Notes under the pieces: generated by a model
Seen by the model: only the letters and a program-made list of their open reading frames with translations
What the model was told of the DNA's origin: nothing
The model's database searches: none
NCBI GenBank assembly: GCA_019429005.1
Contig: JAHYJR010000001.1
Location: 78,271 to 142,270, forward strand
From: Nanobdellati archaeon
GTDB taxonomy: Archaea; EX4484-52; GLR71
DNA: 64,000 nt
Reading direction: 5' to 3'
In this document: piece after piece, positions 1 to 64,000 of the stretch
How the letters are laid out: every line of letters starts with the position of its first letter
Numbering within the stretch: the stretch's first letter is position 1
Made by a program: the position numbers and the translations under genes

Positions 1-333
1 TGTTTTGGACGAACCAAAAGCACCATAACATTCAGTTATTGCCTGTGTTTCTAGACCTCCATTCATAAGCTCATTAAGAGTTTCAGAACCAAATGTAATT
101 TTACCAATCAATTTTCGTTTTTCAAGAGCTTTAAGACCTGTTTCAAAACCCATATCAAGTGCATCTCGTGCTGAATTAATTATCTTTGCCGCAACACCTT
201 CACCAATATCCGCAATAACTGCAACATCTGACGCATTTGCTGTTGCAAGACACATAAGATCTGAATACCCTGCGTCTTCTAATTTTTCTGAAGTCTTTGG
301 ACCAATACCCGGTAAATCTTTAAGCGATTTCAT
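1..333 (-). CDS. radA: DNA repair and recombination protein RadA (partial, N-terminal part)
   Basis: Archaeal recombinase that forms filaments on single-stranded DNA and catalyses strand exchange. Only the first 111 codons are present; the gene runs off the left edge. Residues 1-60 form the helix-hairpin-helix N-terminal domain (begins [18 protein letters not shown]). The start of the ATPase core follows, with the typical lead-in [16 protein letters not shown]. The start at 333 is preceded by GGTG nine bases upstream. It lies 22 bases downstream of the RPA gene on the same strand, so the two may be co-transcribed. Odd feature: the Walker A motif reads GAFGSSKT, with Ser where the family has Gly before the catalytic Lys. 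The missing C-terminal part prevents checking Walker B and the DNA-binding loops. Confidence 0.9.
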
Positions 334-355
334 AACACATAACACCCTATATATT

Positions 356-1345
356 TTATAATAATTTTTTTATTTCGTTTTCAATATTAAGCTCATCTAC
401 CCCTTTAACGAGTAACTCTAAAGTACCAGTAAATGAATTATTTTTTATTGTTCCATCTATAACAAATTCTTTCCCAATAATATCTAAAGAAGATATAAAT
501 GTATCATAACCTTGAGATAATTTTGATTCTAACGTCAAAACATCTTGACCTATAATAAATTCTGCATCCGTCCCAAAAAAAGTTGTGTCAATTACATTAT
601 AACCATCATCAACTACACACGAGATAATAACCTGTTTTTCAGGAACGATCATGCCATGAACATCACAAGAATCCCCAACAAGCTTTTTTCTGCATTCAGG
701 ACACATATCATACACTTGTGGTTTTTTATTAATCTCAAGAATAATGGCTTTGATATTTACTATATCATTTTCAGAAAAATTTGAAAGTGTTCCTTTCAAA
801 GACGAAAAAGAATGAGATACTACTGAAGATAATAATGAATTTTGTTCAATTATTTTTTTATTTGTTGTTTTTTTTAAAACACCGCTACGACCGAGATTTA
901 CAGTCAATACACCCATATAATTCTCTTTAGAATATGCTTTTTTAATATCTACAATATCACCAACAACAACACCCTCTAATTTATCAATATCATCATTCCA
1001 TAAAGTCAACTCAATAACACCACTAATATCACCAACTTTTATAGTCTGTAAACGACCATTAAAACGTGCAGTATTAATAACTTTAACAGGATATAACTCA
1101 AAAACCTTTGCAGAAAAATTTAAAGAACTCATACCATCAAAAATATCCGAAATGTTTGTTGAAAGATCCATAGGTTTTATTAAATCACAACCCAATTCTC
1201 GACCAACAAGATGTATTGCGCCAATTCTAGACACAAGACCTGAAAATTCAGATTCGGTTTCCAAAACTTTTTTTAGAATTTCATCAATTTTTATACCAGA
1301 TACTTTTGATATTTGTGATAAAACTTTATCATTTTCTACATCCAT
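356..1345 (-). CDS. Replication protein A (single-stranded DNA-binding, OB-fold)
   Basis: Single-stranded DNA-binding protein of replication and repair, 329 aa. An OB-fold is visible at about residues 80-160 ([10 protein letters not shown]... through the VVVGDIVDI strand), and a CxxC-x8-CxxH zinc motif uses C215, C218, C227 and H230 (CPEC...CDVH). This arrangement matches methanogen-type RPA; the protein is shorter than RPAs with three or four OB-folds. A further C-terminal OB-like segment is likely but divergent. A TATA element (TATTTATAAA, 1368-1377) lies centred about 27 bases before the start codon, so the message is probably leaderless. The gene sits between cdc48 and radA on the same strand, an informational context that fits the call. 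Confidence 0.8.
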
Positions 1346-1367
1346 AAATATGATTACAATTCAAACC

Positions 1368-1377
1368 TTTATAAATA
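1368..1377 (-). promoter_or_regulatory. TATA element of the RPA gene
   Basis: TATTTATAAA on the minus strand, centred about 27 bases before the RPA start codon. That spacing implies transcription starts at or next to the ATG. The intergenic space (1346-1438) also holds a T-rich run on the minus strand just after cdc48 that could end the upstream transcript. Confidence 0.55.
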
Positions 1378-1438
1378 CTTATAATACATAAAATACCGCT
1401 TAGGCCTATAGCTTTAAAAAAACAAAAAATGAAAAGAG

Positions 1439-3781
1439 TTAACCAAAGTAACTCAAATCATCTTCTTTACTAATTTTTGATGCTTTTACTTTTTTATCGT
1501 AATTCTCAATATCTTTAGCAGTCGCAGTTGCTTTAACCCTTTCAAAAGCTTTTTCAAAATCAACCATTTTTATCTCTTTAGCTTTAAGATTGCTTGACCT
1601 TAATGCGTTTATTGCAGCCTCCCTACAAATTGCTTCTATATCAGCACCAACATAATTCTCAGACAGTTCAACAAGCTTATTGATATCAACATCTTTAGTA
1701 AGCGGCATTTTCTTCAAATAAATATTAAATATTGATTTTCTTGCGTCCGTATCTGGAACCGGCACATAAAGATGTCTATCAAACCGTCCAGGCCTAAGTA
1801 AACCCATATCTAATAATTCTGGTCGATTTGTTGCAGCCACAACAACAACACCCTCTAAACTTTCAAGACCATCCATCTCAGTCAAAAGCTGGTTCACCAC
1901 ACGATCCGCCACACCCGAATCCATGCCATGACCTCTCTTTGGTGCAATTGAATCGATTTCGTCAATAAATATTATTGATGGTGCAACTTGTTTTGCTCGC
2001 TTGAATAAATCACGTATAGCTTTTTCACTCTCACCAACATATTTATCAAAAATTTCGGGACCCTTAATTGAAATAAAATTACTCTTACTTTTTGATGCTA
2101 CAGCACGAGCAAGAAGTGTCTTTCCAGTCCCAGGCAAACCATAAAGCAATATCCCTCTTGGTGGTTTTATACCCATATTCTTAAATACTTCTGGTGTTTT
2201 TAAAGGCCATTCAATCATTTCAATCAATGACTGTTTTGCATCTTTTAAACCACCCACATCATCCCACTTGACGCGGGGAATCTCAACCATAATCTCACGC
2301 ATAGCTGAAGGTTCAACAAAACGAAGTGCATTCTGAAAATCTTTCTTAATAACAGTTATCTTCTCAATTATTTTTGGATCAATCATATCATCCTTAAGAT
2401 TTATATTTGGTAGATTCCGCCTAAGCGAACTCATAGCAGCCTCTTTACAAAGAGCATTCAGATCAGCCCCAACATAACCATAAGTTTCATCTGCAATTTT
2501 CTCTAAATCAACAGCATTATTTGAAACACTTTTTTGCTTATCCTCTGAAACCTCTTTTAGCTTATCTTCTGAAACACCTTTTAAAGTATCCCTTTTTGAA
2601 AGAGGCATATTCCTTGTATGTATTTGAAGAACTTCAAGTCGTCCATCTCGTGTTGGTACACCAACTTCAATCTCTCGATCAAATCTGCCACCACGACGTA
2701 ATGCAGGATCAATTGAATTTATAAGATTAGTCGCAGCAATCACAACAACTTGTCCTCTACCTTTAAGGCCATCCATTAAAGATAAAAGTTGTGCCACAAC
2801 ACGACGCTCAACTTCACCACTTTTTTCCCGTTTGGGTGCAAGTGCATCAATCTCATCTATAAAAATAATACTAGGTGCATTGTCTTCAGCTTCTTTAAAG
2901 ATTTTTCTAACATTCTCTTCGCTTTCACCATAGAACTTACTCATAACTTCAGGTCCTGCAATTGAATAAAAACTTGCACCTGTTTCAGCGGCAACAGCTC
3001 TTGCAAGAAGTGTTTTTCCCGTTCCAGGGGGACCATATAAAAGAACACCTTTAGGTGGGTCAATACCAAGTTTTGTAAAAAGTTCAGGATGTTTAAGTGG
3101 TAATTCAATCATTTCACGAACTTTTGTAACAACCTCTTTAAGCCCACCAACATCTTCATACGTAACTGCACCAATACCCCCTTGCTCCTCAGGAAGATCA
3201 ACCGGAGTACTCAATACTTTAATATCGGTCAAATCTGTAATCTTACTTATACCGGGAAAATCTGAAGAAACAACAACAAAACGAAGTTCACCAAAACCAA
3301 AACCGCCTAACATTTCATCAACATCAATACCTATAAAATCACCTAATTGTGATTTAGTACGACGTATACGATTTATTGGTACAATTATGTCACCTTTAAT
3401 AACAATACGCCCCATAAAAAGACGTTTTATATGTTCAATAGGAACTTGTGGTATATTATGTTCAGCAGGAGCAATTGTAATCTTTTTTGCTTCTTTAAGA
3501 ACAAGTGGTTTTACTGTAACTTGCTCACCAATACCCGTACCTGCATTACGTCGTGTATACCCATCCATCCTGATGATATTACTAAGTCCAACATCTGAAG
3601 GATACGCACGAACAGCAATAGCACCTGTTAATTTTTTACCTTCAATACTAACAGGATCACCTTCACGAATATTTAATTCGCGCAATATTTTAGTATCAAA
3701 CCGAACTATACCTATACCAATATCTGCTTGTGCATTTGATGGTATTTCGCCAACCCTTAATTGAACTTCTTTATCTATCAT
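1439..3781 (-). CDS. CDC48/VAT family AAA+ ATPase
   Basis: Hexameric protein unfoldase that extracts and unfolds substrates in the cytoplasm, often feeding the proteasome. It is 780 aa with the family order: N-terminal double-psi barrel domain (about 1-190), D1 AAA domain with Walker A GPPGTGKT at 250-257 and Walker B IIFIDE near 305, then D2 with GLPGTGKT near 548-555 and a second IIFIDEIDS. Both arginine-finger regions (RPGRFDR and RGGRFDRE) are present. Odd feature: between the D1 core and its helical lid there is a charged insertion (about 398-421) made of the imperfect repeat VSEDK. The C-terminus ends SYFG rather than the terminal HbYX motif used for proteasome docking. No intein is present. 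Very confident. Confidence 0.97.
2519..2590 (-). repeat. In-frame short tandem repeat in cdc48
   Basis: About three imperfect copies of a 24-base unit encode LKGVSEDK / LKEVSEDK / QKSVS in the D1 domain lid region. The unit length is a multiple of three, so copy-number change keeps the frame. Confidence 0.6.
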
Positions 3782-3986
3782 AAAATACCACGTATTAAAT
3801 ATAATTAATTACATAATTTTTAAAATAATTTTTAATATAAAACACTTAATTTTTAATGTTAAATATTAATTCAAACTAGTATATCTATTTTTATTCGCCA
3901 ATATATAAAAATATTGTTTATTGAAACAAAAACAGAACCGGATATAAAAAATAAATTATATATGGATAGATATACAAAAGTATATA

Positions 3987-6900
3987 ATGTCACAAAAAAA
4001 AATTAAAAAAAACAAAAAAACGACATTCATGTACTTAAAAATAATATCCTTAATAATATTTATATTTCTTTTAATCCTCCCAAATACCTATGCTCAATCA
4101 CCCGGACCAAAAATCCTTTTAGTTGATGATGATCATAACTTATATGATTATGACTTTAAAGAATATTATATAACAGCCTTAAGTTCTTATAATTATGAAA
4201 ACTTTACTGTAGATTCTCTAAATAATGGACCAACATATAACCAAATGAAAGATTATGATATAGTTATCTGGTTTACTGGAAAAACATCACAACTATCTGA
4301 AATAATAACCTTGACTACTAAAGATGAAACAAATTTGATAGAGTATCTTGATAATGGAGGTAACCTTTTTATTAGCAGTTCTTTATTAGGTTTTGACCTT
4401 AAAGATAACCTACCTGATTATACTAGTATATTTTATAATAACTATTTACAAACAACATATAATTCTGTTAATACATACATATCTCTAACAAATACAAATG
4501 ATTCTGTAAGTCACAATTTAGAATTAAATTTAACACAAATACCAATAAACAATCTTCAAACTAAAATAGAATATAATCCAATAAGATATCCCAATATTAG
4601 CACCGTATATAAATCCGGCAATATTAAAGCAGCAATAAAAACAAATACAGAAACCTATAAAGTCGTGTATTTCGCATTTGGATTCGAAGCAGTTACAACA
4701 TTTACAGGTGATTCAAAAACACCATCCAAATTAAGATCTGAATTAATGGTAAACATAATAAACTACTTATACACACCTGAAACAAATTCAATCGTAATTG
4801 ACCCACCAATAACTAGTGGAAATATCACAATCACTGCAAACTGTTATGATTCTGAGATATATTCAAACATAAAATCCGCAGAATATTATATTGATGATGA
4901 TAAACAAAGTAATGGAAATAATATCCAATTATTCGCATCAGACGGAACTTTCAATAATTATAATGAATCAATAAATGCTACAACAAACACAAGTTCTCTA
5001 ACAGGTGGTGAACACACAATATATATCCATTGTCAAGACAAAGACGGATTCTGGGGTAAATATGATAATAAAACATTCACAGTCAGTACAGATCAACCAA
5101 TAACACCACAAATAACTGTCTTAGATAATGCGAATGGATATATTAAAAGCGAAATAACACAAATAAATATTAGCAAGATAAACAATACAAACACATATAC
5201 CGTATCATTTTCTTGTGATAATCTATTATTTAGTGATGAAAATAATTTATATAGCTCTGACAACGTTAAGGGGGGAGTTTTACAACCAATAGAAATAGAT
5301 TTTCATACATTTATCATAGACACAACAGACTCTTCTATGGGTTGTAACCAAACAGATGGTTTAAAAACAATATATCTTCGTGCAAAAAGCTATGCTGGTA
5401 TAGAAAACACAACACATACAAGTGACACAACAATACTTGACCGAGTTACACCCGAATTCGTATATGTTAATGTAACAGACCCAGATACCTATTATATGGC
5501 AGGAGATAATGTAACAATACAAACAAATCTGAGTGAACCAAATCTAATAGTAGTAGCAGACCTCTCAAAAATAAATACTAACTTTTCGTTCACACAACAA
5601 TTAAATTATATTGAAAATGGTCTATATAAATATACGACAGAAAATCTTGACGCAAACGAAATGATAGAAGGCTTAAAAATCATAAAGCTAACAGCAACAG
5701 ACCTTGCAGGAAATGTGAAAACAAATGAATCGCTTCAAATCACTATAGATAAAACAGAACCAGACACACCCACTATGACTATACTAAATTATTTAGGATA
5801 TACACTATATGAAAAACCAGAAATAACAATATCAACAATATATTCAGAAAATCCTGCAGATTATATGGCATTCTCATGTGATAATAATTACTTTACACCA
5901 TGGTACCCAATCTCAACAAGTTTCAATCAATTTAATACAACAAATACAACCTATGGTTGTTCTGAAACTGATGGAAACAAAACAATCTTTATTAAAGTAA
6001 AGGATTATGCAGGAAATATTAACGCAGAACAGAATTCAAAATCCGTCATACTTGATAGAGAAAAACCATCAATTGATTCGCAATTACCTACAAACAATTC
6101 AAATATACAAGATATAATTGAATTCAATACAAACATATCAGAGGATAATGTAATCAATATATTTACATACAATACAACAGAAAGTAACCACATTTCTCCG
6201 CCTGCAATATACAAAAACAATACATTCGCATCATATCTATTCACACCCTCTTGGCTTGAAGAAGGTATAAATAATATAATGTTATTTATGAATGATTTTG
6301 CAGGAAACATAAAAGAATATATTTATTCCTATAGAATCGATAACACAAACCCAATAACCACTAACAATTATACATTTACAGACTGGCGTGGCACAAATCA
6401 AGACATCAATCTAACCTGTAATGATATTGAGGGTAGTGGTTGTAACACAACAAAATATTGTATAATAAATAACACAGACCCTCCATGCACTCCTAATACT
6501 ATTGGTATGTACATTACAATAAATTGCAATCAAAATGAAGCATGCAATAAAAAGATTTATTATTATTCAACAGATCTTGCAAAAAATTATGAAACATTTA
6601 AATCAACAAACGAAATAAAAATAGATAAAAAACCACCAGTTATAACAATAAATACTCCTGAGAATGGACAAACCTATGCAGCTACAATAAATATACTTAC
6701 CGAAATAAACGATTATGAAATTGGAGATATTTCCTATGTCAGTTATAATATAAACAATACAATAGCAAACGGAACATTAAACGAATCCTTATCTTGGGAC
6801 ACAACATGGAACAGTAGTATTTACACTAATGGTACATTCAATTTAACAGTATTTGCAAACGATACATTAGGAAATAATATAACAAAATCAATCATATTTT

Positions 6901-9900
6901 ATATAGACAATAATCTACCTTCCGCAAATATTTACACACCAAATAAAATTTATACAAACAATAATAACATAACACTAAATCTTATGGCACAAAAAGAAAA
7001 TGGTAATCTGAGCAATTGTTCATATTATATATATAATTTTACAGAAACTACAAACAGTTCTGAAAAAATAAATATTGAAAAAACAGAATGTAATTTTACA
7101 GATAATATATTCATGTCATCATGGTATGATGGAAATTATACAATCAATTTTACAGCAATCGATATTTTATCAAATATTGCAACAGACAAATCTTGGTTCT
7201 ATTTGGATAGAATATCACCAATTGTGGAACTTGACAATTCAATAAACAATACTTGGACAAAAAATACAATTCCAATTAATTACAATGCAACAGACTTAGT
7301 AAATATATTTGAATGTAAAATAAGATATAAAAATAATACAAATCCTTGGAGTGTATATAAAACAATAGATTGTGGTAATTATAAAACACATCATTTTGAA
7401 ACATCACAATGTCATGACAATGCTATTGCAAATTGTCAAATTGAACTTTATGTAAAAGATTTTTCAGGAAACATTGAAAATCAAAGTATTTATATTAAAG
7501 TAGATAACAGTCCGCCAAATATCACAATTATTTCCCCTCCTGCAAACACATGGAACAATTCAAACTTTACTGTAACACACACAGAAACAGATCCTCAAGG
7601 ACAAATATGTTCATATAAAATATACGGTACTACAGCATCTAATTGGATGCCCCTAACATGTAATCAAAACATACTTGTTGATGCTGACACTTATTGTGCT
7701 GGAACAACAAGCCTTTGTACAATATACATAAACTCTACAAATAATGCTGGTACAAGTTTATATGTAGCACGAACATATCAAATAGAAAGACAACCTCCTG
7801 AAATTACAGAAATAACATTAGGAAAATCAATTGTAAAGGACAATAATATCCTTGAAATAAATATCAGTGGAACAGACACACATAATAATATAGATACTAT
7901 ATATGCAGATATCTTAAATACTACAGGACATATCGTAAATACAATACAATTCACACAAATTGATACAAATAAATATGGTGGAACTTACACAGTCTCAGGA
8001 AATGAAAACGGACTTTTTACAATAAACATAACTACGAATGATACACTTGGAAACTCAATTTATAATGATAGTAAAACATTCCTTGTTAAAAATATAGCAC
8101 CAATATCATCTAATTATTCATTTGATATTACTACAGATACAATTTACAATGACACAAGAATCATCTATAATAACACAATATTGTTCTTATTAAACCTAAC
8201 AGACGCAGTTGGTGTAAATACAGCAACCATCACCTTAAAAACAGACCAATTTGAAACCAACCATACGCTCACACCACAAAATAATAATTATATTAATGAT
8301 ATTTGGACAACACAAATCACAACAACACAGATTCAAGGTAAATATACTATATCTAAATTATATATTAACGACACTCTTGGAAATTCAAAAATATTAAATG
8401 AAACAGAAATCAACAAAAGTTTCCTTGTAGTTGTACCAAAAACAAATGTACAATTTAATACAAATGAAAAAAATGCGACAAGAAGTGGAACCACAAACCA
8501 ATTAAATCTAACAATTAATTTCAATAAAACCTTATCAAACTCAACAATAACACTTTATATACCACCAAATAACGCATCATACAATAATACAAATCCAACA
8601 TACCTAAACAATTCAAATTTTGTCTGCACCACACAATTCGGAACTTGTAACATTTATAATATTAGCACAAATGAAAACCAAACATATTACTTAATATTTA
8701 ATTTCACAGGACCAATTCAAGAAATTACAATTTTAAATACAAACATTTTCTCATCAAATAAACTTCAAGATACTAATTATACTTGGTACATCAAACATAA
8801 TGAAAATGAATATAATCAAATAACAAAAATAACTGCACCAAAAATAAACATAACTAATTTAACTTGCAATGATTTAGAATCCTGTCAAATTAACCAAAAT
8901 ACAAACTTCAGCATTCAAACATACATCAAAAATGAATATATTTCTGAAAATTATACAGGTGATGCATATAACGTATCAGTTACATATATTCGTGACAATA
9001 CCAACATAACAAAAAATATAGGCGATATAAACTCAACAATTCAAAAAAACATCAGCTTTGATGATTTTATTGAAACCCCCGGAAATTATATAATAAATAT
9101 AATTGCAAAAGATAACATAACACAAGAATACATAGATCAAAAATCATATACAATTACAATTAAAGATAAAAATGCACCAAATTGGATTTCAACATCAATA
9201 AATAAAAATAAAGATTATATAAATAACACATTAACAATCACAACACGATTTTCAGATAATATAGGAGTTACAAATGCATTAATCACAATAAAAAAACCAG
9301 ACGGAAATGAAACAAATTACACTATGATTTTATCTGGTTCTGGTTCAATACAGACCGGATATGTTTATAATAATGCTACAGCACAAATAGGTCTATACAA
9401 TATTACAAGAATATATGCTAATGATGCTGAAAACAATAAAATGTCAAAAAGTGACTTAAATTTAACATTTGAGATTAAACAACTTGAAATTTATTTAAAC
9501 CTTAATGAAACAATCCTAAATGTAACAAATTCATTAAATATTGAAGCAATAATTAAAAATAACATAACAAATATTGAAACCGTATATGCTGATATACTTA
9601 AACCGCGAGGACAAAAAGAAACAATAATATTATCACAAACATCAAGTTCGGAAAATAGTACAATTTATACAACAGATTATACAAATATCACTCAATCTGG
9701 AGATTATACAATCAATATAACTGTCAATGCTAATGGCTATGCGACAAACACAAGTGACTTCTTTGTAAATTATGGTTTTTTAAACATTATATTCGCAGAT
9801 GGTGTTGATGACACATTAATGGTACCTGTAAATAGAACATATAATCACAGTATTTATATAATACCACAAAACGGAGATCTTATTGATATTAATTCAATAT

Positions 9901-12458
9901 TATCAATTACAAATCAAAGTGTTATAAATATTACACAAAATGACATATTAAATAAATATATCGGAAACATATCCTATGAAGATTATAAAAACGGATATCT
10001 TATTCAATGGGACTTAAATACAACAACAATTGATTTTACAAACATTTCAATAAATATAACATCGGTTTACAGCAATAAAACACAAATAATGCTTATAAAT
10101 ATAACAGAAGAAGATTATGAAAAACCAACAATAAACTCATTTAACTCAATAAACATAACAAATCTTTATGAAATTTTAACAATCACAGTTAATGTAACAG
10201 ATAATACAATTATAAAACAAGTTAAATCTGAAATTACCTATCCTGATAATACAACATATAATTTTACAGGTAATAAAATTAGTCCAAATCTTTATGAAAT
10301 ATCTTTCTCAAACACAAATCAAACTGGTAACTATTCATATAAAATATATGCAAAAGATATTGCAGACAATGAAAACGAATCTACAATTAACAAATATTTC
10401 AATGTAACAAATGAATACCATATTGATATTATAACAGATTTTGATGCTTACAATAAAGGCGAAGATGTAAATATAACAATTATAACATATAACATAAATA
10501 ATGAAAGTATATCTAATTTTAATACAACATTAAATCTCACCAAACCAGGTAACATAAATGTATCTTTAATAGATAATAAACTAGAAAAAGAATCCGTATA
10601 TTCAATTAAAACAACAGATGCACCTTTAACACTTAATCCTACATTTTTAGCATACACATTAGATGCAAATGTTTCAAAAAATGGAAATATAGGATATAAT
10701 ACAAAAACATTCAACGTAACAAAAAATCTTGTTACGGAATTTATATCTTTATCAGAAGGCCAATATTTTGCAACAAATTCACAAATACCAGTTAGTATGA
10801 AAATTACAAACATTAACGGTAACGAAATTTATGACGTTATTGTGTCTGCAAAATGCACTAAATGTCTCTACCCTAATATATTACTCACAAAAGTAACCTC
10901 AACTACATACTCTAATCTAGAGCAAATTATTTCGCCTGAAACATATGAAAGTTTTAGTATACTAATACGAGCAACTGATTTTTATGATAATGGATATGGT
11001 GATGAAGATACTGTCGTACTCACAACAATACCACAAACTATAATACAAAACAATAATCAGGGTGGTAGTAGTAGTAGTACAAATAATCCTGGTCTTTTAG
11101 ACACATTATTTAATATGTTCTTTGATAATAAAACAGAAGAAAATTATGCAGATTTCACATTTAATCTTAAAAGAGATGAAATTAGCTTGATACGAGGTAC
11201 AGATACAACAATTATAACAACACTTGAAAACACAGGAACAATAGATCTTGAGATTACAAGTTATATCAAAAAAGATTGTTGTGAGGTCACACTCGAAAAA
11301 ACATTCAATATATCTAAAAAAAATTCAATTGATATACCAATTCAAATAGACACGACACTTAATACAACACCGGGAAATTATCTTATAACAATTTACATGA
11401 AATCTGTAGAACTCGCTAAATCAAAAACAATTAAACTTCAAATTAATGCAAATCCAAATATTGAAAAAATATATGACATTGAATATGCTCTACAAAATAT
11501 TGAAAAAGCAATTGAATTATATAAACGTTCTGGACTTAACACTAAAACAGTAGAAACTAAATTTGAAGAAATTAAAAAAATACTTGATGACGGAAAAAAT
11601 GCAATAATAACGGATGATAATGACAAATTACAATTATCTGCAAATAATGCACAAATTGAAATAATGAAACTTCGAATAGAAATTGCAAAACTTGAAACAA
11701 AATGGTTCCTTATTAAAAACAAATGGAATATCTTAGCACTAATATTTTTCATCACAATGTTATATTTGGCATCAACAAGATTTATTATACCTTATATACT
11801 TATCACAAAAGATATACATAACTTAAAATCAAAAGAATTAAGTCTTGCACGTGAACAAAAATCAACAGAAATTGAATATTTCAAAAGAGTCATAGATAAA
11901 ATAACATTTACAAGAATCATGACAACAAAACATGGTGCACTTACAGATGTAAGAACAAAAATAAAATATTTAAACGGATGTATAACAAAACTTCAACATT
12001 TTGAAACATTATCAACTGAAGAACTTGGTGAAAAATATGATTATAAAAAAATGATAAAAGAACAAAAAGAAAAAATTAATAATAAAATTAAAGAGCTAAA
12101 ACAGAATATAATTGAAAACATAAATGAAAAAAGAAAACAAATAATAGAAAAAATAAACATCCTTTTGAAAAAGAAATCTTTTGATGACCCTAATTATAAT
12201 AACAATAAACAAACCAAAAAAACAGAACTTAAAACTGATACACAAACAACACAGGCACAAAAAACCGAAAATATAAAACACAATGAAACTGGTAAAAACA
12301 CATCAACAAATACATTGAAAACACTCCAATTTGATATGTCTGCTACAAATTCAAAAGACGAAAATAAAAATAATGAAACCACAAAAAACGAAAATGATCT
12401 GGATTCTAAAATGAAAAATCTTGATGATATTTTCAAAAAATTTAAAAAAAATCAATAA
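3987..12458 (+). CDS. Giant membrane-anchored cell-surface protein with repeated Ig-like domains
   Basis: A 2,823-residue protein that I recognise by architecture, not by name. Residues 1-37 form a Lys-rich n-region and hydrophobic signal peptide (YLKIISLIIFIFLLILP, then YAQS). Residues about 40-260 resemble the ThuA/GATase-like domain of archaeal surface proteins (ILLVDDD; YDIVIWFTG; YLDNGGNLFIS). A long series of beta-sandwich modules follows, with recurring joints such as DxxPP, DGxKTI, KDYAGN and NDTLGN, and regularly paired cysteines. N-x-S/T sequons are extremely dense, which predicts heavy N-glycosylation. A GGSSSS linker lies near 2355; then come a NEW3-like domain (about 2385-2490), a helical stalk, one transmembrane helix (about 2580-2605) and a cytoplasmic tail of about 220 residues with coiled-coil and Lys/Asn/Thr-rich disorder. 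It is probably a surface-layer, adhesion or stalk protein. The long cytoplasmic coiled coil is unusual. Confidence 0.75.
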   Translation: MSQKKIKKNKKTTFMYLKIISLIIFIFLLILPNTYAQSPGPKILLVDDDHNLYDYDFKEYYITALSSYNYENFTVDSLNNGPTYNQMKDYDIVIWFTGKTSQLSEIITLTTKDETNLIEYLDNGGNLFISSSLLGFDLKDNLPDYTSIFYNNYLQTTYNSVNTYISLTNTNDSVSHNLELNLTQIPINNLQTKIEYNPIRYPNISTVYKSGNIKAAIKTNTETYKVVYFAFGFEAVTTFTGDSKTPSKLRSELMVNIINYLYTPETNSIVIDPPITSGNITITANCYDSEIYSNIKSAEYYIDDDKQSNGNNIQLFASDGTFNNYNESINATTNTSSLTGGEHTIYIHCQDKDGFWGKYDNKTFTVSTDQPITPQITVLDNANGYIKSEITQINISKINNTNTYTVSFSCDNLLFSDENNLYSSDNVKGGVLQPIEIDFHTFIIDTTDSSMGCNQTDGLKTIYLRAKSYAGIENTTHTSDTTILDRVTPEFVYVNVTDPDTYYMAGDNVTIQTNLSEPNLIVVADLSKINTNFSFTQQLNYIENGLYKYTTENLDANEMIEGLKIIKLTATDLAGNVKTNESLQITIDKTEPDTPTMTILNYLGYTLYEKPEITISTIYSENPADYMAFSCDNNYFTPWYPISTSFNQFNTTNTTYGCSETDGNKTIFIKVKDYAGNINAEQNSKSVILDREKPSIDSQLPTNNSNIQDIIEFNTNISEDNVINIFTYNTTESNHISPPAIYKNNTFASYLFTPSWLEEGINNIMLFMNDFAGNIKEYIYSYRIDNTNPITTNNYTFTDWRGTNQDINLTCNDIEGSGCNTTKYCIINNTDPPCTPNTIGMYITINCNQNEACNKKIYYYSTDLAKNYETFKSTNEIKIDKKPPVITINTPENGQTYAATINILTEINDYEIGDISYVSYNINNTIANGTLNESLSWDTTWNSSIYTNGTFNLTVFANDTLGNNITKSIIFYIDNNLPSANIYTPNKIYTNNNNITLNLMAQKENGNLSNCSYYIYNFTETTNSSEKINIEKTECNFTDNIFMSSWYDGNYTINFTAIDILSNIATDKSWFYLDRISPIVELDNSINNTWTKNTIPINYNATDLVNIFECKIRYKNNTNPWSVYKTIDCGNYKTHHFETSQCHDNAIANCQIELYVKDFSGNIENQSIYIKVDNSPPNITIISPPANTWNNSNFTVTHTETDPQGQICSYKIYGTTASNWMPLTCNQNILVDADTYCAGTTSLCTIYINSTNNAGTSLYVARTYQIERQPPEITEITLGKSIVKDNNILEINISGTDTHNNIDTIYADILNTTGHIVNTIQFTQIDTNKYGGTYTVSGNENGLFTINITTNDTLGNSIYNDSKTFLVKNIAPISSNYSFDITTDTIYNDTRIIYNNTILFLLNLTDAVGVNTATITLKTDQFETNHTLTPQNNNYINDIWTTQITTTQIQGKYTISKLYINDTLGNSKILNETEINKSFLVVVPKTNVQFNTNEKNATRSGTTNQLNLTINFNKTLSNSTITLYIPPNNASYNNTNPTYLNNSNFVCTTQFGTCNIYNISTNENQTYYLIFNFTGPIQEITILNTNIFSSNKLQDTNYTWYIKHNENEYNQITKITAPKINITNLTCNDLESCQINQNTNFSIQTYIKNEYISENYTGDAYNVSVTYIRDNTNITKNIGDINSTIQKNISFDDFIETPGNYIINIIAKDNITQEYIDQKSYTITIKDKNAPNWISTSINKNKDYINNTLTITTRFSDNIGVTNALITIKKPDGNETNYTMILSGSGSIQTGYVYNNATAQIGLYNITRIYANDAENNKMSKSDLNLTFEIKQLEIYLNLNETILNVTNSLNIEAIIKNNITNIETVYADILKPRGQKETIILSQTSSSENSTIYTTDYTNITQSGDYTINITVNANGYATNTSDFFVNYGFLNIIFADGVDDTLMVPVNRTYNHSIYIIPQNGDLIDINSILSITNQSVINITQNDILNKYIGNISYEDYKNGYLIQWDLNTTTIDFTNISINITSVYSNKTQIMLINITEEDYEKPTINSFNSINITNLYEILTITVNVTDNTIIKQVKSEITYPDNTTYNFTGNKISPNLYEISFSNTNQTGNYSYKIYAKDIADNENESTINKYFNVTNEYHIDIITDFDAYNKGEDVNITIITYNINNESISNFNTTLNLTKPGNINVSLIDNKLEKESVYSIKTTDAPLTLNPTFLAYTLDANVSKNGNIGYNTKTFNVTKNLVTEFISLSEGQYFATNSQIPVSMKITNINGNEIYDVIVSAKCTKCLYPNILLTKVTSTTYSNLEQIISPETYESFSILIRATDFYDNGYGDEDTVVLTTIPQTIIQNNNQGGSSSSTNNPGLLDTLFNMFFDNKTEENYADFTFNLKRDEISLIRGTDTTIITTLENTGTIDLEITSYIKKDCCEVTLEKTFNISKKNSIDIPIQIDTTLNTTPGNYLITIYMKSVELAKSKTIKLQINANPNIEKIYDIEYALQNIEKAIELYKRSGLNTKTVETKFEEIKKILDDGKNAIITDDNDKLQLSANNAQIEIMKLRIEIAKLETKWFLIKNKWNILALIFFITMLYLASTRFIIPYILITKDIHNLKSKELSLAREQKSTEIEYFKRVIDKITFTRIMTTKHGALTDVRTKIKYLNGCITKLQHFETLSTEELGEKYDYKKMIKEQKEKINNKIKELKQNIIENINEKRKQIIEKINILLKKKSFDDPNYNNNKQTKKTELKTDTQTTQAQKTENIKHNETGKNTSTNTLKTLQFDMSATNSKDENKNNETTKNENDLDSKMKNLDDIFKKFKKNQ

Positions 12459-12579
12459 ATATATCACTTAACATAAACAAAAAAAATATGCATAGACATA
12501 TTAACAAGAAATAATAATAAATATTTTATATAGAACTTTATAAAACGGTAAATATCGAATATAATTCATAGGTCCTACA

Positions 12580-13299
12580 ATGAAACGAATAACAACAGGT
12601 ATACATGGTCTTGATGACAAAATGGAAGGTGGACTTGTTCCTGGTTCGGTCGTGCTAATTGCAGGAAAAGCTGGTACTTGTAAAACCTCATTTTGCTCTA
12701 ATTATATATATGAAGGCGTTCAGCGTGGCGAAACATCTGTATATATAACAACTGAAGAAATGGAAGATGAAATTAAAAATGATCTTCTTGAAGTTTTCGG
12801 CTGGGATTTTAGAGAATTTGAAAAAACAGGTCTTGTTCATTTCCTTTCAATCAAACCAATCTTTCCTGAAAAAACACTTAATCCTGGAGATTATGCAAAA
12901 ATTACAAAATTCTATACTTATGATATAACAAAACGTATTGTAGAAGCAGTCAACACAACAAAAGCAACACGCCTTATAATTGATTCAATCTCCGTATTTG
13001 AACTATTTATTAAAGATAAATATATGGCAAAAATTGCATTAATTGGTCTTATGGAGGCTTTGAGAAAAACTGGTGTAACTACAATAGTTACAGGTGAAAT
13101 ACCAGAATCAAGTGAAGGTTTAAGTAAAAATGAAATTATTGAATTTCTTGCAGATGCCGTAATAAAACTTGAATTTGTTCCCGTATCTGAAGATTACAAA
13201 AGAACCTTAACAATACGAAAAATGCGTCGTACAGATCATTCAAGTATGATACATCCATTTGAAATAACTAAAGATGGAATAAAAATAATACAAATATAA
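12580..13299 (+). CDS. KaiC-like RecA-superfamily ATPase
   Basis: A single-domain KaiC/RadB-class ATPase of 239 aa. It begins with the typical KaiC signature (TGIHGLDDKMEGGLVPGSVVLI). It has a Walker A-like motif GKAGTCKT (residues 29-36), the acidic ITTEE sensor region near residue 63, Walker B RLIIDS near residue 130, and a C-terminal strand set typical of the fold. Such proteins are common in archaea, and most have unknown signalling or DNA-linked roles. The Gly before the Walker Lys is Cys here. A TTTTATATA element lies about 50 bases upstream. It is followed after 43 bases by radB and then by isopentenyl phosphate kinase, so the three may form one unit. Confidence 0.85.
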   Translation: MKRITTGIHGLDDKMEGGLVPGSVVLIAGKAGTCKTSFCSNYIYEGVQRGETSVYITTEEMEDEIKNDLLEVFGWDFREFEKTGLVHFLSIKPIFPEKTLNPGDYAKITKFYTYDITKRIVEAVNTTKATRLIIDSISVFELFIKDKYMAKIALIGLMEALRKTGVTTIVTGEIPESSEGLSKNEIIEFLADAVIKLEFVPVSEDYKRTLTIRKMRRTDHSSMIHPFEITKDGIKIIQI

Positions 13300-13342
13300 T
13301 CAAATACATTAAAATAAAAGATTTGAAGGATAAATATTCTTT

Positions 13343-14050
13343 ATGGAAAAAACCATAAAAGAAACACAAAAATTACCTTTAAGAGCAAAAGGTATCACCT
13401 TATTTTTTAACGGTGGAATTGAAAGCGGTGTTGTAACAAACATTTATGGTGTCGCAGGTTCTGCAAAAACCTCATTTTCTCTTGAAGCTGCAGTTTCATG
13501 TATACAAAATGGGAAAAAAGTTATATTTATGGATACTGAAGGTGGCTTTTCTGTTGAAAGATTTATGCAGATGACAGATAAAAAAAATCTTGAAAATATC
13601 TTACTTTTCAGACCAAAAGATTTCAAAGAACAAACAACACAAATTGAATCATTTAACTTATTATGTGATAAACAAGACATAGGTCTTATTATTATAGATT
13701 CACTTGTTAGTTTATACAGACTTAAAAAAAATAATAAAGATTTCTCAGAAACTAATCAAGAATTAAGTAGACAACTTGCAAAATTATCTGAAATCTCGCG
13801 AGATAAAAATATACCCATTCTTGTTACAAACCAAGTATATACCGATTTTGATACGGGTGAACTAGAGCTTGTAGGTCGTGACATTCCAAAATACGCAAGC
13901 AAATGCCTAGTATATCTTGAAAAAATTGGTACGGGTAAAAGAAAAATGACAATGACAAAACATAGATCTATTGCAGAAGGCGTAACATGTTCTTTTGAGA
14001 TAAAAAATGAAGGACTTGTAGACATTGAAAAAAGATTCAAAATATTTTAA
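13343..14050 (+). CDS. radB: DNA repair and recombination protein RadB
   Basis: A RadA paralogue limited to the ATPase core (235 aa, usual length for RadB). It acts in homologous recombination and modulates RadA and Hjc. It lacks the helix-hairpin-helix domain and starts directly with the core (GITLFFNGGIESGVVTNIYG). Walker A is GVAGSAKT, with Ala in place of the usual Gly before Lys. Walker B is LIIIDSLVSLYR. Strand and loop elements typical of RecA folds (ILVTNQVY) follow. It is possible that this is another single-domain RecA-like protein, but length, neighbours and motifs favour RadB. The next gene starts nine bases after its stop codon. Confidence 0.82.
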   Translation: MEKTIKETQKLPLRAKGITLFFNGGIESGVVTNIYGVAGSAKTSFSLEAAVSCIQNGKKVIFMDTEGGFSVERFMQMTDKKNLENILLFRPKDFKEQTTQIESFNLLCDKQDIGLIIIDSLVSLYRLKKNNKDFSETNQELSRQLAKLSEISRDKNIPILVTNQVYTDFDTGELELVGRDIPKYASKCLVYLEKIGTGKRKMTMTKHRSIAEGVTCSFEIKNEGLVDIEKRFKIF

Positions 14051-14059
14051 GGTGTACTT

Positions 14060-14845
14060 ATGCGAAAACTAATAATGCTAAAATTAGGAGGATCTCTTAT
14101 TACAGATAAGAACAAAGCCTATACAGTACGTATGGATGTCATAAAACGAATTGTAAAAGAAATACATAATGCAAGAAAAAAAGGTGACTTTGATCTTATT
14201 GTTGGTCATGGAGCTGGTTCATTTGCACATCAATCTGCATCAAAATATAAAACACAACACGGTATAATCAATAACGAAAGCTATATTGGTCTTGCAAAAG
14301 TCCAGGATGATGCAGTGAAACTTAATCGAATCCTTATAACTGAATTAATTTCTGCAGGTGAAAATGCAATATCAATACAAGCCTCAAGCTGTGCAATTTG
14401 TAATAATTCAAAAATACTAAAATGGGATACTGAACCAATAAAAGCTATGCTTGACATGAAACAGATTCTTCCGGTTCCTTATGGTGATATAGGTTTAGAC
14501 AAATCACAAGGCTGCTGTATTATATCAACAGAAGAAATATTAACATATCTTGCAAAACAACTAGGTTCAAACAGAATCATTCTTGCCGGAAAAGTTGATG
14601 GTGTCCTTGATGAAAAAAATAATGTAATACCTCTGATAAACAAAGAAAATATTTTAGAAATAAAACATAATATTACAGGTTCTGATGCTGTTGATGTAAC
14701 AGGCGGTATGTTACAAAAAGTTGAAATTATGTTAGATGTTGCAAAAGAAGGTATTGATTCAGAAATTATAAATGGCAACAAAGAAGGTTTTATTGAACGT
14801 GCACTTCTTGGAGAAACAAATCTTGGAACTAGAATAACAAAATAA
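14060..14845 (+). CDS. Isopentenyl phosphate kinase
   Basis: Phosphorylates isopentenyl phosphate to isopentenyl diphosphate in the archaeal variant of the mevalonate pathway, which feeds ether-lipid synthesis. It is 261 aa in the amino-acid-kinase fold. The Gly-rich start MLKLGGSLITDK is present, as is the family hallmark GHGAGSFAH carrying the catalytic His, which separates it from acetylglutamate and aspartate kinases. The C-terminal half carries SDAVDVTGGMLQKV, the nucleotide-binding segment. GGTG lies six bases before the ATG (GGTGTACTTATG), and the gene follows radB after nine bases, so translation is probably coupled. Confidence 0.9.
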   Translation: MRKLIMLKLGGSLITDKNKAYTVRMDVIKRIVKEIHNARKKGDFDLIVGHGAGSFAHQSASKYKTQHGIINNESYIGLAKVQDDAVKLNRILITELISAGENAISIQASSCAICNNSKILKWDTEPIKAMLDMKQILPVPYGDIGLDKSQGCCIISTEEILTYLAKQLGSNRIILAGKVDGVLDEKNNVIPLINKENILEIKHNITGSDAVDVTGGMLQKVEIMLDVAKEGIDSEIINGNKEGFIERALLGETNLGTRITK

Positions 14846-14860
14846 AAATGATTAAAAACA

Positions 14861-16993
14861 TCATTTTTTGACTGTTTTTGATTTAATTACTGTTGCTTTT
14901 GTTGACATTTTTGGTTTTATAGCCGTTTTTGATTTAGTTACAGTCTTTGCAGTCGTTATTCTTTTACCCCAATTTGCTTTAGTTTCACATTTTGTATCAA
15001 GACACATTTTCCAAGGCTTTTTACCTTTACTTATTATCTGAACAATAGGTGTCTGACATTTCTCACAAACAGTTCCAGTCTTTTTAATCATGCCAAAACC
15101 AGGAAGTGGAAAAATATTATCACATTTTGGATAGTTACTACACCCTACAAAAGGCTTTCCTATTCTAGATTTCATCATTGTAAGATTTCCTACTTTACAC
15201 TTTGGACATTCACCCAAAATATTATCATTAATTCGTTCTTTTCGTACAGAATCAATCAAACTGTTTCCGATATCAAACTCATTTTTCTTAAACTGTTCAA
15301 GTATTATTGTAAGTTCAGTTCTTGCAGTATCAAGAACTTTTTCGCTTTCAAGTTTATTATCACCTATAAGTTCCATATCTTTTTCAAAATGGCGTGTTAA
15401 ATCTTCAGAGATTATTTTCGGACAATATTTATCAAGAGTTTCAATTACTTTTAATCCAAGATCAGTTACTTCTATTCTTTTTTCTACAAGATATCCTCGC
15501 TTATATAAATTATTCACAATTTCAGCTCTTGTCGCTTTTGTGCCAAGATCACGTTTTTCTAAAGCTCTTATTATTGATGCTTGATTATATCTATTTGGTG
15601 GTTTTGTTTTATTTTCAATAAAATTAAATTTAGTAACATCAACCATATCACCAATTTTCATATCAGGAAGTGTAACTTCTTCAAGTTTCACATAAGGTGC
15701 ATATAACTCAAACCAATTAGGTTCAATTGTCCGTTTTCCAAGTACATTAAATTTATGTGTTTTTACATCAAGTACTATTGTCATTGATTCACGTATTGCA
15801 TCAATACCGAAAACAGCAAAAAATCTCTTAACAATCAAATCATAAATTTTGTGTTCACGCCCAACAAGGGATGAAGGTAATTCGCCAGTTGGATGTATTG
15901 CTGGATGTGCCTCATCTGTCTTTGGACCCTCATTAGGTTTAAGTTTTGTTTTGAGAAGTATGTCCACAATATTAATGTAATCTTTATTTTTTGACAATTT
16001 TGAAAGTATGGATCTGAAATCAAGCTTTTCTGGTAATTTTTGTGAACTTGTTCTAGGATACGATATAACAGCCATTTCATATAATTTTTGTGCTATAGCT
16101 TGTGTGTCTTTTGGAGTTATAGCAAAAAGTTTATGTGCCTCTACCTGAAGATCTGTAAGATTAAATGGTGTTGGTACTTTTTGCTTATATTTATTCTTCT
16201 CAATTTTTGATACTGTAGCATTATTGCCTATACAATCATTATAGATTTCTTCAGCCTTTGATTTATCCCATATTTTTTCAACCTCATACATTGCAGTAAA
16301 TAATTTAGATAAAAATTCAATCTGCCAATAAGGATCTGGTATAAACGCTTTTATTTCTAATTCACGTGCAGCTAGAAATGCTAATGCAGGACCTTGAACT
16401 CTACCAGAACTCAAAACCTTATAATTGCCTGTACTTTTTATAGCAAGCATAAGTGCTCTTGAAACATTAATACCAAAATAAAAATCTAACATATGCCTTG
16501 TTACTCCAGCTTCAGCACGTCCCCTATTAATATGTGGTTTTGCATTATCGTATGCATTTACAAGATCTCCTGAAGTCATTGTTGAAAATTCCATACGTTT
16601 TGCATCTTCAACACCACAAATATATCTCAATATGTTAAAAGCTATTGTTTCGCCTTCAACATCTAAATCTGTCGCTATAACAAATTCATCTGCATCTTTT
16701 ACTAATTTTTTAATTACGTTATAATACTCTTTTGTATATGCTGTTGTTTTGTTAACTTCAAACATAGGTCTCCATTCAACATCAAAAATTGGGTATGTCC
16801 AATTTGTTCCTTTTTGCTTTAATGTAAACAAATGACCAACTGCAGAAACCACAACAATTTTCTTTTTATTACGCTCAAGCTCCATATAACTAACAGTACC
16901 TACTTTTTGAGTTTTAACAGGACCTTCAGCTATAGATACTGCAATTTTCCTAGCAGCACTTGGTTTCTCTGCAATGATTAATGTATATGACAT
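14861..16993 (-). CDS. topA: DNA topoisomerase I (type IA)
   Basis: Relaxes negative supercoils by cutting one strand. The protein is 710 aa. The Toprim domain starts LIIAEKPSAARKIA and contains ATDLDVEGE (about 107-115) with the Mg-binding acidic residues. The active-site Tyr is Y312 in VISYPRTSS. Later conserved segments (LSSGRVQGPAL, ATRAEIVNNLYKRGYL) are intact. Two C-terminal zinc ribbons are visible (CPKCKVGN...GCSNYPKC and CEKCQTP...CLDTKC), followed by a tail of about 40 residues of Lys/Thr/Ser repeats built on TKSKT. The gene converges with the isopentenyl phosphate kinase gene. Confidence 0.96.
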   Translation of the reverse strand: MSYTLIIAEKPSAARKIAVSIAEGPVKTQKVGTVSYMELERNKKKIVVVSAVGHLFTLKQKGTNWTYPIFDVEWRPMFEVNKTTAYTKEYYNVIKKLVKDADEFVIATDLDVEGETIAFNILRYICGVEDAKRMEFSTMTSGDLVNAYDNAKPHINRGRAEAGVTRHMLDFYFGINVSRALMLAIKSTGNYKVLSSGRVQGPALAFLAARELEIKAFIPDPYWQIEFLSKLFTAMYEVEKIWDKSKAEEIYNDCIGNNATVSKIEKNKYKQKVPTPFNLTDLQVEAHKLFAITPKDTQAIAQKLYEMAVISYPRTSSQKLPEKLDFRSILSKLSKNKDYINIVDILLKTKLKPNEGPKTDEAHPAIHPTGELPSSLVGREHKIYDLIVKRFFAVFGIDAIRESMTIVLDVKTHKFNVLGKRTIEPNWFELYAPYVKLEEVTLPDMKIGDMVDVTKFNFIENKTKPPNRYNQASIIRALEKRDLGTKATRAEIVNNLYKRGYLVEKRIEVTDLGLKVIETLDKYCPKIISEDLTRHFEKDMELIGDNKLESEKVLDTARTELTIILEQFKKNEFDIGNSLIDSVRKERINDNILGECPKCKVGNLTMMKSRIGKPFVGCSNYPKCDNIFPLPGFGMIKKTGTVCEKCQTPIVQIISKGKKPWKMCLDTKCETKANWGKRITTAKTVTKSKTAIKPKMSTKATVIKSKTVKK

Positions 16994-17113
16994 AATATAG
17001 AAATTGTGATGTATATTATTTAAATATGCCTTAAATCTTAGAGTGTTATAATTTAAACAAAACGTTTAGATATGCATTTTAATATATAAGGATTACTTAA
17101 TAAATAAAATATT

Positions 17114-17641
17114 ATGCACCCTCTTTTAGAAAAAATAGAACATTTTGTAGATAAAATAATACCATACTTACTTCTTATGTTGATAACAATAACACTTTCA
17201 GAAATCTTTATCCATGAAACCGTTGTACATTATGAACATACTATACATTTGATAGACAATTTTATAATTTATACATTTATTCTAGACTTAATATTCAAAT
17301 ACAACCGTGTACGAAATATACCTAAATTCATACGAAGTTATTGGATTGATATACTTGCAGTATTTCCATTTTACCTAACTTTTAGATTTATAGAAGTCGT
17401 AACTACATCACAATTAATTGAAGAAAGTCAAAAAGCTTTACATATCGCAACTGAAAGCGAGAAAGAACTTTCAAGAACGATAAAAGAAGTAAAAGAAGTT
17501 AAACTTGCAAGTAGAGTAAGCAAAATGACAAAAGAAATTAGAATTTTAAATAGGCTGCCTAGATTAATAAAAGCTTTACATTTTTATGAAAAACCAAACA
17601 TAAAAAAGAAGGACCTTGAAATCTGGCTTTCAGTTGATTGA
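17114..17641 (+). CDS. Voltage-sensor-like membrane protein without a pore
   Basis: 175 aa with three clear membrane segments: about 14-36, 41-62 and 74-92. The third contains YWIDILAVFPF, a signature of segment S3 in voltage-gated cation channels. A charged, probably helical linker of about 45 residues follows. The end of the protein has basic residues every third or fourth position (EIRILNRLPRLIKALHFY), as in an S4 voltage sensor. There is no selectivity-filter motif and no S5-S6 pair, so this is a sensor-like domain alone, or the remnant of a channel. The reading frame is intact, and its last 12 bases overlap the end of serS, which converges on it. Function is unknown. Confidence 0.55.
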   Translation: MHPLLEKIEHFVDKIIPYLLLMLITITLSEIFIHETVVHYEHTIHLIDNFIIYTFILDLIFKYNRVRNIPKFIRSYWIDILAVFPFYLTFRFIEVVTTSQLIEESQKALHIATESEKELSRTIKEVKEVKLASRVSKMTKEIRILNRLPRLIKALHFYEKPNIKKKDLEIWLSVD

Positions 17642-18928
17642 TTTTTTCAAAGACTCAATCTTCTTAATACCAAACATATATGGTCTTAAAACTTTTGGAA
17701 CTTTTATAGAACCATCTTTCTGCTGAAAATTCTCAATTATTGCGACAAGTGCTCTTGTTGTTGCAATCGCTGTACTATTTAAAGTATGAATTGGTTTTGT
17801 TTCTGCCCCAGGATTATCCCATGAACGGATATTCAATCGCCTAGCCTGATATTCTGTACAATTACTACAAGATACAACCTCACGATATGTATTTTGTACA
17901 GGCATCCACACTTCGATATCATATTTTTTTGCAGCAACCGTACCAAGATCCCCTGTACAGATATTAACAACACGATATGGTAACTCTAATTTTTTAAAAA
18001 GTTCTTCAGCATTCAAAAGTAATTCTTCATGTATTTTCCAAGAATCTTTAGGCTCGCATAAAACAACCTGTTCTACCTTATTAAATTGGTGGACTCTAAA
18101 TATCCCTTTGGTATCTTTACCGTGTGAACCTACTTCTTTTCTAAAATTTGTAGTAAACCCTGCATATTTTATTGGAAGTTCATTATTTTGAAGAATTTCA
18201 TCCTTGTGCTGAGCTGTTAATGTGTGTTCTGAAGTCGCAATAAGATAAAGGTCTTCATCTTCAATCTTGTATAATACATCCTCAAAATCAGCAAGATCCG
18301 TAACACCTTCATAAGGTTCTCTCTTCATCATGAATGGGGTCTCAACCAACATAAAACCTTTATTTATCAAAGTGTCAATAGCAAAACGTGATAATGCCAT
18401 CTCCATAAGTGCTAATGGTCCTTTTAAAAAATAAAATCTAGCCCCTGAAATCTTTGAAGCACGTTCAATATCAGCAATACCTAAATCAAATATAATATCT
18501 ACATGACTTTTAGGTGTAAAATCAAATTCTCTTTTTTTCCCAACAAACTTAATAGGAACATTTTTTGAATCATCAACACCAACAGGAACTGATTCATGCA
18601 TTATATTTGGCAATCGCCTCATTATATAATCTATACGTTCTTTATATCCTGTTACAGCCTCATCAAGATTCTTTATCTTTAATGCTATATCTTTTGTTTT
18701 TTTAATATTTGAAGATACGTCTTTCTTTTCTTTTTTCAAAGATGAAATTTCAAGTGCAATAATATTTCTATCATGTTTTAATGATTCTAACTGTTTTAAA
18801 GAATCTCTCCAAGACTTATCACAAATAATTACTTCATCAAGAAGCTTTATTTTGTCTTTTGATTTTCTTTTATTAAGATCATTTCTTATGATTTCGGGAT
18901 TATTTCTTACAAGAGCTATATCAAGCAT
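17630..18928 (-). CDS. serS: Seryl-tRNA synthetase
   Basis: Charges tRNA(Ser) with serine. It is 432 aa, standard (bacterial/eukaryal-type) class II SerRS rather than the rare methanogenic form. The N-terminal tRNA-binding coiled coil spans about residues 30-105. The class II core has motif 2 in FRKEVGSHGKDTKGIFRVHQF, and motif 3 is near the end in LNSTAIATTRALVAIIENFQ. The serine-site segment TSEHTLTAQH and the LGTVAAKKYDIEVWMP block are typical. GGTAGA lies upstream of the ATG at usual distance. Confidence 0.97.
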   Translation of the reverse strand: MLDIALVRNNPEIIRNDLNKRKSKDKIKLLDEVIICDKSWRDSLKQLESLKHDRNIIALEISSLKKEKKDVSSNIKKTKDIALKIKNLDEAVTGYKERIDYIMRRLPNIMHESVPVGVDDSKNVPIKFVGKKREFDFTPKSHVDIIFDLGIADIERASKISGARFYFLKGPLALMEMALSRFAIDTLINKGFMLVETPFMMKREPYEGVTDLADFEDVLYKIEDEDLYLIATSEHTLTAQHKDEILQNNELPIKYAGFTTNFRKEVGSHGKDTKGIFRVHQFNKVEQVVLCEPKDSWKIHEELLLNAEELFKKLELPYRVVNICTGDLGTVAAKKYDIEVWMPVQNTYREVVSCSNCTEYQARRLNIRSWDNPGAETKPIHTLNSTAIATTRALVAIIENFQQKDGSIKVPKVLRPYMFGIKKIESLKKSIN

Positions 18929-18991
18929 AAATCTCTACCTTATAACATATTTGTATAATAATTTTTTATAGTTATAAGTTAAAAAATAATT

Positions 18992-19447
18992 ATGAAAGTT
19001 ACAATCGAAATCACAAAAGGATCTTTCATAAAATCTAGTATTACTCCAACAAAAACAAAACTTGAATTTATATCGCCAATACCAATACCTTTCAATTATG
19101 GTTTTATTAATGATACACAATCTGGAGATTCAGAAGCTCTTGATATTATTATTTTCGGGGAAAAACTTAAAAGAGGTTCAAAACTAGATATATCCGCATC
19201 AGGTATAATCTTATTTAAAGATAATAATGTTAAAGATTACAAAATAATTGCATCAACAGACAAAAAAAACAAAACTTATAGAAAAATTATAACATACCTA
19301 TTTTTCAAATTATATGCTACAATAAAACCTTTAATATACCTTATATTTGAACACAAACTTGCAAAAAGCAAATTCAAAGGTATTATATGGTTTAAAAATG
19401 AAATTAAAGAGGTAAAAAACTTAGAAAAAATCACATCTACCTTGTAA
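18992..19447 (+). CDS. Inorganic pyrophosphatase-family protein (divergent)
   Basis: 151 aa resembling soluble family I pyrophosphatase, which hydrolyses the PPi released by synthetases. I see an N-terminal VEITKGS, then FNYGFINDT (compare YPxNYGFIPxT), then the metal site region GDSEALDII (compare DGDPLD) and KDNNVKDYKIIAS, which keeps the D...DxK metal and phosphate ligands. One of the three acidic residues of the first cluster is Glu instead of Asp, and the protein is somewhat shorter than usual at the C-terminus, so activity is likely but not certain. It lies between two tRNA synthetase genes. Its last 11 bases overlap the end of tyrS. Confidence 0.7.
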   Translation: MKVTIEITKGSFIKSSITPTKTKLEFISPIPIPFNYGFINDTQSGDSEALDIIIFGEKLKRGSKLDISASGIILFKDNNVKDYKIIASTDKKNKTYRKIITYLFFKLYATIKPLIYLIFEHKLAKSKFKGIIWFKNEIKEVKNLEKITSTL

Positions 19448-20522
19448 TTTTCTGAGTTTTTACAATCTCATATAATTCAGCAGCTTTCTTATTTTTTTCA
19501 AAATGTTCGCGTGCTGGACTGATTAATTCATTTAAATAAAATGCAACTGAATTTTTAAGATCTAGTGGATGTATCTTTCCATAAACAAACAACTTTTCAA
19601 GTTCATCATAACTTAAAACTTCAAGATCACCACCAAACTTATCAGGTCTTTCAATCTTAAAAACATCATATTTTTTAAATATAATTCCTTTAGCATAATC
19701 AAGCATAGGATTATTTTCAACAACCTTTTCGGGACAATATGCATTCTTTATTTTTTTTACAATGTCTTCTTTTGAATCGTGAATATATATGCAAGTCTCA
19801 GGTTTGCTTTTACTCATTTTCATTTGAATTTGACTATCGATTACTGAATTCTCATCAAATTGTAAATTATCTATTGTTGTTGGTTTTAAACCCATAAGCA
19901 TCGGATGTGATATAACAACAGGTTTCCACCAACCCAATTTAGGTCCAACTTCACGTGCAAGCATATTAATCCTTCTCTGATCTAAACCAAGCTGACAAAT
20001 ATCAACATCAAGCTTGAATATATCTGCACATTGCATAGCCGGATAAATTAATTGTCCTGTACTCAATGAATCTTTTTCAGTCCTACCCATTATAGTTGTG
20101 CATCGAAGCATTCTATTGATACTTGTTTCTTTTGATATCTTCAATACACGTTCCATGTAATCCTGATCCATTATATCTTTTGCCCAAATAAGTTCAACCT
20201 TATTAAAATCAACACCGAGTGCTTTATAAACTTCTGTAAAATACAATCCAACTTTACGGATATTTTCAATATCACCACCCATCTTATTATTAAGATATGC
20301 GTGCCAATCTGCAAGAAATAGCTTAAATTTTACTCCCGCTTTCAAAAGATCTGAAATATTAAGAGCTCTTACAACAAAAGGAAGATGTGCAACACCGGAG
20401 GGTTCAAAACCATCATAAGCTACTGGATGTTTTTTGGTTTCAAGAAGCGTTCTGAGATCGTCTTGTGTAACCGTTTCCTGTCCAATATTTTCTATAAGCT
20501 TAATTCGTGTTTCAATATCCAT
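19437..20522 (-). CDS. tyrS: Tyrosyl-tRNA synthetase
   Basis: Charges tRNA(Tyr); 361 aa, class I archaeal/eukaryal type. The HIGH-like signature is in FEPSGVAHLPF (about 39-49), the tyrosine pocket segments QCADIFKLDVDICQLGLDQR are present, and KMSKS appears in QMKMSKSKPETCIYI. The C-terminal part is short and helical, as in archaeal enzymes, with no added anticodon module of bacterial type. GGTG lies five bases before the ATG (GGTGCTTTTATG). TrpRS is excluded by the tyrosine-binding pattern and length. Confidence 0.95.
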   Translation of the reverse strand: MDIETRIKLIENIGQETVTQDDLRTLLETKKHPVAYDGFEPSGVAHLPFVVRALNISDLLKAGVKFKLFLADWHAYLNNKMGGDIENIRKVGLYFTEVYKALGVDFNKVELIWAKDIMDQDYMERVLKISKETSINRMLRCTTIMGRTEKDSLSTGQLIYPAMQCADIFKLDVDICQLGLDQRRINMLAREVGPKLGWWKPVVISHPMLMGLKPTTIDNLQFDENSVIDSQIQMKMSKSKPETCIYIHDSKEDIVKKIKNAYCPEKVVENNPMLDYAKGIIFKKYDVFKIERPDKFGGDLEVLSYDELEKLFVYGKIHPLDLKNSVAFYLNELISPAREHFEKNKKAAELYEIVKTQKITR

Positions 20523-20728
20523 AAAAGCACCGTTAATAGAAAATTATTCAAATAAATATATAAATTGTATTATTATAAACCACTCATAATATACAATATT
20601 ATTTCAATTACAAAATTAAAAATCATATAAACAAAAACAAGTGCATCTTAAACATATTCAAATTTGACCCTATTTAAACAACATCTAAAAACCAAAAACA
20701 TTATATATGTATGAAATAAATTATCTTT

Positions 20729-21178
20729 ATGAATATAAATGTAATTTGCAAAAAATGCGATCATATGTTCAGATGGGATATTGACAAAACAGAAGAAAAA
20801 TGTCCCTACTGTTATTCAATTCTTACTATGAAAGATATTAGAATGACACCTTTAGAGTATAAAAAATATTTACAATACATAAAAACACATAGAACTGCCT
20901 ATAAAGAAACTAACAATGAACAGCTAGAAAACTCTATGCATATAACAGAAACCGCAACAAATTCAATAAATGAAACAGAAACAACTGAACCATTAAAAGG
21001 TAAATTTATAATTAAAAAAGGTCGAACAAAATATGGTACAATCGAAATGACTGATCCCGATTACATGATACTCAAACTAAGTATATGGGCTATGGGACCA
21101 CAACAAAAATATATAATAAAACAACTTAACAAAAAGATTCATGATTTCTTAAAAGATGCTGGCTTTGATATTGATTAA
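20729..21178 (+). CDS. Zinc ribbon protein of unknown function
   Basis: 149 aa, not recognised. The N-terminus holds a zinc ribbon (CKKCDHMFRWD...CPYC, residues 8-30). A polar, Thr/Asn/Glu-rich linker of about 50 residues follows, then a compact C-terminal part (LKGKFIIKKGRTKYGTIEMTD...KLSIWAMGPQQKYIIKQLNKKI) that could form a small folded domain. The split into ribbon, disordered linker and folded end suggests a nucleic-acid or protein adaptor. It stands alone with 206 bases of AT-rich sequence upstream. Confidence 0.6.
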   Translation: MNINVICKKCDHMFRWDIDKTEEKCPYCYSILTMKDIRMTPLEYKKYLQYIKTHRTAYKETNNEQLENSMHITETATNSINETETTEPLKGKFIIKKGRTKYGTIEMTDPDYMILKLSIWAMGPQQKYIIKQLNKKIHDFLKDAGFDID

Positions 21179-21208
21179 TTAATTTCTAAAAAGATTAAAA
21201 ACAAATAA

Positions 21209-22094
21209 GTGTATTCAAAATTAAATGGTATATTTTTGCATTAGGATGTGCTTTTTTAACTTCACTTGCTGCAATTGTAGAGAAAAAAACATTAATAAAT
21301 GAGCACGCAATGGAATTTTCAACCGTTCTCGCAATATTTAATTTTATAATTGCCTTACTCTTACTAAAATTTGCAGATTTTAACATATTAACCAATTCAC
21401 TAAATTTAATCCTATTAATTTATACTGCTTCACTTCTTGGAAGTATCGCCTTTTAATGGTCGCAAAAAGCCTAAGACATATGAACATATCAGTTGTTTCG
21501 CCGTTATTAAATTTTAATCCGGCTATAGTTGCAATACTTGCATTTCTGATCCTTGGAGATAAATTGACAACAATCCAAATTAGTGGTATGGTTATACTTA
21601 TGTTTGGTGCATATTTACTTGAAACAAAAAAAGGAAATAATAATTTTATACAGACTATGAAAAAACTAATAGCCTTAAAATATATACATTATCTTGGTAT
21701 TTCCTTTGTGTTTTATGGGTTCAGTTCTATTATTGATAAGTTTGTATTGGGTTTTATAACACCTATTACCTATATTGTTGTTATCCAATTTTTTATAGCG
21801 ATAAATTTTGTAATAATGATATATCTTTTCCATAATCGTATGATCGGAATCAAAAAGGGTATAATGCGCGCAGGTAAATGGATTTTTATAGTTGCAATAT
21901 TTACAACATCATATAGACTTCTTCAGTCACAAGCAATCTCTATGGCTTATATCAGTCTAGTTATTCCAATTAAAAAATTAAGCACCATATTTTCAACAAT
22001 AATTGGTGGTGAAATGTTCCATGAAAAACATCTTCTTAAAAAAACGATTGCATGTGTTGTTATGCTCGTTGGAGTTTATCTTATAATAATTTAA
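21209..22094 (+). pseudogene. EamA/DMT-family transporter broken by frameshifts
   Basis: Two adjacent frames together encode a drug/metabolite-type membrane transporter. From about 21215 one frame reads KWYIFALGCAFLTSLAAIVE and continues to GSIAF, where TAA follows; the next frame picks up at the overlapping ATG (21456) with MVAKSLRHMNISVV and runs to 22094. One extra T in the TTTT run at 21451-21454 would join them as GSIAFLMVAKSL. A second one-base loss in the A run at 21217-21220 would put the upstream GTG (21209) in frame. The C-terminal frame alone still encodes about 212 aa with several membrane helices. It could be a real pseudogene, a homopolymer sequencing error, or less likely recoding. 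The tRNA-modification gene starts shortly after it on the same strand. Confidence 0.7.
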
Positions 22095-22167
22095 TAACAA
22101 ATTGAAAATTAATTTATACCTAAAAAATACAGCTAAAACATATAAAATTATAAAATGGAAGATACTT

Positions 22168-23484
22168 ATGGATAAAACAGCAACATTTATAGTTAAATCG
22201 GGACAATGTTCTTGGGGTAAATGCATATATTGTGGTTACGGAAAAATTGTTGGCTTAGATGCAAATATAAATAAAATAAATTCAGATATTGATTATTTTT
22301 TTGAAAAAAATAAAGATATAACTACACTTAAAATTTTTGGCTCAGGAAGTTTTGTTGATGAAAAGCAATTTCCAAAAGAATCACAAAAATATCTTGTAGA
22401 TAAATGTCTAAAAAATAACATAAAAAACCTATTTTTTGAAAGTCGTCCGGAATTTATAACCGAAAAAAATCTAAAAATTTTCAAAAACTTAAATTTCACT
22501 GTTGCAATAGGTCTTGAAATTGCAGACAATACAATTCTTGAAAAACTAAACAAAGGTTTCAAAATAGAAGATTACATTAAAGCAACAGAAATTATCAAAA
22601 AATCAGGTGGTAATTCAAGAACATATCTTCTTGTAAACCCTCCCTATATTAATAATGTAGAATCTGAACTTAACAAATCTGTTGAATTTGTGCTTAAACA
22701 CTCAGACACAATTGTTTTAATAAACCTATATCCTCACGCAAATGCAGATATGCTTAATTTGTATCTGGATTTAAAATGGAAACCTCTTAATAAGACCGAA
22801 TTTGATAAAGTTACAAAAAAATGGAAAGATACAAATAATATTGAATTTGACTTTGAAACATTCATTTTTTCACCAAGAATACCTGAACATCTGCGAGCCG
22901 ACCTTTATGGTGTAGGAGAAAAATGTCTTATGCATCCCCATTATGAAATTTGGCAAGATTATTTTAATAGATTCTATAATATACCAACTATAAAAGAATT
23001 TATTTTGTTCTTACCTTGTGCATTCAGAAAACCCTATTCAAACTCAAAAACACATAAAGATATATTAAAACAACTTATTAGACTTCCACAATATCCAAAA
23101 ATACATCAAGTCATGGTTTCAAGTCCAGGTGTAATCCCTAGGGAATTTGAAAACAAATACCCTTTTAAATCCTATGATTGGCCAGAATGGCAGGAAACTG
23201 CTGATATTAAAAAACAATATATTGAGATTACTGCAAAACGTATTGAAGAATATCTTAAAACACACAAAGATACATACAAAAAAGTTTTCGTATATCTTAA
23301 ACCTACATCAGAAAGTTACAAAGCGGTTGAAATCGCTTGTTCAAACCTAAAAATACGACTTATAAGCTGTATAGATAAAAATACATATCAAAAAATATTG
23401 GATAAAGGAAAAGAAAAACAAATCCTTACGGATCGACTTGCTCTTGATTCGCTTTTAAAAACATTAAAAAAGGAAGCTAAATAA
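22168..23484 (+). CDS. Radical SAM (RaSEA-like) and ArcS-core fusion, probable archaeosine synthase
   Basis: 438 aa from the ATG at 22168; an in-frame TTG at 22102 would add 22 residues, but the domain begins right after this ATG, which has GGAAG upstream. Residues 1-250 are a radical SAM domain: the cluster cysteines are C14, C19, C22 in GQCSWGKCIYCGYG, as in the archaeosine radical SAM family (RaSEA), followed by ESRPEF and GLEIAD strands. Residues about 280-438 match the catalytic core of archaeosine synthase ArcS (DUF5591): the PCx3KPYx2Sx2H motif is exact in PCAFRKPYSNSKTH, and SPGVIPREFENKYPFKSYDW follows. ArcS adds lysine to preQ0 in tRNA, and RaSEA cleaves the adduct to archaeosine; normally these are two proteins. 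Here both steps may be on one chain. Confidence 0.75.
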   Translation: MDKTATFIVKSGQCSWGKCIYCGYGKIVGLDANINKINSDIDYFFEKNKDITTLKIFGSGSFVDEKQFPKESQKYLVDKCLKNNIKNLFFESRPEFITEKNLKIFKNLNFTVAIGLEIADNTILEKLNKGFKIEDYIKATEIIKKSGGNSRTYLLVNPPYINNVESELNKSVEFVLKHSDTIVLINLYPHANADMLNLYLDLKWKPLNKTEFDKVTKKWKDTNNIEFDFETFIFSPRIPEHLRADLYGVGEKCLMHPHYEIWQDYFNRFYNIPTIKEFILFLPCAFRKPYSNSKTHKDILKQLIRLPQYPKIHQVMVSSPGVIPREFENKYPFKSYDWPEWQETADIKKQYIEITAKRIEEYLKTHKDTYKKVFVYLKPTSESYKAVEIACSNLKIRLISCIDKNTYQKILDKGKEKQILTDRLALDSLLKTLKKEAK

Positions 23485-23487
23485 AAA

Positions 23488-24795
23488 TTAGCCTACAATT
23501 TTCTGATCTTTAACTGATATATATGGTGTTACAACACCATCAACCTGTTTTATTACATCTGATGTTCCTACAATCTTCTTAAGAACATCATAAACATTTC
23601 CAACATACATCCCACCCTTTGTAGCTTTTCTAATTACACCTTTCTCAATTATAAAAGCATTAAGTAAAGTTAAACTAAAATCACCTGTAACTGAATTTGA
23701 CATGTGTGACCCCATTACAGAATATATTATAATACCCGAATCAACACTAGCTATTAACTTATCTAAAGATTTATTTGAACTGTTAATACAAAAATTAGTT
23801 GTATTAATTGAAGGTTGTACTGTAAAATCACCTACAGCATTCCCTGTAGATTTAACATTATCTTTTTGTCCCCTGATACAATCATATAAAAATCCTTTAA
23901 ATACACCTTTTTCAATTATTTTTGTTTTTTGTCTTGGCATCCCTTCACGATCAAAAGCATATGAACCAATACCACCTGACATAAGCCCATCATCTATAAT
24001 TGAAACAGATTCAGATGCTATCATCTGACCAATTTTACCTTCTAAATAAGACCTTCCAGACTGCAAATTTTCTGCATTTATTGCGGAAATAAATGTATTA
24101 TTTAATATATCTGACACAACGGACGGATGTAATATTACAGTCTGTAATTTTGATACAACTTGCTTTTTATTCTGTGCCAATACAACTTTACTTGAAATAT
24201 CTTTTACAAGATCGATTGTATCTAAACTTTTTAATTTTGTAGATTCGCTTGAACCATAAAAGACAGAATCTTTAAATGATATTTCAAAATCAGTACTACA
24301 AACAGTTTTTTTTCCTGAATGTTTTAAACCAGCTGTATTCTGTATTTTACTTAAATATGATACTAACCCTATTGAATTATTTGTAAGATAAATCTCCTTA
24401 TTATAATTTTTAATTGTATTCAACATTTCCTGAACCATATCAATAAGTGCATCATCTTCAATATCTAACACATTTTTATCAAATAAATTTTTAGGTTTAG
24501 ACACAGATATTTGTTCTGGAAATGACAAAAGTTCTTGATTTGCATAAGCTGCATTTTTTATGGCATAATCAAAATATTTATTCAACTGCGAAACATCTGT
24601 AGTGTATGCATAACCAATCTTTTGACCTACAATCACACGCATACCATACCCTGAAATAATCTTTTTTGAAATTGATGTAACTTTATCATTTTCAACTGTT
24701 AATGTCGTAGAATCTTGACTATTTGAAAATATTTCTGCTTCAACATTTAGTTTTTTTGCCGCACTTAATATTTTATCAATATTATAATCATCCAT
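23488..24795 (-). CDS. TldE/PmbA-like protease subunit
   Basis: 435 aa, the non-metal-binding partner of the TldD/TldE peptidase, which degrades unfolded peptides and processes some peptide products. It has the family fold with segments YGMRVIVGQKIGYAYTTDVSQ near the start, LHPSVVSDIL in the middle, and GGIGSYAFDREGMP and VTGDFSLTLLNAFIIEKG towards the end. It lacks HExxxH, which places it as TldE rather than TldD. It lies 13 bases downstream of tldD on the same strand, and GGTG lies seven bases before its ATG. Confidence 0.92.
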   Translation of the reverse strand: MDDYNIDKILSAAKKLNVEAEIFSNSQDSTTLTVENDKVTSISKKIISGYGMRVIVGQKIGYAYTTDVSQLNKYFDYAIKNAAYANQELLSFPEQISVSKPKNLFDKNVLDIEDDALIDMVQEMLNTIKNYNKEIYLTNNSIGLVSYLSKIQNTAGLKHSGKKTVCSTDFEISFKDSVFYGSSESTKLKSLDTIDLVKDISSKVVLAQNKKQVVSKLQTVILHPSVVSDILNNTFISAINAENLQSGRSYLEGKIGQMIASESVSIIDDGLMSGGIGSYAFDREGMPRQKTKIIEKGVFKGFLYDCIRGQKDNVKSTGNAVGDFTVQPSINTTNFCINSSNKSLDKLIASVDSGIIIYSVMGSHMSNSVTGDFSLTLLNAFIIEKGVIRKATKGGMYVGNVYDVLKKIVGTSDVIKQVDGVVTPYISVKDQKIVG

Positions 24796-24808
24796 AAATA
24801 ATCACCAC

Positions 24809-26218
24809 TTAATCTCCGCGTCCACCTACAAGCATACTTTTTATCCTAAGATGTGGTCCTCCATTATCAACGGGAACTGATTGTCCATCTTTCCCACACA
24901 TTCCTCCCATATCAACTGAACAATCATTTCCAACAGCATCAATATTTTTTAAAACTTCTAAAATATTTCCAGAAAGTGAACAATCCCGTATCATCTTTGT
25001 CTTTTGTCCATTTTTAATTATAAACCCCCTCTCTATACCAAAAGTAAAATCTCCTGTAGACGGACTTACCTGACCACCCGTAAAACCTTGCAAATACAAA
25101 CCATCCTTAACTGTAGATAACATATCATCCAAAGAATAATCACCTTTATCAAAATAAGTATTACTCATTCTTGGTATTGGCCTATAAGCAAACGATTGTG
25201 CTCGTGCATTCCCCGTAGATTTACATCCAAATTTAGATGCAGTCTGCCTTGTATGAAGATATGAATTAAGCACACCATTTTTAATTATTTCTGTTTTTTG
25301 TGATTTTACACCTTCATCATCATATGAATAATAACCATTTTTATTTTTCAAACTGCCATTATCTATTACAGATACAAAATCAGATGCTATTTTTTTACCT
25401 AAAAATCCTTTTAAAACAGATGCATTACTTAATACTGTATCTGCTTCAGATGCATGTCCAACCGCTTCATGAGCAAAAAGTCCAGTTATATTTGGATGTA
25501 ATATTACAGTCATATTTCCTGATGGTGGTAATTCTGCATCAAGAAGACTTAATGCAATTTTAGTTGTTTTTATTGCAACTGATACCGGATCTTTTAAAAT
25601 TAATTTGTCAAAACCACCTAAACTTAATATTTTACCATATGATTGCTGTATATTATTTTCTTTTTTAACTATAGGTACTACTACATAATTAACTGAAACA
25701 CCATTATTTGTTATGGATGTGCCTTCAGAATTAATATATATATTTTTTGATGATTGATCCGAATATATTGATTTGACTGTCCTGACAAAAGGTGATACTT
25801 CTTTTGCAGACGAATTTGCTGTTTTAATAATATCTATTTTCTCTTTTATATCAACATCATCTGGATAAATATTTACTTTTGTTGTTAATGTATCTTTTAT
25901 AACTTTTGATTCGCTCAAAACAGATTTATCTTCAACATTTCCACGGCATCTTATTGATTTTGCAATCTTTACTGCATTCTCTGCAACAGATAAAATATCA
26001 CTAATATTGTTTGATGATGCAAAACCAAAAAAACCGTTATGCAAAACACGCACAGAAAAACCCGATATTTGGCCACTATTAACTTCTTCAATATTTGCGT
26101 CTTTTAATCTAATTATATTTGTTCTTTTATTTTGAAACCTAAAATCTGTAAAATCCACACCTAATTTAACGCAATATTTAATAGCTTTATCTGCCAGATC
26201 ATATATATTTTCATCCAT
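24809..26218 (-). CDS. tldD: TldD-like zinc metalloprotease subunit
   Basis: 469 aa from the ATG at 26218; an in-frame TTG four codons upstream is the alternative. It is the catalytic subunit of the TldD/TldE peptidase. The zinc motif HExxxH is in FAHEAVGHASEAD, and the C-terminal block TGGQVSPSTGDFTFGIERGFIIKNG with a later Cys matches the family. The pair tldD-tldE is transcribed in this order, a conserved arrangement that supports both calls. Confidence 0.94.
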   Translation of the reverse strand: MDENIYDLADKAIKYCVKLGVDFTDFRFQNKRTNIIRLKDANIEEVNSGQISGFSVRVLHNGFFGFASSNNISDILSVAENAVKIAKSIRCRGNVEDKSVLSESKVIKDTLTTKVNIYPDDVDIKEKIDIIKTANSSAKEVSPFVRTVKSIYSDQSSKNIYINSEGTSITNNGVSVNYVVVPIVKKENNIQQSYGKILSLGGFDKLILKDPVSVAIKTTKIALSLLDAELPPSGNMTVILHPNITGLFAHEAVGHASEADTVLSNASVLKGFLGKKIASDFVSVIDNGSLKNKNGYYSYDDEGVKSQKTEIIKNGVLNSYLHTRQTASKFGCKSTGNARAQSFAYRPIPRMSNTYFDKGDYSLDDMLSTVKDGLYLQGFTGGQVSPSTGDFTFGIERGFIIKNGQKTKMIRDCSLSGNILEVLKNIDAVGNDCSVDMGGMCGKDGQSVPVDNGGPHLRIKSMLVGGRGD

Positions 26219-26297
26219 AAGAATACACAAAATGATTAATGGATAATATATAATATATAGTTAACTATTTTTAAAAAATAAAAAATGCAGTAATTAA

Positions 26298-27671
26298 TTA
26301 CTGCAAATCTGCCATTTTAAGTATTGTTACTTTTCTACTTGATGTGCTTTTTTCAACATCCATACCTAAAAGATATTTTGTTTCCACATTTTCTGCAAGA
26401 ACACAAATCTCATCATTAACAGTACCATCTATAAGAACTGCGAAGGGTTCTTCAACTTGTTTTAATGCAACACTTAATCCTTTTAATGGTACACGTCCAG
26501 CAAAAACCTTATTTTTACCAAAAATGCTTATAGCTTTAGAACCAACTAAATCTTCAAGCTGTTTTTTGAAAAATATTTTCATATCATTATCCAAATCACT
26601 TTTTTGAGATGTTGGTGTAAATGATGTTCTTGGCTGGCTTTTCTTATGGTCTAAAGATGAAACAGGGGTTTTTGTTAAATAAGTGTTTTTTGTTACTTTA
26701 ACAGTCGTCTTATATTGTTTATTCACTGGTTCAGTCGTCTTATATTGTTTATTCACTGGTTCAGTCGTCTTATATTGTTTATTCACTGGTTCAGTACGAT
26801 TATTATACTCTTTTTTCTTCTCATAAGATGACGCCTCATAACTTTTCAAAGATCTTATATCTCTCGCTTTATCTAATGTTACTTTTTCTCGTAAAGCTTT
26901 ATGAATTTCTTTACAACTAAGTTCTTCAACTTCTTTACCTTCAGGTGCTCTTGCGATAAAATCAACTTCAGCAATCTGCTTTAATTCTTTAATAATTATA
27001 TCGCCACCACGATCCCCATCAAGAAATGCTGTAACTTCTTTTTCTTTTGAAATCTGTGTTATCTGTGGTGCAATTGCAGTACCGCCAATAGCAATACCAT
27101 TACGTATACCACATTTCAAAAGTTTAAGTACGTCTGCACGACCTTCACAAAGAATTACTGATTCTGAAAGTGCAACATCTGGACCTGCTGGAAGTGTTTT
27201 ATATTTTGTTATTTCTTGTGACCTTACACTTTCCTTAAGATCTTCACTGATTACCATTATTTCTGGTATATCTGATATAATATTTGCTAATATAGCTCTT
27301 GCACGTTTTACAATATAATCTCTTTTCAAATATCTCATATCTTTTACAGAATCAATCCTCATTTTAGCATCACAAGGACCTATTCGTTCTATAGTCTCAA
27401 TTGTTGCTGCTATTAAAGCAGTTTCTGCACTATCTAAACTTGAAGGAATATCAATATCACCTTTTGATTTTGCTTTTAAAGAGATTATATTGACTTCAAT
27501 CCTTCCAATTCTTCCAGTCCTTTGAAGTTCCCTTAAATCGAGTTCTGCCCCTAAAAGACCTTCTGTCTGACCAAATAATGCACCGATAACATCCGGTTTT
27601 TCTACAATACCTTCAGCCTCGAATTTAACATTTATAACATATTTTACTGATGTTTGAGCTAATTTTCCCAT
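26298..27671 (-). CDS. dnaG: Archaeal DnaG-type primase / exosome subunit
   Basis: 457 aa Toprim-domain protein. Archaeal DnaG makes primers in vitro and is also a stable subunit of the RNA exosome. The N-terminus has KYVINVKFEAEGIVEKPDVIGALFGQ-type sequence (shown here as short parts: KYVINVKFEAEG, DVIGALFGQTEG), and the Toprim core has VILCEGRADVLKLL near residue 172 and TAFLDGDRGGD near residue 214. Between the core and the C-terminal domain there is a linker made of three exact copies of a ten-residue unit (EPVNKQYKTT). GGTG precedes the start codon by eight bases. The C-terminal helical region is complete. Confidence 0.93.
   Translation of the reverse strand: MGKLAQTSVKYVINVKFEAEGIVEKPDVIGALFGQTEGLLGAELDLRELQRTGRIGRIEVNIISLKAKSKGDIDIPSSLDSAETALIAATIETIERIGPCDAKMRIDSVKDMRYLKRDYIVKRARAILANIISDIPEIMVISEDLKESVRSQEITKYKTLPAGPDVALSESVILCEGRADVLKLLKCGIRNGIAIGGTAIAPQITQISKEKEVTAFLDGDRGGDIIIKELKQIAEVDFIARAPEGKEVEELSCKEIHKALREKVTLDKARDIRSLKSYEASSYEKKKEYNNRTEPVNKQYKTTEPVNKQYKTTEPVNKQYKTTVKVTKNTYLTKTPVSSLDHKKSQPRTSFTPTSQKSDLDNDMKIFFKKQLEDLVGSKAISIFGKNKVFAGRVPLKGLSVALKQVEEPFAVLIDGTVNDEICVLAENVETKYLLGMDVEKSTSSRKVTILKMADLQ
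26702..26791 (-). repeat. Three perfect 30-base tandem repeats inside dnaG
   Basis: Three identical 30-base units encode TEPVNKQYKT in the linker of DnaG. Perfect identity at the DNA level, including third positions, implies recent duplication. Confidence 0.9.
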
Positions 27672-27893
27672 AATTTATTCACCTATATTTTTCACGTTTT
27701 TCAGCAAACATATACAAGAAAATAATAAATAATAACAAAAAAGAAGAGTATACAATCAATTAAACAAACTAAAAATAAATGTTTCTATATAAAAATATTA
27801 ATATTAATCTTATAAAATCGTACTCAATTGAATAAAATCATACCTTTCTTATATATCACCAATTTATTTGAAATTAATTATTGAATGTAAATA

Positions 27894-28163
27894 TTATTGA
27901 TAAACTTGCTTAAATGCAAATTTAACTTCTTCTAAAGTTGAATTATCTATTTTAATTTTTTTTTTCTTGCTTTTATAACCTGATATTATTTTAACAGGTT
28001 TTTTTAATATTTTGCTGAATTGCTTAATTATTTCTTTATTTACTTTATTTTTTTCTGGAATTTCTGTCACAAATACCTTAAATATATCATTTTCAAATTG
28101 TATTATAAATTTATTGCTATAAAGCTTAATATTTATTTCGATAATACAGCTTTTATTTAACAT
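27894..28163 (-). CDS. DUF167 (UPF0235/YggU-type) protein
   Basis: 89 aa, a small alpha/beta protein of unknown function conserved in archaea and bacteria. The match rests on the C-terminal pattern NKEIIKQFSKILKKPVKIISGYKSKKKKIKI, read here in short parts: a helix with VNKEIIKQFSKIL, then the strand VKIISGYKSKKK, then a helical end. Length is typical. A candidate guide RNA lies in its upstream region on the same strand, ending 24 bases before the ATG. Confidence 0.75.
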   Translation of the reverse strand: MLNKSCIIEINIKLYSNKFIIQFENDIFKVFVTEIPEKNKVNKEIIKQFSKILKKPVKIISGYKSKKKKIKIDNSTLEEVKFAFKQVYQ

Positions 28164-28186
28164 AATAAATCATTTATTAATAAAAA

Positions 28187-28244
28187 TGTAGCCCACTTGT
28201 AACACAAGATATCATCATATCAATCTTGCTGACGAAAGCGGGCT
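28187..28244 (-). ncRNA. Candidate single-hairpin H/ACA guide RNA
   Basis: On the minus strand: a 9-bp lower stem AGCCCGCUU (28244-28236) with AAGUGGGCU (28198-28190, one G-U pair); a pocket with 7 nt on the 5' side (UCGUCAG) and 6 nt on the 3' side (UGUUAC); a 6-bp upper stem CAAGAU/AUCUUG; and a 12-nt loop UGAUAUGAUGAU that can form an L7Ae-type kink-loop (UGA plus AUGAUGA). ACA (28189-28187) follows the lower stem directly, 15 nt from the base of the upper stem, which agrees with the 14-16 nt rule for archaeal H/ACA RNAs. The predicted target pattern is GUAACA-UN-CUGACGA. I did not locate a target. It could also be a leader element of the DUF167 gene. Confidence 0.5.
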
Positions 28245-28419
28245 TATAATGTATTAGGATGTCCTTATAATCATTGAAATTCTCAAAAAGGGACCCATTA
28301 ATACTACATATTATTATAACAAGTAGTTTTATAAATATTTGTATTACGCTACTACTTAAAAAAAGGAACATAAATGTAAAATCACAAAGATTTAAAGCAC
28401 AAAAACACAATACCTAAAT

Positions 28420-28743
28420 ATGTATAAGAAAGGATATGCTTTTGAAAGGCTATTAAAACTTGAGCTTGAAGCTGACGGCTGGAAAGTTATAAGATCTGGC
28501 GGAAGTAAAAAACCAGATATGATTGCTGGAAAGAATGGTAAAATCATAATTATAGAATGTAAATCATCAAAAAATAGTAAAGTTTACATAGATAAGGATG
28601 AATTTGATAATATACAAGTCGTTGCGAAAGCTTTCAATGCTGAATGCATATTTGCAATAAGACAAGATAGAAAAAAATGGGTTATGGTATCTTTAGACCA
28701 ATTAAAAGAAAATGATAAGAGTTATGTGATTAATCTTGAATAG
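28420..28743 (+). CDS. hjc: Holliday junction resolvase Hjc
   Basis: Archaeal nuclease that resolves four-way DNA junctions; 107 aa, slightly shorter than many family members. The nuclease motif is complete: E9 (AFERL), RSGGS at 25-29, PD at 32-33 and ECK at 46-48. The protein continues through AKAFNAECIFAIRQ to the end. The next gene starts with GTG immediately after its TAG. Confidence 0.95.
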   Translation: MYKKGYAFERLLKLELEADGWKVIRSGGSKKPDMIAGKNGKIIIIECKSSKNSKVYIDKDEFDNIQVVAKAFNAECIFAIRQDRKKWVMVSLDQLKENDKSYVINLE

Positions 28744-29508
28744 GTGAAAAATATAGAAATAACAATTCTTGGTACAGGATCTCCTGAAGGTATGCCTATA
28801 ATGACTTGTGACTGTAAATGGTGTGAAACATCAAAAGAACGTCTTAGACCTTCTATTCTTATAAAACATAATAAACATAACATAATTTTTGATGCAAGTC
28901 CTGATATAAGACATCAAATTATAAGAAATAAAATAAAAAATATTACTGCAATTTTTCTTACACATTATCATTTTGATCACTTTTGGGGTATATATGATTT
29001 AGATCAATTAAATTGGGTTAATTTAAACAATTTTATAATATATCTTAATCAAGACACAGATAAACATCTAAAAAATATATCTTGGCTTAAATTTAACACA
29101 AAAATACAAAATTTCAATGAAATTATCAAAATAAATGGATTAAATATTGAATCAATAAAAATCAAACATACATCATACCTTCAAAAATCAGGTTATATAA
29201 TCAAAGAAGGTAATAAAAAAGTTGTATATATACCAGATATAGAAAATATTGAAAATAATGAATTAAATAAATGTAAAGATGCAGACATACTAATCATAGA
29301 TGGGCAATATATATTTGGAAAATATATAACAGACAATGATCACCTTGGAGGAATTGAATTAATAAATATAATAAACAAATTTGAAGCGAAAAAAGTATAC
29401 CTTATAGGTTTTTCAGAACATTGGTATAAAATATCTCAAAAAGATGCAAACAAAAAACTTCAAGATAATATTAATATAGTATCAGATCAAACAATATTAA
29501 AATTATAA
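28744..29508 (+). CDS. PhnP-like metallo-beta-lactamase-fold hydrolase
   Basis: 254 aa, cytoplasmic hydrolase of the MBL fold, probably a cyclic or simple phosphodiesterase. It begins ITILGTGSPEG and has the extra Cys-rich zinc site of the PhnP subgroup (CDCKWCETS, residues 20-28). The metal motif is LTHYHFDH near residue 76-83, and later ligands occur in YIPDIEN and NDHLGG. The start is a GTG with no gap after the hjc stop codon, so translation is probably coupled. The natural substrate cannot be read from sequence. Confidence 0.8.
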   Translation: MKNIEITILGTGSPEGMPIMTCDCKWCETSKERLRPSILIKHNKHNIIFDASPDIRHQIIRNKIKNITAIFLTHYHFDHFWGIYDLDQLNWVNLNNFIIYLNQDTDKHLKNISWLKFNTKIQNFNEIIKINGLNIESIKIKHTSYLQKSGYIIKEGNKKVVYIPDIENIENNELNKCKDADILIIDGQYIFGKYITDNDHLGGIELINIINKFEAKKVYLIGFSEHWYKISQKDANKKLQDNINIVSDQTILKL

Positions 29509-29570
29509 TATAAACTAATTTTAAAAAAATAATGATAATACTAATAATAAATATAAAATTATTATAAAAA

Positions 29571-30788
29571 TCAAATCAAAAATTCCTCTTTAAGAAATGT
29601 TCTAATTTTTACAACAACTGAATCCGATACAGACATATTTAATACTCTTGTTCTTCCATGTCTTCCACGTGATATTACTTTTGTTTCAATTATACTTAAC
29701 ATTTCAAGTTCGCTAATAAGATCAGATACACGCCTTGTTGTAAGTGGTTTAAGCCCAACAGATTTGCATAAATTATCATAATAACTAAAAACATCTCCAG
29801 TATAAATATATGGTTTACCTTCTTTTTCAAGAAGTTTTATTATACTATATAATACAACCTTTGACTGTTTTGGCTGAACTTTTACAGCTTCCATTATATA
29901 ATCAAGATTAATTTTAGATTGTGCAAAATCAACATGCTTTTCATCAACATAAAAATCTTGATCTCTTTCAGCAATTTCACCTGAAACTCTTAAAAGATTC
30001 AATGCACGTCTTGCATCACCATGTTCTTGAGCTGCAAGAGCTGCACATTTAGCTATTACACCATCACGTAAAATACCTTCACAAAATGCAACTTTTGCCC
30101 TATCTGAAAGAATATTTTTAAGTTGTGTAGCATTATATGGTGAAAAAACAAGTTCTTCATCACAAAGAGAACTTTTTACTCTTGAATCAAGTTTTTCTGT
30201 AAATGTAAGATTATTTGATATACCAACTATTACAATATTACCTTCGTTATATTGATTCATTCTTGTAAGATTATACAAAAATTCATCTCCAATTTTATCA
30301 ACTAATGCATCAATTTCATCAAGAGTTAATATAATAATTTCCTTATGATTTTTTAGTGTATCAAAAAATATTTTATATATAGATTCTGTTGGAAGCCCTG
30401 TTGGTGGAACATGAACATCAAATAAGCTTAATATATAAGCAAGAAGTCTATATTCAGTATCAGCTACACGTTTCATCTTACAATTAACATAAAGTGTAGT
30501 AATCTCAACATTATTCAAATTAGCTATTTTTTTTAATTGATCTATAACATGTTTTGTCACAAGAGTCTTACCAGTACCAGTGATACCATAAATAAAAACA
30601 TTTGAAGGTTTATTATTTTTTAAAATTGGTGCAAGAACAGAACCAAGCTGTTTCATTTGTTCTTCTCTATATGAAACATTTTCAGGAGTATAATTTAAAC
30701 TTAAAGCATCTTTTTTTAAAAAAATATTTTTTGAATTAATATATTCTGTAAACAAGTTCTCAAGAGTTTGTTGAACCAAATTTATCAC
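29571..30788 (-). CDS. Origin recognition protein Orc1/Cdc6
   Basis: Archaeal initiator that binds ORB sites and loads MCM; 405 aa. The AAA+ domain has Walker A GITGTGKT near residue 69-76 and Walker B IILTLDEIDALV near 152. Sensor 2 lies in HGDARRALNLLR. The C-terminal winged helix contains TRRVSDLISELEMLSIIE and RGRHGRTRVLNM. Upstream of the gene is an AT-rich region with ORB-like sites, the usual arrangement at an archaeal origin, and the nearest site (30818-30836) could also let the protein regulate its own gene. Confidence 0.95.
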   Translation of the reverse strand: MINLVQQTLENLFTEYINSKNIFLKKDALSLNYTPENVSYREEQMKQLGSVLAPILKNNKPSNVFIYGITGTGKTLVTKHVIDQLKKIANLNNVEITTLYVNCKMKRVADTEYRLLAYILSLFDVHVPPTGLPTESIYKIFFDTLKNHKEIIILTLDEIDALVDKIGDEFLYNLTRMNQYNEGNIVIVGISNNLTFTEKLDSRVKSSLCDEELVFSPYNATQLKNILSDRAKVAFCEGILRDGVIAKCAALAAQEHGDARRALNLLRVSGEIAERDQDFYVDEKHVDFAQSKINLDYIMEAVKVQPKQSKVVLYSIIKLLEKEGKPYIYTGDVFSYYDNLCKSVGLKPLTTRRVSDLISELEMLSIIETKVISRGRHGRTRVLNMSVSDSVVVKIRTFLKEEFLI

Positions 30789-31364
30789 GTCAAAAATTTA
30801 CTATTTTTATTGCTATAGTTCTATAGGAAATGAAGGTTTATATACATATCGCAAAAAATTATAAAAATTACACCCACACCCCTAGATTTCCTGTCGAATT
30901 ATATATTAATACTAATATTACAATTAAATATAACAGTGTTATATATGTTATATATTACAATATATTATAATAATTAAATAAAAAATCAATATAATTAATA
31001 TAATAACCTTTTTAACCCAATTAATAGATTTTTGTTTAATAAAACTCCATAAGAAACTAAAGGGTGAGGGTGTTATTATTAATATTATATAATTCAAAAA
31101 TCATAATCGTCTATGTATTAAATTATTTATTTATTATATAGTTTTTTGAAAAATAATTATTAAAAAATATTATATTTTTTATAAAAAATAATAATTTATA
31201 ATTTTTAAATTATTTTTAATATTTAAATCACTTATAATCTTTATTTATAATAAATTTATAATCTTTATTTATAATAAATTTATAATCTTTATTTATAATA
31301 AATTTATAATCTTTATTTATAATAAATTTATAATCTTTATTTATAATAAATTTATAATCTTTAT
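30789..31364. other. Probable replication origin upstream of orc1/cdc6
   Basis: 576 bases without a gene. It holds three ORB-like elements: GTTCTATAGGAAATGAAGG at 30818-30836; an inverted one at 30871-30900 whose minus strand reads TTCGACAGGAAATCTAG then GGGGTGTGGGTG; and a forward one at 31043-31073, CTCCATAAGAAACTAAAG then GGTGAGGGTGT. The two G-rich sites point outward-to-inward around about 140 bases of almost pure A/T that could be the unwinding element. The right end carries a 24-base tandem repeat. Confidence 0.65.
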
Positions 31365-31375
31365 TTATAATATTT
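31232..31375. repeat. 24-base tandem repeat, six copies
   Basis: Unit TTTATAATCTTTATTTATAA plus TAAA, with copies starting near 31232, 31256, 31280, 31304, 31328 and 31352. The last copy overlaps the stop codon of the XRE-type regulator. It sits at the right edge of the origin-like region. Confidence 0.9.
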
Positions 31376-32081
31376 TTTTTAATTTTAGTATAAGTGTATC
31401 TATATTTTTGATCTGTGTTATAATTATAGGTATATTTTCCATTTCAGCTATTTTTTTTGCTAACTTATCAAGTTTTTCCATATTATGTAAAACAACAACT
31501 CCTGGTTTAAGATTAGTAACTTTCATTGCAATTAACGAGCTTCTTCCACTTTTTACACCTGTAAATATCATAGCACGTTCTGTTGTTAGACCATAAAGTC
31601 TTATCAATTCAGATGGTGAAAGACCAACTATAGCTTTAATTGAATCAATTATAGTGTAACCATATATTTTCTTATTAATATTATCTTTACCAACAATAAT
31701 TTTACCATCTATAGTATCTATAAATTCTTTTAATGTTACAGGTCTAGGTATTTCTTTTATATCAATTATAGCATCATTTAATATATTTTTTGAATGTAGG
31801 CTTGTAAACTCATTTATTATAAGACTACCATTTTTTTCATCAATTTTAATTAAAGCATTTACAATTTTTTTAATCATTTCAATACCTGGACTTTTTCTTC
31901 TTCCACTTTCATAATCAGATATAACTGAAGGCATTACTTTCATTTCAGCAGCAAGATTTCTTTGTGATACTCTAAACATATTTCTCCATTTTTTAATTGT
32001 ATTATTAGGTTTATCAGAAATTACAATTTCACCCGCCATGTTTTTTGATAACTGATCCTTTGATACATCTTGTTCATTCAT
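31365..32081 (-). CDS. XRE-type HTH transcriptional regulator (COG1709-like)
   Basis: 238 aa. The helix-turn-helix lies at about residues 33-60 (FRVSQRNLAAEMKVMPSVIS, then DYESGRRKSPG), a Cro/XRE type. The C-terminal half (GLSPSELIRLYGLTTERAMI, FTGVKSGRSSLIAMKVTNLK, PGVVVLHNM) matches the archaeal regulator family COG1709, whose ligand is not known to me. It is the first gene on the far side of the origin-like region, with orc1/cdc6 downstream in the same direction. Confidence 0.8.
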   Translation of the reverse strand: MNEQDVSKDQLSKNMAGEIVISDKPNNTIKKWRNMFRVSQRNLAAEMKVMPSVISDYESGRRKSPGIEMIKKIVNALIKIDEKNGSLIINEFTSLHSKNILNDAIIDIKEIPRPVTLKEFIDTIDGKIIVGKDNINKKIYGYTIIDSIKAIVGLSPSELIRLYGLTTERAMIFTGVKSGRSSLIAMKVTNLKPGVVVLHNMEKLDKLAKKIAEMENIPIIITQIKNIDTLILKLKKIL

Positions 32082-32398
32082 ATTTTATCACAACATAATT
32101 TTAATATATAATTAATTTTAGCATATAATTAATTTTAGCATATAATACAAATTTTATTATATATAATTTTAATTTTATTAAATATTACTTTGATATGTAT
32201 TTTTATATTATTTACATTTTTTGACGACTATTAAATCGTCATAATATATTATTGTAATTTTAAAATATATTGTTAAAATATATTGTTAAAATCTATAAAG
32301 TTATAATTTATAAAATATTTTAAAATTTTAGTAAAATATAAAACACTTTAAATTTTTAGTTTAATCAACATATTAAACAATTTAGTTTAATCAACATA
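32082..32398. other. AT-rich intergenic region with short repeats
   Basis: 317 bases without a gene, between the antiporter gene end and the regulator start. It contains repeated TTTTAGCATATAATTAA units (about 32100-32145), repeats of AAAATATATTGTT (about 32260-32295), a short inverted repeat TGACGA/TCGTCA (32222-32241), and a 26-base direct repeat present twice (32355-32406) that runs into the end of the antiporter gene. The regulator's promoter must lie here. Confidence 0.5.
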
Positions 32399-33343
32399 TT
32401 AAACAATATAGAGTAAGTTCTGCAAAAGATATAAAATATATATAAAATACATTAAAATATATAAAACACCTTCAGAACGCGTAATATTTTTTTTCCATAA
32501 ACCTATCATAAAGAACATTGATATTATAAATAAGAAAATCAAATCAATTCTAATTGATTGAAAATCAATAACAAGTGGATTTATAATTGCAGCAATACCA
32601 AGAACCCCAATTATATTGAATATATTTGTTCCAATAATATTTCCTATAGCTATTCCAAATTTACCCTTTTTTGCTGCAGCAATACTTACAGCAATTTCAG
32701 GCATACCAGTACCAGCTGCAATAATTATAGCACTTATTGTCCATTCAGATATTGACAACATTTGTGCTATATTTATGGTTGAATTAAGAAGCATCTTACT
32801 ACTTATAAACACAAAAAATAGTGTAATTATTATTATTGTTACTTCTTTTGTTTTTGATATTTCATTATTTTTTTCAACATGATTGTTTTCGATATCATAT
32901 TTAATCGTATATAATGTGTATAATACAAGAGCTAATACCATAATAATTCCAGTCAATCTATTAATTCCACCCGTTAACATAATTAGATATAAAAAAATTA
33001 CAGATAATATCATAATTATACTATCTCGTTTTATAATTTTCCAGCGTTTTACAAAAAGAGGTGAGATTATAGCCGCAAGACCCATAATTATAGTTATATT
33101 AAATATATTTGATCCTACAATATCACCCATAGCTACTGCGCTATAATTATTAAATGAAGCAACTGAACTTACAACAAGTTCTGGTAATGAAGTTCCATAA
33201 GCAATCAAAGTAAGTCCTATTACTGTTCCAGAAAGACCCACAGCAGATGCAAATCTTGTCGCAGAATCTATAAGCTTACTTGATGATACAACCAATATTG
33301 CAATACTTATAATAAGAATTATAATTTGAACATAAAGAAGCAT
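32399..33343 (-). CDS. Cation/Ca2+ antiporter (CaCA family, YrbG-like)
   Basis: 314 aa membrane protein with about ten hydrophobic segments. It carries both alpha repeats of Na+/Ca2+ exchangers: GLTLIAYGTSLPELVVS with GDIVGSNIFN in the first half, and AAGTGMPEIAVS with GNIIGTNIFN in the second half. Acidic residues in both repeats (Glu in LPEL and in MPEI) are kept. It exchanges Ca2+ or a similar ion for Na+ or H+ across the membrane. It is divergent from endQ across an array of TATA-like repeats. Confidence 0.9.
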   Translation of the reverse strand: MLLYVQIIILIISIAILVVSSSKLIDSATRFASAVGLSGTVIGLTLIAYGTSLPELVVSSVASFNNYSAVAMGDIVGSNIFNITIIMGLAAIISPLFVKRWKIIKRDSIIMILSVIFLYLIMLTGGINRLTGIIMVLALVLYTLYTIKYDIENNHVEKNNEISKTKEVTIIIITLFFVFISSKMLLNSTINIAQMLSISEWTISAIIIAAGTGMPEIAVSIAAAKKGKFGIAIGNIIGTNIFNIIGVLGIAAIINPLVIDFQSIRIDLIFLFIISMFFMIGLWKKNITRSEGVLYILMYFIYILYLLQNLLYIV

Positions 33344-33359
33344 ACATATGTTTGATTTT

Positions 33360-33512
33360 GATATTTTATATAAATTGATATTTTATATAAACTGATATTT
33401 TATATAAACTAATATTTTATATAAACTAATATTTTATATAAACTGATATTTTATATAAACTGATATTTTATATAAACTAATATTTTATATAAACTGATAT
33501 TTTATATAAATT
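33360..33512. repeat. 17-base tandem repeat of TATA-like boxes, nine copies
   Basis: Unit GATATTTTATATAAACT with small changes at its last bases; copies start every 17 bases from 33360 to 33496. Each unit contains the palindrome TTTATATAAA, which resembles the archaeal TATA element in both directions. The array fills the space between two divergent genes. Confidence 0.92.
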
Positions 33513-33531
33513 ATTAACTATTAATATAATT

Positions 33532-34875
33532 ATGGTTATAAATACTGACCTTCATTCTCATTCAGGTTATGCAGGTGGTGTTGGGACAATATCACTTGAA
33601 AACATTGAAAAGACAATGACCTTAAAAGGTATAGATATATTTGGAACGGGTGATTGTCTTCATCCTAAATGGAATAAGCATCTTAAAAATATTCTAATCG
33701 AAAAAGAAAATGGTCTTTTTTCATTGAAAAATAGTGAAACTGATAAGCGATTTCTTTTACAAACTGAAATAATAATAACTGTAGATATCAAAAATGCACG
33801 AAAAATAGTACACACCCTTATCTTTTTCCCATCATTTGAATGTGTTGATAAGGTTACAAAATGTCTTGAATCTTATGGTATGAAAAACACTGTAGGAAGA
33901 CCTTTTCTTAAATGTAACAACAATATTGATGTTTCAAATAAATTAGAAAAAATATTGAATTTAGACGATTTAATTGAAATTGTTCCAGCACATATTATGA
34001 CACCTCAAGGTGTATTTGGTTCAAACAACCCAGTTTATTCAATGAAAGAATTTTACGGAAATGTTTCTGATAGGTTTAAAGCAGTAGAAACAGGTTTAAG
34101 TGCAGATCCAAACATTTTAAATATGATACCCGAGCTTGACAATATATCATTAATATCTAATAGTGATACGCATTCAGCTGCATTGAATCGTGTCGGACGT
34201 GAATTTACATCTTTTGATATTAATAAACCAAGCTATGATTCTATAATAAATTGTATTAGAAATAGAAAAATATTGAAGACGGCAGAATTTAATCCAGAAG
34301 AAGGAAAATTTTTTCTGACAGGACACAGGGCAGGAAAAAAAGATCATAATGATTCATATTGCGTTTTTTCACCTAAAAACACACCCCCGACAAAGATATG
34401 CCCAATCTGTAATAAATCACTTACAATAGGGGTTCTTGAACAGGTAAAGAAAATATTTGATATGCAGATAAAAAATATAAATCCCGAAGACCGAACACAA
34501 TTAAAGCGAGACTTTGTGAGTACGGTTCCCTTGATAGAAATAATTGCATACACGCTCGGTATAAAGACCGTATTATCACCCAAAATTAATAGTATATATC
34601 GTGACATTATAAAAACGATAGGCGACGAAAGCAAATTGTGGTTTAATTCTAAAAGTGACATTCAAAAGAGACTTTCAGGCGTAGTTGATGATATTTTGAT
34701 TTCAAACATAATACAAGTTAAAGATGGTTGTTTTGGTTTTAGTCCACCCGGTTTTGATGGTACTTATGGCGATCTTGTAATAGGTAAAAAGATTGATTTT
34801 AACAATATAAATACAATATTTTGTAATCCAAATCAAACAGTTAATATCGAAAATAATCAAAAAAAACTTTATTAA
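33532..34875 (+). CDS. Endonuclease Q (DNA repair, PHP domain)
   Basis: 447 aa. EndoQ cuts DNA 5' of deaminated bases (uracil, hypoxanthine, xanthine). The PHP metal motifs are visible: TDLHSHSGYAGG at the start, GTGDCLHPKW, LQTEI, HTLIFFPSF, PAHIMTP and SNSDTHS. A zinc ribbon begins at CPICNKSLT near residue 288 and is followed by the helical C-terminal part, as in the Thermococcus enzyme. It is followed by the PolD subunit genes on the same strand, a repair and replication context. Confidence 0.88.
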   Translation: MVINTDLHSHSGYAGGVGTISLENIEKTMTLKGIDIFGTGDCLHPKWNKHLKNILIEKENGLFSLKNSETDKRFLLQTEIIITVDIKNARKIVHTLIFFPSFECVDKVTKCLESYGMKNTVGRPFLKCNNNIDVSNKLEKILNLDDLIEIVPAHIMTPQGVFGSNNPVYSMKEFYGNVSDRFKAVETGLSADPNILNMIPELDNISLISNSDTHSAALNRVGREFTSFDINKPSYDSIINCIRNRKILKTAEFNPEEGKFFLTGHRAGKKDHNDSYCVFSPKNTPPTKICPICNKSLTIGVLEQVKKIFDMQIKNINPEDRTQLKRDFVSTVPLIEIIAYTLGIKTVLSPKINSIYRDIIKTIGDESKLWFNSKSDIQKRLSGVVDDILISNIIQVKDGCFGFSPPGFDGTYGDLVIGKKIDFNNINTIFCNPNQTVNIENNQKKLY

Positions 34876-35021
34876 TAAAGCATTTTTTATATAAGGCTTT
34901 AATTACAGAAAATATTGATTTTTGAGTAATTTTAAAGAGTATTTTTTTTGTTAAATTTAAATTTTGCTTTAAATCTAACATTAAACTCTACAAATAAAAA
35001 GTTTAAATCTAAGATAATATT

Positions 35022-36794
35022 ATGGAAAGAAGTGAAATATTAAAAACCTTTACAAAAAATGGTATTATTACAGGTGCAGATTCACTTGATTATCTTGAAA
35101 ACAAAGATATAAATATAGCTATTCTCGTAACAAAAATTTTAGATACTGGAAAATTGTTTATAACACAAAAACTTCTTGAAAGCATGTTTGATAGTGATAT
35201 AGAGTTAAATCCAGATAAAACCTTAAATCCAGATAAAACCTTAAATCCAGATAAAACCTTAAATCCAGATAAAACCTTAAATCCAGATAAAACCTTAAAT
35301 CCAGATAAAACCTTAAATCCAGATAAAATTTCAAATTCCAACAAAACGTCAAATCTAGATAAAACCACGAATTCATATAAAACAGTTAATGAAACTCACG
35401 ATAAAACACTTAATGAAACTCACGATAAAACACTTAATGAAACTCGCGATAAAACACCTAATAAAAGTAAAAAGTCTAACGACAACAAAGATTCTAATGA
35501 GATTAAAAATATATTAAAACCTATAGAAGTCCACAAAACAATATCATTTATTGCAAAAGATTATGAGGGCTCTGTGAGGCTTCATGCACAGAACGAATTT
35601 AAAGGGCATAAGAGAGATTTATCATCCTTTGTTGATTGTTTTAATAGTCGATATAATAAGATAAAGAACTTTTTTATGAAACATAGAGATCTTAGAGGTA
35701 CAAGATCAATATCAAGGTTCAAATCAACAGAAAACGAAAAAGATGTTTCTATAATAGGTATAATATCTGAAATAAATTTAACCAAAAATGGTAATACATT
35801 ACTCAGTGTTGAAGATCCAACAGGGATAATTGATGTTGTTATAATGAAAGATAAGAACCTTGAGGTTGATTATCTAATACGGGATGAGATTATTGCTTTT
35901 TCAGGTTCAGTTGCTCGCGGAACCTTTTTTGCAAATTCAATTATGTTTCCAGACATTGCACCCAAAACACCATTTAATATAACAGATCCTATAAGCAGTG
36001 TTTTTATATCTGATGTGCATATTGGAAGTAATGAATATTTAAATAAAGTAATGGACCGTTTTTTAAAATGGATAAATGATCCAACATCAGACGCATCAAA
36101 TGTAAAATATTTATGTATTGCAGGCGACCTTGTTGATGGTGTCGGGATATATCCAGGTCAGCAGAATAATCTCAAAATAAAAAACATTTATGATCAGTAT
36201 AGTGCTTTTGAAGAGCTTATTGAAAGAGTACCAGAACATATAGAAGTAGTATTATGTCCAGGAAATCATGATGCTGTAAGACAATCAGAACCACAACCAG
36301 CCTTTGACAAATCACTTTTACCAAATCTCGTTGGATTTAAAAACGTTACACTTGTTTCAAATCCCTCTTTTTTTGAACTTCATGGATTTGATGATAAACA
36401 AGGTGCAACAAGTTTAATGTATCATGGTTATAGTTTTAGTAAAATAATAGATGCAATACCCGCACTTCGTGTTAAAGGTATGAGGGAACCACAACATGTA
36501 ATGAAAGAGTTATTACGCAAAAGACACCTTGCACCTCTTTATAGTTCTAACATAATGTTACCTGATATTGAAGATAATCTTGTAATCAGTGCAGCACCAC
36601 ACATATTCCATACAGGAGATCTACATAGTTTTGCTATTGATAAATACAAAGGTGTCCATCTTTTCTCAACAAGTACCTTTCAAGGTCAAACATCGTTTAT
36701 GGACCGTGTAGGTCACCTCGCAAACCCTGGAAAAGTAACAATTTTAGATTTAAAAGAAAATAGACCATATTTTAAGGATTTTATTACTAGTTAA
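35022..36794 (+). CDS. polB: DNA polymerase D small subunit (DP1)
   Basis: 3'-5' exonuclease subunit of archaeal PolD, 590 aa. An N-terminal helical domain (about 1-60) is followed by a low-complexity linker with seven copies of LNPDKT and three of NETHDKTL. An OB-fold starts near residue 240 (VSIIGIISEINLTKNG). The calcineurin-like exonuclease has all motifs: SDVHIGS near 330, AGDLVDG near 369, PGNHDA near 413, YHGYSF near 466 and HTGDLHSF near 530. The active site is therefore intact. The repeated linker is longer than I would expect for the family. Confidence 0.95.
   Translation: MERSEILKTFTKNGIITGADSLDYLENKDINIAILVTKILDTGKLFITQKLLESMFDSDIELNPDKTLNPDKTLNPDKTLNPDKTLNPDKTLNPDKTLNPDKISNSNKTSNLDKTTNSYKTVNETHDKTLNETHDKTLNETRDKTPNKSKKSNDNKDSNEIKNILKPIEVHKTISFIAKDYEGSVRLHAQNEFKGHKRDLSSFVDCFNSRYNKIKNFFMKHRDLRGTRSISRFKSTENEKDVSIIGIISEINLTKNGNTLLSVEDPTGIIDVVIMKDKNLEVDYLIRDEIIAFSGSVARGTFFANSIMFPDIAPKTPFNITDPISSVFISDVHIGSNEYLNKVMDRFLKWINDPTSDASNVKYLCIAGDLVDGVGIYPGQQNNLKIKNIYDQYSAFEELIERVPEHIEVVLCPGNHDAVRQSEPQPAFDKSLLPNLVGFKNVTLVSNPSFFELHGFDDKQGATSLMYHGYSFSKIIDAIPALRVKGMREPQHVMKELLRKRHLAPLYSSNIMLPDIEDNLVISAAPHIFHTGDLHSFAIDKYKGVHLFSTSTFQGQTSFMDRVGHLANPGKVTILDLKENRPYFKDFITS
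35205..35459 (+). repeat. In-frame tandem repeats in the DP1 gene
   Basis: Seven near-identical 18-base units TTAAATCCAGATAAAACC (35205-35330, encoding LNPDKT), then a degenerate part, then three 24-base units (about 35388-35459, encoding NETHDKTL). Copies are almost identical at third positions. Confidence 0.92.
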
Positions 36795-36840
36795 AATAAA
36801 AAAGCAAATTGGAATTTTATATCCAATTATGTAGTATCAC

Positions 36841-37068
36841 TTAATCCTTTAATTCAATTGATTGTGATACATCTATCAAAGGTTTGAGTGCTTCTGTTAA
36901 GTATTTTATATTTATTGGATTACTGAATGATATTATAATATCTTTCATTCCATCATTTTTATCAAGTTCTTCGATATCAAATTCTTCAATTATATCGATT
37001 TTCTTAATCACATCTTCCAAAACAGATTTTTTAATATTCGCCGTAAATTCAATACTTGTTACATTCAT
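36841..37068 (-). CDS. Small protein of unknown function
   Basis: 75 aa from the ATG at 37068; an upstream in-frame start at 37083 would add five residues. Not recognised. It has the look of a small alpha/beta domain: a first strand VTSIEFTAN, a helix KSVLEDVIKKIDIIE, an acidic segment, then the strand MKDIIISFSN and a helix IKYLTEALKPLID. It lies between the two PolD subunit genes on the opposite strand, where the small- and large-subunit genes flank it. It could be a small partner or an unrelated gene. Confidence 0.5.
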   Translation of the reverse strand: MNVTSIEFTANIKKSVLEDVIKKIDIIEEFDIEELDKNDGMKDIIISFSNPINIKYLTEALKPLIDVSQSIELKD

Positions 37069-37247
37069 TTTTAAAACCCCCAAAATACTGTTATGTTAAT
37101 ATATCAGTATAGACGTAATGGTTGATTAAACTATTTAAACTTAAATTAGAATGACTTTATAAATGTTATAGGTGTTATCAAAATATTGTTAATAACTTAT
37201 AATATTTACTAAATAAGTATTTTTTAAGTTCTTAATTGGTGATTATT

Positions 37248-40200
37248 TTGTCAGATTCTTCAAAAATACAAGGTCCTACTATTGATAAAGGTACAAGGCT
37301 ATATTTTGACACATTAAATAATCAGATTAAAGCAGCATATAGCGTTGCAGAAAAAGCAAGAGAGCAAGGTAAAGATCCCGAAAAAAAGATAGATATACCT
37401 ATTGCAGAAGATCTTGCAGCACGTGTTGAAGGTCTTGTTTCAATGATATTTCCAGATCTTATGGGTTCAGGTCTTGCAAATGGTATACGTAAACTTGAAA
37501 CCGAATTTGGAAAAAATGATGAGCAAGTAGCACTTTATATTTCTGAACAGGTTGCAAAAGACGAATTTTGTAAGTTTGAAAGTTTAGAGAAATCTCTTGA
37601 AGCCGGAGTTCGTGTAGGCGTGGCTTATATCACTCTTGGTGTTGTTACAGCACCACTTGAAGGGATAACAGCAGTTAAGATAATTAATAATTATGTTTCA
37701 ATTTATTATTCCGGTCCAATAAGGAGTGCGGGCGGTACAGCAAGTGCAATGTCTGTTATAATTACAGATTATGTCAGACGTAAATTAGGTATTGGTGATT
37801 ATGTATCTGAAGATATTGAACGCAAACGTTATGCCGTTGAATTAGAAGATTATTATCGTCTTGTCGGTATGCAATATCATCCACAAGATAAGGAAGTTGA
37901 GATGATAATAAAAAATGTCAAGATTTGTCTTGATGGTGATCCTACAGAAAAATATGAAGTTTCAACCCATAAAGGTTTACCTCGTGTTGCTACAGATAAA
38001 ATACGTGGCGGTATGTGTCTTGTTGTTGGTGAAGGTCTTACGTTAAAAGCTCCAAAATTATTAAAACGTATAAAAAAGATTGGTAAAAAATTTGGTCTTG
38101 AAGACTGGTTATGGCTTGAGGATTATAATAAGCTTCAAAAAGATATACATTCAGTGAAATCTAAATCTGATGAAGATGATGGACCTAAAGCTAAATACAC
38201 TCCATCTACAAAATATGTAGAAAAAGTGATTGCGGGAAGACCTGTAATTGCACATCCGGGAAAACCTGGTGGTTTTAGATTACGATATGGTAGATCAAGG
38301 ACAGCGGGAATTGCAGCCACATCAATACATCCTGCAACTATGCATCTTACAGAGTTTATAGCTGTTGGAACACAACTTGCAACAGAGTATCCAGGAAAAG
38401 CAACAGTATGTACACCTGTGGATACTGTTGAAGGTCCCGTTGTACTTTTGAAATCTGGTGAAGTTAAAAATATTAATACACTTGAAGAAGTTAAAGCTGA
38501 AAGAAAGTATGTAAAGACAATATTATCTTTAGGAGATATCTTGATACCTTATGGTGAATTTGTAAGTCAAGGTAAAATACTTCTTCCTTCAGCCTATTGC
38601 GAAGAATGGTGGGCACTTGAAGCAAAAAAAGCAATTGAAGATGGAAAATCTTGTGAATCTATTGAACTGTTTACCGAAAAGCCATTTATTAAACCAGATT
38701 TTAAAGTCGCATTAGATATTTCAAAAAAACTTAATATTCCTCTACATCCTGCATATAATTATTTTTGGCATGACTTAAAAAAAGAAGAGTTAAGCCGTTT
38801 AGTTGATATGGTTTCAAATGGAATGTATCTGAAAGGCATTCTAAAAATTAAAAATGAAAATATTAAAACCGTTTTAGAACATCTATGTATCCCTCATAAA
38901 GTTGACAGAACAAAAGAAGATTCAGAAATGATTGTATTTGAAGATGCTGTTGCAGATTGTTTATATACGATTCTTGGAGAACCATCTAAAGACAACATAA
39001 AAAAACATATAAGTCTTATTGAAGCCGAATCTGATGTGATGAATGCTTTAAACAAATTGTCTCCAATAAAAATTAAAGAAAAAGGTTTAACTAGAATTGG
39101 CATGAAAATGGGTCGTCCCGAAAAAGCTGAAAGGCGTATTATGAAAGGAAGACCACATGTACTTTTTCCTTGTGGTGAAGAAGGCGGAAGAATGCGTAAT
39201 ATTATGGAAGCTTATAAGGGTGGTGTAGTCAGTGCATTTCTTCCAACATTTCGTTGTCCAAAATGTAATAAGACTGTATCATTTAGTATTTGTAATTTTT
39301 GTGGTTCAAAGACACGAGAATATCGAGTTTGTAAAACCTGTTCACGTTCAACATCTGATAAAGAACATTGTGGTACACCAACATTACGTTATAAAAGCAT
39401 GAAAGTCGATATAAAAGAGCTTGTTGATGGTGCGGTTAAAAATATAGGTATGGCTGGACTTCCAGCACTTTTTAAGGGTGTGCGTGGTTTATCTGGCAAA
39501 GAAAAAGATTTAGAATTATTGGAAAAAGGTTTACTTCGTGTTAAATATGAACTTTTTGTGAATAAGGATGGAACTACACGTTTTGATGCAACTGATATGC
39601 CTATGACTCATTTTAAGCCTTACGAGATAAATGCACCTATTGAGTTATTAAAAAATATTGGTTATACTGAAGATGTTTATGGAAAACCGCTTGTATCTGA
39701 TAATCAGATTCTTGAGCTTAAAGTTCAAGATATAATACTCTCTGACAATCCAGCTTTCTCTGGGGCAGACTATTTTATAAAAATCTGTCAATTTGTGGAT
39801 GAAGTTCTTGTCAAGATTTATGGTTTAACGCCATATTACAATGTATCAGTTAAAAATGATCTTATAGGGCTCCTTGTTATTGGTCTAGCACCACATACTT
39901 CAGCAGGTATAGTAGGACGAATTATTGGTTTCACACCAGCGCGTGTTTGTTATGCACATCCATTTTGGCATTCTGCAAAAAGACGAAATTGTGATGGTGA
40001 TGAAGATTCTATATTACTTTTAATGGATGCGCTTCTTAATTTCTCAAGGAAATTTTTACCAACTACACGTGGTGCGGCTACAATGGATGCACCTCTTGTT
40101 TTGACAACAAATTTGAATCCTGAGGAAGTGGATGATGAAGCATGGAATGTTGATGTAGATGCAGATTACAATCTTAATTTTTATGAAGATACTTTTGAAT

Positions 40201-40751
40201 ATAAACCACCTTGGGAGATTCGTGATAAAATAAAGCTCGTTAATGATTATATCGCAAAGCCTGAAGCATACCATAGCATGTTCACACATGACACTACAAA
40301 TATTAATGATGGCCCTTACAGATCTAAATATGTTGTTTTGGAATCTATGTCTGAGAAAATTATGGCACAATTAGATCTTGCTGTAATGATATCTGCTGTT
40401 AATGCTTCTGATGTTGCAGAACGTGTTTTAGAAAAGCATTTTCTTAAGGATATAAAAGGTAATTTGCGAACATTTTCAAAGCAAAAAGTACGTTGTTTGT
40501 CTTGTGCTTTTAAGTTTAGGAGGATGCCTCTTATTGGAAAATGTCCAATGTGTGAAGGTAAATTGCTTTTGACTGTTCATGAAGGTACTATACGTAAATA
40601 TGTAGAACCTGCTAAATATTTGATGGATCGGTTTATTATTACACCCTATTTGATGCAACAGTTTGCTTTTCTTGAATTTGAAATAGATTCGCTTTTTGGG
40701 AAAAAGGCGCGTCAGCTGAATCTTATTAGTTTTAATAAGTCAAAAGATTAA
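37248..40751 (+). CDS. polC: DNA polymerase D large subunit (DP2)
   Basis: Catalytic subunit of archaeal PolD, 1,167 aa from the TTG at 37248. I chose this start because GGTG lies six bases before it; in-frame TTG and GTG codons at 37236 and 37239 would place the GGTG inside the gene. Family landmarks: SGPIRSAGGTASAM near residue 150, PGKPGGFRLRYGRSRTAG near 335, zinc fingers CPKCNKTVSFSICNFCG near 670 and CLSCAFKFRR...CPMC near the end. The catalytic acidic cluster is NCDGDEDS with D916 and D918. No intein interrupts that site, although inteins are common there in other archaea. It is not next to DP1: one small opposite-strand gene lies between them. Confidence 0.97.
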   Translation: MSDSSKIQGPTIDKGTRLYFDTLNNQIKAAYSVAEKAREQGKDPEKKIDIPIAEDLAARVEGLVSMIFPDLMGSGLANGIRKLETEFGKNDEQVALYISEQVAKDEFCKFESLEKSLEAGVRVGVAYITLGVVTAPLEGITAVKIINNYVSIYYSGPIRSAGGTASAMSVIITDYVRRKLGIGDYVSEDIERKRYAVELEDYYRLVGMQYHPQDKEVEMIIKNVKICLDGDPTEKYEVSTHKGLPRVATDKIRGGMCLVVGEGLTLKAPKLLKRIKKIGKKFGLEDWLWLEDYNKLQKDIHSVKSKSDEDDGPKAKYTPSTKYVEKVIAGRPVIAHPGKPGGFRLRYGRSRTAGIAATSIHPATMHLTEFIAVGTQLATEYPGKATVCTPVDTVEGPVVLLKSGEVKNINTLEEVKAERKYVKTILSLGDILIPYGEFVSQGKILLPSAYCEEWWALEAKKAIEDGKSCESIELFTEKPFIKPDFKVALDISKKLNIPLHPAYNYFWHDLKKEELSRLVDMVSNGMYLKGILKIKNENIKTVLEHLCIPHKVDRTKEDSEMIVFEDAVADCLYTILGEPSKDNIKKHISLIEAESDVMNALNKLSPIKIKEKGLTRIGMKMGRPEKAERRIMKGRPHVLFPCGEEGGRMRNIMEAYKGGVVSAFLPTFRCPKCNKTVSFSICNFCGSKTREYRVCKTCSRSTSDKEHCGTPTLRYKSMKVDIKELVDGAVKNIGMAGLPALFKGVRGLSGKEKDLELLEKGLLRVKYELFVNKDGTTRFDATDMPMTHFKPYEINAPIELLKNIGYTEDVYGKPLVSDNQILELKVQDIILSDNPAFSGADYFIKICQFVDEVLVKIYGLTPYYNVSVKNDLIGLLVIGLAPHTSAGIVGRIIGFTPARVCYAHPFWHSAKRRNCDGDEDSILLLMDALLNFSRKFLPTTRGAATMDAPLVLTTNLNPEEVDDEAWNVDVDADYNLNFYEDTFEYKPPWEIRDKIKLVNDYIAKPEAYHSMFTHDTTNINDGPYRSKYVVLESMSEKIMAQLDLAVMISAVNASDVAERVLEKHFLKDIKGNLRTFSKQKVRCLSCAFKFRRMPLIGKCPMCEGKLLLTVHEGTIRKYVEPAKYLMDRFIITPYLMQQFAFLEFEIDSLFGKKARQLNLISFNKSKD

Positions 40752-41432
40752 ATTATATTAATTATTTTAAATTCAAAAATACTTTTTTTAAATTTAAGTA
40801 ACTTTATATTCGTCTAATAAAAGTCTATATTATCTTGCAGTTATCTTGTTTTTACTTTTCATATGAACAAGATGAACTATAAACCAAAAGTTTTATATAC
40901 ACTTTTTGTTTTTGTATATTCCACCTAATCATAGTTCCATAGGAACTTGTGGGGTCTGTGAAATTAACATTTTTTGTTTTTGTATATATAATCATGTTTT
41001 TATACTCCTTTTCATACGAAATCAAGCATTTAATATTTTAAAAAGTGTTTTAAATGTGTTTTAAGCCCTTATTTTGCTTTATGAACTATCTACCTAAAAC
41101 TATATAAAGTGTTTCCATACGAAATGAAGGGGTCTGTGAATGTAACACCTTTTATTTTTTAAGTATCTCCATATGATTTAATGGGGTCTCTATAAGAAAC
41201 GAAGGTTAACTATTTTAAATTTCTGCCTCTTTTATACCTTAAACAGTAATATTTGATTGTGAAATACAAACCTATAACTATATAAGTAGTTCCATAGGAA
41301 ATAGAGGGGTATGTGAAATTAACGTTTTTTTGTTTTCAAATTTAAAATCTAGTAAACATAGATATTTACATAGGAAATATAGCCCCCGTATAAATTACGA
41401 GCCGTTTTAAAGGAAATCAAGGGGTTATGAAC
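40752..41432. other. Intergenic region with an array of ORB-like elements
   Basis: 681 bases without a gene. Seven or eight elements in the same orientation share TTCCATA[GC]GAAAT.AAGGGG, often followed by TCTGTGAAATTAAC. Positions: 40934-40968, 41010-41028 (weak), 41111-41146, 41166-41190, 41188-41210 (weak), 41289-41323, 41363-41400 (weak), 41404-41432. The core of the first is the dyad GTTCCATAGGAAC, and Orc1-binding ORB sites have the same design of a small dyad followed by a G run. Spaces between them are AT-rich. It may be an origin, or a cluster of Orc1/Cdc6 binding sites. Confidence 0.65.
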
Positions 41433-42089
41433 TTAATATACTTCTTTTTTTAGTTCATGTAACAATGTGTTTATTTTATGTTCATTATTTTCTATTACAT
41501 CGCCATGACCTGGAAGTAAAGTCTTAATTTTAATTGAAAGTAATTTTTCAATGCTATTTTTCATATCTTTTTTACTTCCACTTTCAAGGTCAACTCGTCC
41601 ATATGTTTCCGAAAAGATAGTATCTCCAGAGAACAAAATTTGTCTTTTTTCATCATATATACAGATAGACCCATCCGTATGTCCTGGTGTATTAATTATT
41701 GTGAACTTCACATCACCAATACGTATTGAATCATTATCATGTAATTTTAACGAAATTTTTTGTTTTTTTGCTTCTTTTCCAAACATAAACGCACCTGTTT
41801 TGAGACTATCTCCACTTTCAATACAAAATGCATCTTTTTCATGTATAAGTATTTTGGCATTTGTGAACAACACGTTTGCTGATGTATGATCATGGTGGCA
41901 GTGTGTATTTATTATAGTTTTTATATTTTCAGGTTCAATTCCAACAGATTTAATACATTTTATTAGTCTTTCTTTATGTAAACATAATCCTGTATCGATG
42001 AGTGTATCATTATTTATTAGATATATATTGGGTTCCATACTGCCTGCATGAATGTATATTATATCTTTTGCAATTTTTTTAATTTTCAT
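41433..42089 (-). CDS. Metallo-beta-lactamase-fold hydrolase (glyoxalase II-like)
   Basis: 218 aa, cytoplasmic. The zinc motif is THCHHDHT near residues 62-69; a later His is in NTPGHTDGS, the bridging Asp in FSGDTIF, and a final His in LLPGHGDV. These match the glyoxalase II/persulfide dioxygenase-like branch, although the substrate is not determined by sequence. GGTG lies five bases before the ATG. The last ORB-like element abuts the stop codon. Confidence 0.8.
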   Translation of the reverse strand: MKIKKIAKDIIYIHAGSMEPNIYLINNDTLIDTGLCLHKERLIKCIKSVGIEPENIKTIINTHCHHDHTSANVLFTNAKILIHEKDAFCIESGDSLKTGAFMFGKEAKKQKISLKLHDNDSIRIGDVKFTIINTPGHTDGSICIYDEKRQILFSGDTIFSETYGRVDLESGSKKDMKNSIEKLLSIKIKTLLPGHGDVIENNEHKINTLLHELKKEVY

Positions 42090-42434
42090 TTTAGCACCCA
42101 GATAACATTTTTTTTATATTTTTCATTAAAAAAGCAATTATAATTATTACTGTATTAATTACGTTATTAATTACATTATTAATTACATTATTAATTACAT
42201 TATTAATTACATTATTAATTACGTTATTAATTACGTTATTAATTACGTTATTAATTACAAGTTACATTAAGTTATTAATTATCTTTTTGATTATTTTGTT
42301 GATTCTCTTTTTGATAATCATATTAATTATCTTATTTATTACACGTTACCTTTCTTATTTGGTTTTATTAAAATAAAAATGTATTTTTACTTTTTCAACG
42401 AAAACTTTAAATACTTTGGTGTACTATTACTAAT
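42090..42434. other. AT-rich intergenic region with a tandem repeat
   Basis: 345 bases between divergent genes, without a gene. It holds the 12-base tandem repeat listed separately, further TTAATTAT-type degenerate repeats up to about 42345, and a TATA element TTTAAATA near 42407 placed for the small gene at 42435. Confidence 0.5.
42153..42260. repeat. 12-base tandem repeat, nine copies
   Basis: Unit TTATTAATTAC followed by A or G; AATTAC recurs every 12 bases from 42157 to 42253. Located between divergent genes. Confidence 0.9.
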
Positions 42435-42584
42435 ATGTATAAAACACTAAAAGTTACTAAACGTATACATACAAAGCTTTTATGTTTTATATCTCAATTA
42501 CAGCTCGATACGGGAGAAAGAGTAACAATGGATCATGCAATATCTATCTTGCTTAACAACAAATGTAAAGACAGCAAGAAGTAA
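42435..42584 (+). CDS. Small protein, possibly ribbon-helix-helix-like
   Basis: 49 aa, MYKTLKVTKRIHTKLLCFIS then a helix-rich end (TMDHAISILLNN). The layout of one strand (TLKVTKRI), a helix, and a second helix after TGERVTMDHA is that of small archaeal ribbon-helix-helix or VapB-type proteins. No toxin-type partner is adjacent. A TATA-like element TTTAAATA lies about 25 bases before the ATG, so the message may be leaderless. I judge it real from composition and promoter spacing, but the family is uncertain. Confidence 0.55.
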   Translation: MYKTLKVTKRIHTKLLCFISQLQLDTGERVTMDHAISILLNNKCKDSKK

Positions 42585-42692
42585 CTGGTACTTTATGTGT
42601 AATCTATACTGTTTAATTTCTTTGAACTTATCTTGATTCTTTTGTAGTCTAAATTATAATTACTAGTATTAAAAATACGAATGGTGATACTT

Positions 42693-42845
42693 ATGGATAT
42701 GAATAAAATTAAAGAAATGATACAGATAGCAAAACAGAAAAATAATTTTAATGAACTTATGCGTCTTCAGAAAATTAAGGCTTTAAATAGTCCCGAATAT
42801 GTAGCGCCATTTACACATAATGGTTTTATGGGAACTAAAAGATAG
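42693..42845 (+). CDS. Small protein of unknown function
   Basis: 50 aa. It is not recognised. The first part is helical and basic (MDMNKIKEMIQIAKQKNNFN), then ELMRLQKIKALNSPEY, and the end is VAPFTHNGFMGTKR. GGTG lies six bases before the ATG (GGTGATACTTATG), the same signal used by well-identified genes nearby, which is the main reason to believe in it. Fifty-six bases later comes iscS. Confidence 0.6.
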   Translation: MDMNKIKEMIQIAKQKNNFNELMRLQKIKALNSPEYVAPFTHNGFMGTKR

Positions 42846-42901
42846 TGAAAGCTTTATAAATATAACACCGTTATAATATAATAATAATAATTGGTGTTTA
42901 T

Positions 42902-44113
42902 ATGATCTATCTTGACAATGCTGCTACGACACAGATTTCAGATGATGTAATCAAAGCGATGGTTCCGTATTTTTCAGAAAAGTTTGGAAATCCCTCGTCA
43001 ATATATTCTTTTGGTTCTAATGTGAATAAGGTTATTGAAGAATCACGAAATATAATAGCACAGATAATTGGTGCAAATCCTAAAGAGATTATTTTTACAT
43101 CAGGCGGAACCGAATCAAATAATCTTGCAATTATTGGTATTGCACAAGAGATACACAAAAAAGATTCCAAAAAGAATCATATTATTACAACGAAAATAGA
43201 GCATCCTTCAGTTCTTAACACATTTAAACATCTTGAATCTATTGGTTTTTCTGTAGATTATCTTGATGTTGATAGTGATGGTGTAGTTGATGTTGAACAA
43301 CTTAAGGATCTAGTTACTGAAAACACAATTTTTGTAAGTGTGATGCATGCAAATAATGAAATTGGTACAATTGAACCTATAGAAAAAATTGGTTCATTTT
43401 TAGCATCTTTAAAGCATCGAGTTTATTTTCATGTTGACGCAGTTCAGACTTATACAAAAGTCCCTATTGATGTAAAAAAGGCCAATATAGATCTATTAAG
43501 TATAAGTTCACATAAGATTCACGGTCCAAAAGGTGTGGGTGCATTATTTGTAAAAAAAGGTGTTTCTCTAAAACCGTTAATGTTTGGTGGCCCTCAAGAA
43601 CGTTCAATGCGCCCAGGTACAGAAAATGTATCGGGTATTTTAGGTTTTTCAAAAGCATCAGAGATTGCATTTAAAGACATGGAAAAAAATAATAAGCACA
43701 TGATTAGTTTACGCAATAAGCTTATTGACAGCATCGAAAAAAACATATCTGATGTGATACTTAATGGTGCAAAAGGCGATATGCGTCTTTCAAACAACGT
43801 GAATATATCATTTAAGTATGTTGAAGGCGAATCATTGCTTTTATATCTTGAGATGGAAGACATTTTTGTGTCTACAGCGTCAGCATGTTCATCCAAAAAA
43901 CTTGAGCCTAGCCATGTTCTCCTTGCAATTGGTCGACCGCATGAATTTGCACATGGAGCAATACGATTCACGTTAAGTAAATATACAACAACAGAAGAAA
44001 TTTCAAAGCTTCTTGATATCCTTCCACCTATTGTAAAAAAATTAAGAGATATGAGTTCAATTGATAAAGATACAGATATGACTAAATTTAAGGAGACTGA
44101 TGAACATGTATAG
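42902..44113 (+). CDS. iscS: Cysteine desulfurase IscS/NifS
   Basis: Supplies sulfur from cysteine for iron-sulfur clusters. It is 403 aa and PLP-dependent. The start MIYLDNAATTQIS is typical; the PLP Lys is K205 in SSHKIHGPKGVG and the catalytic Cys is C329 in STASACSSKK. GGTG lies five bases before the ATG (GGTGTTTATATG), and a TATA element CTTTATAAATA lies about 50 bases upstream. Its end overlaps iscU by 14 bases, so the two are translated together. Confidence 0.96.
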   Translation: MIYLDNAATTQISDDVIKAMVPYFSEKFGNPSSIYSFGSNVNKVIEESRNIIAQIIGANPKEIIFTSGGTESNNLAIIGIAQEIHKKDSKKNHIITTKIEHPSVLNTFKHLESIGFSVDYLDVDSDGVVDVEQLKDLVTENTIFVSVMHANNEIGTIEPIEKIGSFLASLKHRVYFHVDAVQTYTKVPIDVKKANIDLLSISSHKIHGPKGVGALFVKKGVSLKPLMFGGPQERSMRPGTENVSGILGFSKASEIAFKDMEKNNKHMISLRNKLIDSIEKNISDVILNGAKGDMRLSNNVNISFKYVEGESLLLYLEMEDIFVSTASACSSKKLEPSHVLLAIGRPHEFAHGAIRFTLSKYTTTEEISKLLDILPPIVKKLRDMSSIDKDTDMTKFKETDEHV

Positions 44114-44480
44114 TGAAAAAGTTATGGATCATTTTAAGAATCCTCGAAATGTTGGTGAATTGAAAGATGCAGATGGTGTGGGTACTGTTGGAAATCCAAT
44201 CTGTGGGGATGTTATGACAATCTACATAAAAGTGAAAGATAATATAATTTCAGATGTTAAATTTAAGACCTTTGGTTGCGCTGCAGCAATAGCAACATCA
44301 TCTATAATGACAGAGATTGCAAAAGGTAAAACTCTTGAAGAAGCCGAAAAGATAACAAAAGCTGATGTCGCATCAAATCTTGATGGTTTACCACCTCAAA
44401 AGATGCATTGTTCAAATTTATCGTCAGATGCATTACATCTTGCAATAGAAAACTATCGAAAAACTAAAGAAAAGAAATAG
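44100..44480 (+). CDS. iscU: Iron-sulfur cluster scaffold IscU
   Basis: 126 aa scaffold on which IscS-derived sulfur and iron form a cluster. The three cluster cysteines are C35 (NPICGD, with Asp 37), C60 (FGCAAAIATSS) and C104 (KMHCSNLSSD). The overlap with iscS suggests translational coupling; GGAG lies just upstream, and either ATG at 44100 or the ATG at 44106 could be used. The LPPQKMHC pattern matches IscU in place of SufU or NifU. Confidence 0.95.
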   Translation: MNMYSEKVMDHFKNPRNVGELKDADGVGTVGNPICGDVMTIYIKVKDNIISDVKFKTFGCAAAIATSSIMTEIAKGKTLEEAEKITKADVASNLDGLPPQKMHCSNLSSDALHLAIENYRKTKEKK

Positions 44481-44509
44481 TATAATAAAGATTAGGGTTA
44501 AATTCAATA

Positions 44510-44572
44510 TGTGGCTATGATTACTACCGCCCAGAATGATTTCATGATTACAGGAGTAGCTGATGAGCCACA
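44510..44572 (+). ncRNA. Structured element between convergent genes (small RNA or terminator)
   Basis: A perfect 7-bp stem TGTGGCT (44510-44516) with AGCCACA (44566-44572) encloses CTAC/GTAG (44524-44527, 44556-44559), 7 and 6 unpaired bases between the stems, and ATGATTA twice (44517-44523 and 44544-44550), with CTGA at 44560-44563. This order (C-like box, C'-like box, D box, closing stem) resembles a C/D guide RNA, but ATGATTA departs from RTGATGA in a critical position. It fills the space between iscU and a converging radical SAM gene, so a two-way terminator is the alternative. Confidence 0.3.
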
Positions 44573-45628
44573 CTAATCAACTTCTTTACCACGTTTGTCA
44601 AGTGGTGTCAATTCCATATCAAAAGAATCTGAGGTTGGCATCTCAAGAACAACTGCTGCATTGAATCCACGTCTTGCCGCAAGTCGTGCATTACCAATAG
44701 TTGTTTCAATCCGATTATTTTTGATATCAAACCAATCTTTTTTAAGTCCAAGTTTTTTAGTAATCATTTCTAAATCTCCAGTAATCACACCTTTTCTAAT
44801 TAATCCTGTTTTTGTTACACTTTCAAATTGTTTGCATATCATTTTTGCACGTCTTTTAAGTCTTAACCAATACTGATAATCATATTTTGTTGATGCACTA
44901 CAGTAATGCACTTTAAGCGTTTTTATATTATCAAGACACCATTTAAGCACATATTCAGCCGCGTCTTCACTACCTTTTACTGCATAAAAATCATTGTCTT
45001 TAAGTTCAAAACCTTTTTTTTCAAGATATTTAGAATTTGTATCTGAAAATTCAAGCTCATTTAAGTTTAAAAATGAAACACCTATTTTTTCAGCCTTTTT
45101 AATCATATCTGTAGTTGTTTTTTCATTTCCTGGTATGATAGGTATTTCAATACCTGTTTCAAGTCCAACATCTACTGCATTTTTAATTGCAGAAAAATCG
45201 CCTACATGATGAAATCTCAATTCATCAAGTCCTGCCAGTTTAAGGTCTTTAAGTACTTGTATATCAATTTGTTCTAGACCTGTATACATATGTATGTGGA
45301 ATCTATTACCATACCTTTTTTTAAGTATAGTTATGTATTGTATGACTTTATATGCCTTTAAGAGTGGTTCTCCTCCAGTTATTCCAATACCTTTTGATTT
45401 ACAGTAATCAATCTCTTCGAATATATCATCTGTTTTATCTATAGGTTTCTCGTTTATCCACATATTTTCAGTATTTTTACGTTGTTCTGAAAGTGGACAA
45501 TAATAGCATGTTTTGTTGCAGATTCCTGTAACAAAAAGAACTGATTTTTTCCCATCTATACATAATATACAACCCTTTGGCATATTGTTTATGTATTTTG
45601 AATTCGCTTTACTATCTTCAATTTTCAT
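44573..45628 (-). CDS. Radical SAM protein (COG2108-like, activase type)
   Basis: 351 aa. The cluster motif is CNKTCYYC near residues 37-44, followed by GITGGEPLL, typical for pyruvate formate-lyase activase-like radical SAM proteins. Two further segments (DELRFHHVGDF, LKVHYCSASTKYDYQYWLRLKRRA) match the archaeal family COG2108. There are additional Cys residues near the N-terminus (KGCILCIDGKKS) that may bind metal. The substrate is unknown. Confidence 0.8.
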   Translation of the reverse strand: MKIEDSKANSKYINNMPKGCILCIDGKKSVLFVTGICNKTCYYCPLSEQRKNTENMWINEKPIDKTDDIFEEIDYCKSKGIGITGGEPLLKAYKVIQYITILKKRYGNRFHIHMYTGLEQIDIQVLKDLKLAGLDELRFHHVGDFSAIKNAVDVGLETGIEIPIIPGNEKTTTDMIKKAEKIGVSFLNLNELEFSDTNSKYLEKKGFELKDNDFYAVKGSEDAAEYVLKWCLDNIKTLKVHYCSASTKYDYQYWLRLKRRAKMICKQFESVTKTGLIRKGVITGDLEMITKKLGLKKDWFDIKNNRIETTIGNARLAARRGFNAAVVLEMPTSDSFDMELTPLDKRGKEVD

Positions 45629-46040
45629 GTAAATGACCTTTAAAATTCAACAATTGACGTATTTTTGTTCTGATACAGTGTTTAAATCATATAGTTTTAT
45701 ATAAGTAATTATTCCTTTTATTAATTGGTATAAATGTCATTAATAAATAACATAACAAAAATATTTAATCTTAATATATTAGTCATAGTTATCATTCATA
45801 GTCTCTACAAAACATCAGTATCATATAAAAGATGTTAACGTTGGGATGATTTTTTTTACGAGGACCGACATTCTTTTTTTAATTTAAATATATTTTGATT
45901 CCTTTTTGAATCATTTTTACGTTTTTTGTAAATACGGAAACGTTTTTAAAAATTATTTAGGTGTTGTAAATTTTTATTTATTTTTACTCACCTAATCCAG
46001 GTCAATATTTAATAAAAATATAATTAATGGTGGTATTATT
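45629..46040. other. Intergenic region without a clear gene
   Basis: 412 AT-rich bases. I see the promoter region of the radical SAM gene on one side and of the small zinc ribbon gene on the other, but no repeat array, hairpin or convincing reading frame. A 34-codon frame at 45733 is judged accidental. Confidence 0.4.
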
Positions 46041-46196
46041 ATGAAAGTACAAGTGATTTGTTCAAAATGTAGTTCTCAAACAACATGGGTTTGGGGTAAT
46101 CAGGTAGGTCGTTGTGAAAATTGTGACACTTTATTAAATATTAGTGAAGTTTGTTTATCAAAAGAAGCAACAGCAAAAATACTTCCAGCAGCATGA
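46041..46196 (+). CDS. Small zinc ribbon protein
   Basis: 51 aa: MKVQVICSKCSSQTTWVWGN, then RCENC and a short helical tail ending ILPAA. The CxxC...CxxC spacing (C7, C10, C25, C28) is a classic zinc ribbon. A GGTGGT stretch lies before the ATG. Such minimal ribbons are frequent in archaea and are usually nucleic-acid or protein adaptors; no specific role can be assigned. Confidence 0.7.
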   Translation: MKVQVICSKCSSQTTWVWGNQVGRCENCDTLLNISEVCLSKEATAKILPAA

Positions 46197-46464
46197 GTTT
46201 TCCGTAAAATCATTTGATTTATACGCGAATTCTCTTGTTTATTTTTGCCTCTATTTTGATAGGTCGTGTTATCTCAATTTAGGTCGTCATTAATTAAATT
46301 AAGTATATGTTCTATATTTAGTACATATTGTATCTTATTGATATGATATTAGGATTATAGATATGATATTTAAAAAATTAACTTATAATTATAAACATAT
46401 ATAATCTATTAGACAAATATACAATATTGTAATTAAAGTATGTATAACTTATTTTGTGTTATTT

Positions 46465-47112
46465 ATGGATGTCTTAATTGGAACTGATGCAAAAAAACTT
46501 ATATCAAAAGCCGGTTTGAAAGTTGCAAAGAGCTATCTTGCAAAAGATAATACTCAAGCCATATATTTTTCAAAAAAGATAGGTTATCCTGTTGTAATGA
46601 AAATATCATCAAAAGATATAATTCATAAAACCGAAGCAAAAGGTGTAAAAACAGATATAATGTCTGAAGATGACGCATCAAGAGCGTATGATAATATTAT
46701 TGATAACGCGTATGGTTTTAAGAAAGACGCAATTATTGATGGCGTTATGATTGAAGAGCAGGTATCTGGATATGAACTTATAATTGGCGCAAAACGAGAT
46801 ATGCAGTTTGGTCCTGTTGTCATGTTCGGTTTTGGTGGAATTTTTGTTGAAACTTTTAAAGATGTTACTTTTAGGGTTGTTCCTTTAGATACAGATGATG
46901 CTTATGCTATGATGAAAGAGACTAAAGCATTCAAAATTCTAGAAGGTGTACGTGGTAAAAAGCCAGCAAACATAAAAGCGATTGCATATGTATTAATGAA
47001 AGTTTCAAAACTTATGGAACAAAATGCAGATATTTTAGAATTAGATATAAATCCTTTAATCGTTGACGAAAATAAAGCGATTGTAGCAGATATTCGTATT
47101 GTTAAACAATAA
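46465..47112 (+). CDS. Acyl/acetyl-CoA synthetase (ADP-forming), beta subunit
   Basis: ATP-grasp subunit of the ADP-forming synthetase, which converts acyl-CoA to the acid and makes ATP; 215 aa from the ATG at 46465 (a GTG three codons upstream is the alternative). Motifs: GYPVVMKISSKDIIHKTEAKGV near residue 35, MIEEQVSGYELIIGAKRD, GPVVMFGFGGIFVE near 115, and LELDINPLIVDE near the end. The alpha subunit is encoded separately at 49.9-51.3 kb on the other strand. Confidence 0.93.
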   Translation: MDVLIGTDAKKLISKAGLKVAKSYLAKDNTQAIYFSKKIGYPVVMKISSKDIIHKTEAKGVKTDIMSEDDASRAYDNIIDNAYGFKKDAIIDGVMIEEQVSGYELIIGAKRDMQFGPVVMFGFGGIFVETFKDVTFRVVPLDTDDAYAMMKETKAFKILEGVRGKKPANIKAIAYVLMKVSKLMEQNADILELDINPLIVDENKAIVADIRIVKQ

Positions 47113-47118
47113 TATTTA

Positions 47119-47640
47119 TTACGGTTTTTTAATTTTTTTAGTTGATATCATAAGGAATGATGGTATAAAATAAAACCACAATAAGAGATTCATATCCACA
47201 TTTAAATTGATAAATAAAATGTATATAAGTGGTATGCTTATACTATATGAAACGGGTAAGCCCTCATAATAATTGTTAGTTGTTCCTGTAATTGCAAATC
47301 TTGCAAGTCGTAACATACCGGTCATAATAAAAATAACAAAAACACCTATTGCTAAATAATTATTAAGGCCTGCAGAAAAACCAAAAATGACTATACTTAT
47401 AAGGTAAAGCACAACATCACATAAATTATCAAATTCAACACCAAAACGACCTTCACGATTACGTTTTCTTGCAACACGACCATCTGCAAAATCAAAAATT
47501 GTTGAAACTAATATAAATATTGTTGCTAAAATCAGTTTATTATTTAATGCTAAAAATATAGATAATATAGAAAATAAAAGCCCAAACATTGAATAAATGT
47601 CTGGCAAGGCCATATAACTTCTAAGATCTTTATATATCAT
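47119..47640 (-). CDS. pssA: Archaetidylserine synthase (CDP-alcohol transferase)
   Basis: Transfers serine to CDP-archaeol in polar lipid synthesis. It is a 173-aa membrane protein with about five to six helices. The CDP-alcohol motif is complete: D50-x2-D53-G54-x2-A57-R58, then G67-x3-D71-x3-D75. The next gene upstream, archaetidylserine decarboxylase, overlaps it by four bases (ATGA), and the pairing identifies serine as the likely head group. Archaetidylinositol phosphate or glycerophosphate synthases share the motif, but the neighbour argues against them. Confidence 0.85.
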   Translation of the reverse strand: MIYKDLRSYMALPDIYSMFGLLFSILSIFLALNNKLILATIFILVSTIFDFADGRVARKRNREGRFGVEFDNLCDVVLYLISIVIFGFSAGLNNYLAIGVFVIFIMTGMLRLARFAITGTTNNYYEGLPVSYSISIPLIYILFINLNVDMNLLLWFYFIPSFLMISTKKIKKP

Positions 47641-48275
47641 TTTAATCTACCAATTACACTAGAACCTGCATATACTCTATCTCCTATTTTAACCATAAGT
47701 TCGACTTTATCTTTAGGCAAAATCAAACTTACTTGTGAACCTAATCTAATAAGTCCTAATCTTTGACCAATATTAATTTTTTTACCAACTACAGCCCAAT
47801 TTTCGATTCTATTTACTATAATACCAGCGATTTGTATTATTTTAAATTTACCTATTTTTTTATTTTCAATAAGTGTTTCTGTTTTTTCGTTTAATATTCC
47901 GTTTATGAAAGATCCACTATAATCAAAATTACCAGGCACATGTTTAACATTTAATACTTTACCCTCTAATGCAGATCTTTGTATATGCACTACAAATGGC
48001 GACATAAAAATTGAAACAATATAGCATGATGTTCCAACGTCAGAGCATAATGTTTGTATTTTTCCAACTAGGCCTTTTTTAATATTTATTTTATCTATTT
48101 TGTCAAGGTCTAGAATCTCAAGAACTTTACCATCTGCAGGGGCAACAATAACATTTCCTGTAGGTATATCCCTTTCAGGATCCCTTAAAAACCATTTCAT
48201 AAATATTGAGAAACCGACACCTAATATGACAATCAGTTCAATAATCAGTATAAGGATGTTTGTCAAATATGTCAA
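47637..48275 (-). CDS. Archaetidylserine decarboxylase (Psd-like)
   Basis: Converts archaetidylserine to archaetidylethanolamine. It is 212 aa. It has an N-terminal membrane segment (about 5-25), the segment VIVAPADGKVLEI near residue 43, SPFVVHIQRSALEG near residue 92, and the self-cleavage site LGSQV near 177, where the Ser becomes the pyruvoyl cofactor. The short form of Psd is typical of archaea. It is translated just before pssA with a four-base overlap. Confidence 0.9.
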   Translation of the reverse strand: MTYLTNILILIIELIVILGVGFSIFMKWFLRDPERDIPTGNVIVAPADGKVLEILDLDKIDKINIKKGLVGKIQTLCSDVGTSCYIVSIFMSPFVVHIQRSALEGKVLNVKHVPGNFDYSGSFINGILNEKTETLIENKKIGKFKIIQIAGIIVNRIENWAVVGKKINIGQRLGLIRLGSQVSLILPKDKVELMVKIGDRVYAGSSVIGRLK

Positions 48276-48620
48276 CTCCGCAATGTTATAATTTTTTATA
48301 TTTAGAATCTTTTTTTGTTTTTAAATTTGTATATGTTATTTATCATTTTATTTTTATTTAAATCTATACCTTTTTTTAATTATTAAATCGGATATTAATA
48401 TATACATTTCTTCTTTTATATGGTTTTAATAATTGTCTTTTAAGTATCATTTAATCTGATTTTTTATTAAGCTTATACTGATTTTACAATTCTGTTGGAC
48501 TTATTATTTCTAGATCTTAACTAACGCCTTTAACAAAAACATTATAACTATTGGCAATTTTAAAGATTTCACGAACAAAGTATCATTCATAAATATATAT
48601 CTTCAAAACCAATTTATGTT
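48276..48620. other. Intergenic region upstream of the histone gene
   Basis: 345 AT-rich bases with no gene visible. The histone promoter is at its right end: ATAAATATATAT (48589-48600), about 27 bases before the histone ATG, so the histone message is probably leaderless. Confidence 0.45.
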
Positions 48621-48821
48621 ATGTCAGAAATACCAACCGCACCCATGGAACGACTTTTACGTAATGCGGGGGCAAAACGAGTTTCAAATGATGCTGCAAA
48701 ACATTTTGCACAGGTTCTTGAAGATATCTGTTTAGATATTGCCAAAGAAGCAGTTAAACTTTCAAAACATGCCGGAAGAAAAACAGTTAAAGCCAAAGAC
48801 ATAAAGCTTGCAAAACGTTAA
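48621..48821 (+). CDS. Archaeal histone
   Basis: 66 aa histone fold of HMf type, which forms dimers and wraps DNA. The helix-strand-helix-strand-helix pattern is clear: [37 protein letters not shown], then [20 protein letters not shown]-contacting basic residues R11 or its equivalent, K in KRVS and RKTV are kept. There is no tail or end-to-end fusion. Confidence 0.97.
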
Positions 48822-48859
48822 TTGCAACATTTTTTATATTTAATTATAAAATAAATATC

Positions 48860-49060
48860 ATGTTTGTTTTTATTCTAAATGACAATAAGAAAATAAAAGT
48901 TGAACTTAATGCGGATTCAACAATACTAAAAGCTCTTGAATCCTTAGGTATAAGTCCATCTACCGTAATCACAAAAATTGATAACACCATTGTTCCTCTT
49001 GAGACAATTTTATCTGGTGACGAAACAATAAAGGTATTTAGAATAATATCAGGCGGTTAA
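48860..49060 (+). CDS. Ubiquitin-like beta-grasp protein (SAMP/ThiS/MoaD type)
   Basis: 66 aa, ends with Gly-Gly (RIISGG), which would be activated for sulfur transfer or for attachment to other proteins. The beta-grasp pattern (FVFILNDNKKIKVEL, then a helix around STILKALESLG, then TIVPLETILSGDETIKV) matches ThiS, MoaD and SAMP proteins. With no E1-like, thiamin or molybdopterin gene near it, the exact role stays open. It lies 38 bases after the histone gene. Confidence 0.85.
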   Translation: MFVFILNDNKKIKVELNADSTILKALESLGISPSTVITKIDNTIVPLETILSGDETIKVFRIISGG

Positions 49061-49067
49061 TTTTTAT

Positions 49068-49244
49068 TTAAACGTGTTTTGAATTATTTATTTTTTTACG
49101 TTTTATGTTTAATATTCCAATGACTGTAAATGCCAAAATGATGAGATTTAACAGATTACTAAATCGACCGACTATGGTTATAAAAAAGAGAATTACTATA
49201 ATTATAATTCCAGCCATATAGAGATATAATTGATTTTGCTTCAT
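49068..49244 (-). CDS. Small membrane protein
   Basis: 58 aa: MKQNQLYLYMAGIIIIVILF begins a first membrane helix (about 8-25), and FSNLLNLIILAFTVIGIL is a second, followed by a basic tail (NIKRKKINNSKHV). Two helices with a short loop would form a hairpin in the membrane. I do not recognise it. The intact frame, membrane pattern and positive tail make it a probable real gene. Confidence 0.6.
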   Translation of the reverse strand: MKQNQLYLYMAGIIIIVILFFITIVGRFSNLLNLIILAFTVIGILNIKRKKINNSKHV

Positions 49245-49451
49245 GTTATATAACCTAAATCAGTATAACCCAATTTTGTTTTATATATTTTTATCTTTAT
49301 CTAAAAAGTTTTTTAATCTGTTTTTAACATAATCAAAATATACATTTAATCCTTGAAATTATGTTATTACCCGTATTTTAAATTTATTTCAATAGGTATT
49401 TATTAACTTTTCTGTATAATTAATACATAATTAAATATTTTTGGTGTGTTT

Positions 49452-49943
49452 ATGTTAAAAGAAAGAGAAAAAAAAGTATTTTTTGAACTTCTTAAAGATG
49501 GCAGGGTACACGATAAAGCTATGTCAAAAAAATTAGGCATAACACAACCAACCATAACGCGTATAAGACAACGTCTAGAAAAAAAAGGTTATATAAAAGG
49601 ATATTGTGCAGTACCTGCATTTGAAAAGATTGGTATCACTCTTATGGCTATAACTCTTTTTACATGGAAAGGTACTATTGAGAACTATATTAAAGCTTCT
49701 AAGCTTGTAAAATCAACACCACAAATCATATCTGTAAGCAGTGGCGAGGGTCTTAGGGGTAAAAATGGTATGATTATTTCAGCACACCTAGATTTCAAAT
49801 CATATGAATCTTTTATAAGAAGTCTTAAAGAAAAATGTGGAAATGACGTAATAAATATTGAACAGTTTTTCTTTTCCGTAGATAATCAGTTTGTAGGTTT
49901 CAATTTTGCAAGTTCAATTATAACTGCATTATCTAAAAGTTAA
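49452..49943 (+). CDS. Lrp/AsnC-like transcriptional regulator
   Basis: 163 aa from the ATG at 49452, chosen because GGTG lies at 49443-49446, six bases upstream; an in-frame GTG at 49446 would destroy that signal. The N-terminal winged helix contains DGRVHDKAMSKKLGITQPTI, then TRIRQRLEKKGYIKGY. The C-terminal part (about 60-163) is an alpha/beta domain that departs from the classical Lrp RAM domain, so effector and target are unknown. It is divergent from nothing and converges with the ACD alpha gene. Confidence 0.75.
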   Translation: MLKEREKKVFFELLKDGRVHDKAMSKKLGITQPTITRIRQRLEKKGYIKGYCAVPAFEKIGITLMAITLFTWKGTIENYIKASKLVKSTPQIISVSSGEGLRGKNGMIISAHLDFKSYESFIRSLKEKCGNDVINIEQFFFSVDNQFVGFNFASSIITALSKS

Positions 49944-49948
49944 AAGAA

Positions 49949-51304
49949 TTAGTTTAAAGTCCTGTTTACTAGAATCTTTACAGCATCCATAAGTCTTGTT
50001 GGTGTAGTGTATACAGGTATATTTTCGTTTTTAATAGTTGTTGATAACCCTTTTGTATATTTACTTCCAGAGGCTCCAACAATTATAGGTTTTTTTGTTT
50101 TTTTACTTACTTCAGAAATAATATCAGTTATACTAAAATCTAATGTTGTTCCAAGTGTCCAAAGATATATTGCAACAATATCTACATTTTTATCATTAGT
50201 AACAGCATCAATTGTTGTTTTAAATCGTCTTATGTCTGCATCACCAATCAAATCAACCGGATTATGGATTGTTGCATACTCAGGCATAACATTTTTGATG
50301 CAATTTATCGTTGCTTTATCAAATTCTGCAATTTCAAGATCATTAGCTAATGCTGCATCTGTACACATAACTCCGAAACCACCACCATTTGTAACAATCC
50401 CAATACGTTTGCCTTTAGGTTTTTTGTTTTCAGAAAGTATATTCACATAATCAAACATATCTTCCATGTCTTTAGATTCAATTGCACCACCCTGTTTTAA
50501 GACGGATTTAAAGATTTCATAACTTCCCGCAAGGCTACCTGTGTGTGATGCTGCTGCTTTTGCACCCATATCACTTTTTCCTGCTTTAAGTATAATTATA
50601 GGTTTATTTTTTGATATATTTTTGAGTGCATCCAGAAATTTTCTTCCATCTTTAACACCCTCAATATATGCAAGAATAATTTTGGTTTCTTTATCCTTTG
50701 CAAAATAATTAATAATATCAGATTCATCAAGATCAATTCGGTTACCATAACTGATAAATTTACTAACTCCTAAGTTTTTATTTCCAGCAATATCTATAAG
50801 TGTCGTTCCAACAGCACCACTTTGAGACAATATTGATATGAATCCATTTTTAGGTTTTTTCATTTTATATGCTGGTGTAAACAATGTATTTACGCCATGA
50901 GCTGTATCCATCACACCAATACAGTTAGGGCCTATAATCCGCGTTTTTGAATTTTTAATTATTAGTTTCAGTTGATTTTCTAGTATGACACCATTAGAAT
51001 TAGTTTCCCTATAACCTGCAGTTATCATAACAACCGAAGGTATCTTTTTATCAACACAATCCTTTACTGCTTTGTTTGCGATTACTGCTGGAACAACAAT
51101 AATTGCAAGGTCAATTTTACCTTTTACATCCTTTACAGAGGCATATGCTTTAAGTCCCATAAGCATATCTTGTTTAGGGTTAATTGGATATATTTTTCCT
51201 TTAAAACCATTTATGAAATTTGTAAGTATTGCATTACCTAACTTTTTTTTGTCTTCAGAAGCACCAATGATTGCAACACTTTCGGGCTTAAAAAAAGAAT
51301 CCAT
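49949..51304 (-). CDS. Acyl/acetyl-CoA synthetase (ADP-forming), alpha subunit
   Basis: CoA-binding and phosphate-transfer subunit, 451 aa. Residues 1-130 are the CoA-binding Rossmann domain (SVAIIGASEDKKKLG; GPNCIGVMDT). The succinyl-CoA-synthetase-like part follows, with the phosphohistidine H254 in SHTGSLAGSYEIF. GGTG lies eight bases before the ATG. The beta subunit is encoded about 2.8 kb away on the opposite strand, not adjacent. Confidence 0.94.
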   Translation of the reverse strand: MDSFFKPESVAIIGASEDKKKLGNAILTNFINGFKGKIYPINPKQDMLMGLKAYASVKDVKGKIDLAIIVVPAVIANKAVKDCVDKKIPSVVMITAGYRETNSNGVILENQLKLIIKNSKTRIIGPNCIGVMDTAHGVNTLFTPAYKMKKPKNGFISILSQSGAVGTTLIDIAGNKNLGVSKFISYGNRIDLDESDIINYFAKDKETKIILAYIEGVKDGRKFLDALKNISKNKPIIILKAGKSDMGAKAAASHTGSLAGSYEIFKSVLKQGGAIESKDMEDMFDYVNILSENKKPKGKRIGIVTNGGGFGVMCTDAALANDLEIAEFDKATINCIKNVMPEYATIHNPVDLIGDADIRRFKTTIDAVTNDKNVDIVAIYLWTLGTTLDFSITDIISEVSKKTKKPIIVGASGSKYTKGLSTTIKNENIPVYTTPTRLMDAVKILVNRTLN

Positions 51305-51346
51305 ATTATAAACACCATTAGAACAAATGTTTTATTTGTATATAGA

Positions 51347-52138
51347 TTATTGGTCATCATCTATATTTATATTTTGGTTTTCTGTATCTTCTTTTTCAAC
51401 ACATGCTGTAAGTTTACCTCTGTTCCAGTCAATTAATATTGCCTTTTCAGCACGTTTTAAGTCTAGTTCTCCTCCTTTAAGAACAAAACCTCTTCTTTTT
51501 GCAATAGATTTTATAATCTCATCATAATTCATAGTCTCGACATTATAGAGCTCTTTTAGATTGTTTACTTTTGTTTTCATAATAATATCTAAAAGCTCTC
51601 TGGAATATATACTAATATTTTTTGTTTTTTCTTGATTGATATTACCTTTTATTGCAGATATTTTACCAGAAGGTAATACACCCGGTGTATCCCATAGAAG
51701 TATATTTTCATTCATTTTAACCCATTGCCCATATTTTGTGTATCCTGGTGTCGGTGCAACTTTGGCAGATTTTTTACCCCTAAGCGCATTGATTATACTA
51801 CTTTTTCCGGTATTTGTGTATCCAATAACAGCAACTCGAACTTTTTCTCCTTTTGACACTTCTCTTAAAACATTTTTAAGTCTTACAACGCCATGTCTAT
51901 CTTTTGATGATATAAATATGCAAGGATACTCTTCTGATATGATTGCTTTTGTCTTTTCAGTAAATTCTTTTGGAACTAAATCTGCTTTATTAAGTACAAC
52001 TACTAGATTATTACCTATGCTTTTGACTGCTCTTTCAAGTCTTTCGGATCTAGATTCATACGGAACTCTAGCATCAACAACTTCAATAACAAAATCGGTT
52101 TCTCTTACAATACCGAAAACATAATTCCAAAGTCCCAT
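51347..52138 (-). CDS. Circularly permuted GTPase (YlqF/YawG/MMR1 family)
   Basis: 263 aa GTPase of ribosome assembly type. The G motifs are in permuted order: G4 LNKADLVPK near residue 49, G5 ISSKDRHG near 77, G1 GYTNTGKSS near 105, G2/G3 TPGYTKYGQ and WDTPGVLP near 155. The C-terminal part ends with an acidic tail. Archaeal members function in late large-subunit maturation, which is inference from eukaryotic and bacterial relatives. It is divergent from the pfkB gene across a repeat array. Confidence 0.9.
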   Translation of the reverse strand: MGLWNYVFGIVRETDFVIEVVDARVPYESRSERLERAVKSIGNNLVVVLNKADLVPKEFTEKTKAIISEEYPCIFISSKDRHGVVRLKNVLREVSKGEKVRVAVIGYTNTGKSSIINALRGKKSAKVAPTPGYTKYGQWVKMNENILLWDTPGVLPSGKISAIKGNINQEKTKNISIYSRELLDIIMKTKVNNLKELYNVETMNYDEIIKSIAKRRGFVLKGGELDLKRAEKAILIDWNRGKLTACVEKEDTENQNINIDDDQ

Positions 52139-52174
52139 TATTCTATTTAGACTAATTCCTTTAAAAAAGGTATG

Positions 52175-52310
52175 TTTTAATATATTTTTTAATATATTTT
52201 TTAATATATTTTTTAATATATTTTTTAATATATTTTTTAATATATTTTTTAATATATTTTTTAATATATTTTTTAATATATTTTTTAATATATTTTTTAA
52301 TATATTTTTT
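52175..52310. repeat. 12-base tandem repeat, eleven copies
   Basis: Unit AATATATTTTTT; AATATA recurs every 12 bases from 52179 to 52299, nearly without variation. It fills much of the space between divergent GTPase and pfkB genes. Confidence 0.92.
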
Positions 52311-52419
52311 AAATCGGTTTATTTTTTTTAATCATACAATAAGGTTTTATTAAATCATCTACCTAATTAATTATACTTCTGATATTCATTTTCAGTAGTT
52401 TTTGTTATTTGGTGGTTTT

Positions 52420-53349
52420 ATGATAATTTCTATTGGGAATCCCTCAATGGATAATGTGTCTCTTTTAGGTGATAGGAAACTTCAGGCAGGTGGTGCATCA
52501 ATTTATTCTGCTCTTGCAGCATCTGTATTATCTAAAGTTGCAATTGTTGGGAAAATCGGACATGATTATCCACAAAATTTTTTAGTCTTATTAGAAAAGA
52601 AAGGTCTTGATATTTCACACCTTAAAACAATAAAGTGCCCATCAAAAAGTTTTGATATGATAATTGATGAAAATCTTGAAGCAACGTATCCCAAATATGA
52701 AGTAAGTATTGATTCCAAATTGAATTTTAAAGATATTCCAAAAAGTTATTTTAAAAGCCAAAATTCATTTATTATAACACAGATGTCTCCTCGCAAACAA
52801 TTAAATTTTATTGAAAATATTAAGAAAAATTCACCCAAATCTCTTATTCTTGTAAATACCCATTATCCCTTTATTGAGAAATCTAAAGGTTATTTTCCAA
52901 AGCTAATAGATTCTTGCGATATTTTTGTTATGAATGAACGTGAAGCGCAACTTTTAACAGGTGTACCACGTACAGATGTTGCAACACATATGCTTTCAAG
53001 ACAATATAAAAACACACTTATTATTGTAACTTTAGGCGTGCTCGGTTCTTTTATTATAAAAAACACACAAATTCAGTTTGCACCATCAATCTATAATGCA
53101 AATGTGAAAGATCCCACCGGGTCAGGTGATTCATTTTCAGGTGCATTTCTTGCAAGTTACACATCTGTCATGGACCCTGTGCGTTCAGCAATTGTTGGCA
53201 ATGCTATAGCATCACTTAATTCTGAGAAACGGGGGTTTGAGGCTCTTGTTAATCTAAAGTTTAAAAATATAAATTCCCTTTGGGATTTTATGCTTTTAAG
53301 ATCAAAGAATATGAATAATACTCAAAAAGTTATTTTTGATTTTGTTTAA
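52420..53349 (+). CDS. PfkB-family carbohydrate or nucleoside kinase
   Basis: 309 aa from the ATG at 52420, preceded by GGTGGTTTT. The ribokinase fold is evident: GNPSMDN at the start, the GG motif in LQAGGASIYSALAAS, GKIGHD, and the anion-hole motif DPTGSGDSFSGAFLASY near residue 232 with catalytic Asp. The substrate (ribose, adenosine or another sugar) is not resolved. An in-frame TTG upstream at 52402 is unlikely. Confidence 0.85.
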   Translation: MIISIGNPSMDNVSLLGDRKLQAGGASIYSALAASVLSKVAIVGKIGHDYPQNFLVLLEKKGLDISHLKTIKCPSKSFDMIIDENLEATYPKYEVSIDSKLNFKDIPKSYFKSQNSFIITQMSPRKQLNFIENIKKNSPKSLILVNTHYPFIEKSKGYFPKLIDSCDIFVMNEREAQLLTGVPRTDVATHMLSRQYKNTLIIVTLGVLGSFIIKNTQIQFAPSIYNANVKDPTGSGDSFSGAFLASYTSVMDPVRSAIVGNAIASLNSEKRGFEALVNLKFKNINSLWDFMLLRSKNMNNTQKVIFDFV

Positions 53350-53361
53350 GTTTTTTTGTTT

Positions 53362-53820
53362 TCAAATCAAAATAATTATTGATAATATTGTAATATTCAT
53401 CAATATTTCTGTAGTGCTTAAGGGATATACGAAATGTGCAAATTTGATATATTTTTTATGTATGTATCTAATTTTTTCATGATCTAGTAATAGATGCGAC
53501 ATGGTTGCTGCAAGTATAAGTGGTGCATAGTGTGGGGCTATGAAATATGTTATGCCTGATATAACAAAAAAGAATACAATACCATTCCATTCATGTATCC
53601 AGCTCCTCTCTTCCTCAATTCCACTAATAGCATTATGGAATGTTTTCAAGAAATCTAGATTTTTGTATCTTTGGTAATATACAACTACATGATCTAAATC
53701 AACACAAGCCGCAATAATCCCACCTAGTATAAGGTCATATATTGTTGGCACAAATCCGAAATAGCTTATTATCTTTATAGCAAGAATTCCTGCAAGAAAA
53801 TGTGTTGTTGGCATTGGCAT
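53362..53820 (-). CDS. YdjM/DUF457-like membrane protein, possible metal-dependent hydrolase
   Basis: 152 aa with about four membrane segments. It has the pattern of this family: TTHFLAG near the start, ACVDLDHVVV near residue 40, FHNAI and SHLLLDHEK near 113. His and Asp residues at the membrane face suggest metal binding. Function unknown; the family name rests on this pattern only. Confidence 0.6.
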   Translation of the reverse strand: MPMPTTHFLAGILAIKIISYFGFVPTIYDLILGGIIAACVDLDHVVVYYQRYKNLDFLKTFHNAISGIEEERSWIHEWNGIVFFFVISGITYFIAPHYAPLILAATMSHLLLDHEKIRYIHKKYIKFAHFVYPLSTTEILMNITILSIIILI

Positions 53821-53870
53821 AAGAAAGATTTGTGGTGTGATAGTATTTATTCTTTATGATTGTAGTTAAC

Positions 53871-55310
53871 TCACACCTTTAAAAACTCAATTATTTTTCC
53901 ATATGCTGGCCTAGTTATCATTACACCTATTAACACACCAAGTATTGTTGTTACAGCAAAACCCTTCACAACACCAGCACCTACAAACATCAACGGTACC
54001 ATTGCAGCAATAGTTGTTGCAGCTGCTGTAAATATAATGAAAAATGCATTCTTAAGTCTTGTATTTAAACTTTCCATATGTCGCTGTTTTTTGTTTCCTT
54101 CATCTGTTATAACTATTTGTGCGTCTATACCAGTACCAACAGCAGCAATAATACCTGCAATAGCTGCAAGGTCTATTGTCCAATGGATCCATGCTGCAAA
54201 ACCAAGTATAATTATAACTTCACTAATTGAAGTGAAAAATATTGGTATTGCAATTCTAAAATCATGATATCTAACAAATATCAAAACACTTACTGCAATA
54301 ATTGCAAATATTATAGATAATATTGCAGTTTTAAGAAATTCAGCACCCAATGTTGGTGATATGGTATCTATCTTTTCAATACTTATTTTTGTAGGTAATG
54401 CACCCGATTCTAATATTGATTGAAGCATTTTCATTCGGTTTACTGCATCTTCTCTGTTATCTCCAGGACCACTTATAGTGATTGTACTTTGTATGCTACC
54501 ACGCAAACTTTCTGAAATTTTTAGAGAATCTGTTATAATTCCATCTAAATAAAGATCAATACCTGATGTAAGATAATTAGTTCCAATATCTAGGGGTAAT
54601 TCTTTTGTAATTGCTGCAAATTTTTCTGCGGCTTCTTTTGAAAGCATTATATCAAATATAAATTTATATGAATCTGCTACAGGTTCAACTCTTGAATGTT
54701 GTGCATCTTTGAATACTTTTGTGATGTCATCTCCTGTATATACAAGTCCTGAAAGCGTGATTGTATTATCTGTATTGTTCAAGTACTTAAATTCTATATT
54801 GTTTAAGATAATTGTATCATTAATATCGAGTTCAGTACCATCTATAATAATAATTGTACTATCATTTTTAGCTGTAATAGTATAATCTGTCGCAAAATCA
54901 AGAACACCTTCATTATCTTTTAATTTAACAAATCTATTTATTTTTGCTTCAAACATTCCTTGTTGTTCAAGTATAGATCTAATTTCAGCTTCAGTACGTC
55001 CTGCCATTTCAACTTGTATGTATTTATTTGATACTGGTATGATTTTTGTTTCTGTAAGACCTATTGCATTTACTCTAACATTTAATTTTGATATAATTTC
55101 GTCAAGGATTGCAGGATCATTATTTTCAGGCAAAAGAAGTGCTCTTACACCGCCTTCAAGATCTAAACCTTTATCAATATTTGTTGCAATTGTGATTTTA
55201 CCATCCGTTCCTACAATATAATGTGGTCCTATAAAGAATATTGAAATTAGGAGGCTACCTATAAGTAAAAGCATTTTCCAGTTTTTGAAAAGATCTGTTA
55301 TAGTTTTCAT
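53871..55310 (-). CDS. secD: Protein-export membrane protein SecD
   Basis: 479 aa component that uses the proton gradient to assist late steps of Sec-dependent export. Six membrane helices are visible: one near residue 14-30, and five from about 325 on. The first extracytoplasmic domain begins GLDLEGGVRALL. The conserved TM block TLGAEFLKTAILSIIFAIIA, GTGIDAQIVI and AAATTIAAMVPLMF match SecD. Its start codon overlaps the secF stop by four bases (ATGA). Confidence 0.95.
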   Translation of the reverse strand: MKTITDLFKNWKMLLLIGSLLISIFFIGPHYIVGTDGKITIATNIDKGLDLEGGVRALLLPENNDPAILDEIISKLNVRVNAIGLTETKIIPVSNKYIQVEMAGRTEAEIRSILEQQGMFEAKINRFVKLKDNEGVLDFATDYTITAKNDSTIIIIDGTELDINDTIILNNIEFKYLNNTDNTITLSGLVYTGDDITKVFKDAQHSRVEPVADSYKFIFDIMLSKEAAEKFAAITKELPLDIGTNYLTSGIDLYLDGIITDSLKISESLRGSIQSTITISGPGDNREDAVNRMKMLQSILESGALPTKISIEKIDTISPTLGAEFLKTAILSIIFAIIAVSVLIFVRYHDFRIAIPIFFTSISEVIIILGFAAWIHWTIDLAAIAGIIAAVGTGIDAQIVITDEGNKKQRHMESLNTRLKNAFFIIFTAAATTIAAMVPLMFVGAGVVKGFAVTTILGVLIGVMITRPAYGKIIEFLKV

Positions 55311-56278
55311 CTGTTTTTACCTTTTTTTTTCCGTAGAGTTTTACGTTTATTTTTTGTTTGTTGTTTTATGTTTTTTTTAATTGGTTGAATTTCTTTTATT
55401 TTTTCGCCAACATCATCTTTTTTATTATCTTTTTCTATATACCACCTAAGTATTCCAACATTTCCAAACCATGTTGAGATATAATCTGCAAGAAGTCCAA
55501 ATATAATTACAATTGAAATCTCATCTAAAATCTGTGATGTTGAGAATATATAAAGCACAACGAATGCAACAATTGCAGCTGTTGTCATAGTAATTCCAGT
55601 TTTCATTGATGCATTAATTCTTTCATCTAGCGTACCCTCATCAGTTCTTTTGATAAGTCGTGTTGTAAGAAGTACGTCTGTGTCAACAGAATAACCTAAA
55701 AGCATAAGGAGTGCTGCAAGTGATGCCATACTAAGTTCAATTCCAAAAATATTCATCATAGCAATTGCAAATATTATATCAACAATAGCAGCTTGTATAA
55801 TAGCAAAAGATGGTACAATTGTTTTGAATGTTAAGAATATTACAAGAGCCATCAATAATAATGCAATTATAACTGCACTAATTGCTTCTTTGAAAAATTG
55901 TGAACCAAGTGCTGCACCAACAAATTGTATACTTATCATTTCATTAGTTACATTTAATCCAGAAGTGCTAAGAAGCTCTTTTATTTTTTGCATCTCAATA
56001 TTTTTTTCAGTTTCAATAATTATAGATTGTCCTATACCGCTTGATGTTCGTACAACAACCTTATTATCAATTTCTTTAAAATTATCAGATATTTGTTTGA
56101 TTATATTTTGATCGACAGTATCAATCTCTATATTGATATGACTTCCACCTTTAAAATCAATACCCATATCAACAATAGTGCCTGTACTTGCATAATTTAT
56201 CGCAATTACACCTAAAGAGAAAATTAATAGTATTATTGCGGGAATAAGAAGAATTTTATAATTTGTTGATAATTTCAT
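55307..56278 (-). CDS. secF: Protein-export membrane protein SecF
   Basis: 323 aa partner of SecD. The first helix is at about 8-26, the hallmark GIDFKGGSHINIEI follows, and the later helices include FVGAALGSQFFKEAISAVI, LLMLLGYSVDTDVLLT and TMTTAAIVAFVVLYIF. The C-terminus is a basic tail (KNKRKTLRKKKGKNR). GGTG precedes the start by nine bases. The order is secF then secD, in contrast with bacteria (secD-secF) but usual in archaea. Confidence 0.95.
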   Translation of the reverse strand: MKLSTNYKILLIPAIILLIFSLGVIAINYASTGTIVDMGIDFKGGSHINIEIDTVDQNIIKQISDNFKEIDNKVVVRTSSGIGQSIIIETEKNIEMQKIKELLSTSGLNVTNEMISIQFVGAALGSQFFKEAISAVIIALLLMALVIFLTFKTIVPSFAIIQAAIVDIIFAIAMMNIFGIELSMASLAALLMLLGYSVDTDVLLTTRLIKRTDEGTLDERINASMKTGITMTTAAIVAFVVLYIFSTSQILDEISIVIIFGLLADYISTWFGNVGILRWYIEKDNKKDDVGEKIKEIQPIKKNIKQQTKNKRKTLRKKKGKNR

Positions 56279-56359
56279 TTAAAGTTTCACCAGATATAAA
56301 CAGGTTATTACATGTATAATTTTTTTTAATGCGTCTTTTTAAATAATTTGTTATTTTTT

Positions 56360-57289
56360 TTAAAACATAGGGTTCCATTCTGTATTTTTTTTAGGTTTAT
56401 TTTCGTCTTTAACACCGTCAAGTATTTTGTTGAATATATTAATTGTTTCAGAGTTATCATTTTGTTTTGTATTTGGTATATTTTGACTTATTGGTTTTTG
56501 CATAACGTTTTGCATATTTGGTAGTGTTTGTGCTTCAAAGGGATTTCTATCTTGTGTAATGAACGGGTTTGTTGATGGTATATTATTTGTTGTCATTTGT
56601 GGTTGGATTGGTGTTCTTTGTGGTTCTTGTTGTGTAAACGGCGATATATTTTCTGCAAAAGGCGATATGTTTTGTGTAGGTGTAATTGGTATTTGTGTTG
56701 TTGTATTACTGAAAAAACTATTCACTGCATTATTTTCAGAATTAAATGGATCTTTTTGCTCTATTTTATTTTTTTCAGCTTCTTTATCAAATCGCGTTAT
56801 AAATTCAACAGCACGCTCTTTCATTTTTGCAATTTTACTCAAATCTGCTGTAGATTGTTTGTGTGTATTATAATGTGGTGCAAATGTTTCTGGGTGTGGA
56901 AGCTGTAACTCAACAACATCAGTTTCTCTTTGTTGCCTATATTGTCTTGTGGGGATTTGTCTTTTATCCTCTTGTGTCTTTTCACCGAAAAGATGCCCAA
57001 AACCATTATATTCTGGCATATTAACATTACTTGATTGAGGTCTTCTGTTACGTCTTTGTTCATATTCTTGTTGTTGCATTAGACGATCTTCAGGCGTTAA
57101 AATATCCATGTATTTATCCTGTTTTCTACGTTTTAATATACCTTTAAAGGTGTTTGATACTTTTGAAAATACGTTTTGTTTTATTTTTGGAATATTTTCT
57201 GTTTCTTTCTGATGTTTAGTTATTGGTTTTTCTATCATCTTATAAATCAAAACAGTTGATATTATAAATATGAGAATCTGTATATACAT
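56360..57289 (-). CDS. Single-helix anchored protein with a disordered Gln/Asn/Pro-rich tail
   Basis: 309 aa, not recognised. Residues 1-19 (MYIQILIFIISTVLIYKMI) form one membrane helix, followed by basic residues (KPITKHQK), which suggests that the rest lies in the cytoplasm. The remaining 285 residues are low-complexity and rich in Gln, Asn, Pro and Thr (for example QQEYEQRRNRRPQ and QTLPNMQNVMQKP), with one short helical patch near 150-170 and a conserved-looking end (NTEWNPMF). It lies 81 bases upstream of secF on the same strand, so a link to the export machinery is possible. Divergent from the reductase gene. Confidence 0.55.
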   Translation of the reverse strand: MYIQILIFIISTVLIYKMIEKPITKHQKETENIPKIKQNVFSKVSNTFKGILKRRKQDKYMDILTPEDRLMQQQEYEQRRNRRPQSSNVNMPEYNGFGHLFGEKTQEDKRQIPTRQYRQQRETDVVELQLPHPETFAPHYNTHKQSTADLSKIAKMKERAVEFITRFDKEAEKNKIEQKDPFNSENNAVNSFFSNTTTQIPITPTQNISPFAENISPFTQQEPQRTPIQPQMTTNNIPSTNPFITQDRNPFEAQTLPNMQNVMQKPISQNIPNTKQNDNSETINIFNKILDGVKDENKPKKNTEWNPMF

Positions 57290-57393
57290 AACTTATTATT
57301 AGTATTTTTTATTTTTAAGTTTATGTTTTGGTATTTGTAAATATAAGAGAATATGCTTAAGTTTTTAAGTTCATTTTATTATAATAGTATTAT

Positions 57394-58503
57394 ATGCGAA
57401 ATACAGATGTTGTTGTAGTTGGCGCGGGACCAATTGGTTCAATGATTGCAAAAGGTCTTTCAAAGTCAGGACTTTCTGTAATATTAATTGACAAAAAAAC
57501 GATTGTGGGAAAAGATGCATGTTCTGGTTTAATTAGTTCAAGACTATCCGAGTTTGTTACTGTTTCAGACGCTTTTTTATTAAATAAAGTGTATGGTTCT
57601 ACTTTTCATTCACCCTCATTTTCATTTTCGATTAAACGAGATATTCCTCAAGCATTTGTTGTAGATCGGCCTAAATTTGATAGATTCATGTTAGATAAAG
57701 CCATATCATCCGGTGTCACATTTTTAAATAATACAGCCTTTATTGATTTTAAAAGAGAATCGTCAGGTATGGATGTTTCATCAGGTATGGATGTTTCATC
57801 AAGTATGGATGTTTCATCAGGTATAACGATATCTACGTCCTCAGGCGAAATCTCGTCAAAAATCATAATCGGTGCAGATGGTGCTGCATCACGAGTACGG
57901 CGGGTTTCGGGACTTAAAGGAACTCTAAAGTCTGTGAATGGAATTATCGCTTATTTTGATGGAAATTTGGGTTCTGATCTTGTTGATGTCTATTATAACA
58001 ATTTGTTTTCAAAAGATTTCTTTGCGTGGCGAATACCAAGAGGTACTACACTTGAAGTGGGTCTTGCATCAGGCGAAAACCATATTGAAAACTTCAAAAG
58101 TTTCATAAAACAGTTAGGACTTTCTTATCCCGAAAAAGTATTTATGCATCCTATATCATACGGCACTCAGGAAACTGCAACAGACAACATCATACTTGCA
58201 GGTGATGCTGCAGCCCAAGTAAAACCATTTACAGGTGGTGGAATAATTTATGGTTTTATCTGTGCCCAGATCGCAATTCAAGCGATAGTTAAAGCATTTG
58301 AAAAAGAAGATTTTTCGGAGATGTTTTTAATTGATAATTATGATACTGTCTGGAAAACCAAATTGTTAGATAAGATTGAAGTTGGTCTAGGGATCAGAAA
58401 TATTCTTGATTCGCTTAATAATGACGAACTAGACACCTTTTTCAAGATGCTTTCAGAAAGTAAAGAATCGCTCGAAGATGTAGGGGATATGGATTTTTTG
58501 TGA
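57394..58503 (+). CDS. Geranylgeranyl reductase-family flavoprotein
   Basis: 369 aa, FAD-dependent oxidoreductase of the family that saturates the isoprenoid chains of archaeal lipids. The FAD-binding start is VVVVGAGPIGSMIAKGLSKS, CSGLIS follows the Rossmann motif, IIGADGAASRVRR is near residue 158 and the second dinucleotide segment is AGDAAAQVKPFTGGGI near 270. The linker carries four 18-base repeats encoding SSGMDV. Other family members act on other polyprenyl substrates, so the exact lipid is not certain. Confidence 0.8.
   Translation: MRNTDVVVVGAGPIGSMIAKGLSKSGLSVILIDKKTIVGKDACSGLISSRLSEFVTVSDAFLLNKVYGSTFHSPSFSFSIKRDIPQAFVVDRPKFDRFMLDKAISSGVTFLNNTAFIDFKRESSGMDVSSGMDVSSSMDVSSGITISTSSGEISSKIIIGADGAASRVRRVSGLKGTLKSVNGIIAYFDGNLGSDLVDVYYNNLFSKDFFAWRIPRGTTLEVGLASGENHIENFKSFIKQLGLSYPEKVFMHPISYGTQETATDNIILAGDAAAQVKPFTGGGIIYGFICAQIAIQAIVKAFEKEDFSEMFLIDNYDTVWKTKLLDKIEVGLGIRNILDSLNNDELDTFFKMLSESKESLEDVGDMDFL
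57759..57820 (+). repeat. In-frame 18-base repeat in the reductase gene
   Basis: Three to four units of TCAGGTATGGATGTTTCA encoding SGMDVS, one with a single change (SSMDVS). Confidence 0.85.
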
Positions 58504-58562
58504 GTTAAAAGTTTAACTTGTATATGCAAATCTATTTAAATTATGTTCATTTATATTGAAGA

Positions 58563-59138
58563 ATGGCAGACTATTTTATGACAAAGTTGGATAAGAATTT
58601 ATATGAAAGTAAGAATCCTGTTGTGAATTATATTTTTAAAAATAAGATTGATAAAATTTTAGATTTTGCAGGTATTAAAAAAAATCATACTGTTTTAGAT
58701 TTAGGTAGTGGTGAAGGTTACATCACAAAGATTTTGATGTCAAAATCAAAAGATGTTTATGCAGTTGACATTGATTTTGATAAGGTAAAATTGCTTTCAA
58801 AATTGAATCCTAAAAGTTCATATGCAAATGGTTCTGAGTTACCCTTTAAAAATGAGTCTTTTGATGTTATTGTATGTTCAGAAGTTATGGAACATATAAA
58901 AGATCTTGATTATTTTTTAAAAAATGTTAGAAGCGTTCTTAAAAAAAATGGTGTGTTTATTGTGACATTACCACGTGAAAAAATTATAACTTTGGGCAAA
59001 TTATTATTATTACGTTTTAATGACCATCCTCATTTTCATGAGCTTCCACAAATTGAAATTAAAATAAAAGAGTATTTTGATATTACAGAATCAACAAATA
59101 CCTTATTTTTTGTGCATAAGGTTATGAAATGCATATAA
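58563..59138 (+). CDS. SAM-dependent class I methyltransferase
   Basis: 191 aa. Motif I is VLDLGSGEGYITKIL near residue 44; motif II YAVDIDFDK near 68; SELPFKNESFDVIVCSEVMEH (short parts: NESFDVIVCSEV, MEHIKDL) marks the substrate region of the UbiE/COQ5-like branch; the end is a KNGVFIVTLP strand. It follows the reductase by about 60 bases and precedes a B12-type radical SAM gene by ten. A lipid or cofactor substrate is plausible from context only. Confidence 0.85.
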   Translation: MADYFMTKLDKNLYESKNPVVNYIFKNKIDKILDFAGIKKNHTVLDLGSGEGYITKILMSKSKDVYAVDIDFDKVKLLSKLNPKSSYANGSELPFKNESFDVIVCSEVMEHIKDLDYFLKNVRSVLKKNGVFIVTLPREKIITLGKLLLLRFNDHPHFHELPQIEIKIKEYFDITESTNTLFFVHKVMKCI

Positions 59139-59148
59139 GTGATATGTT

Positions 59149-60537
59149 ATGAAAGTTCTTCTTATAAATCCGGAATGGGTACGAAAAGACAAGAATATTT
59201 GGAAATATGTTGCAAGTTGTATGCCTCCTTTAGGTCTGGCTTATATCGCATCGTCTCTCGAAAAAGATAAACATACTGTAAAGATTATTGATGCAGCAGC
59301 ATCTAAATTATCGATTAAAGATATCGAAAATAAATTAAAACGTTTTAAGCCTGGTATGGTGGGTATAACAGCAACTACAAGTATAGTTGATAAGGCTTTA
59401 TATGTTGCTGAAATATCAAAAAAAGTTTTACCTAAAGCAAAAGTTATAATAGGCGGTGTTCATGCCACAATTGAACAAGAGGGTTTATTAGCTAATAAAA
59501 ATGTTGATGTTGTTGTTCGTGGTGAGGGTGAGATTACAATGTCAGAACTTGCCAACAAAACACCATTAAACAAAATTAATGGAATCTCTTATCGTAAAGG
59601 TAAAACTGTAATACATAATGACAATCGTGAACTTGTTAAAGATCTTGATTCCTTGCCTTTTCCAGCATACCATCTTTTACCAATAGATAAATATCACCCC
59701 CCTCTTGGAAATTATAAACGGCTTCCTGCAATAAGTATTATTGCGACTCGTGGATGTCCTGGAAAATGTACATTTTGTTTTAGGGGTATTTTTGGTAAAC
59801 GTATACGTTTCAGGTCTCCAAGAAATCTTGTTGACGAAATTAAAATGTTACAGAAAAAATATGGTATTCGTGAAATCTCATTTTATGATGATACTTTTAC
59901 AGTTTTCAAATCCAAAGTCAAAGAATTTTGCACTTTATTACTTTCCGAAAATGTCGATATAACCTGGTCTTGTATGTCTAGGATTGATTATCTTGATTTA
60001 GAAGTCTTGTCTTTGATGAAAAAAGCTGGTTGTCATCAGATTTGTGTTGGTGTTGAATCAGGAGATGAGAAAATCTTAGCAAACATCAACAAAGAGATAT
60101 CTTTAGATAATGTTCAAATTGCAATAAAATTAATACAGAAAGTTGGTATTGATGCAAGGGCAACATTTATGTTTGGAAATCCAGGAGAGACTGTAGCGTC
60201 TATGAAAAAGACAATTGATTTCGCAATTAAACTAAATCCAGATGTTGCTTTATTTAATATTACAACCCCCTATCCTGGAACAGATATGTTTTATTGGGCT
60301 AAGAAAAATGGTTATTTGAAGACTGAAAATTGGGAAGATTATGATCAGTCGCACCCTGTTATGGAATTACCAACAGTCTCATCAGACGAAGTTGAACATT
60401 ATTACAAGATTGCTTTCAGGAAATTTTATTTTAGGCCCAAATATCTTTTGAAACGTGTTATGAAATTACGCTCATTAGACGAGATAAAAATGAATTTAAA
60501 ATCATTTCGCGTTATTCTAGACACATTATCTTGGTAA
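59149..60537 (+). CDS. B12-binding domain radical SAM protein
   Basis: 462 aa. The N-terminal cobalamin-binding Rossmann domain spans about residues 1-130 (MPPLGLAYIASSL; KAKVIIGGVHATIE). The radical SAM domain starts with TRGCPGKCTFCFRGIFG (Cys in CxxxCxxC) near residue 200, followed by GVESGDEKIL and TTPYPGTDM. This family methylates unreactive carbons or forms rings and C-C bonds (BchE, HpnP types). Its place after a lipid-type reductase and a methyltransferase suggests lipid or cofactor modification. Confidence 0.88.
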   Translation: MKVLLINPEWVRKDKNIWKYVASCMPPLGLAYIASSLEKDKHTVKIIDAAASKLSIKDIENKLKRFKPGMVGITATTSIVDKALYVAEISKKVLPKAKVIIGGVHATIEQEGLLANKNVDVVVRGEGEITMSELANKTPLNKINGISYRKGKTVIHNDNRELVKDLDSLPFPAYHLLPIDKYHPPLGNYKRLPAISIIATRGCPGKCTFCFRGIFGKRIRFRSPRNLVDEIKMLQKKYGIREISFYDDTFTVFKSKVKEFCTLLLSENVDITWSCMSRIDYLDLEVLSLMKKAGCHQICVGVESGDEKILANINKEISLDNVQIAIKLIQKVGIDARATFMFGNPGETVASMKKTIDFAIKLNPDVALFNITTPYPGTDMFYWAKKNGYLKTENWEDYDQSHPVMELPTVSSDEVEHYYKIAFRKFYFRPKYLLKRVMKLRSLDEIKMNLKSFRVILDTLSW

Positions 60538-60554
60538 TTTTAAATTTTTTAAGA

Positions 60555-61430
60555 TTACATCTTTTTTCTATTGATGCTATCTAGAATAATCCCGATTGAG
60601 AAAAATTGTATTGATAAGAATATCAATAAACTTGATAATACTGTTGTTGGTATTCTATCAACAATACCTGTATTTAACCAATTTTCAAATACAAATCCTC
60701 CAAGACCAAGTCCTAGAATTAAAGTTATTGTTGAAATTATCGAAAAGAAAAATAGTGGTCTATAATCTCTAAATAATATAATTATTGTATATATGATTAA
60801 TGATCCATCTCCAAAAGAACTTAATTTAGATTTACTTTCACCCGGTCTAGATCTGTATTTTACAGGAATTTCAATAATTTTATAATTTGAAATAAGGCTT
60901 TTAATTGTCATTTCAGTTTCAACTTCAAACCCTTCTGATGTTAATTTAAGTCCTTTAGCAAGTTTTCTGTTAAATATACGATATCCTGATAAGATATCAT
61001 TTAATTTTTTGTTAAAGAACAAATTAACAAGTCCTGTAATTATTTTATTTCCAAATATATGTAATCCTTTCAAAGATCCTTTTTCTCGCAATTTGAGTCG
61101 TGTACCAATGACAAGATCGGCATTTTCATCCTTTAATGTTTTTATGAGTTGTTTGCATACATCTGCAGGGTATGTATCATCGCCATCAACCATTACATAT
61201 ATATCAGAATCAATCTTATCAAAGATTTCACGAATTGCACTACCTTTACCTTTGCCTTCCTGCAACATCACCCTTGCTCCCATTTTTTTAGCAATGTCAC
61301 AAGTTTTATCTGTGGAATTTCCGTCATATACAACGATTGTACAATCCTTAAGTTCTTTTTTGAAATCAGAAATAACTTTTTTGATTGTGCTCTCTTCATT
61401 GAGGGTTGGGATAACTACAGTTGTTTTCAT
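60555..61430 (-). CDS. Family 2 glycosyltransferase with C-terminal membrane helices
   Basis: 291 aa, resembles dolichyl-phosphate sugar synthases. GT-A domain: VVIPTLNEESTI at the start, metal motif VDGDDTYP near residue 94, acceptor-side segments GYRIFNRKLAKGL and TEMTIKSLI, RPGESK near 210. Two hydrophobic helices (about 230-255 and 265-285) anchor it. It likely makes a polyprenyl-phosphate sugar for surface glycosylation. Next to it is a flippase-like gene. Confidence 0.88.
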   Translation of the reverse strand: MKTTVVIPTLNEESTIKKVISDFKKELKDCTIVVYDGNSTDKTCDIAKKMGARVMLQEGKGKGSAIREIFDKIDSDIYVMVDGDDTYPADVCKQLIKTLKDENADLVIGTRLKLREKGSLKGLHIFGNKIITGLVNLFFNKKLNDILSGYRIFNRKLAKGLKLTSEGFEVETEMTIKSLISNYKIIEIPVKYRSRPGESKSKLSSFGDGSLIIYTIIILFRDYRPLFFFSIISTITLILGLGLGGFVFENWLNTGIVDRIPTTVLSSLLIFLSIQFFSIGIILDSINRKKM

Positions 61431-61472
61431 ATAATCACAAATATATTTGTATAATTTTATTTTAATATTTTT

Positions 61473-62444
61473 TTAGGTTTTTATTATATCTTTATTTATT
61501 TTTAAATTGTTAAACATTAAAAGTATGAATCCTGGAACTGTGCCTAAATAATTTATGAAAAGTATACCTAAAGATAATAGTACTGCAGATTCTGGTGCAA
61601 TCAAAATAAATGATAATAAATATATCATTAAAACATCACGAGTTCCAATTCCAGAAATAGATATTGGTATAATCTCAATTAGTACTACTAAGGGCATAAT
61701 TGATAAAATCATAATATAACTGATATTTATGTTAAGTCCTTGTGACATAAGATACGTTTGAAAAAATATAATTATCCAGGAACTTAATGTTAATATTAAT
61801 GTTTTTAAAAGTGTAATTTTTTTATTTGAAAGTTTATTGAAAAACGCATAAAATTCGTGAAAATTAATTCGGATTTTATCTTTGTGTTTTTCGGGTATTA
61901 ATTTATTGAAAAACGGTTTTAATATTTTTTTAACAATATTTTTTTTGGTGATTGAAATAAGCATAATAAAAAGTATTGTAATTGAAACAAAAAATAAATT
62001 TATAGTAATTTCTGAATTTCCAAATCTATATGCAAAAAATAATGTTCCAAAAATTGCCATTATTATCAGTATAATAATATCTTCAATTCGATCAGCAATA
62101 ATTGTTATTATTGAATGATTTAAAGCTAATTTGCTTGTTTTTTTAAGTTCTAATGCTCTTGTGAAATCACCAAGTCTACCAGGTGTGAATGTGCCGATAG
62201 AATTCCCTATCATAATTCCTTTGATGTAATTAGTGAGACTATCTGTTATATTGTATGTCTCTGTTAAAAGTTTCCATCTTAGGGCTTTAATAAAAAAAAG
62301 GGGTATAAACAATAGAATTATTGGGATAATATAAATCAAATTTATATTTCTGATTTGGTTTAGTATGTTTTCAAGTCCTGTCGCTTGTATTATGTATATA
62401 AATAGTAATACTCCTAAAAGTCGAAAGTACTTCATATGATTCAT
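61473..62444 (-). CDS. AglD/LPG-synthase-like (UPF0104) membrane protein
   Basis: 323 aa from the ATG at 62444; an upstream in-frame ATG at 62486 would add 14 residues, but a TATA element lies inside that stretch (62465-62474), so the shorter start is more likely. About eight membrane helices. Family segments: FIPLFFIKALRWKLLTE, GRLGDFTRALELKK, MPLVVLIEIIPISISGIGTRD. Such proteins flip polyprenyl-linked sugars or modify lipids; in archaea, AglD and relatives take part in protein glycosylation. Confidence 0.82.
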   Translation of the reverse strand: MNHMKYFRLLGVLLFIYIIQATGLENILNQIRNINLIYIIPIILLFIPLFFIKALRWKLLTETYNITDSLTNYIKGIMIGNSIGTFTPGRLGDFTRALELKKTSKLALNHSIITIIADRIEDIIILIIMAIFGTLFFAYRFGNSEITINLFFVSITILFIMLISITKKNIVKKILKPFFNKLIPEKHKDKIRINFHEFYAFFNKLSNKKITLLKTLILTLSSWIIIFFQTYLMSQGLNINISYIMILSIMPLVVLIEIIPISISGIGTRDVLMIYLLSFILIAPESAVLLSLGILFINYLGTVPGFILLMFNNLKINKDIIKT

Positions 62445-62464
62445 GTTTAATTCTAGTATCTTAT

Positions 62465-62474
62465 ATTTATAAAT
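62465..62474. promoter_or_regulatory. Palindromic TATA element shared by two divergent genes
   Basis: ATTTATAAAT reads the same on both strands. Its centre is 25-26 bases from the minus-strand ATG at 62444 and 27-28 bases from the plus-strand ATG at 62497. Both distances fit the archaeal TATA to start spacing, so both messages would be leaderless and the same box may serve both. Confidence 0.6.
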
Positions 62475-62496
62475 CGTTATGTACAATTATCTGTAT

Positions 62497-64000
62497 ATGC
62501 CTAAAAAAAATAAAGAACTTCTTAAGAAAACAGAAATCAAGAAAACACAATCTGTTAAGAAATCAGATATTAAGAAAACAAAATCTGTAAAGAAACTAGT
62601 TAAATCTAAAAATAAAAAATCTAAATTTAATTACGATAAATTGTTTGATACTAAATTTTATTATGATTTGTTAGTTAAACATAAAGAAATACTTTTTTTA
62701 CTTTTCTTCTTTGGATATATTTATTTTTCTACAATAAGTTCTTATGGCATGTTTATGTGGGATGAGGCAGGGTATGCAAATATTGGAAAATCTATGTATG
62801 AAGATTTTGAGTTTGCACAAAATGGTCAGATTGAAACAGGTAGGAATTATGGTTTCCCTTTATTGATTGCAACATCCTTTTTTATTTTTGGAGATACAAC
62901 AGACACTGTTGCAAAAATGTCTGTATTATTTTCAAGTCTTTTAACTATTTTTGTAGTTTATTTTTTTGTAAGGCGTATAATTAATAAGAATACAGCAATT
63001 TTATCAGCATTCATATTAGGAATATTGCCGTTATTTTGGAGTAATACTGCACATTTATTATCAGAAGTACCATTTACAACCTTTTTCACAATTTCAATAT
63101 TATCTTTTTATCATGGTATTAAATCAGATAAGCGGTATTTATATCTTGCATGGGCTTCATTAGGTTTTTCATATACAATAAGATATAATGCTATGTTATT
63201 TGGTCCCCCAATAATATTATATATGCTTACATTATTTGTATTGGATTGGAAAAAAACATTTAATCTTGTCAAAACAAAAGAATTTTTATTATCACCTTTT
63301 TTATTTGTTTTAGTTACAATACCATATTATATTTTGATGTATATGAATGGCGTTGATTTTATTGAACAATTTAAACTTATGTCAGGTGGTCTAAGTCAAT
63401 ATGCTCTTGTCGTAAGTTCAATACCCTCATCTTTTTTTATTGTTCAATTACCGAATAATTTGACTTTTTTCTTAATGATATTAATGTTAATTGGTGTTGT
63501 ATATGTGTTAAAAACAAAAAATGAATTTGGTATTTATTTATTATCACATATACTTATGGCTTTATTATATTTTTCATCTCAAGCATGGAAAGAATCACGA
63601 TTCGTTTTATCTCTTACACCACTTTATGCAATCTTGATTGCAATCGCATTTATGAATGTTTTATATCCTATACTTAAAAGGGATATAAAAAGTAAAAATG
63701 TTGTATATTTAATAATGTTTGTTATTTTGTTATTTGCTGCAAAAGGGGCTTATACTAGTGCAATGATGCCTTTGACTTATAGCATCGCAAATGGTTACCC
63801 TGCACTTTTACAATCATCCGAATTCATTAAAAATAATGTTGGTGAAGATGAAACCTTTATGGCTGTAGGTCCGCAGTATAATTGGTATGCTGATAGAATT
63901 GTAACTAGTTATGGACGAAATATAACTGACGTTGTATCTATTTTAGAAGCAAATCCAAAAATCCGTTTTATTGTTATAAATAATTATGAAAGGAGTGTTC
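62497..64000 (+). CDS. GT-C (PMT/ArnT-like) membrane glycosyltransferase, partial
   Basis: About 501 codons present; the gene runs off the right edge. The N-terminus is a Lys-rich tail with TEIKKTQSVKKS-type repeats (about residues 10-45). The first membrane helix and the first extracytoplasmic loop carry MWDEAGYANIGKSMYEDFEF near residue 85, the acidic motif of the PMT/ArnT/family 39 glycosyltransferases, followed by GRNYGFPLLI. At least seven more hydrophobic segments follow. It would transfer sugar from a polyprenyl-phosphate donor at the outer face, matching the neighbouring glycosyltransferase and flippase-like genes. Confidence 0.75.
   Translation, partial: MPKKNKELLKKTEIKKTQSVKKSDIKKTKSVKKLVKSKNKKSKFNYDKLFDTKFYYDLLVKHKEILFLLFFFGYIYFSTISSYGMFMWDEAGYANIGKSMYEDFEFAQNGQIETGRNYGFPLLIATSFFIFGDTTDTVAKMSVLFSSLLTIFVVYFFVRRIINKNTAILSAFILGILPLFWSNTAHLLSEVPFTTFFTISILSFYHGIKSDKRYLYLAWASLGFSYTIRYNAMLFGPPIILYMLTLFVLDWKKTFNLVKTKEFLLSPFLFVLVTIPYYILMYMNGVDFIEQFKLMSGGLSQYALVVSSIPSSFFIVQLPNNLTFFLMILMLIGVVYVLKTKNEFGIYLLSHILMALLYFSSQAWKESRFVLSLTPLYAILIAIAFMNVLYPILKRDIKSKNVVYLIMFVILLFAAKGAYTSAMMPLTYSIANGYPALLQSSEFIKNNVGEDETFMAVGPQYNWYADRIVTSYGRNITDVVSILEANPKIRFIVINNYERSV

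Follow-up and report, generated by a model that had tools for sequence, protein, structure and literature searches.

In an uncultured DPANN-type archaeon, repeats resembling ORBs are crowded into the 681-bp gap that separates DP2 from a convergent MBL-fold gene, ~10 kb from orc1 and beyond DP2. Is this array the main replication origin, a second origin or a titration cluster, as a preliminary description of the locus had proposed? We analyzed a window of 64,000 nucleotides (C11:78271-142270), the whole stretch to which all positions refer unless a contig or locus is named, from a genome of 1.08 Mb in 15 contigs. The closest named DP2 relatives are MAGs labelled Candidatus Nanohaloarchaea, DPANN group or Aenigmatarchaeota. 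The comparison set consisted of 34 genomes of the order, mostly fragmented assemblies, in families coded f1 to f7, f1 being the family of the window genome. Features of the locus are listed in Table 1, with mismatches counted against the array consensus TTCCATA[GC]GAAATnAAGGGG.

Table 1. Features of the orc1-DP2 region, in window positions.
Feature	Positions	Strand	Details
orc1/cdc6, 405 aa, presumed ORB binder	29571..30788	-	Pfam Cdc6_C and Cdc6_lid; TIGR02928, 404 bits
orc1-side intergenic region, probable main origin	30789..31364		13% GC; three ORBs (+, -, +); AT-rich repeats
orc1-side ORB abutting TATA-like sequence	30819..30838	+	20.2 bits; TTCTATAGGAAATGAAGGTTTATATA
orc1-side ORB	30879..30898	-	22.2 bits; followed by TGTGGGTGT
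orc1-side ORB	31045..31064	+	18.9 bits; followed by TGAGGGTGT
DP1	35022-36794	+	tandem repeats at 35205-35466
DP2, PolD large subunit, upstream flank of array	37236..40751	+	PolC_DP2 domains; DNA polymerase II large subunit
BRE-TATA element upstream of ORB 1	40883..40899	+	ACCAAAAGTTTTATATA; pattern scan; exact pattern 3 times in 287 kb
Array ORB 1	40935..40954	+	3 mismatches; 18.8 bits; followed by TCTGTGAAATTAAC and T-run
Degenerate ORB-like element, no G-run	41010..41029	+	4 mismatches; <9 bits
BRE-TATA element	41092..41108	+	ACCTAAAACTATATAAA; starts 21 bp before ORB 2
Array ORB 2	41113..41132	+	0 mismatches (exact consensus); 33.6 bits, top match of contig; followed by TCTGTGAATGTAAC
Two weak adjoining ORB-like elements	41167-41186 and 41188-41207	+	14.1 and 15.9 bits
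TATA element	41270..41286	+	ACCTATAACTATATAAG; starts ~20 bp before ORB 3; read by eye
Array ORB 3	41290..41309	+	1 mismatch; 29.7 bits; followed by TATGTGAAATTAAC and T-run
Degenerate ORB-like element, CCCC replacing GGGG	41366..41385	+	5 mismatches; <9 bits
Array ORB 4	41405..41424	+	3 mismatches; 21.3 bits; followed by TTATGAACTTAA
MBL-fold hydrolase, convergent downstream flank of array	41433..42089	-	Pfam Lactamase_B

Every array element lies on the + strand. Seven or eight same-direction elements had been described, and their coordinates and strand were borne out, but only four are strong and secure, two being marginal and two degenerate. The element at 41167 carries 5 mismatches, and the eighth, weak element at 41188 follows it directly. 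The claim that the array holds more sites than orc1 holds narrowly (four secure sites vs three). Three copies are spaced 178 and 177 bp apart and have similar flanks. The extension TCTGTGAAATTAAC was found exactly at 40955; at 41310 and 41133 it has 1 to 2 mismatches, and it is absent at the orc1 sites, two of the three continuing with GTG or GAG plus GGTGT, which agrees with the earlier statement that the array sites resemble the orc1 sites and extend differently. Helical phasing between ORBs was weak over 14 spacings (resultant of 0.59 at 10.5 bp, a period picked post hoc).

The common archaeal ORB motif of Ori-Finder 2 is TCCA[CG]T[TG]GAAA[TC][GA]AAGGGGT (PMC4164010), and the array elements show the same TCCA..GAAA dyad followed by a G-string. 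The 287-kb contig was also scanned with a scoring matrix trained only on the ORBs of relatives, with a listing cut-off of 9 bits. Its seven best matches were the four array sites and the three orc1-side sites, and the elements at 41188 and 41167 ranked among two unrelated matches. By their sequence, therefore, the array elements are ORB-type elements of known kind, as previously proposed. With up to 3 mismatches, the whole 1.08-Mb genome gave six matches, all at the array (four) or beside orc1 (two), which shows that the consensus is concentrated at these two places and not scattered. In dinucleotide shuffles of the 681-bp gap, 3 mismatches gave 0 chance matches in 1000 vs 4 observed, and 5 mismatches gave a chance mean of 0.04 vs 7 observed. 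The shuffles, a Markov null and the whole-genome search ruled out chance repeats. The orc1/cdc6 product matches 2qby_A at 6e-97 and 2v1u_A at 6e-88 and, on these matches, is clearly related to archaeal Orc1 proteins whose structures are known. We infer that Orc1/Cdc6 binds the array ORBs.

The orc1-side sites differ from those of the array. Many orc1-side ORBs continue with a second G-run (GGGGTGAGGGT), whereas the array ORBs are direct and often carry an extension of the TGAA[A/G]TTAAC type; there are thus two ORB classes. Opposed ORBs were found in most of the resolved orc1-side clusters, and at the same place in several relatives. The ORB abutting the TATA-like sequence near the orc1 start (30819-30845) was also present in most of the relatives read there, and from its position it is likely an orc1 autoregulation site. 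Between the orc1-side ORBs and a gene for an HTH-domain protein (31365-32081) that adjoins orc1, a 24-bp AT-rich tandem repeat is present in 5.9 perfect copies (31232-31372). The HTH gene is found near orc1 in f3 and f4 too, and its product is a candidate origin-associated regulator. A gene for an Hjc-type Holliday junction resolvase (28420-28743) also lies near orc1, likewise in f1, f3 and f4 relatives. Further tandem repeats in the window occur within the coding sequence of DP1, toward its N-terminal end (35205-35466; 18 bp x 9 and 24 bp x 3.8), and between the MBL and class-V aminotransferase genes (42153-42341; 12-bp AT-rich repeats, 10.8 and 5.8 copies).

We looked for the replication origin by nucleotide skew, using third codon positions with a gene-strand term, since raw GC skew depended too strongly on gene direction; the log-likelihoods assume independent genes and serve as a guide, not a formal test. 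The best switch in the window genome fell in the DP1-DP2 gap (C11:115064-115506), with the orc1-side region 8.3 and the array 35.9 log-likelihood units lower, and the skew inflection that had been suggested as a check on the array is thus placed elsewhere. In the relative G002, the best switch was exactly the orc1-side intergenic region. G014 has orc1 (at 68 kb) and DP2 on one contig, with ~49 kb between orc1 and the array; its 14 best boundaries were all within 60-77 kb, surrounding orc1, although the signal was modest. In G010, G011 and G016 the skew was too weak to place a switch. No opposed ORBs were found in any array read, that of the window included; the array thus shows neither the opposed ORBs flanking an AT-rich unwinding element that mark an oriC nor a position at a skew switch. 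The GC content is 25.7% in the array intergenic region vs 13% on the orc1 side. On the skew change-point and the direct-only layout we rejected the array as the main origin, contrary to the first of the three proposals, and the main origin most likely lies on the orc1 side. Since the skew does not switch at the array and the orc1-side region is so AT-rich, the array is most likely something else.

We then compared the array with those of relatives. It was found between DP2 and whichever gene follows in genomes of five families (f1, f3, f4, f6 and f7), and so is kept although it lies outside the origin. All six f1 arrays read contain four direct ORBs with start spacings of 43, 61-64 and 115-118 bp and have the MBL gene as neighbor, and the internal spacing is fixed within one genus. 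An alignment of these six genomes showed a footprint-like pattern, in which ORBs and BRE-TATA elements are kept and spacers have diverged. In f3, f4 and f6, two direct ORBs lie 3' of DP2, 75 to 126 bp apart and mostly 82 to 90 (the latter range in f3, f4 and some f6 genomes); in f6 the gene after the array, where identified, mostly encodes a TctA transporter. The f7 genomes have one or two ORBs ~0.9 to 2.3 kb downstream of DP2. None was found 3' of DP2 in f2 and f5, in the flanks present in the assemblies, and a direct ORB pair, 28-38 bp apart, instead neighbors a P-type ATPase gene in f2 and an M50 peptidase gene in f5. Across the 34 genomes, 2-mismatch matches clustered at orc1, at the pair 3' of DP2 or its relocated counterpart and in the ftsZ upstream region, strays being few and control counts near zero. 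Among 22 more distant genomes, most good matches were near orc1 where the orc1 position was compared; the pattern is less sensitive there, and DP2 3' flanks were read in part of these genomes.

The ftsZ sites form a group of their own. ORB-like sites with an AAGGTT-type ending were found 330-430 bp upstream of ftsZ in each of the seven relatives of the same genus that were examined, the site in one being weak with 4 mismatches (L149:2883-2943, L150:3140, L151:3149, L152:2795-2836, L147:3093; ftsZ upstream regions in L159-L165). The site in G002 is near a divergent gatC start. Some f3, f6 and f7 genomes have similar sites before ftsZ, and none was found in the window's own genome. Their position suggests a possible link between the initiator and cell division.

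We propose, and give roughly an even chance, that the array is a non-origin Orc1/Cdc6-binding cluster that would restrain initiation by holding the initiator away from the orc1-side origin. Bound by Orc1 and lying ~10 kb from the origin, the array would double in copy number soon after initiation, and free Orc1 would therefore fall just after firing. Bound Orc1 would also shut the promoters of the array, their predicted start sites lying in or near ORBs, and the array may therefore be transcribed only at low Orc1 levels. Four secure ORBs 10 kb from those beside orc1, their conservation, their relocation in two families and their likeness to the haloarchaeal element oriC2D make the titration cluster the best supported of the three options first put forward. 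Several points count against storage. Two to four strong sites would be a small sink unless affinity were high or binding cooperative, the conserved orientation and spacing exceed the needs of a simple sink, oriC2D adjoins its own cdc6 gene whereas the array is 10 kb from orc1, and titration alone leaves the BRE-TATA elements unexplained.

These elements and the TGAA[A/G]TTAAC motif are features absent from the preliminary description. Near-consensus archaeal BRE-TATA elements precede key array ORBs at a fixed start-to-start distance, 19-21 bp in f1 and 29-31 bp in f3, f4 and some f6 members, the two classes differing by one helical turn. The exact pattern occurred 0 to 3 times per contig examined (contigs of 40 to 287 kb). 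The f6 members G018 and G023 have no clear BRE-TATA element, and the TATA element at 41270 was not matched in a 2-mismatch BRE-TATA scan. If the usual TATA-to-start distance of ~25 bp applies, the predicted transcription start would be in or near the ORB. Many array sites are followed, in one orientation or the other, by TGAA[A/G]TTAAC or a near variant. Exact RTGAARTTAAC matches numbered 7 in 1.08 Mb vs ~8 estimated by chance, two of the seven adjoining array ORBs, and a genome-wide TGAARTTAAC regulon was rejected on this count. A hidden gene in the gap was also rejected, the only ORFs being of 57 aa or less with no conserved reading frame.

The array might instead be mainly a set of Orc1-controlled promoters from which short RNAs, non-coding or antisense, run toward the next gene, with titration secondary, a possibility that we regard as unlikely. 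It would account for the BRE-TATA elements at their two fixed distances, for the predicted starts in or near ORBs and for the T-runs after several ORBs. It fits less well with the second and fourth ORBs of f1 relatives, which have no TATA element, and with the lack of a conserved ORF or RNA fold: the window gave no Rfam match, and only 1 of 65 predicted RNA pairs was changed on both sides in the six-genome alignment, by which a structured RNA was rejected.

That the array is an accessory or dormant origin, or else one half of a bipartite origin, with Orc1 loading MCM there or contacting the orc1-side origin across DP1-DP2, appears similarly improbable. The dense ORBs beside replication genes favor it, as do the AT-rich stretch at the left edge of the array (8.75% GC over 80 bp from 40730) and the best skew switch of the window genome, which lies between the two ORB clusters. 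The direct-only layout, the higher GC content, the skew, which rejects a switch at the array and in G002 puts it on the orc1-side region, and the ORB pairs away from DP2 in f2 and f5 argue against it. The second origin of the preliminary description is accordingly less likely than titration.

Promoters and storage could also be parts of one device. Orc1 at or near the start sites would silence array transcription, and the BRE-TATA-ORB units would be a conserved initiator-sensing device that stores initiator and becomes active in transcription once Orc1 runs low, with Orc1 acting as a wider cell-cycle regulator in the order, including upstream of ftsZ in several relatives. We offer this broader view as a speculation that is probably wrong in its full form.

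It is very unlikely that the elements bind another protein, such as the HTH protein from the gene at 31365-32081, or act in terminating DP2 transcription. In favor are the TGAA[A/G]TTAAC extension, which hints at a further DNA-binding protein, the persistence of the HTH gene near orc1 in f3 and f4 and the convergent genes that flank the array, but the 20-bp core matches the archaeal ORB motif and the orc1-side sites of the same genome, and the pairs in f2 and f5 are away from DP2. A functionless remnant of a former origin or of a 178-bp tandem duplication, to which the copies at 178 and 177 bp with similar flanks and the decayed copies at 41010 and 41366 point, is hardly credible, being largely refuted by the footprint-level conservation of ORBs and TATA elements amid diverged spacers in six genomes and by the presence of the array in five families.

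The storage reading bears on how archaea limit the frequency of replication start. If it is true, initiator storage would not be a haloarchaeal peculiarity, and DPANN archaea would possess a compact, conserved non-origin locus, the array being a short sequence for testing binding, transcription and over-initiation.

Among known systems, the closest element is oriC2D of Haloarcula hispanica, which has 11 ORBs in 722 bp downstream of cdc6E, lacks origin activity alone and represses oriC2, likely by titrating Cdc6E (PMC3936714). Both are intergenic ORB clusters apart from the ORBs of the origin and not themselves origins, and by this analogy the array would work in the same way. However, oriC2D lies directly downstream of cdc6E with its 11 ORBs, whereas the four secure direct ORBs of the array lie ~10 kb from orc1, beyond DP2, and unlike oriC2D the array has a fixed orientation and spacing, BRE-TATA elements and the TGAA[A/G]TTAAC motif; the two archaea are unrelated. 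The Escherichia coli datA locus titrates DnaA (cited in PMC3936714) and is likewise a cluster of initiator sites away from the origin whose duplication would lower free initiator, but it belongs to a bacterial DnaA system. The orc1/cdc6-adjacent oriC of Pyrococcus and haloarchaeal oriC1 share the dyad and G-string ORBs near orc1 and PolD genes, but their ORBs surround an AT-rich element, whereas the array is direct-only, less AT-rich and off the skew switch. Sulfolobus Orc1-2, a non-initiator paralogue, acts at damage-response promoters and binds ANTTTC, not ORB (PMC9738581); it resembles the system proposed here as an Orc1-family protein acting at promoters and differs in its site.
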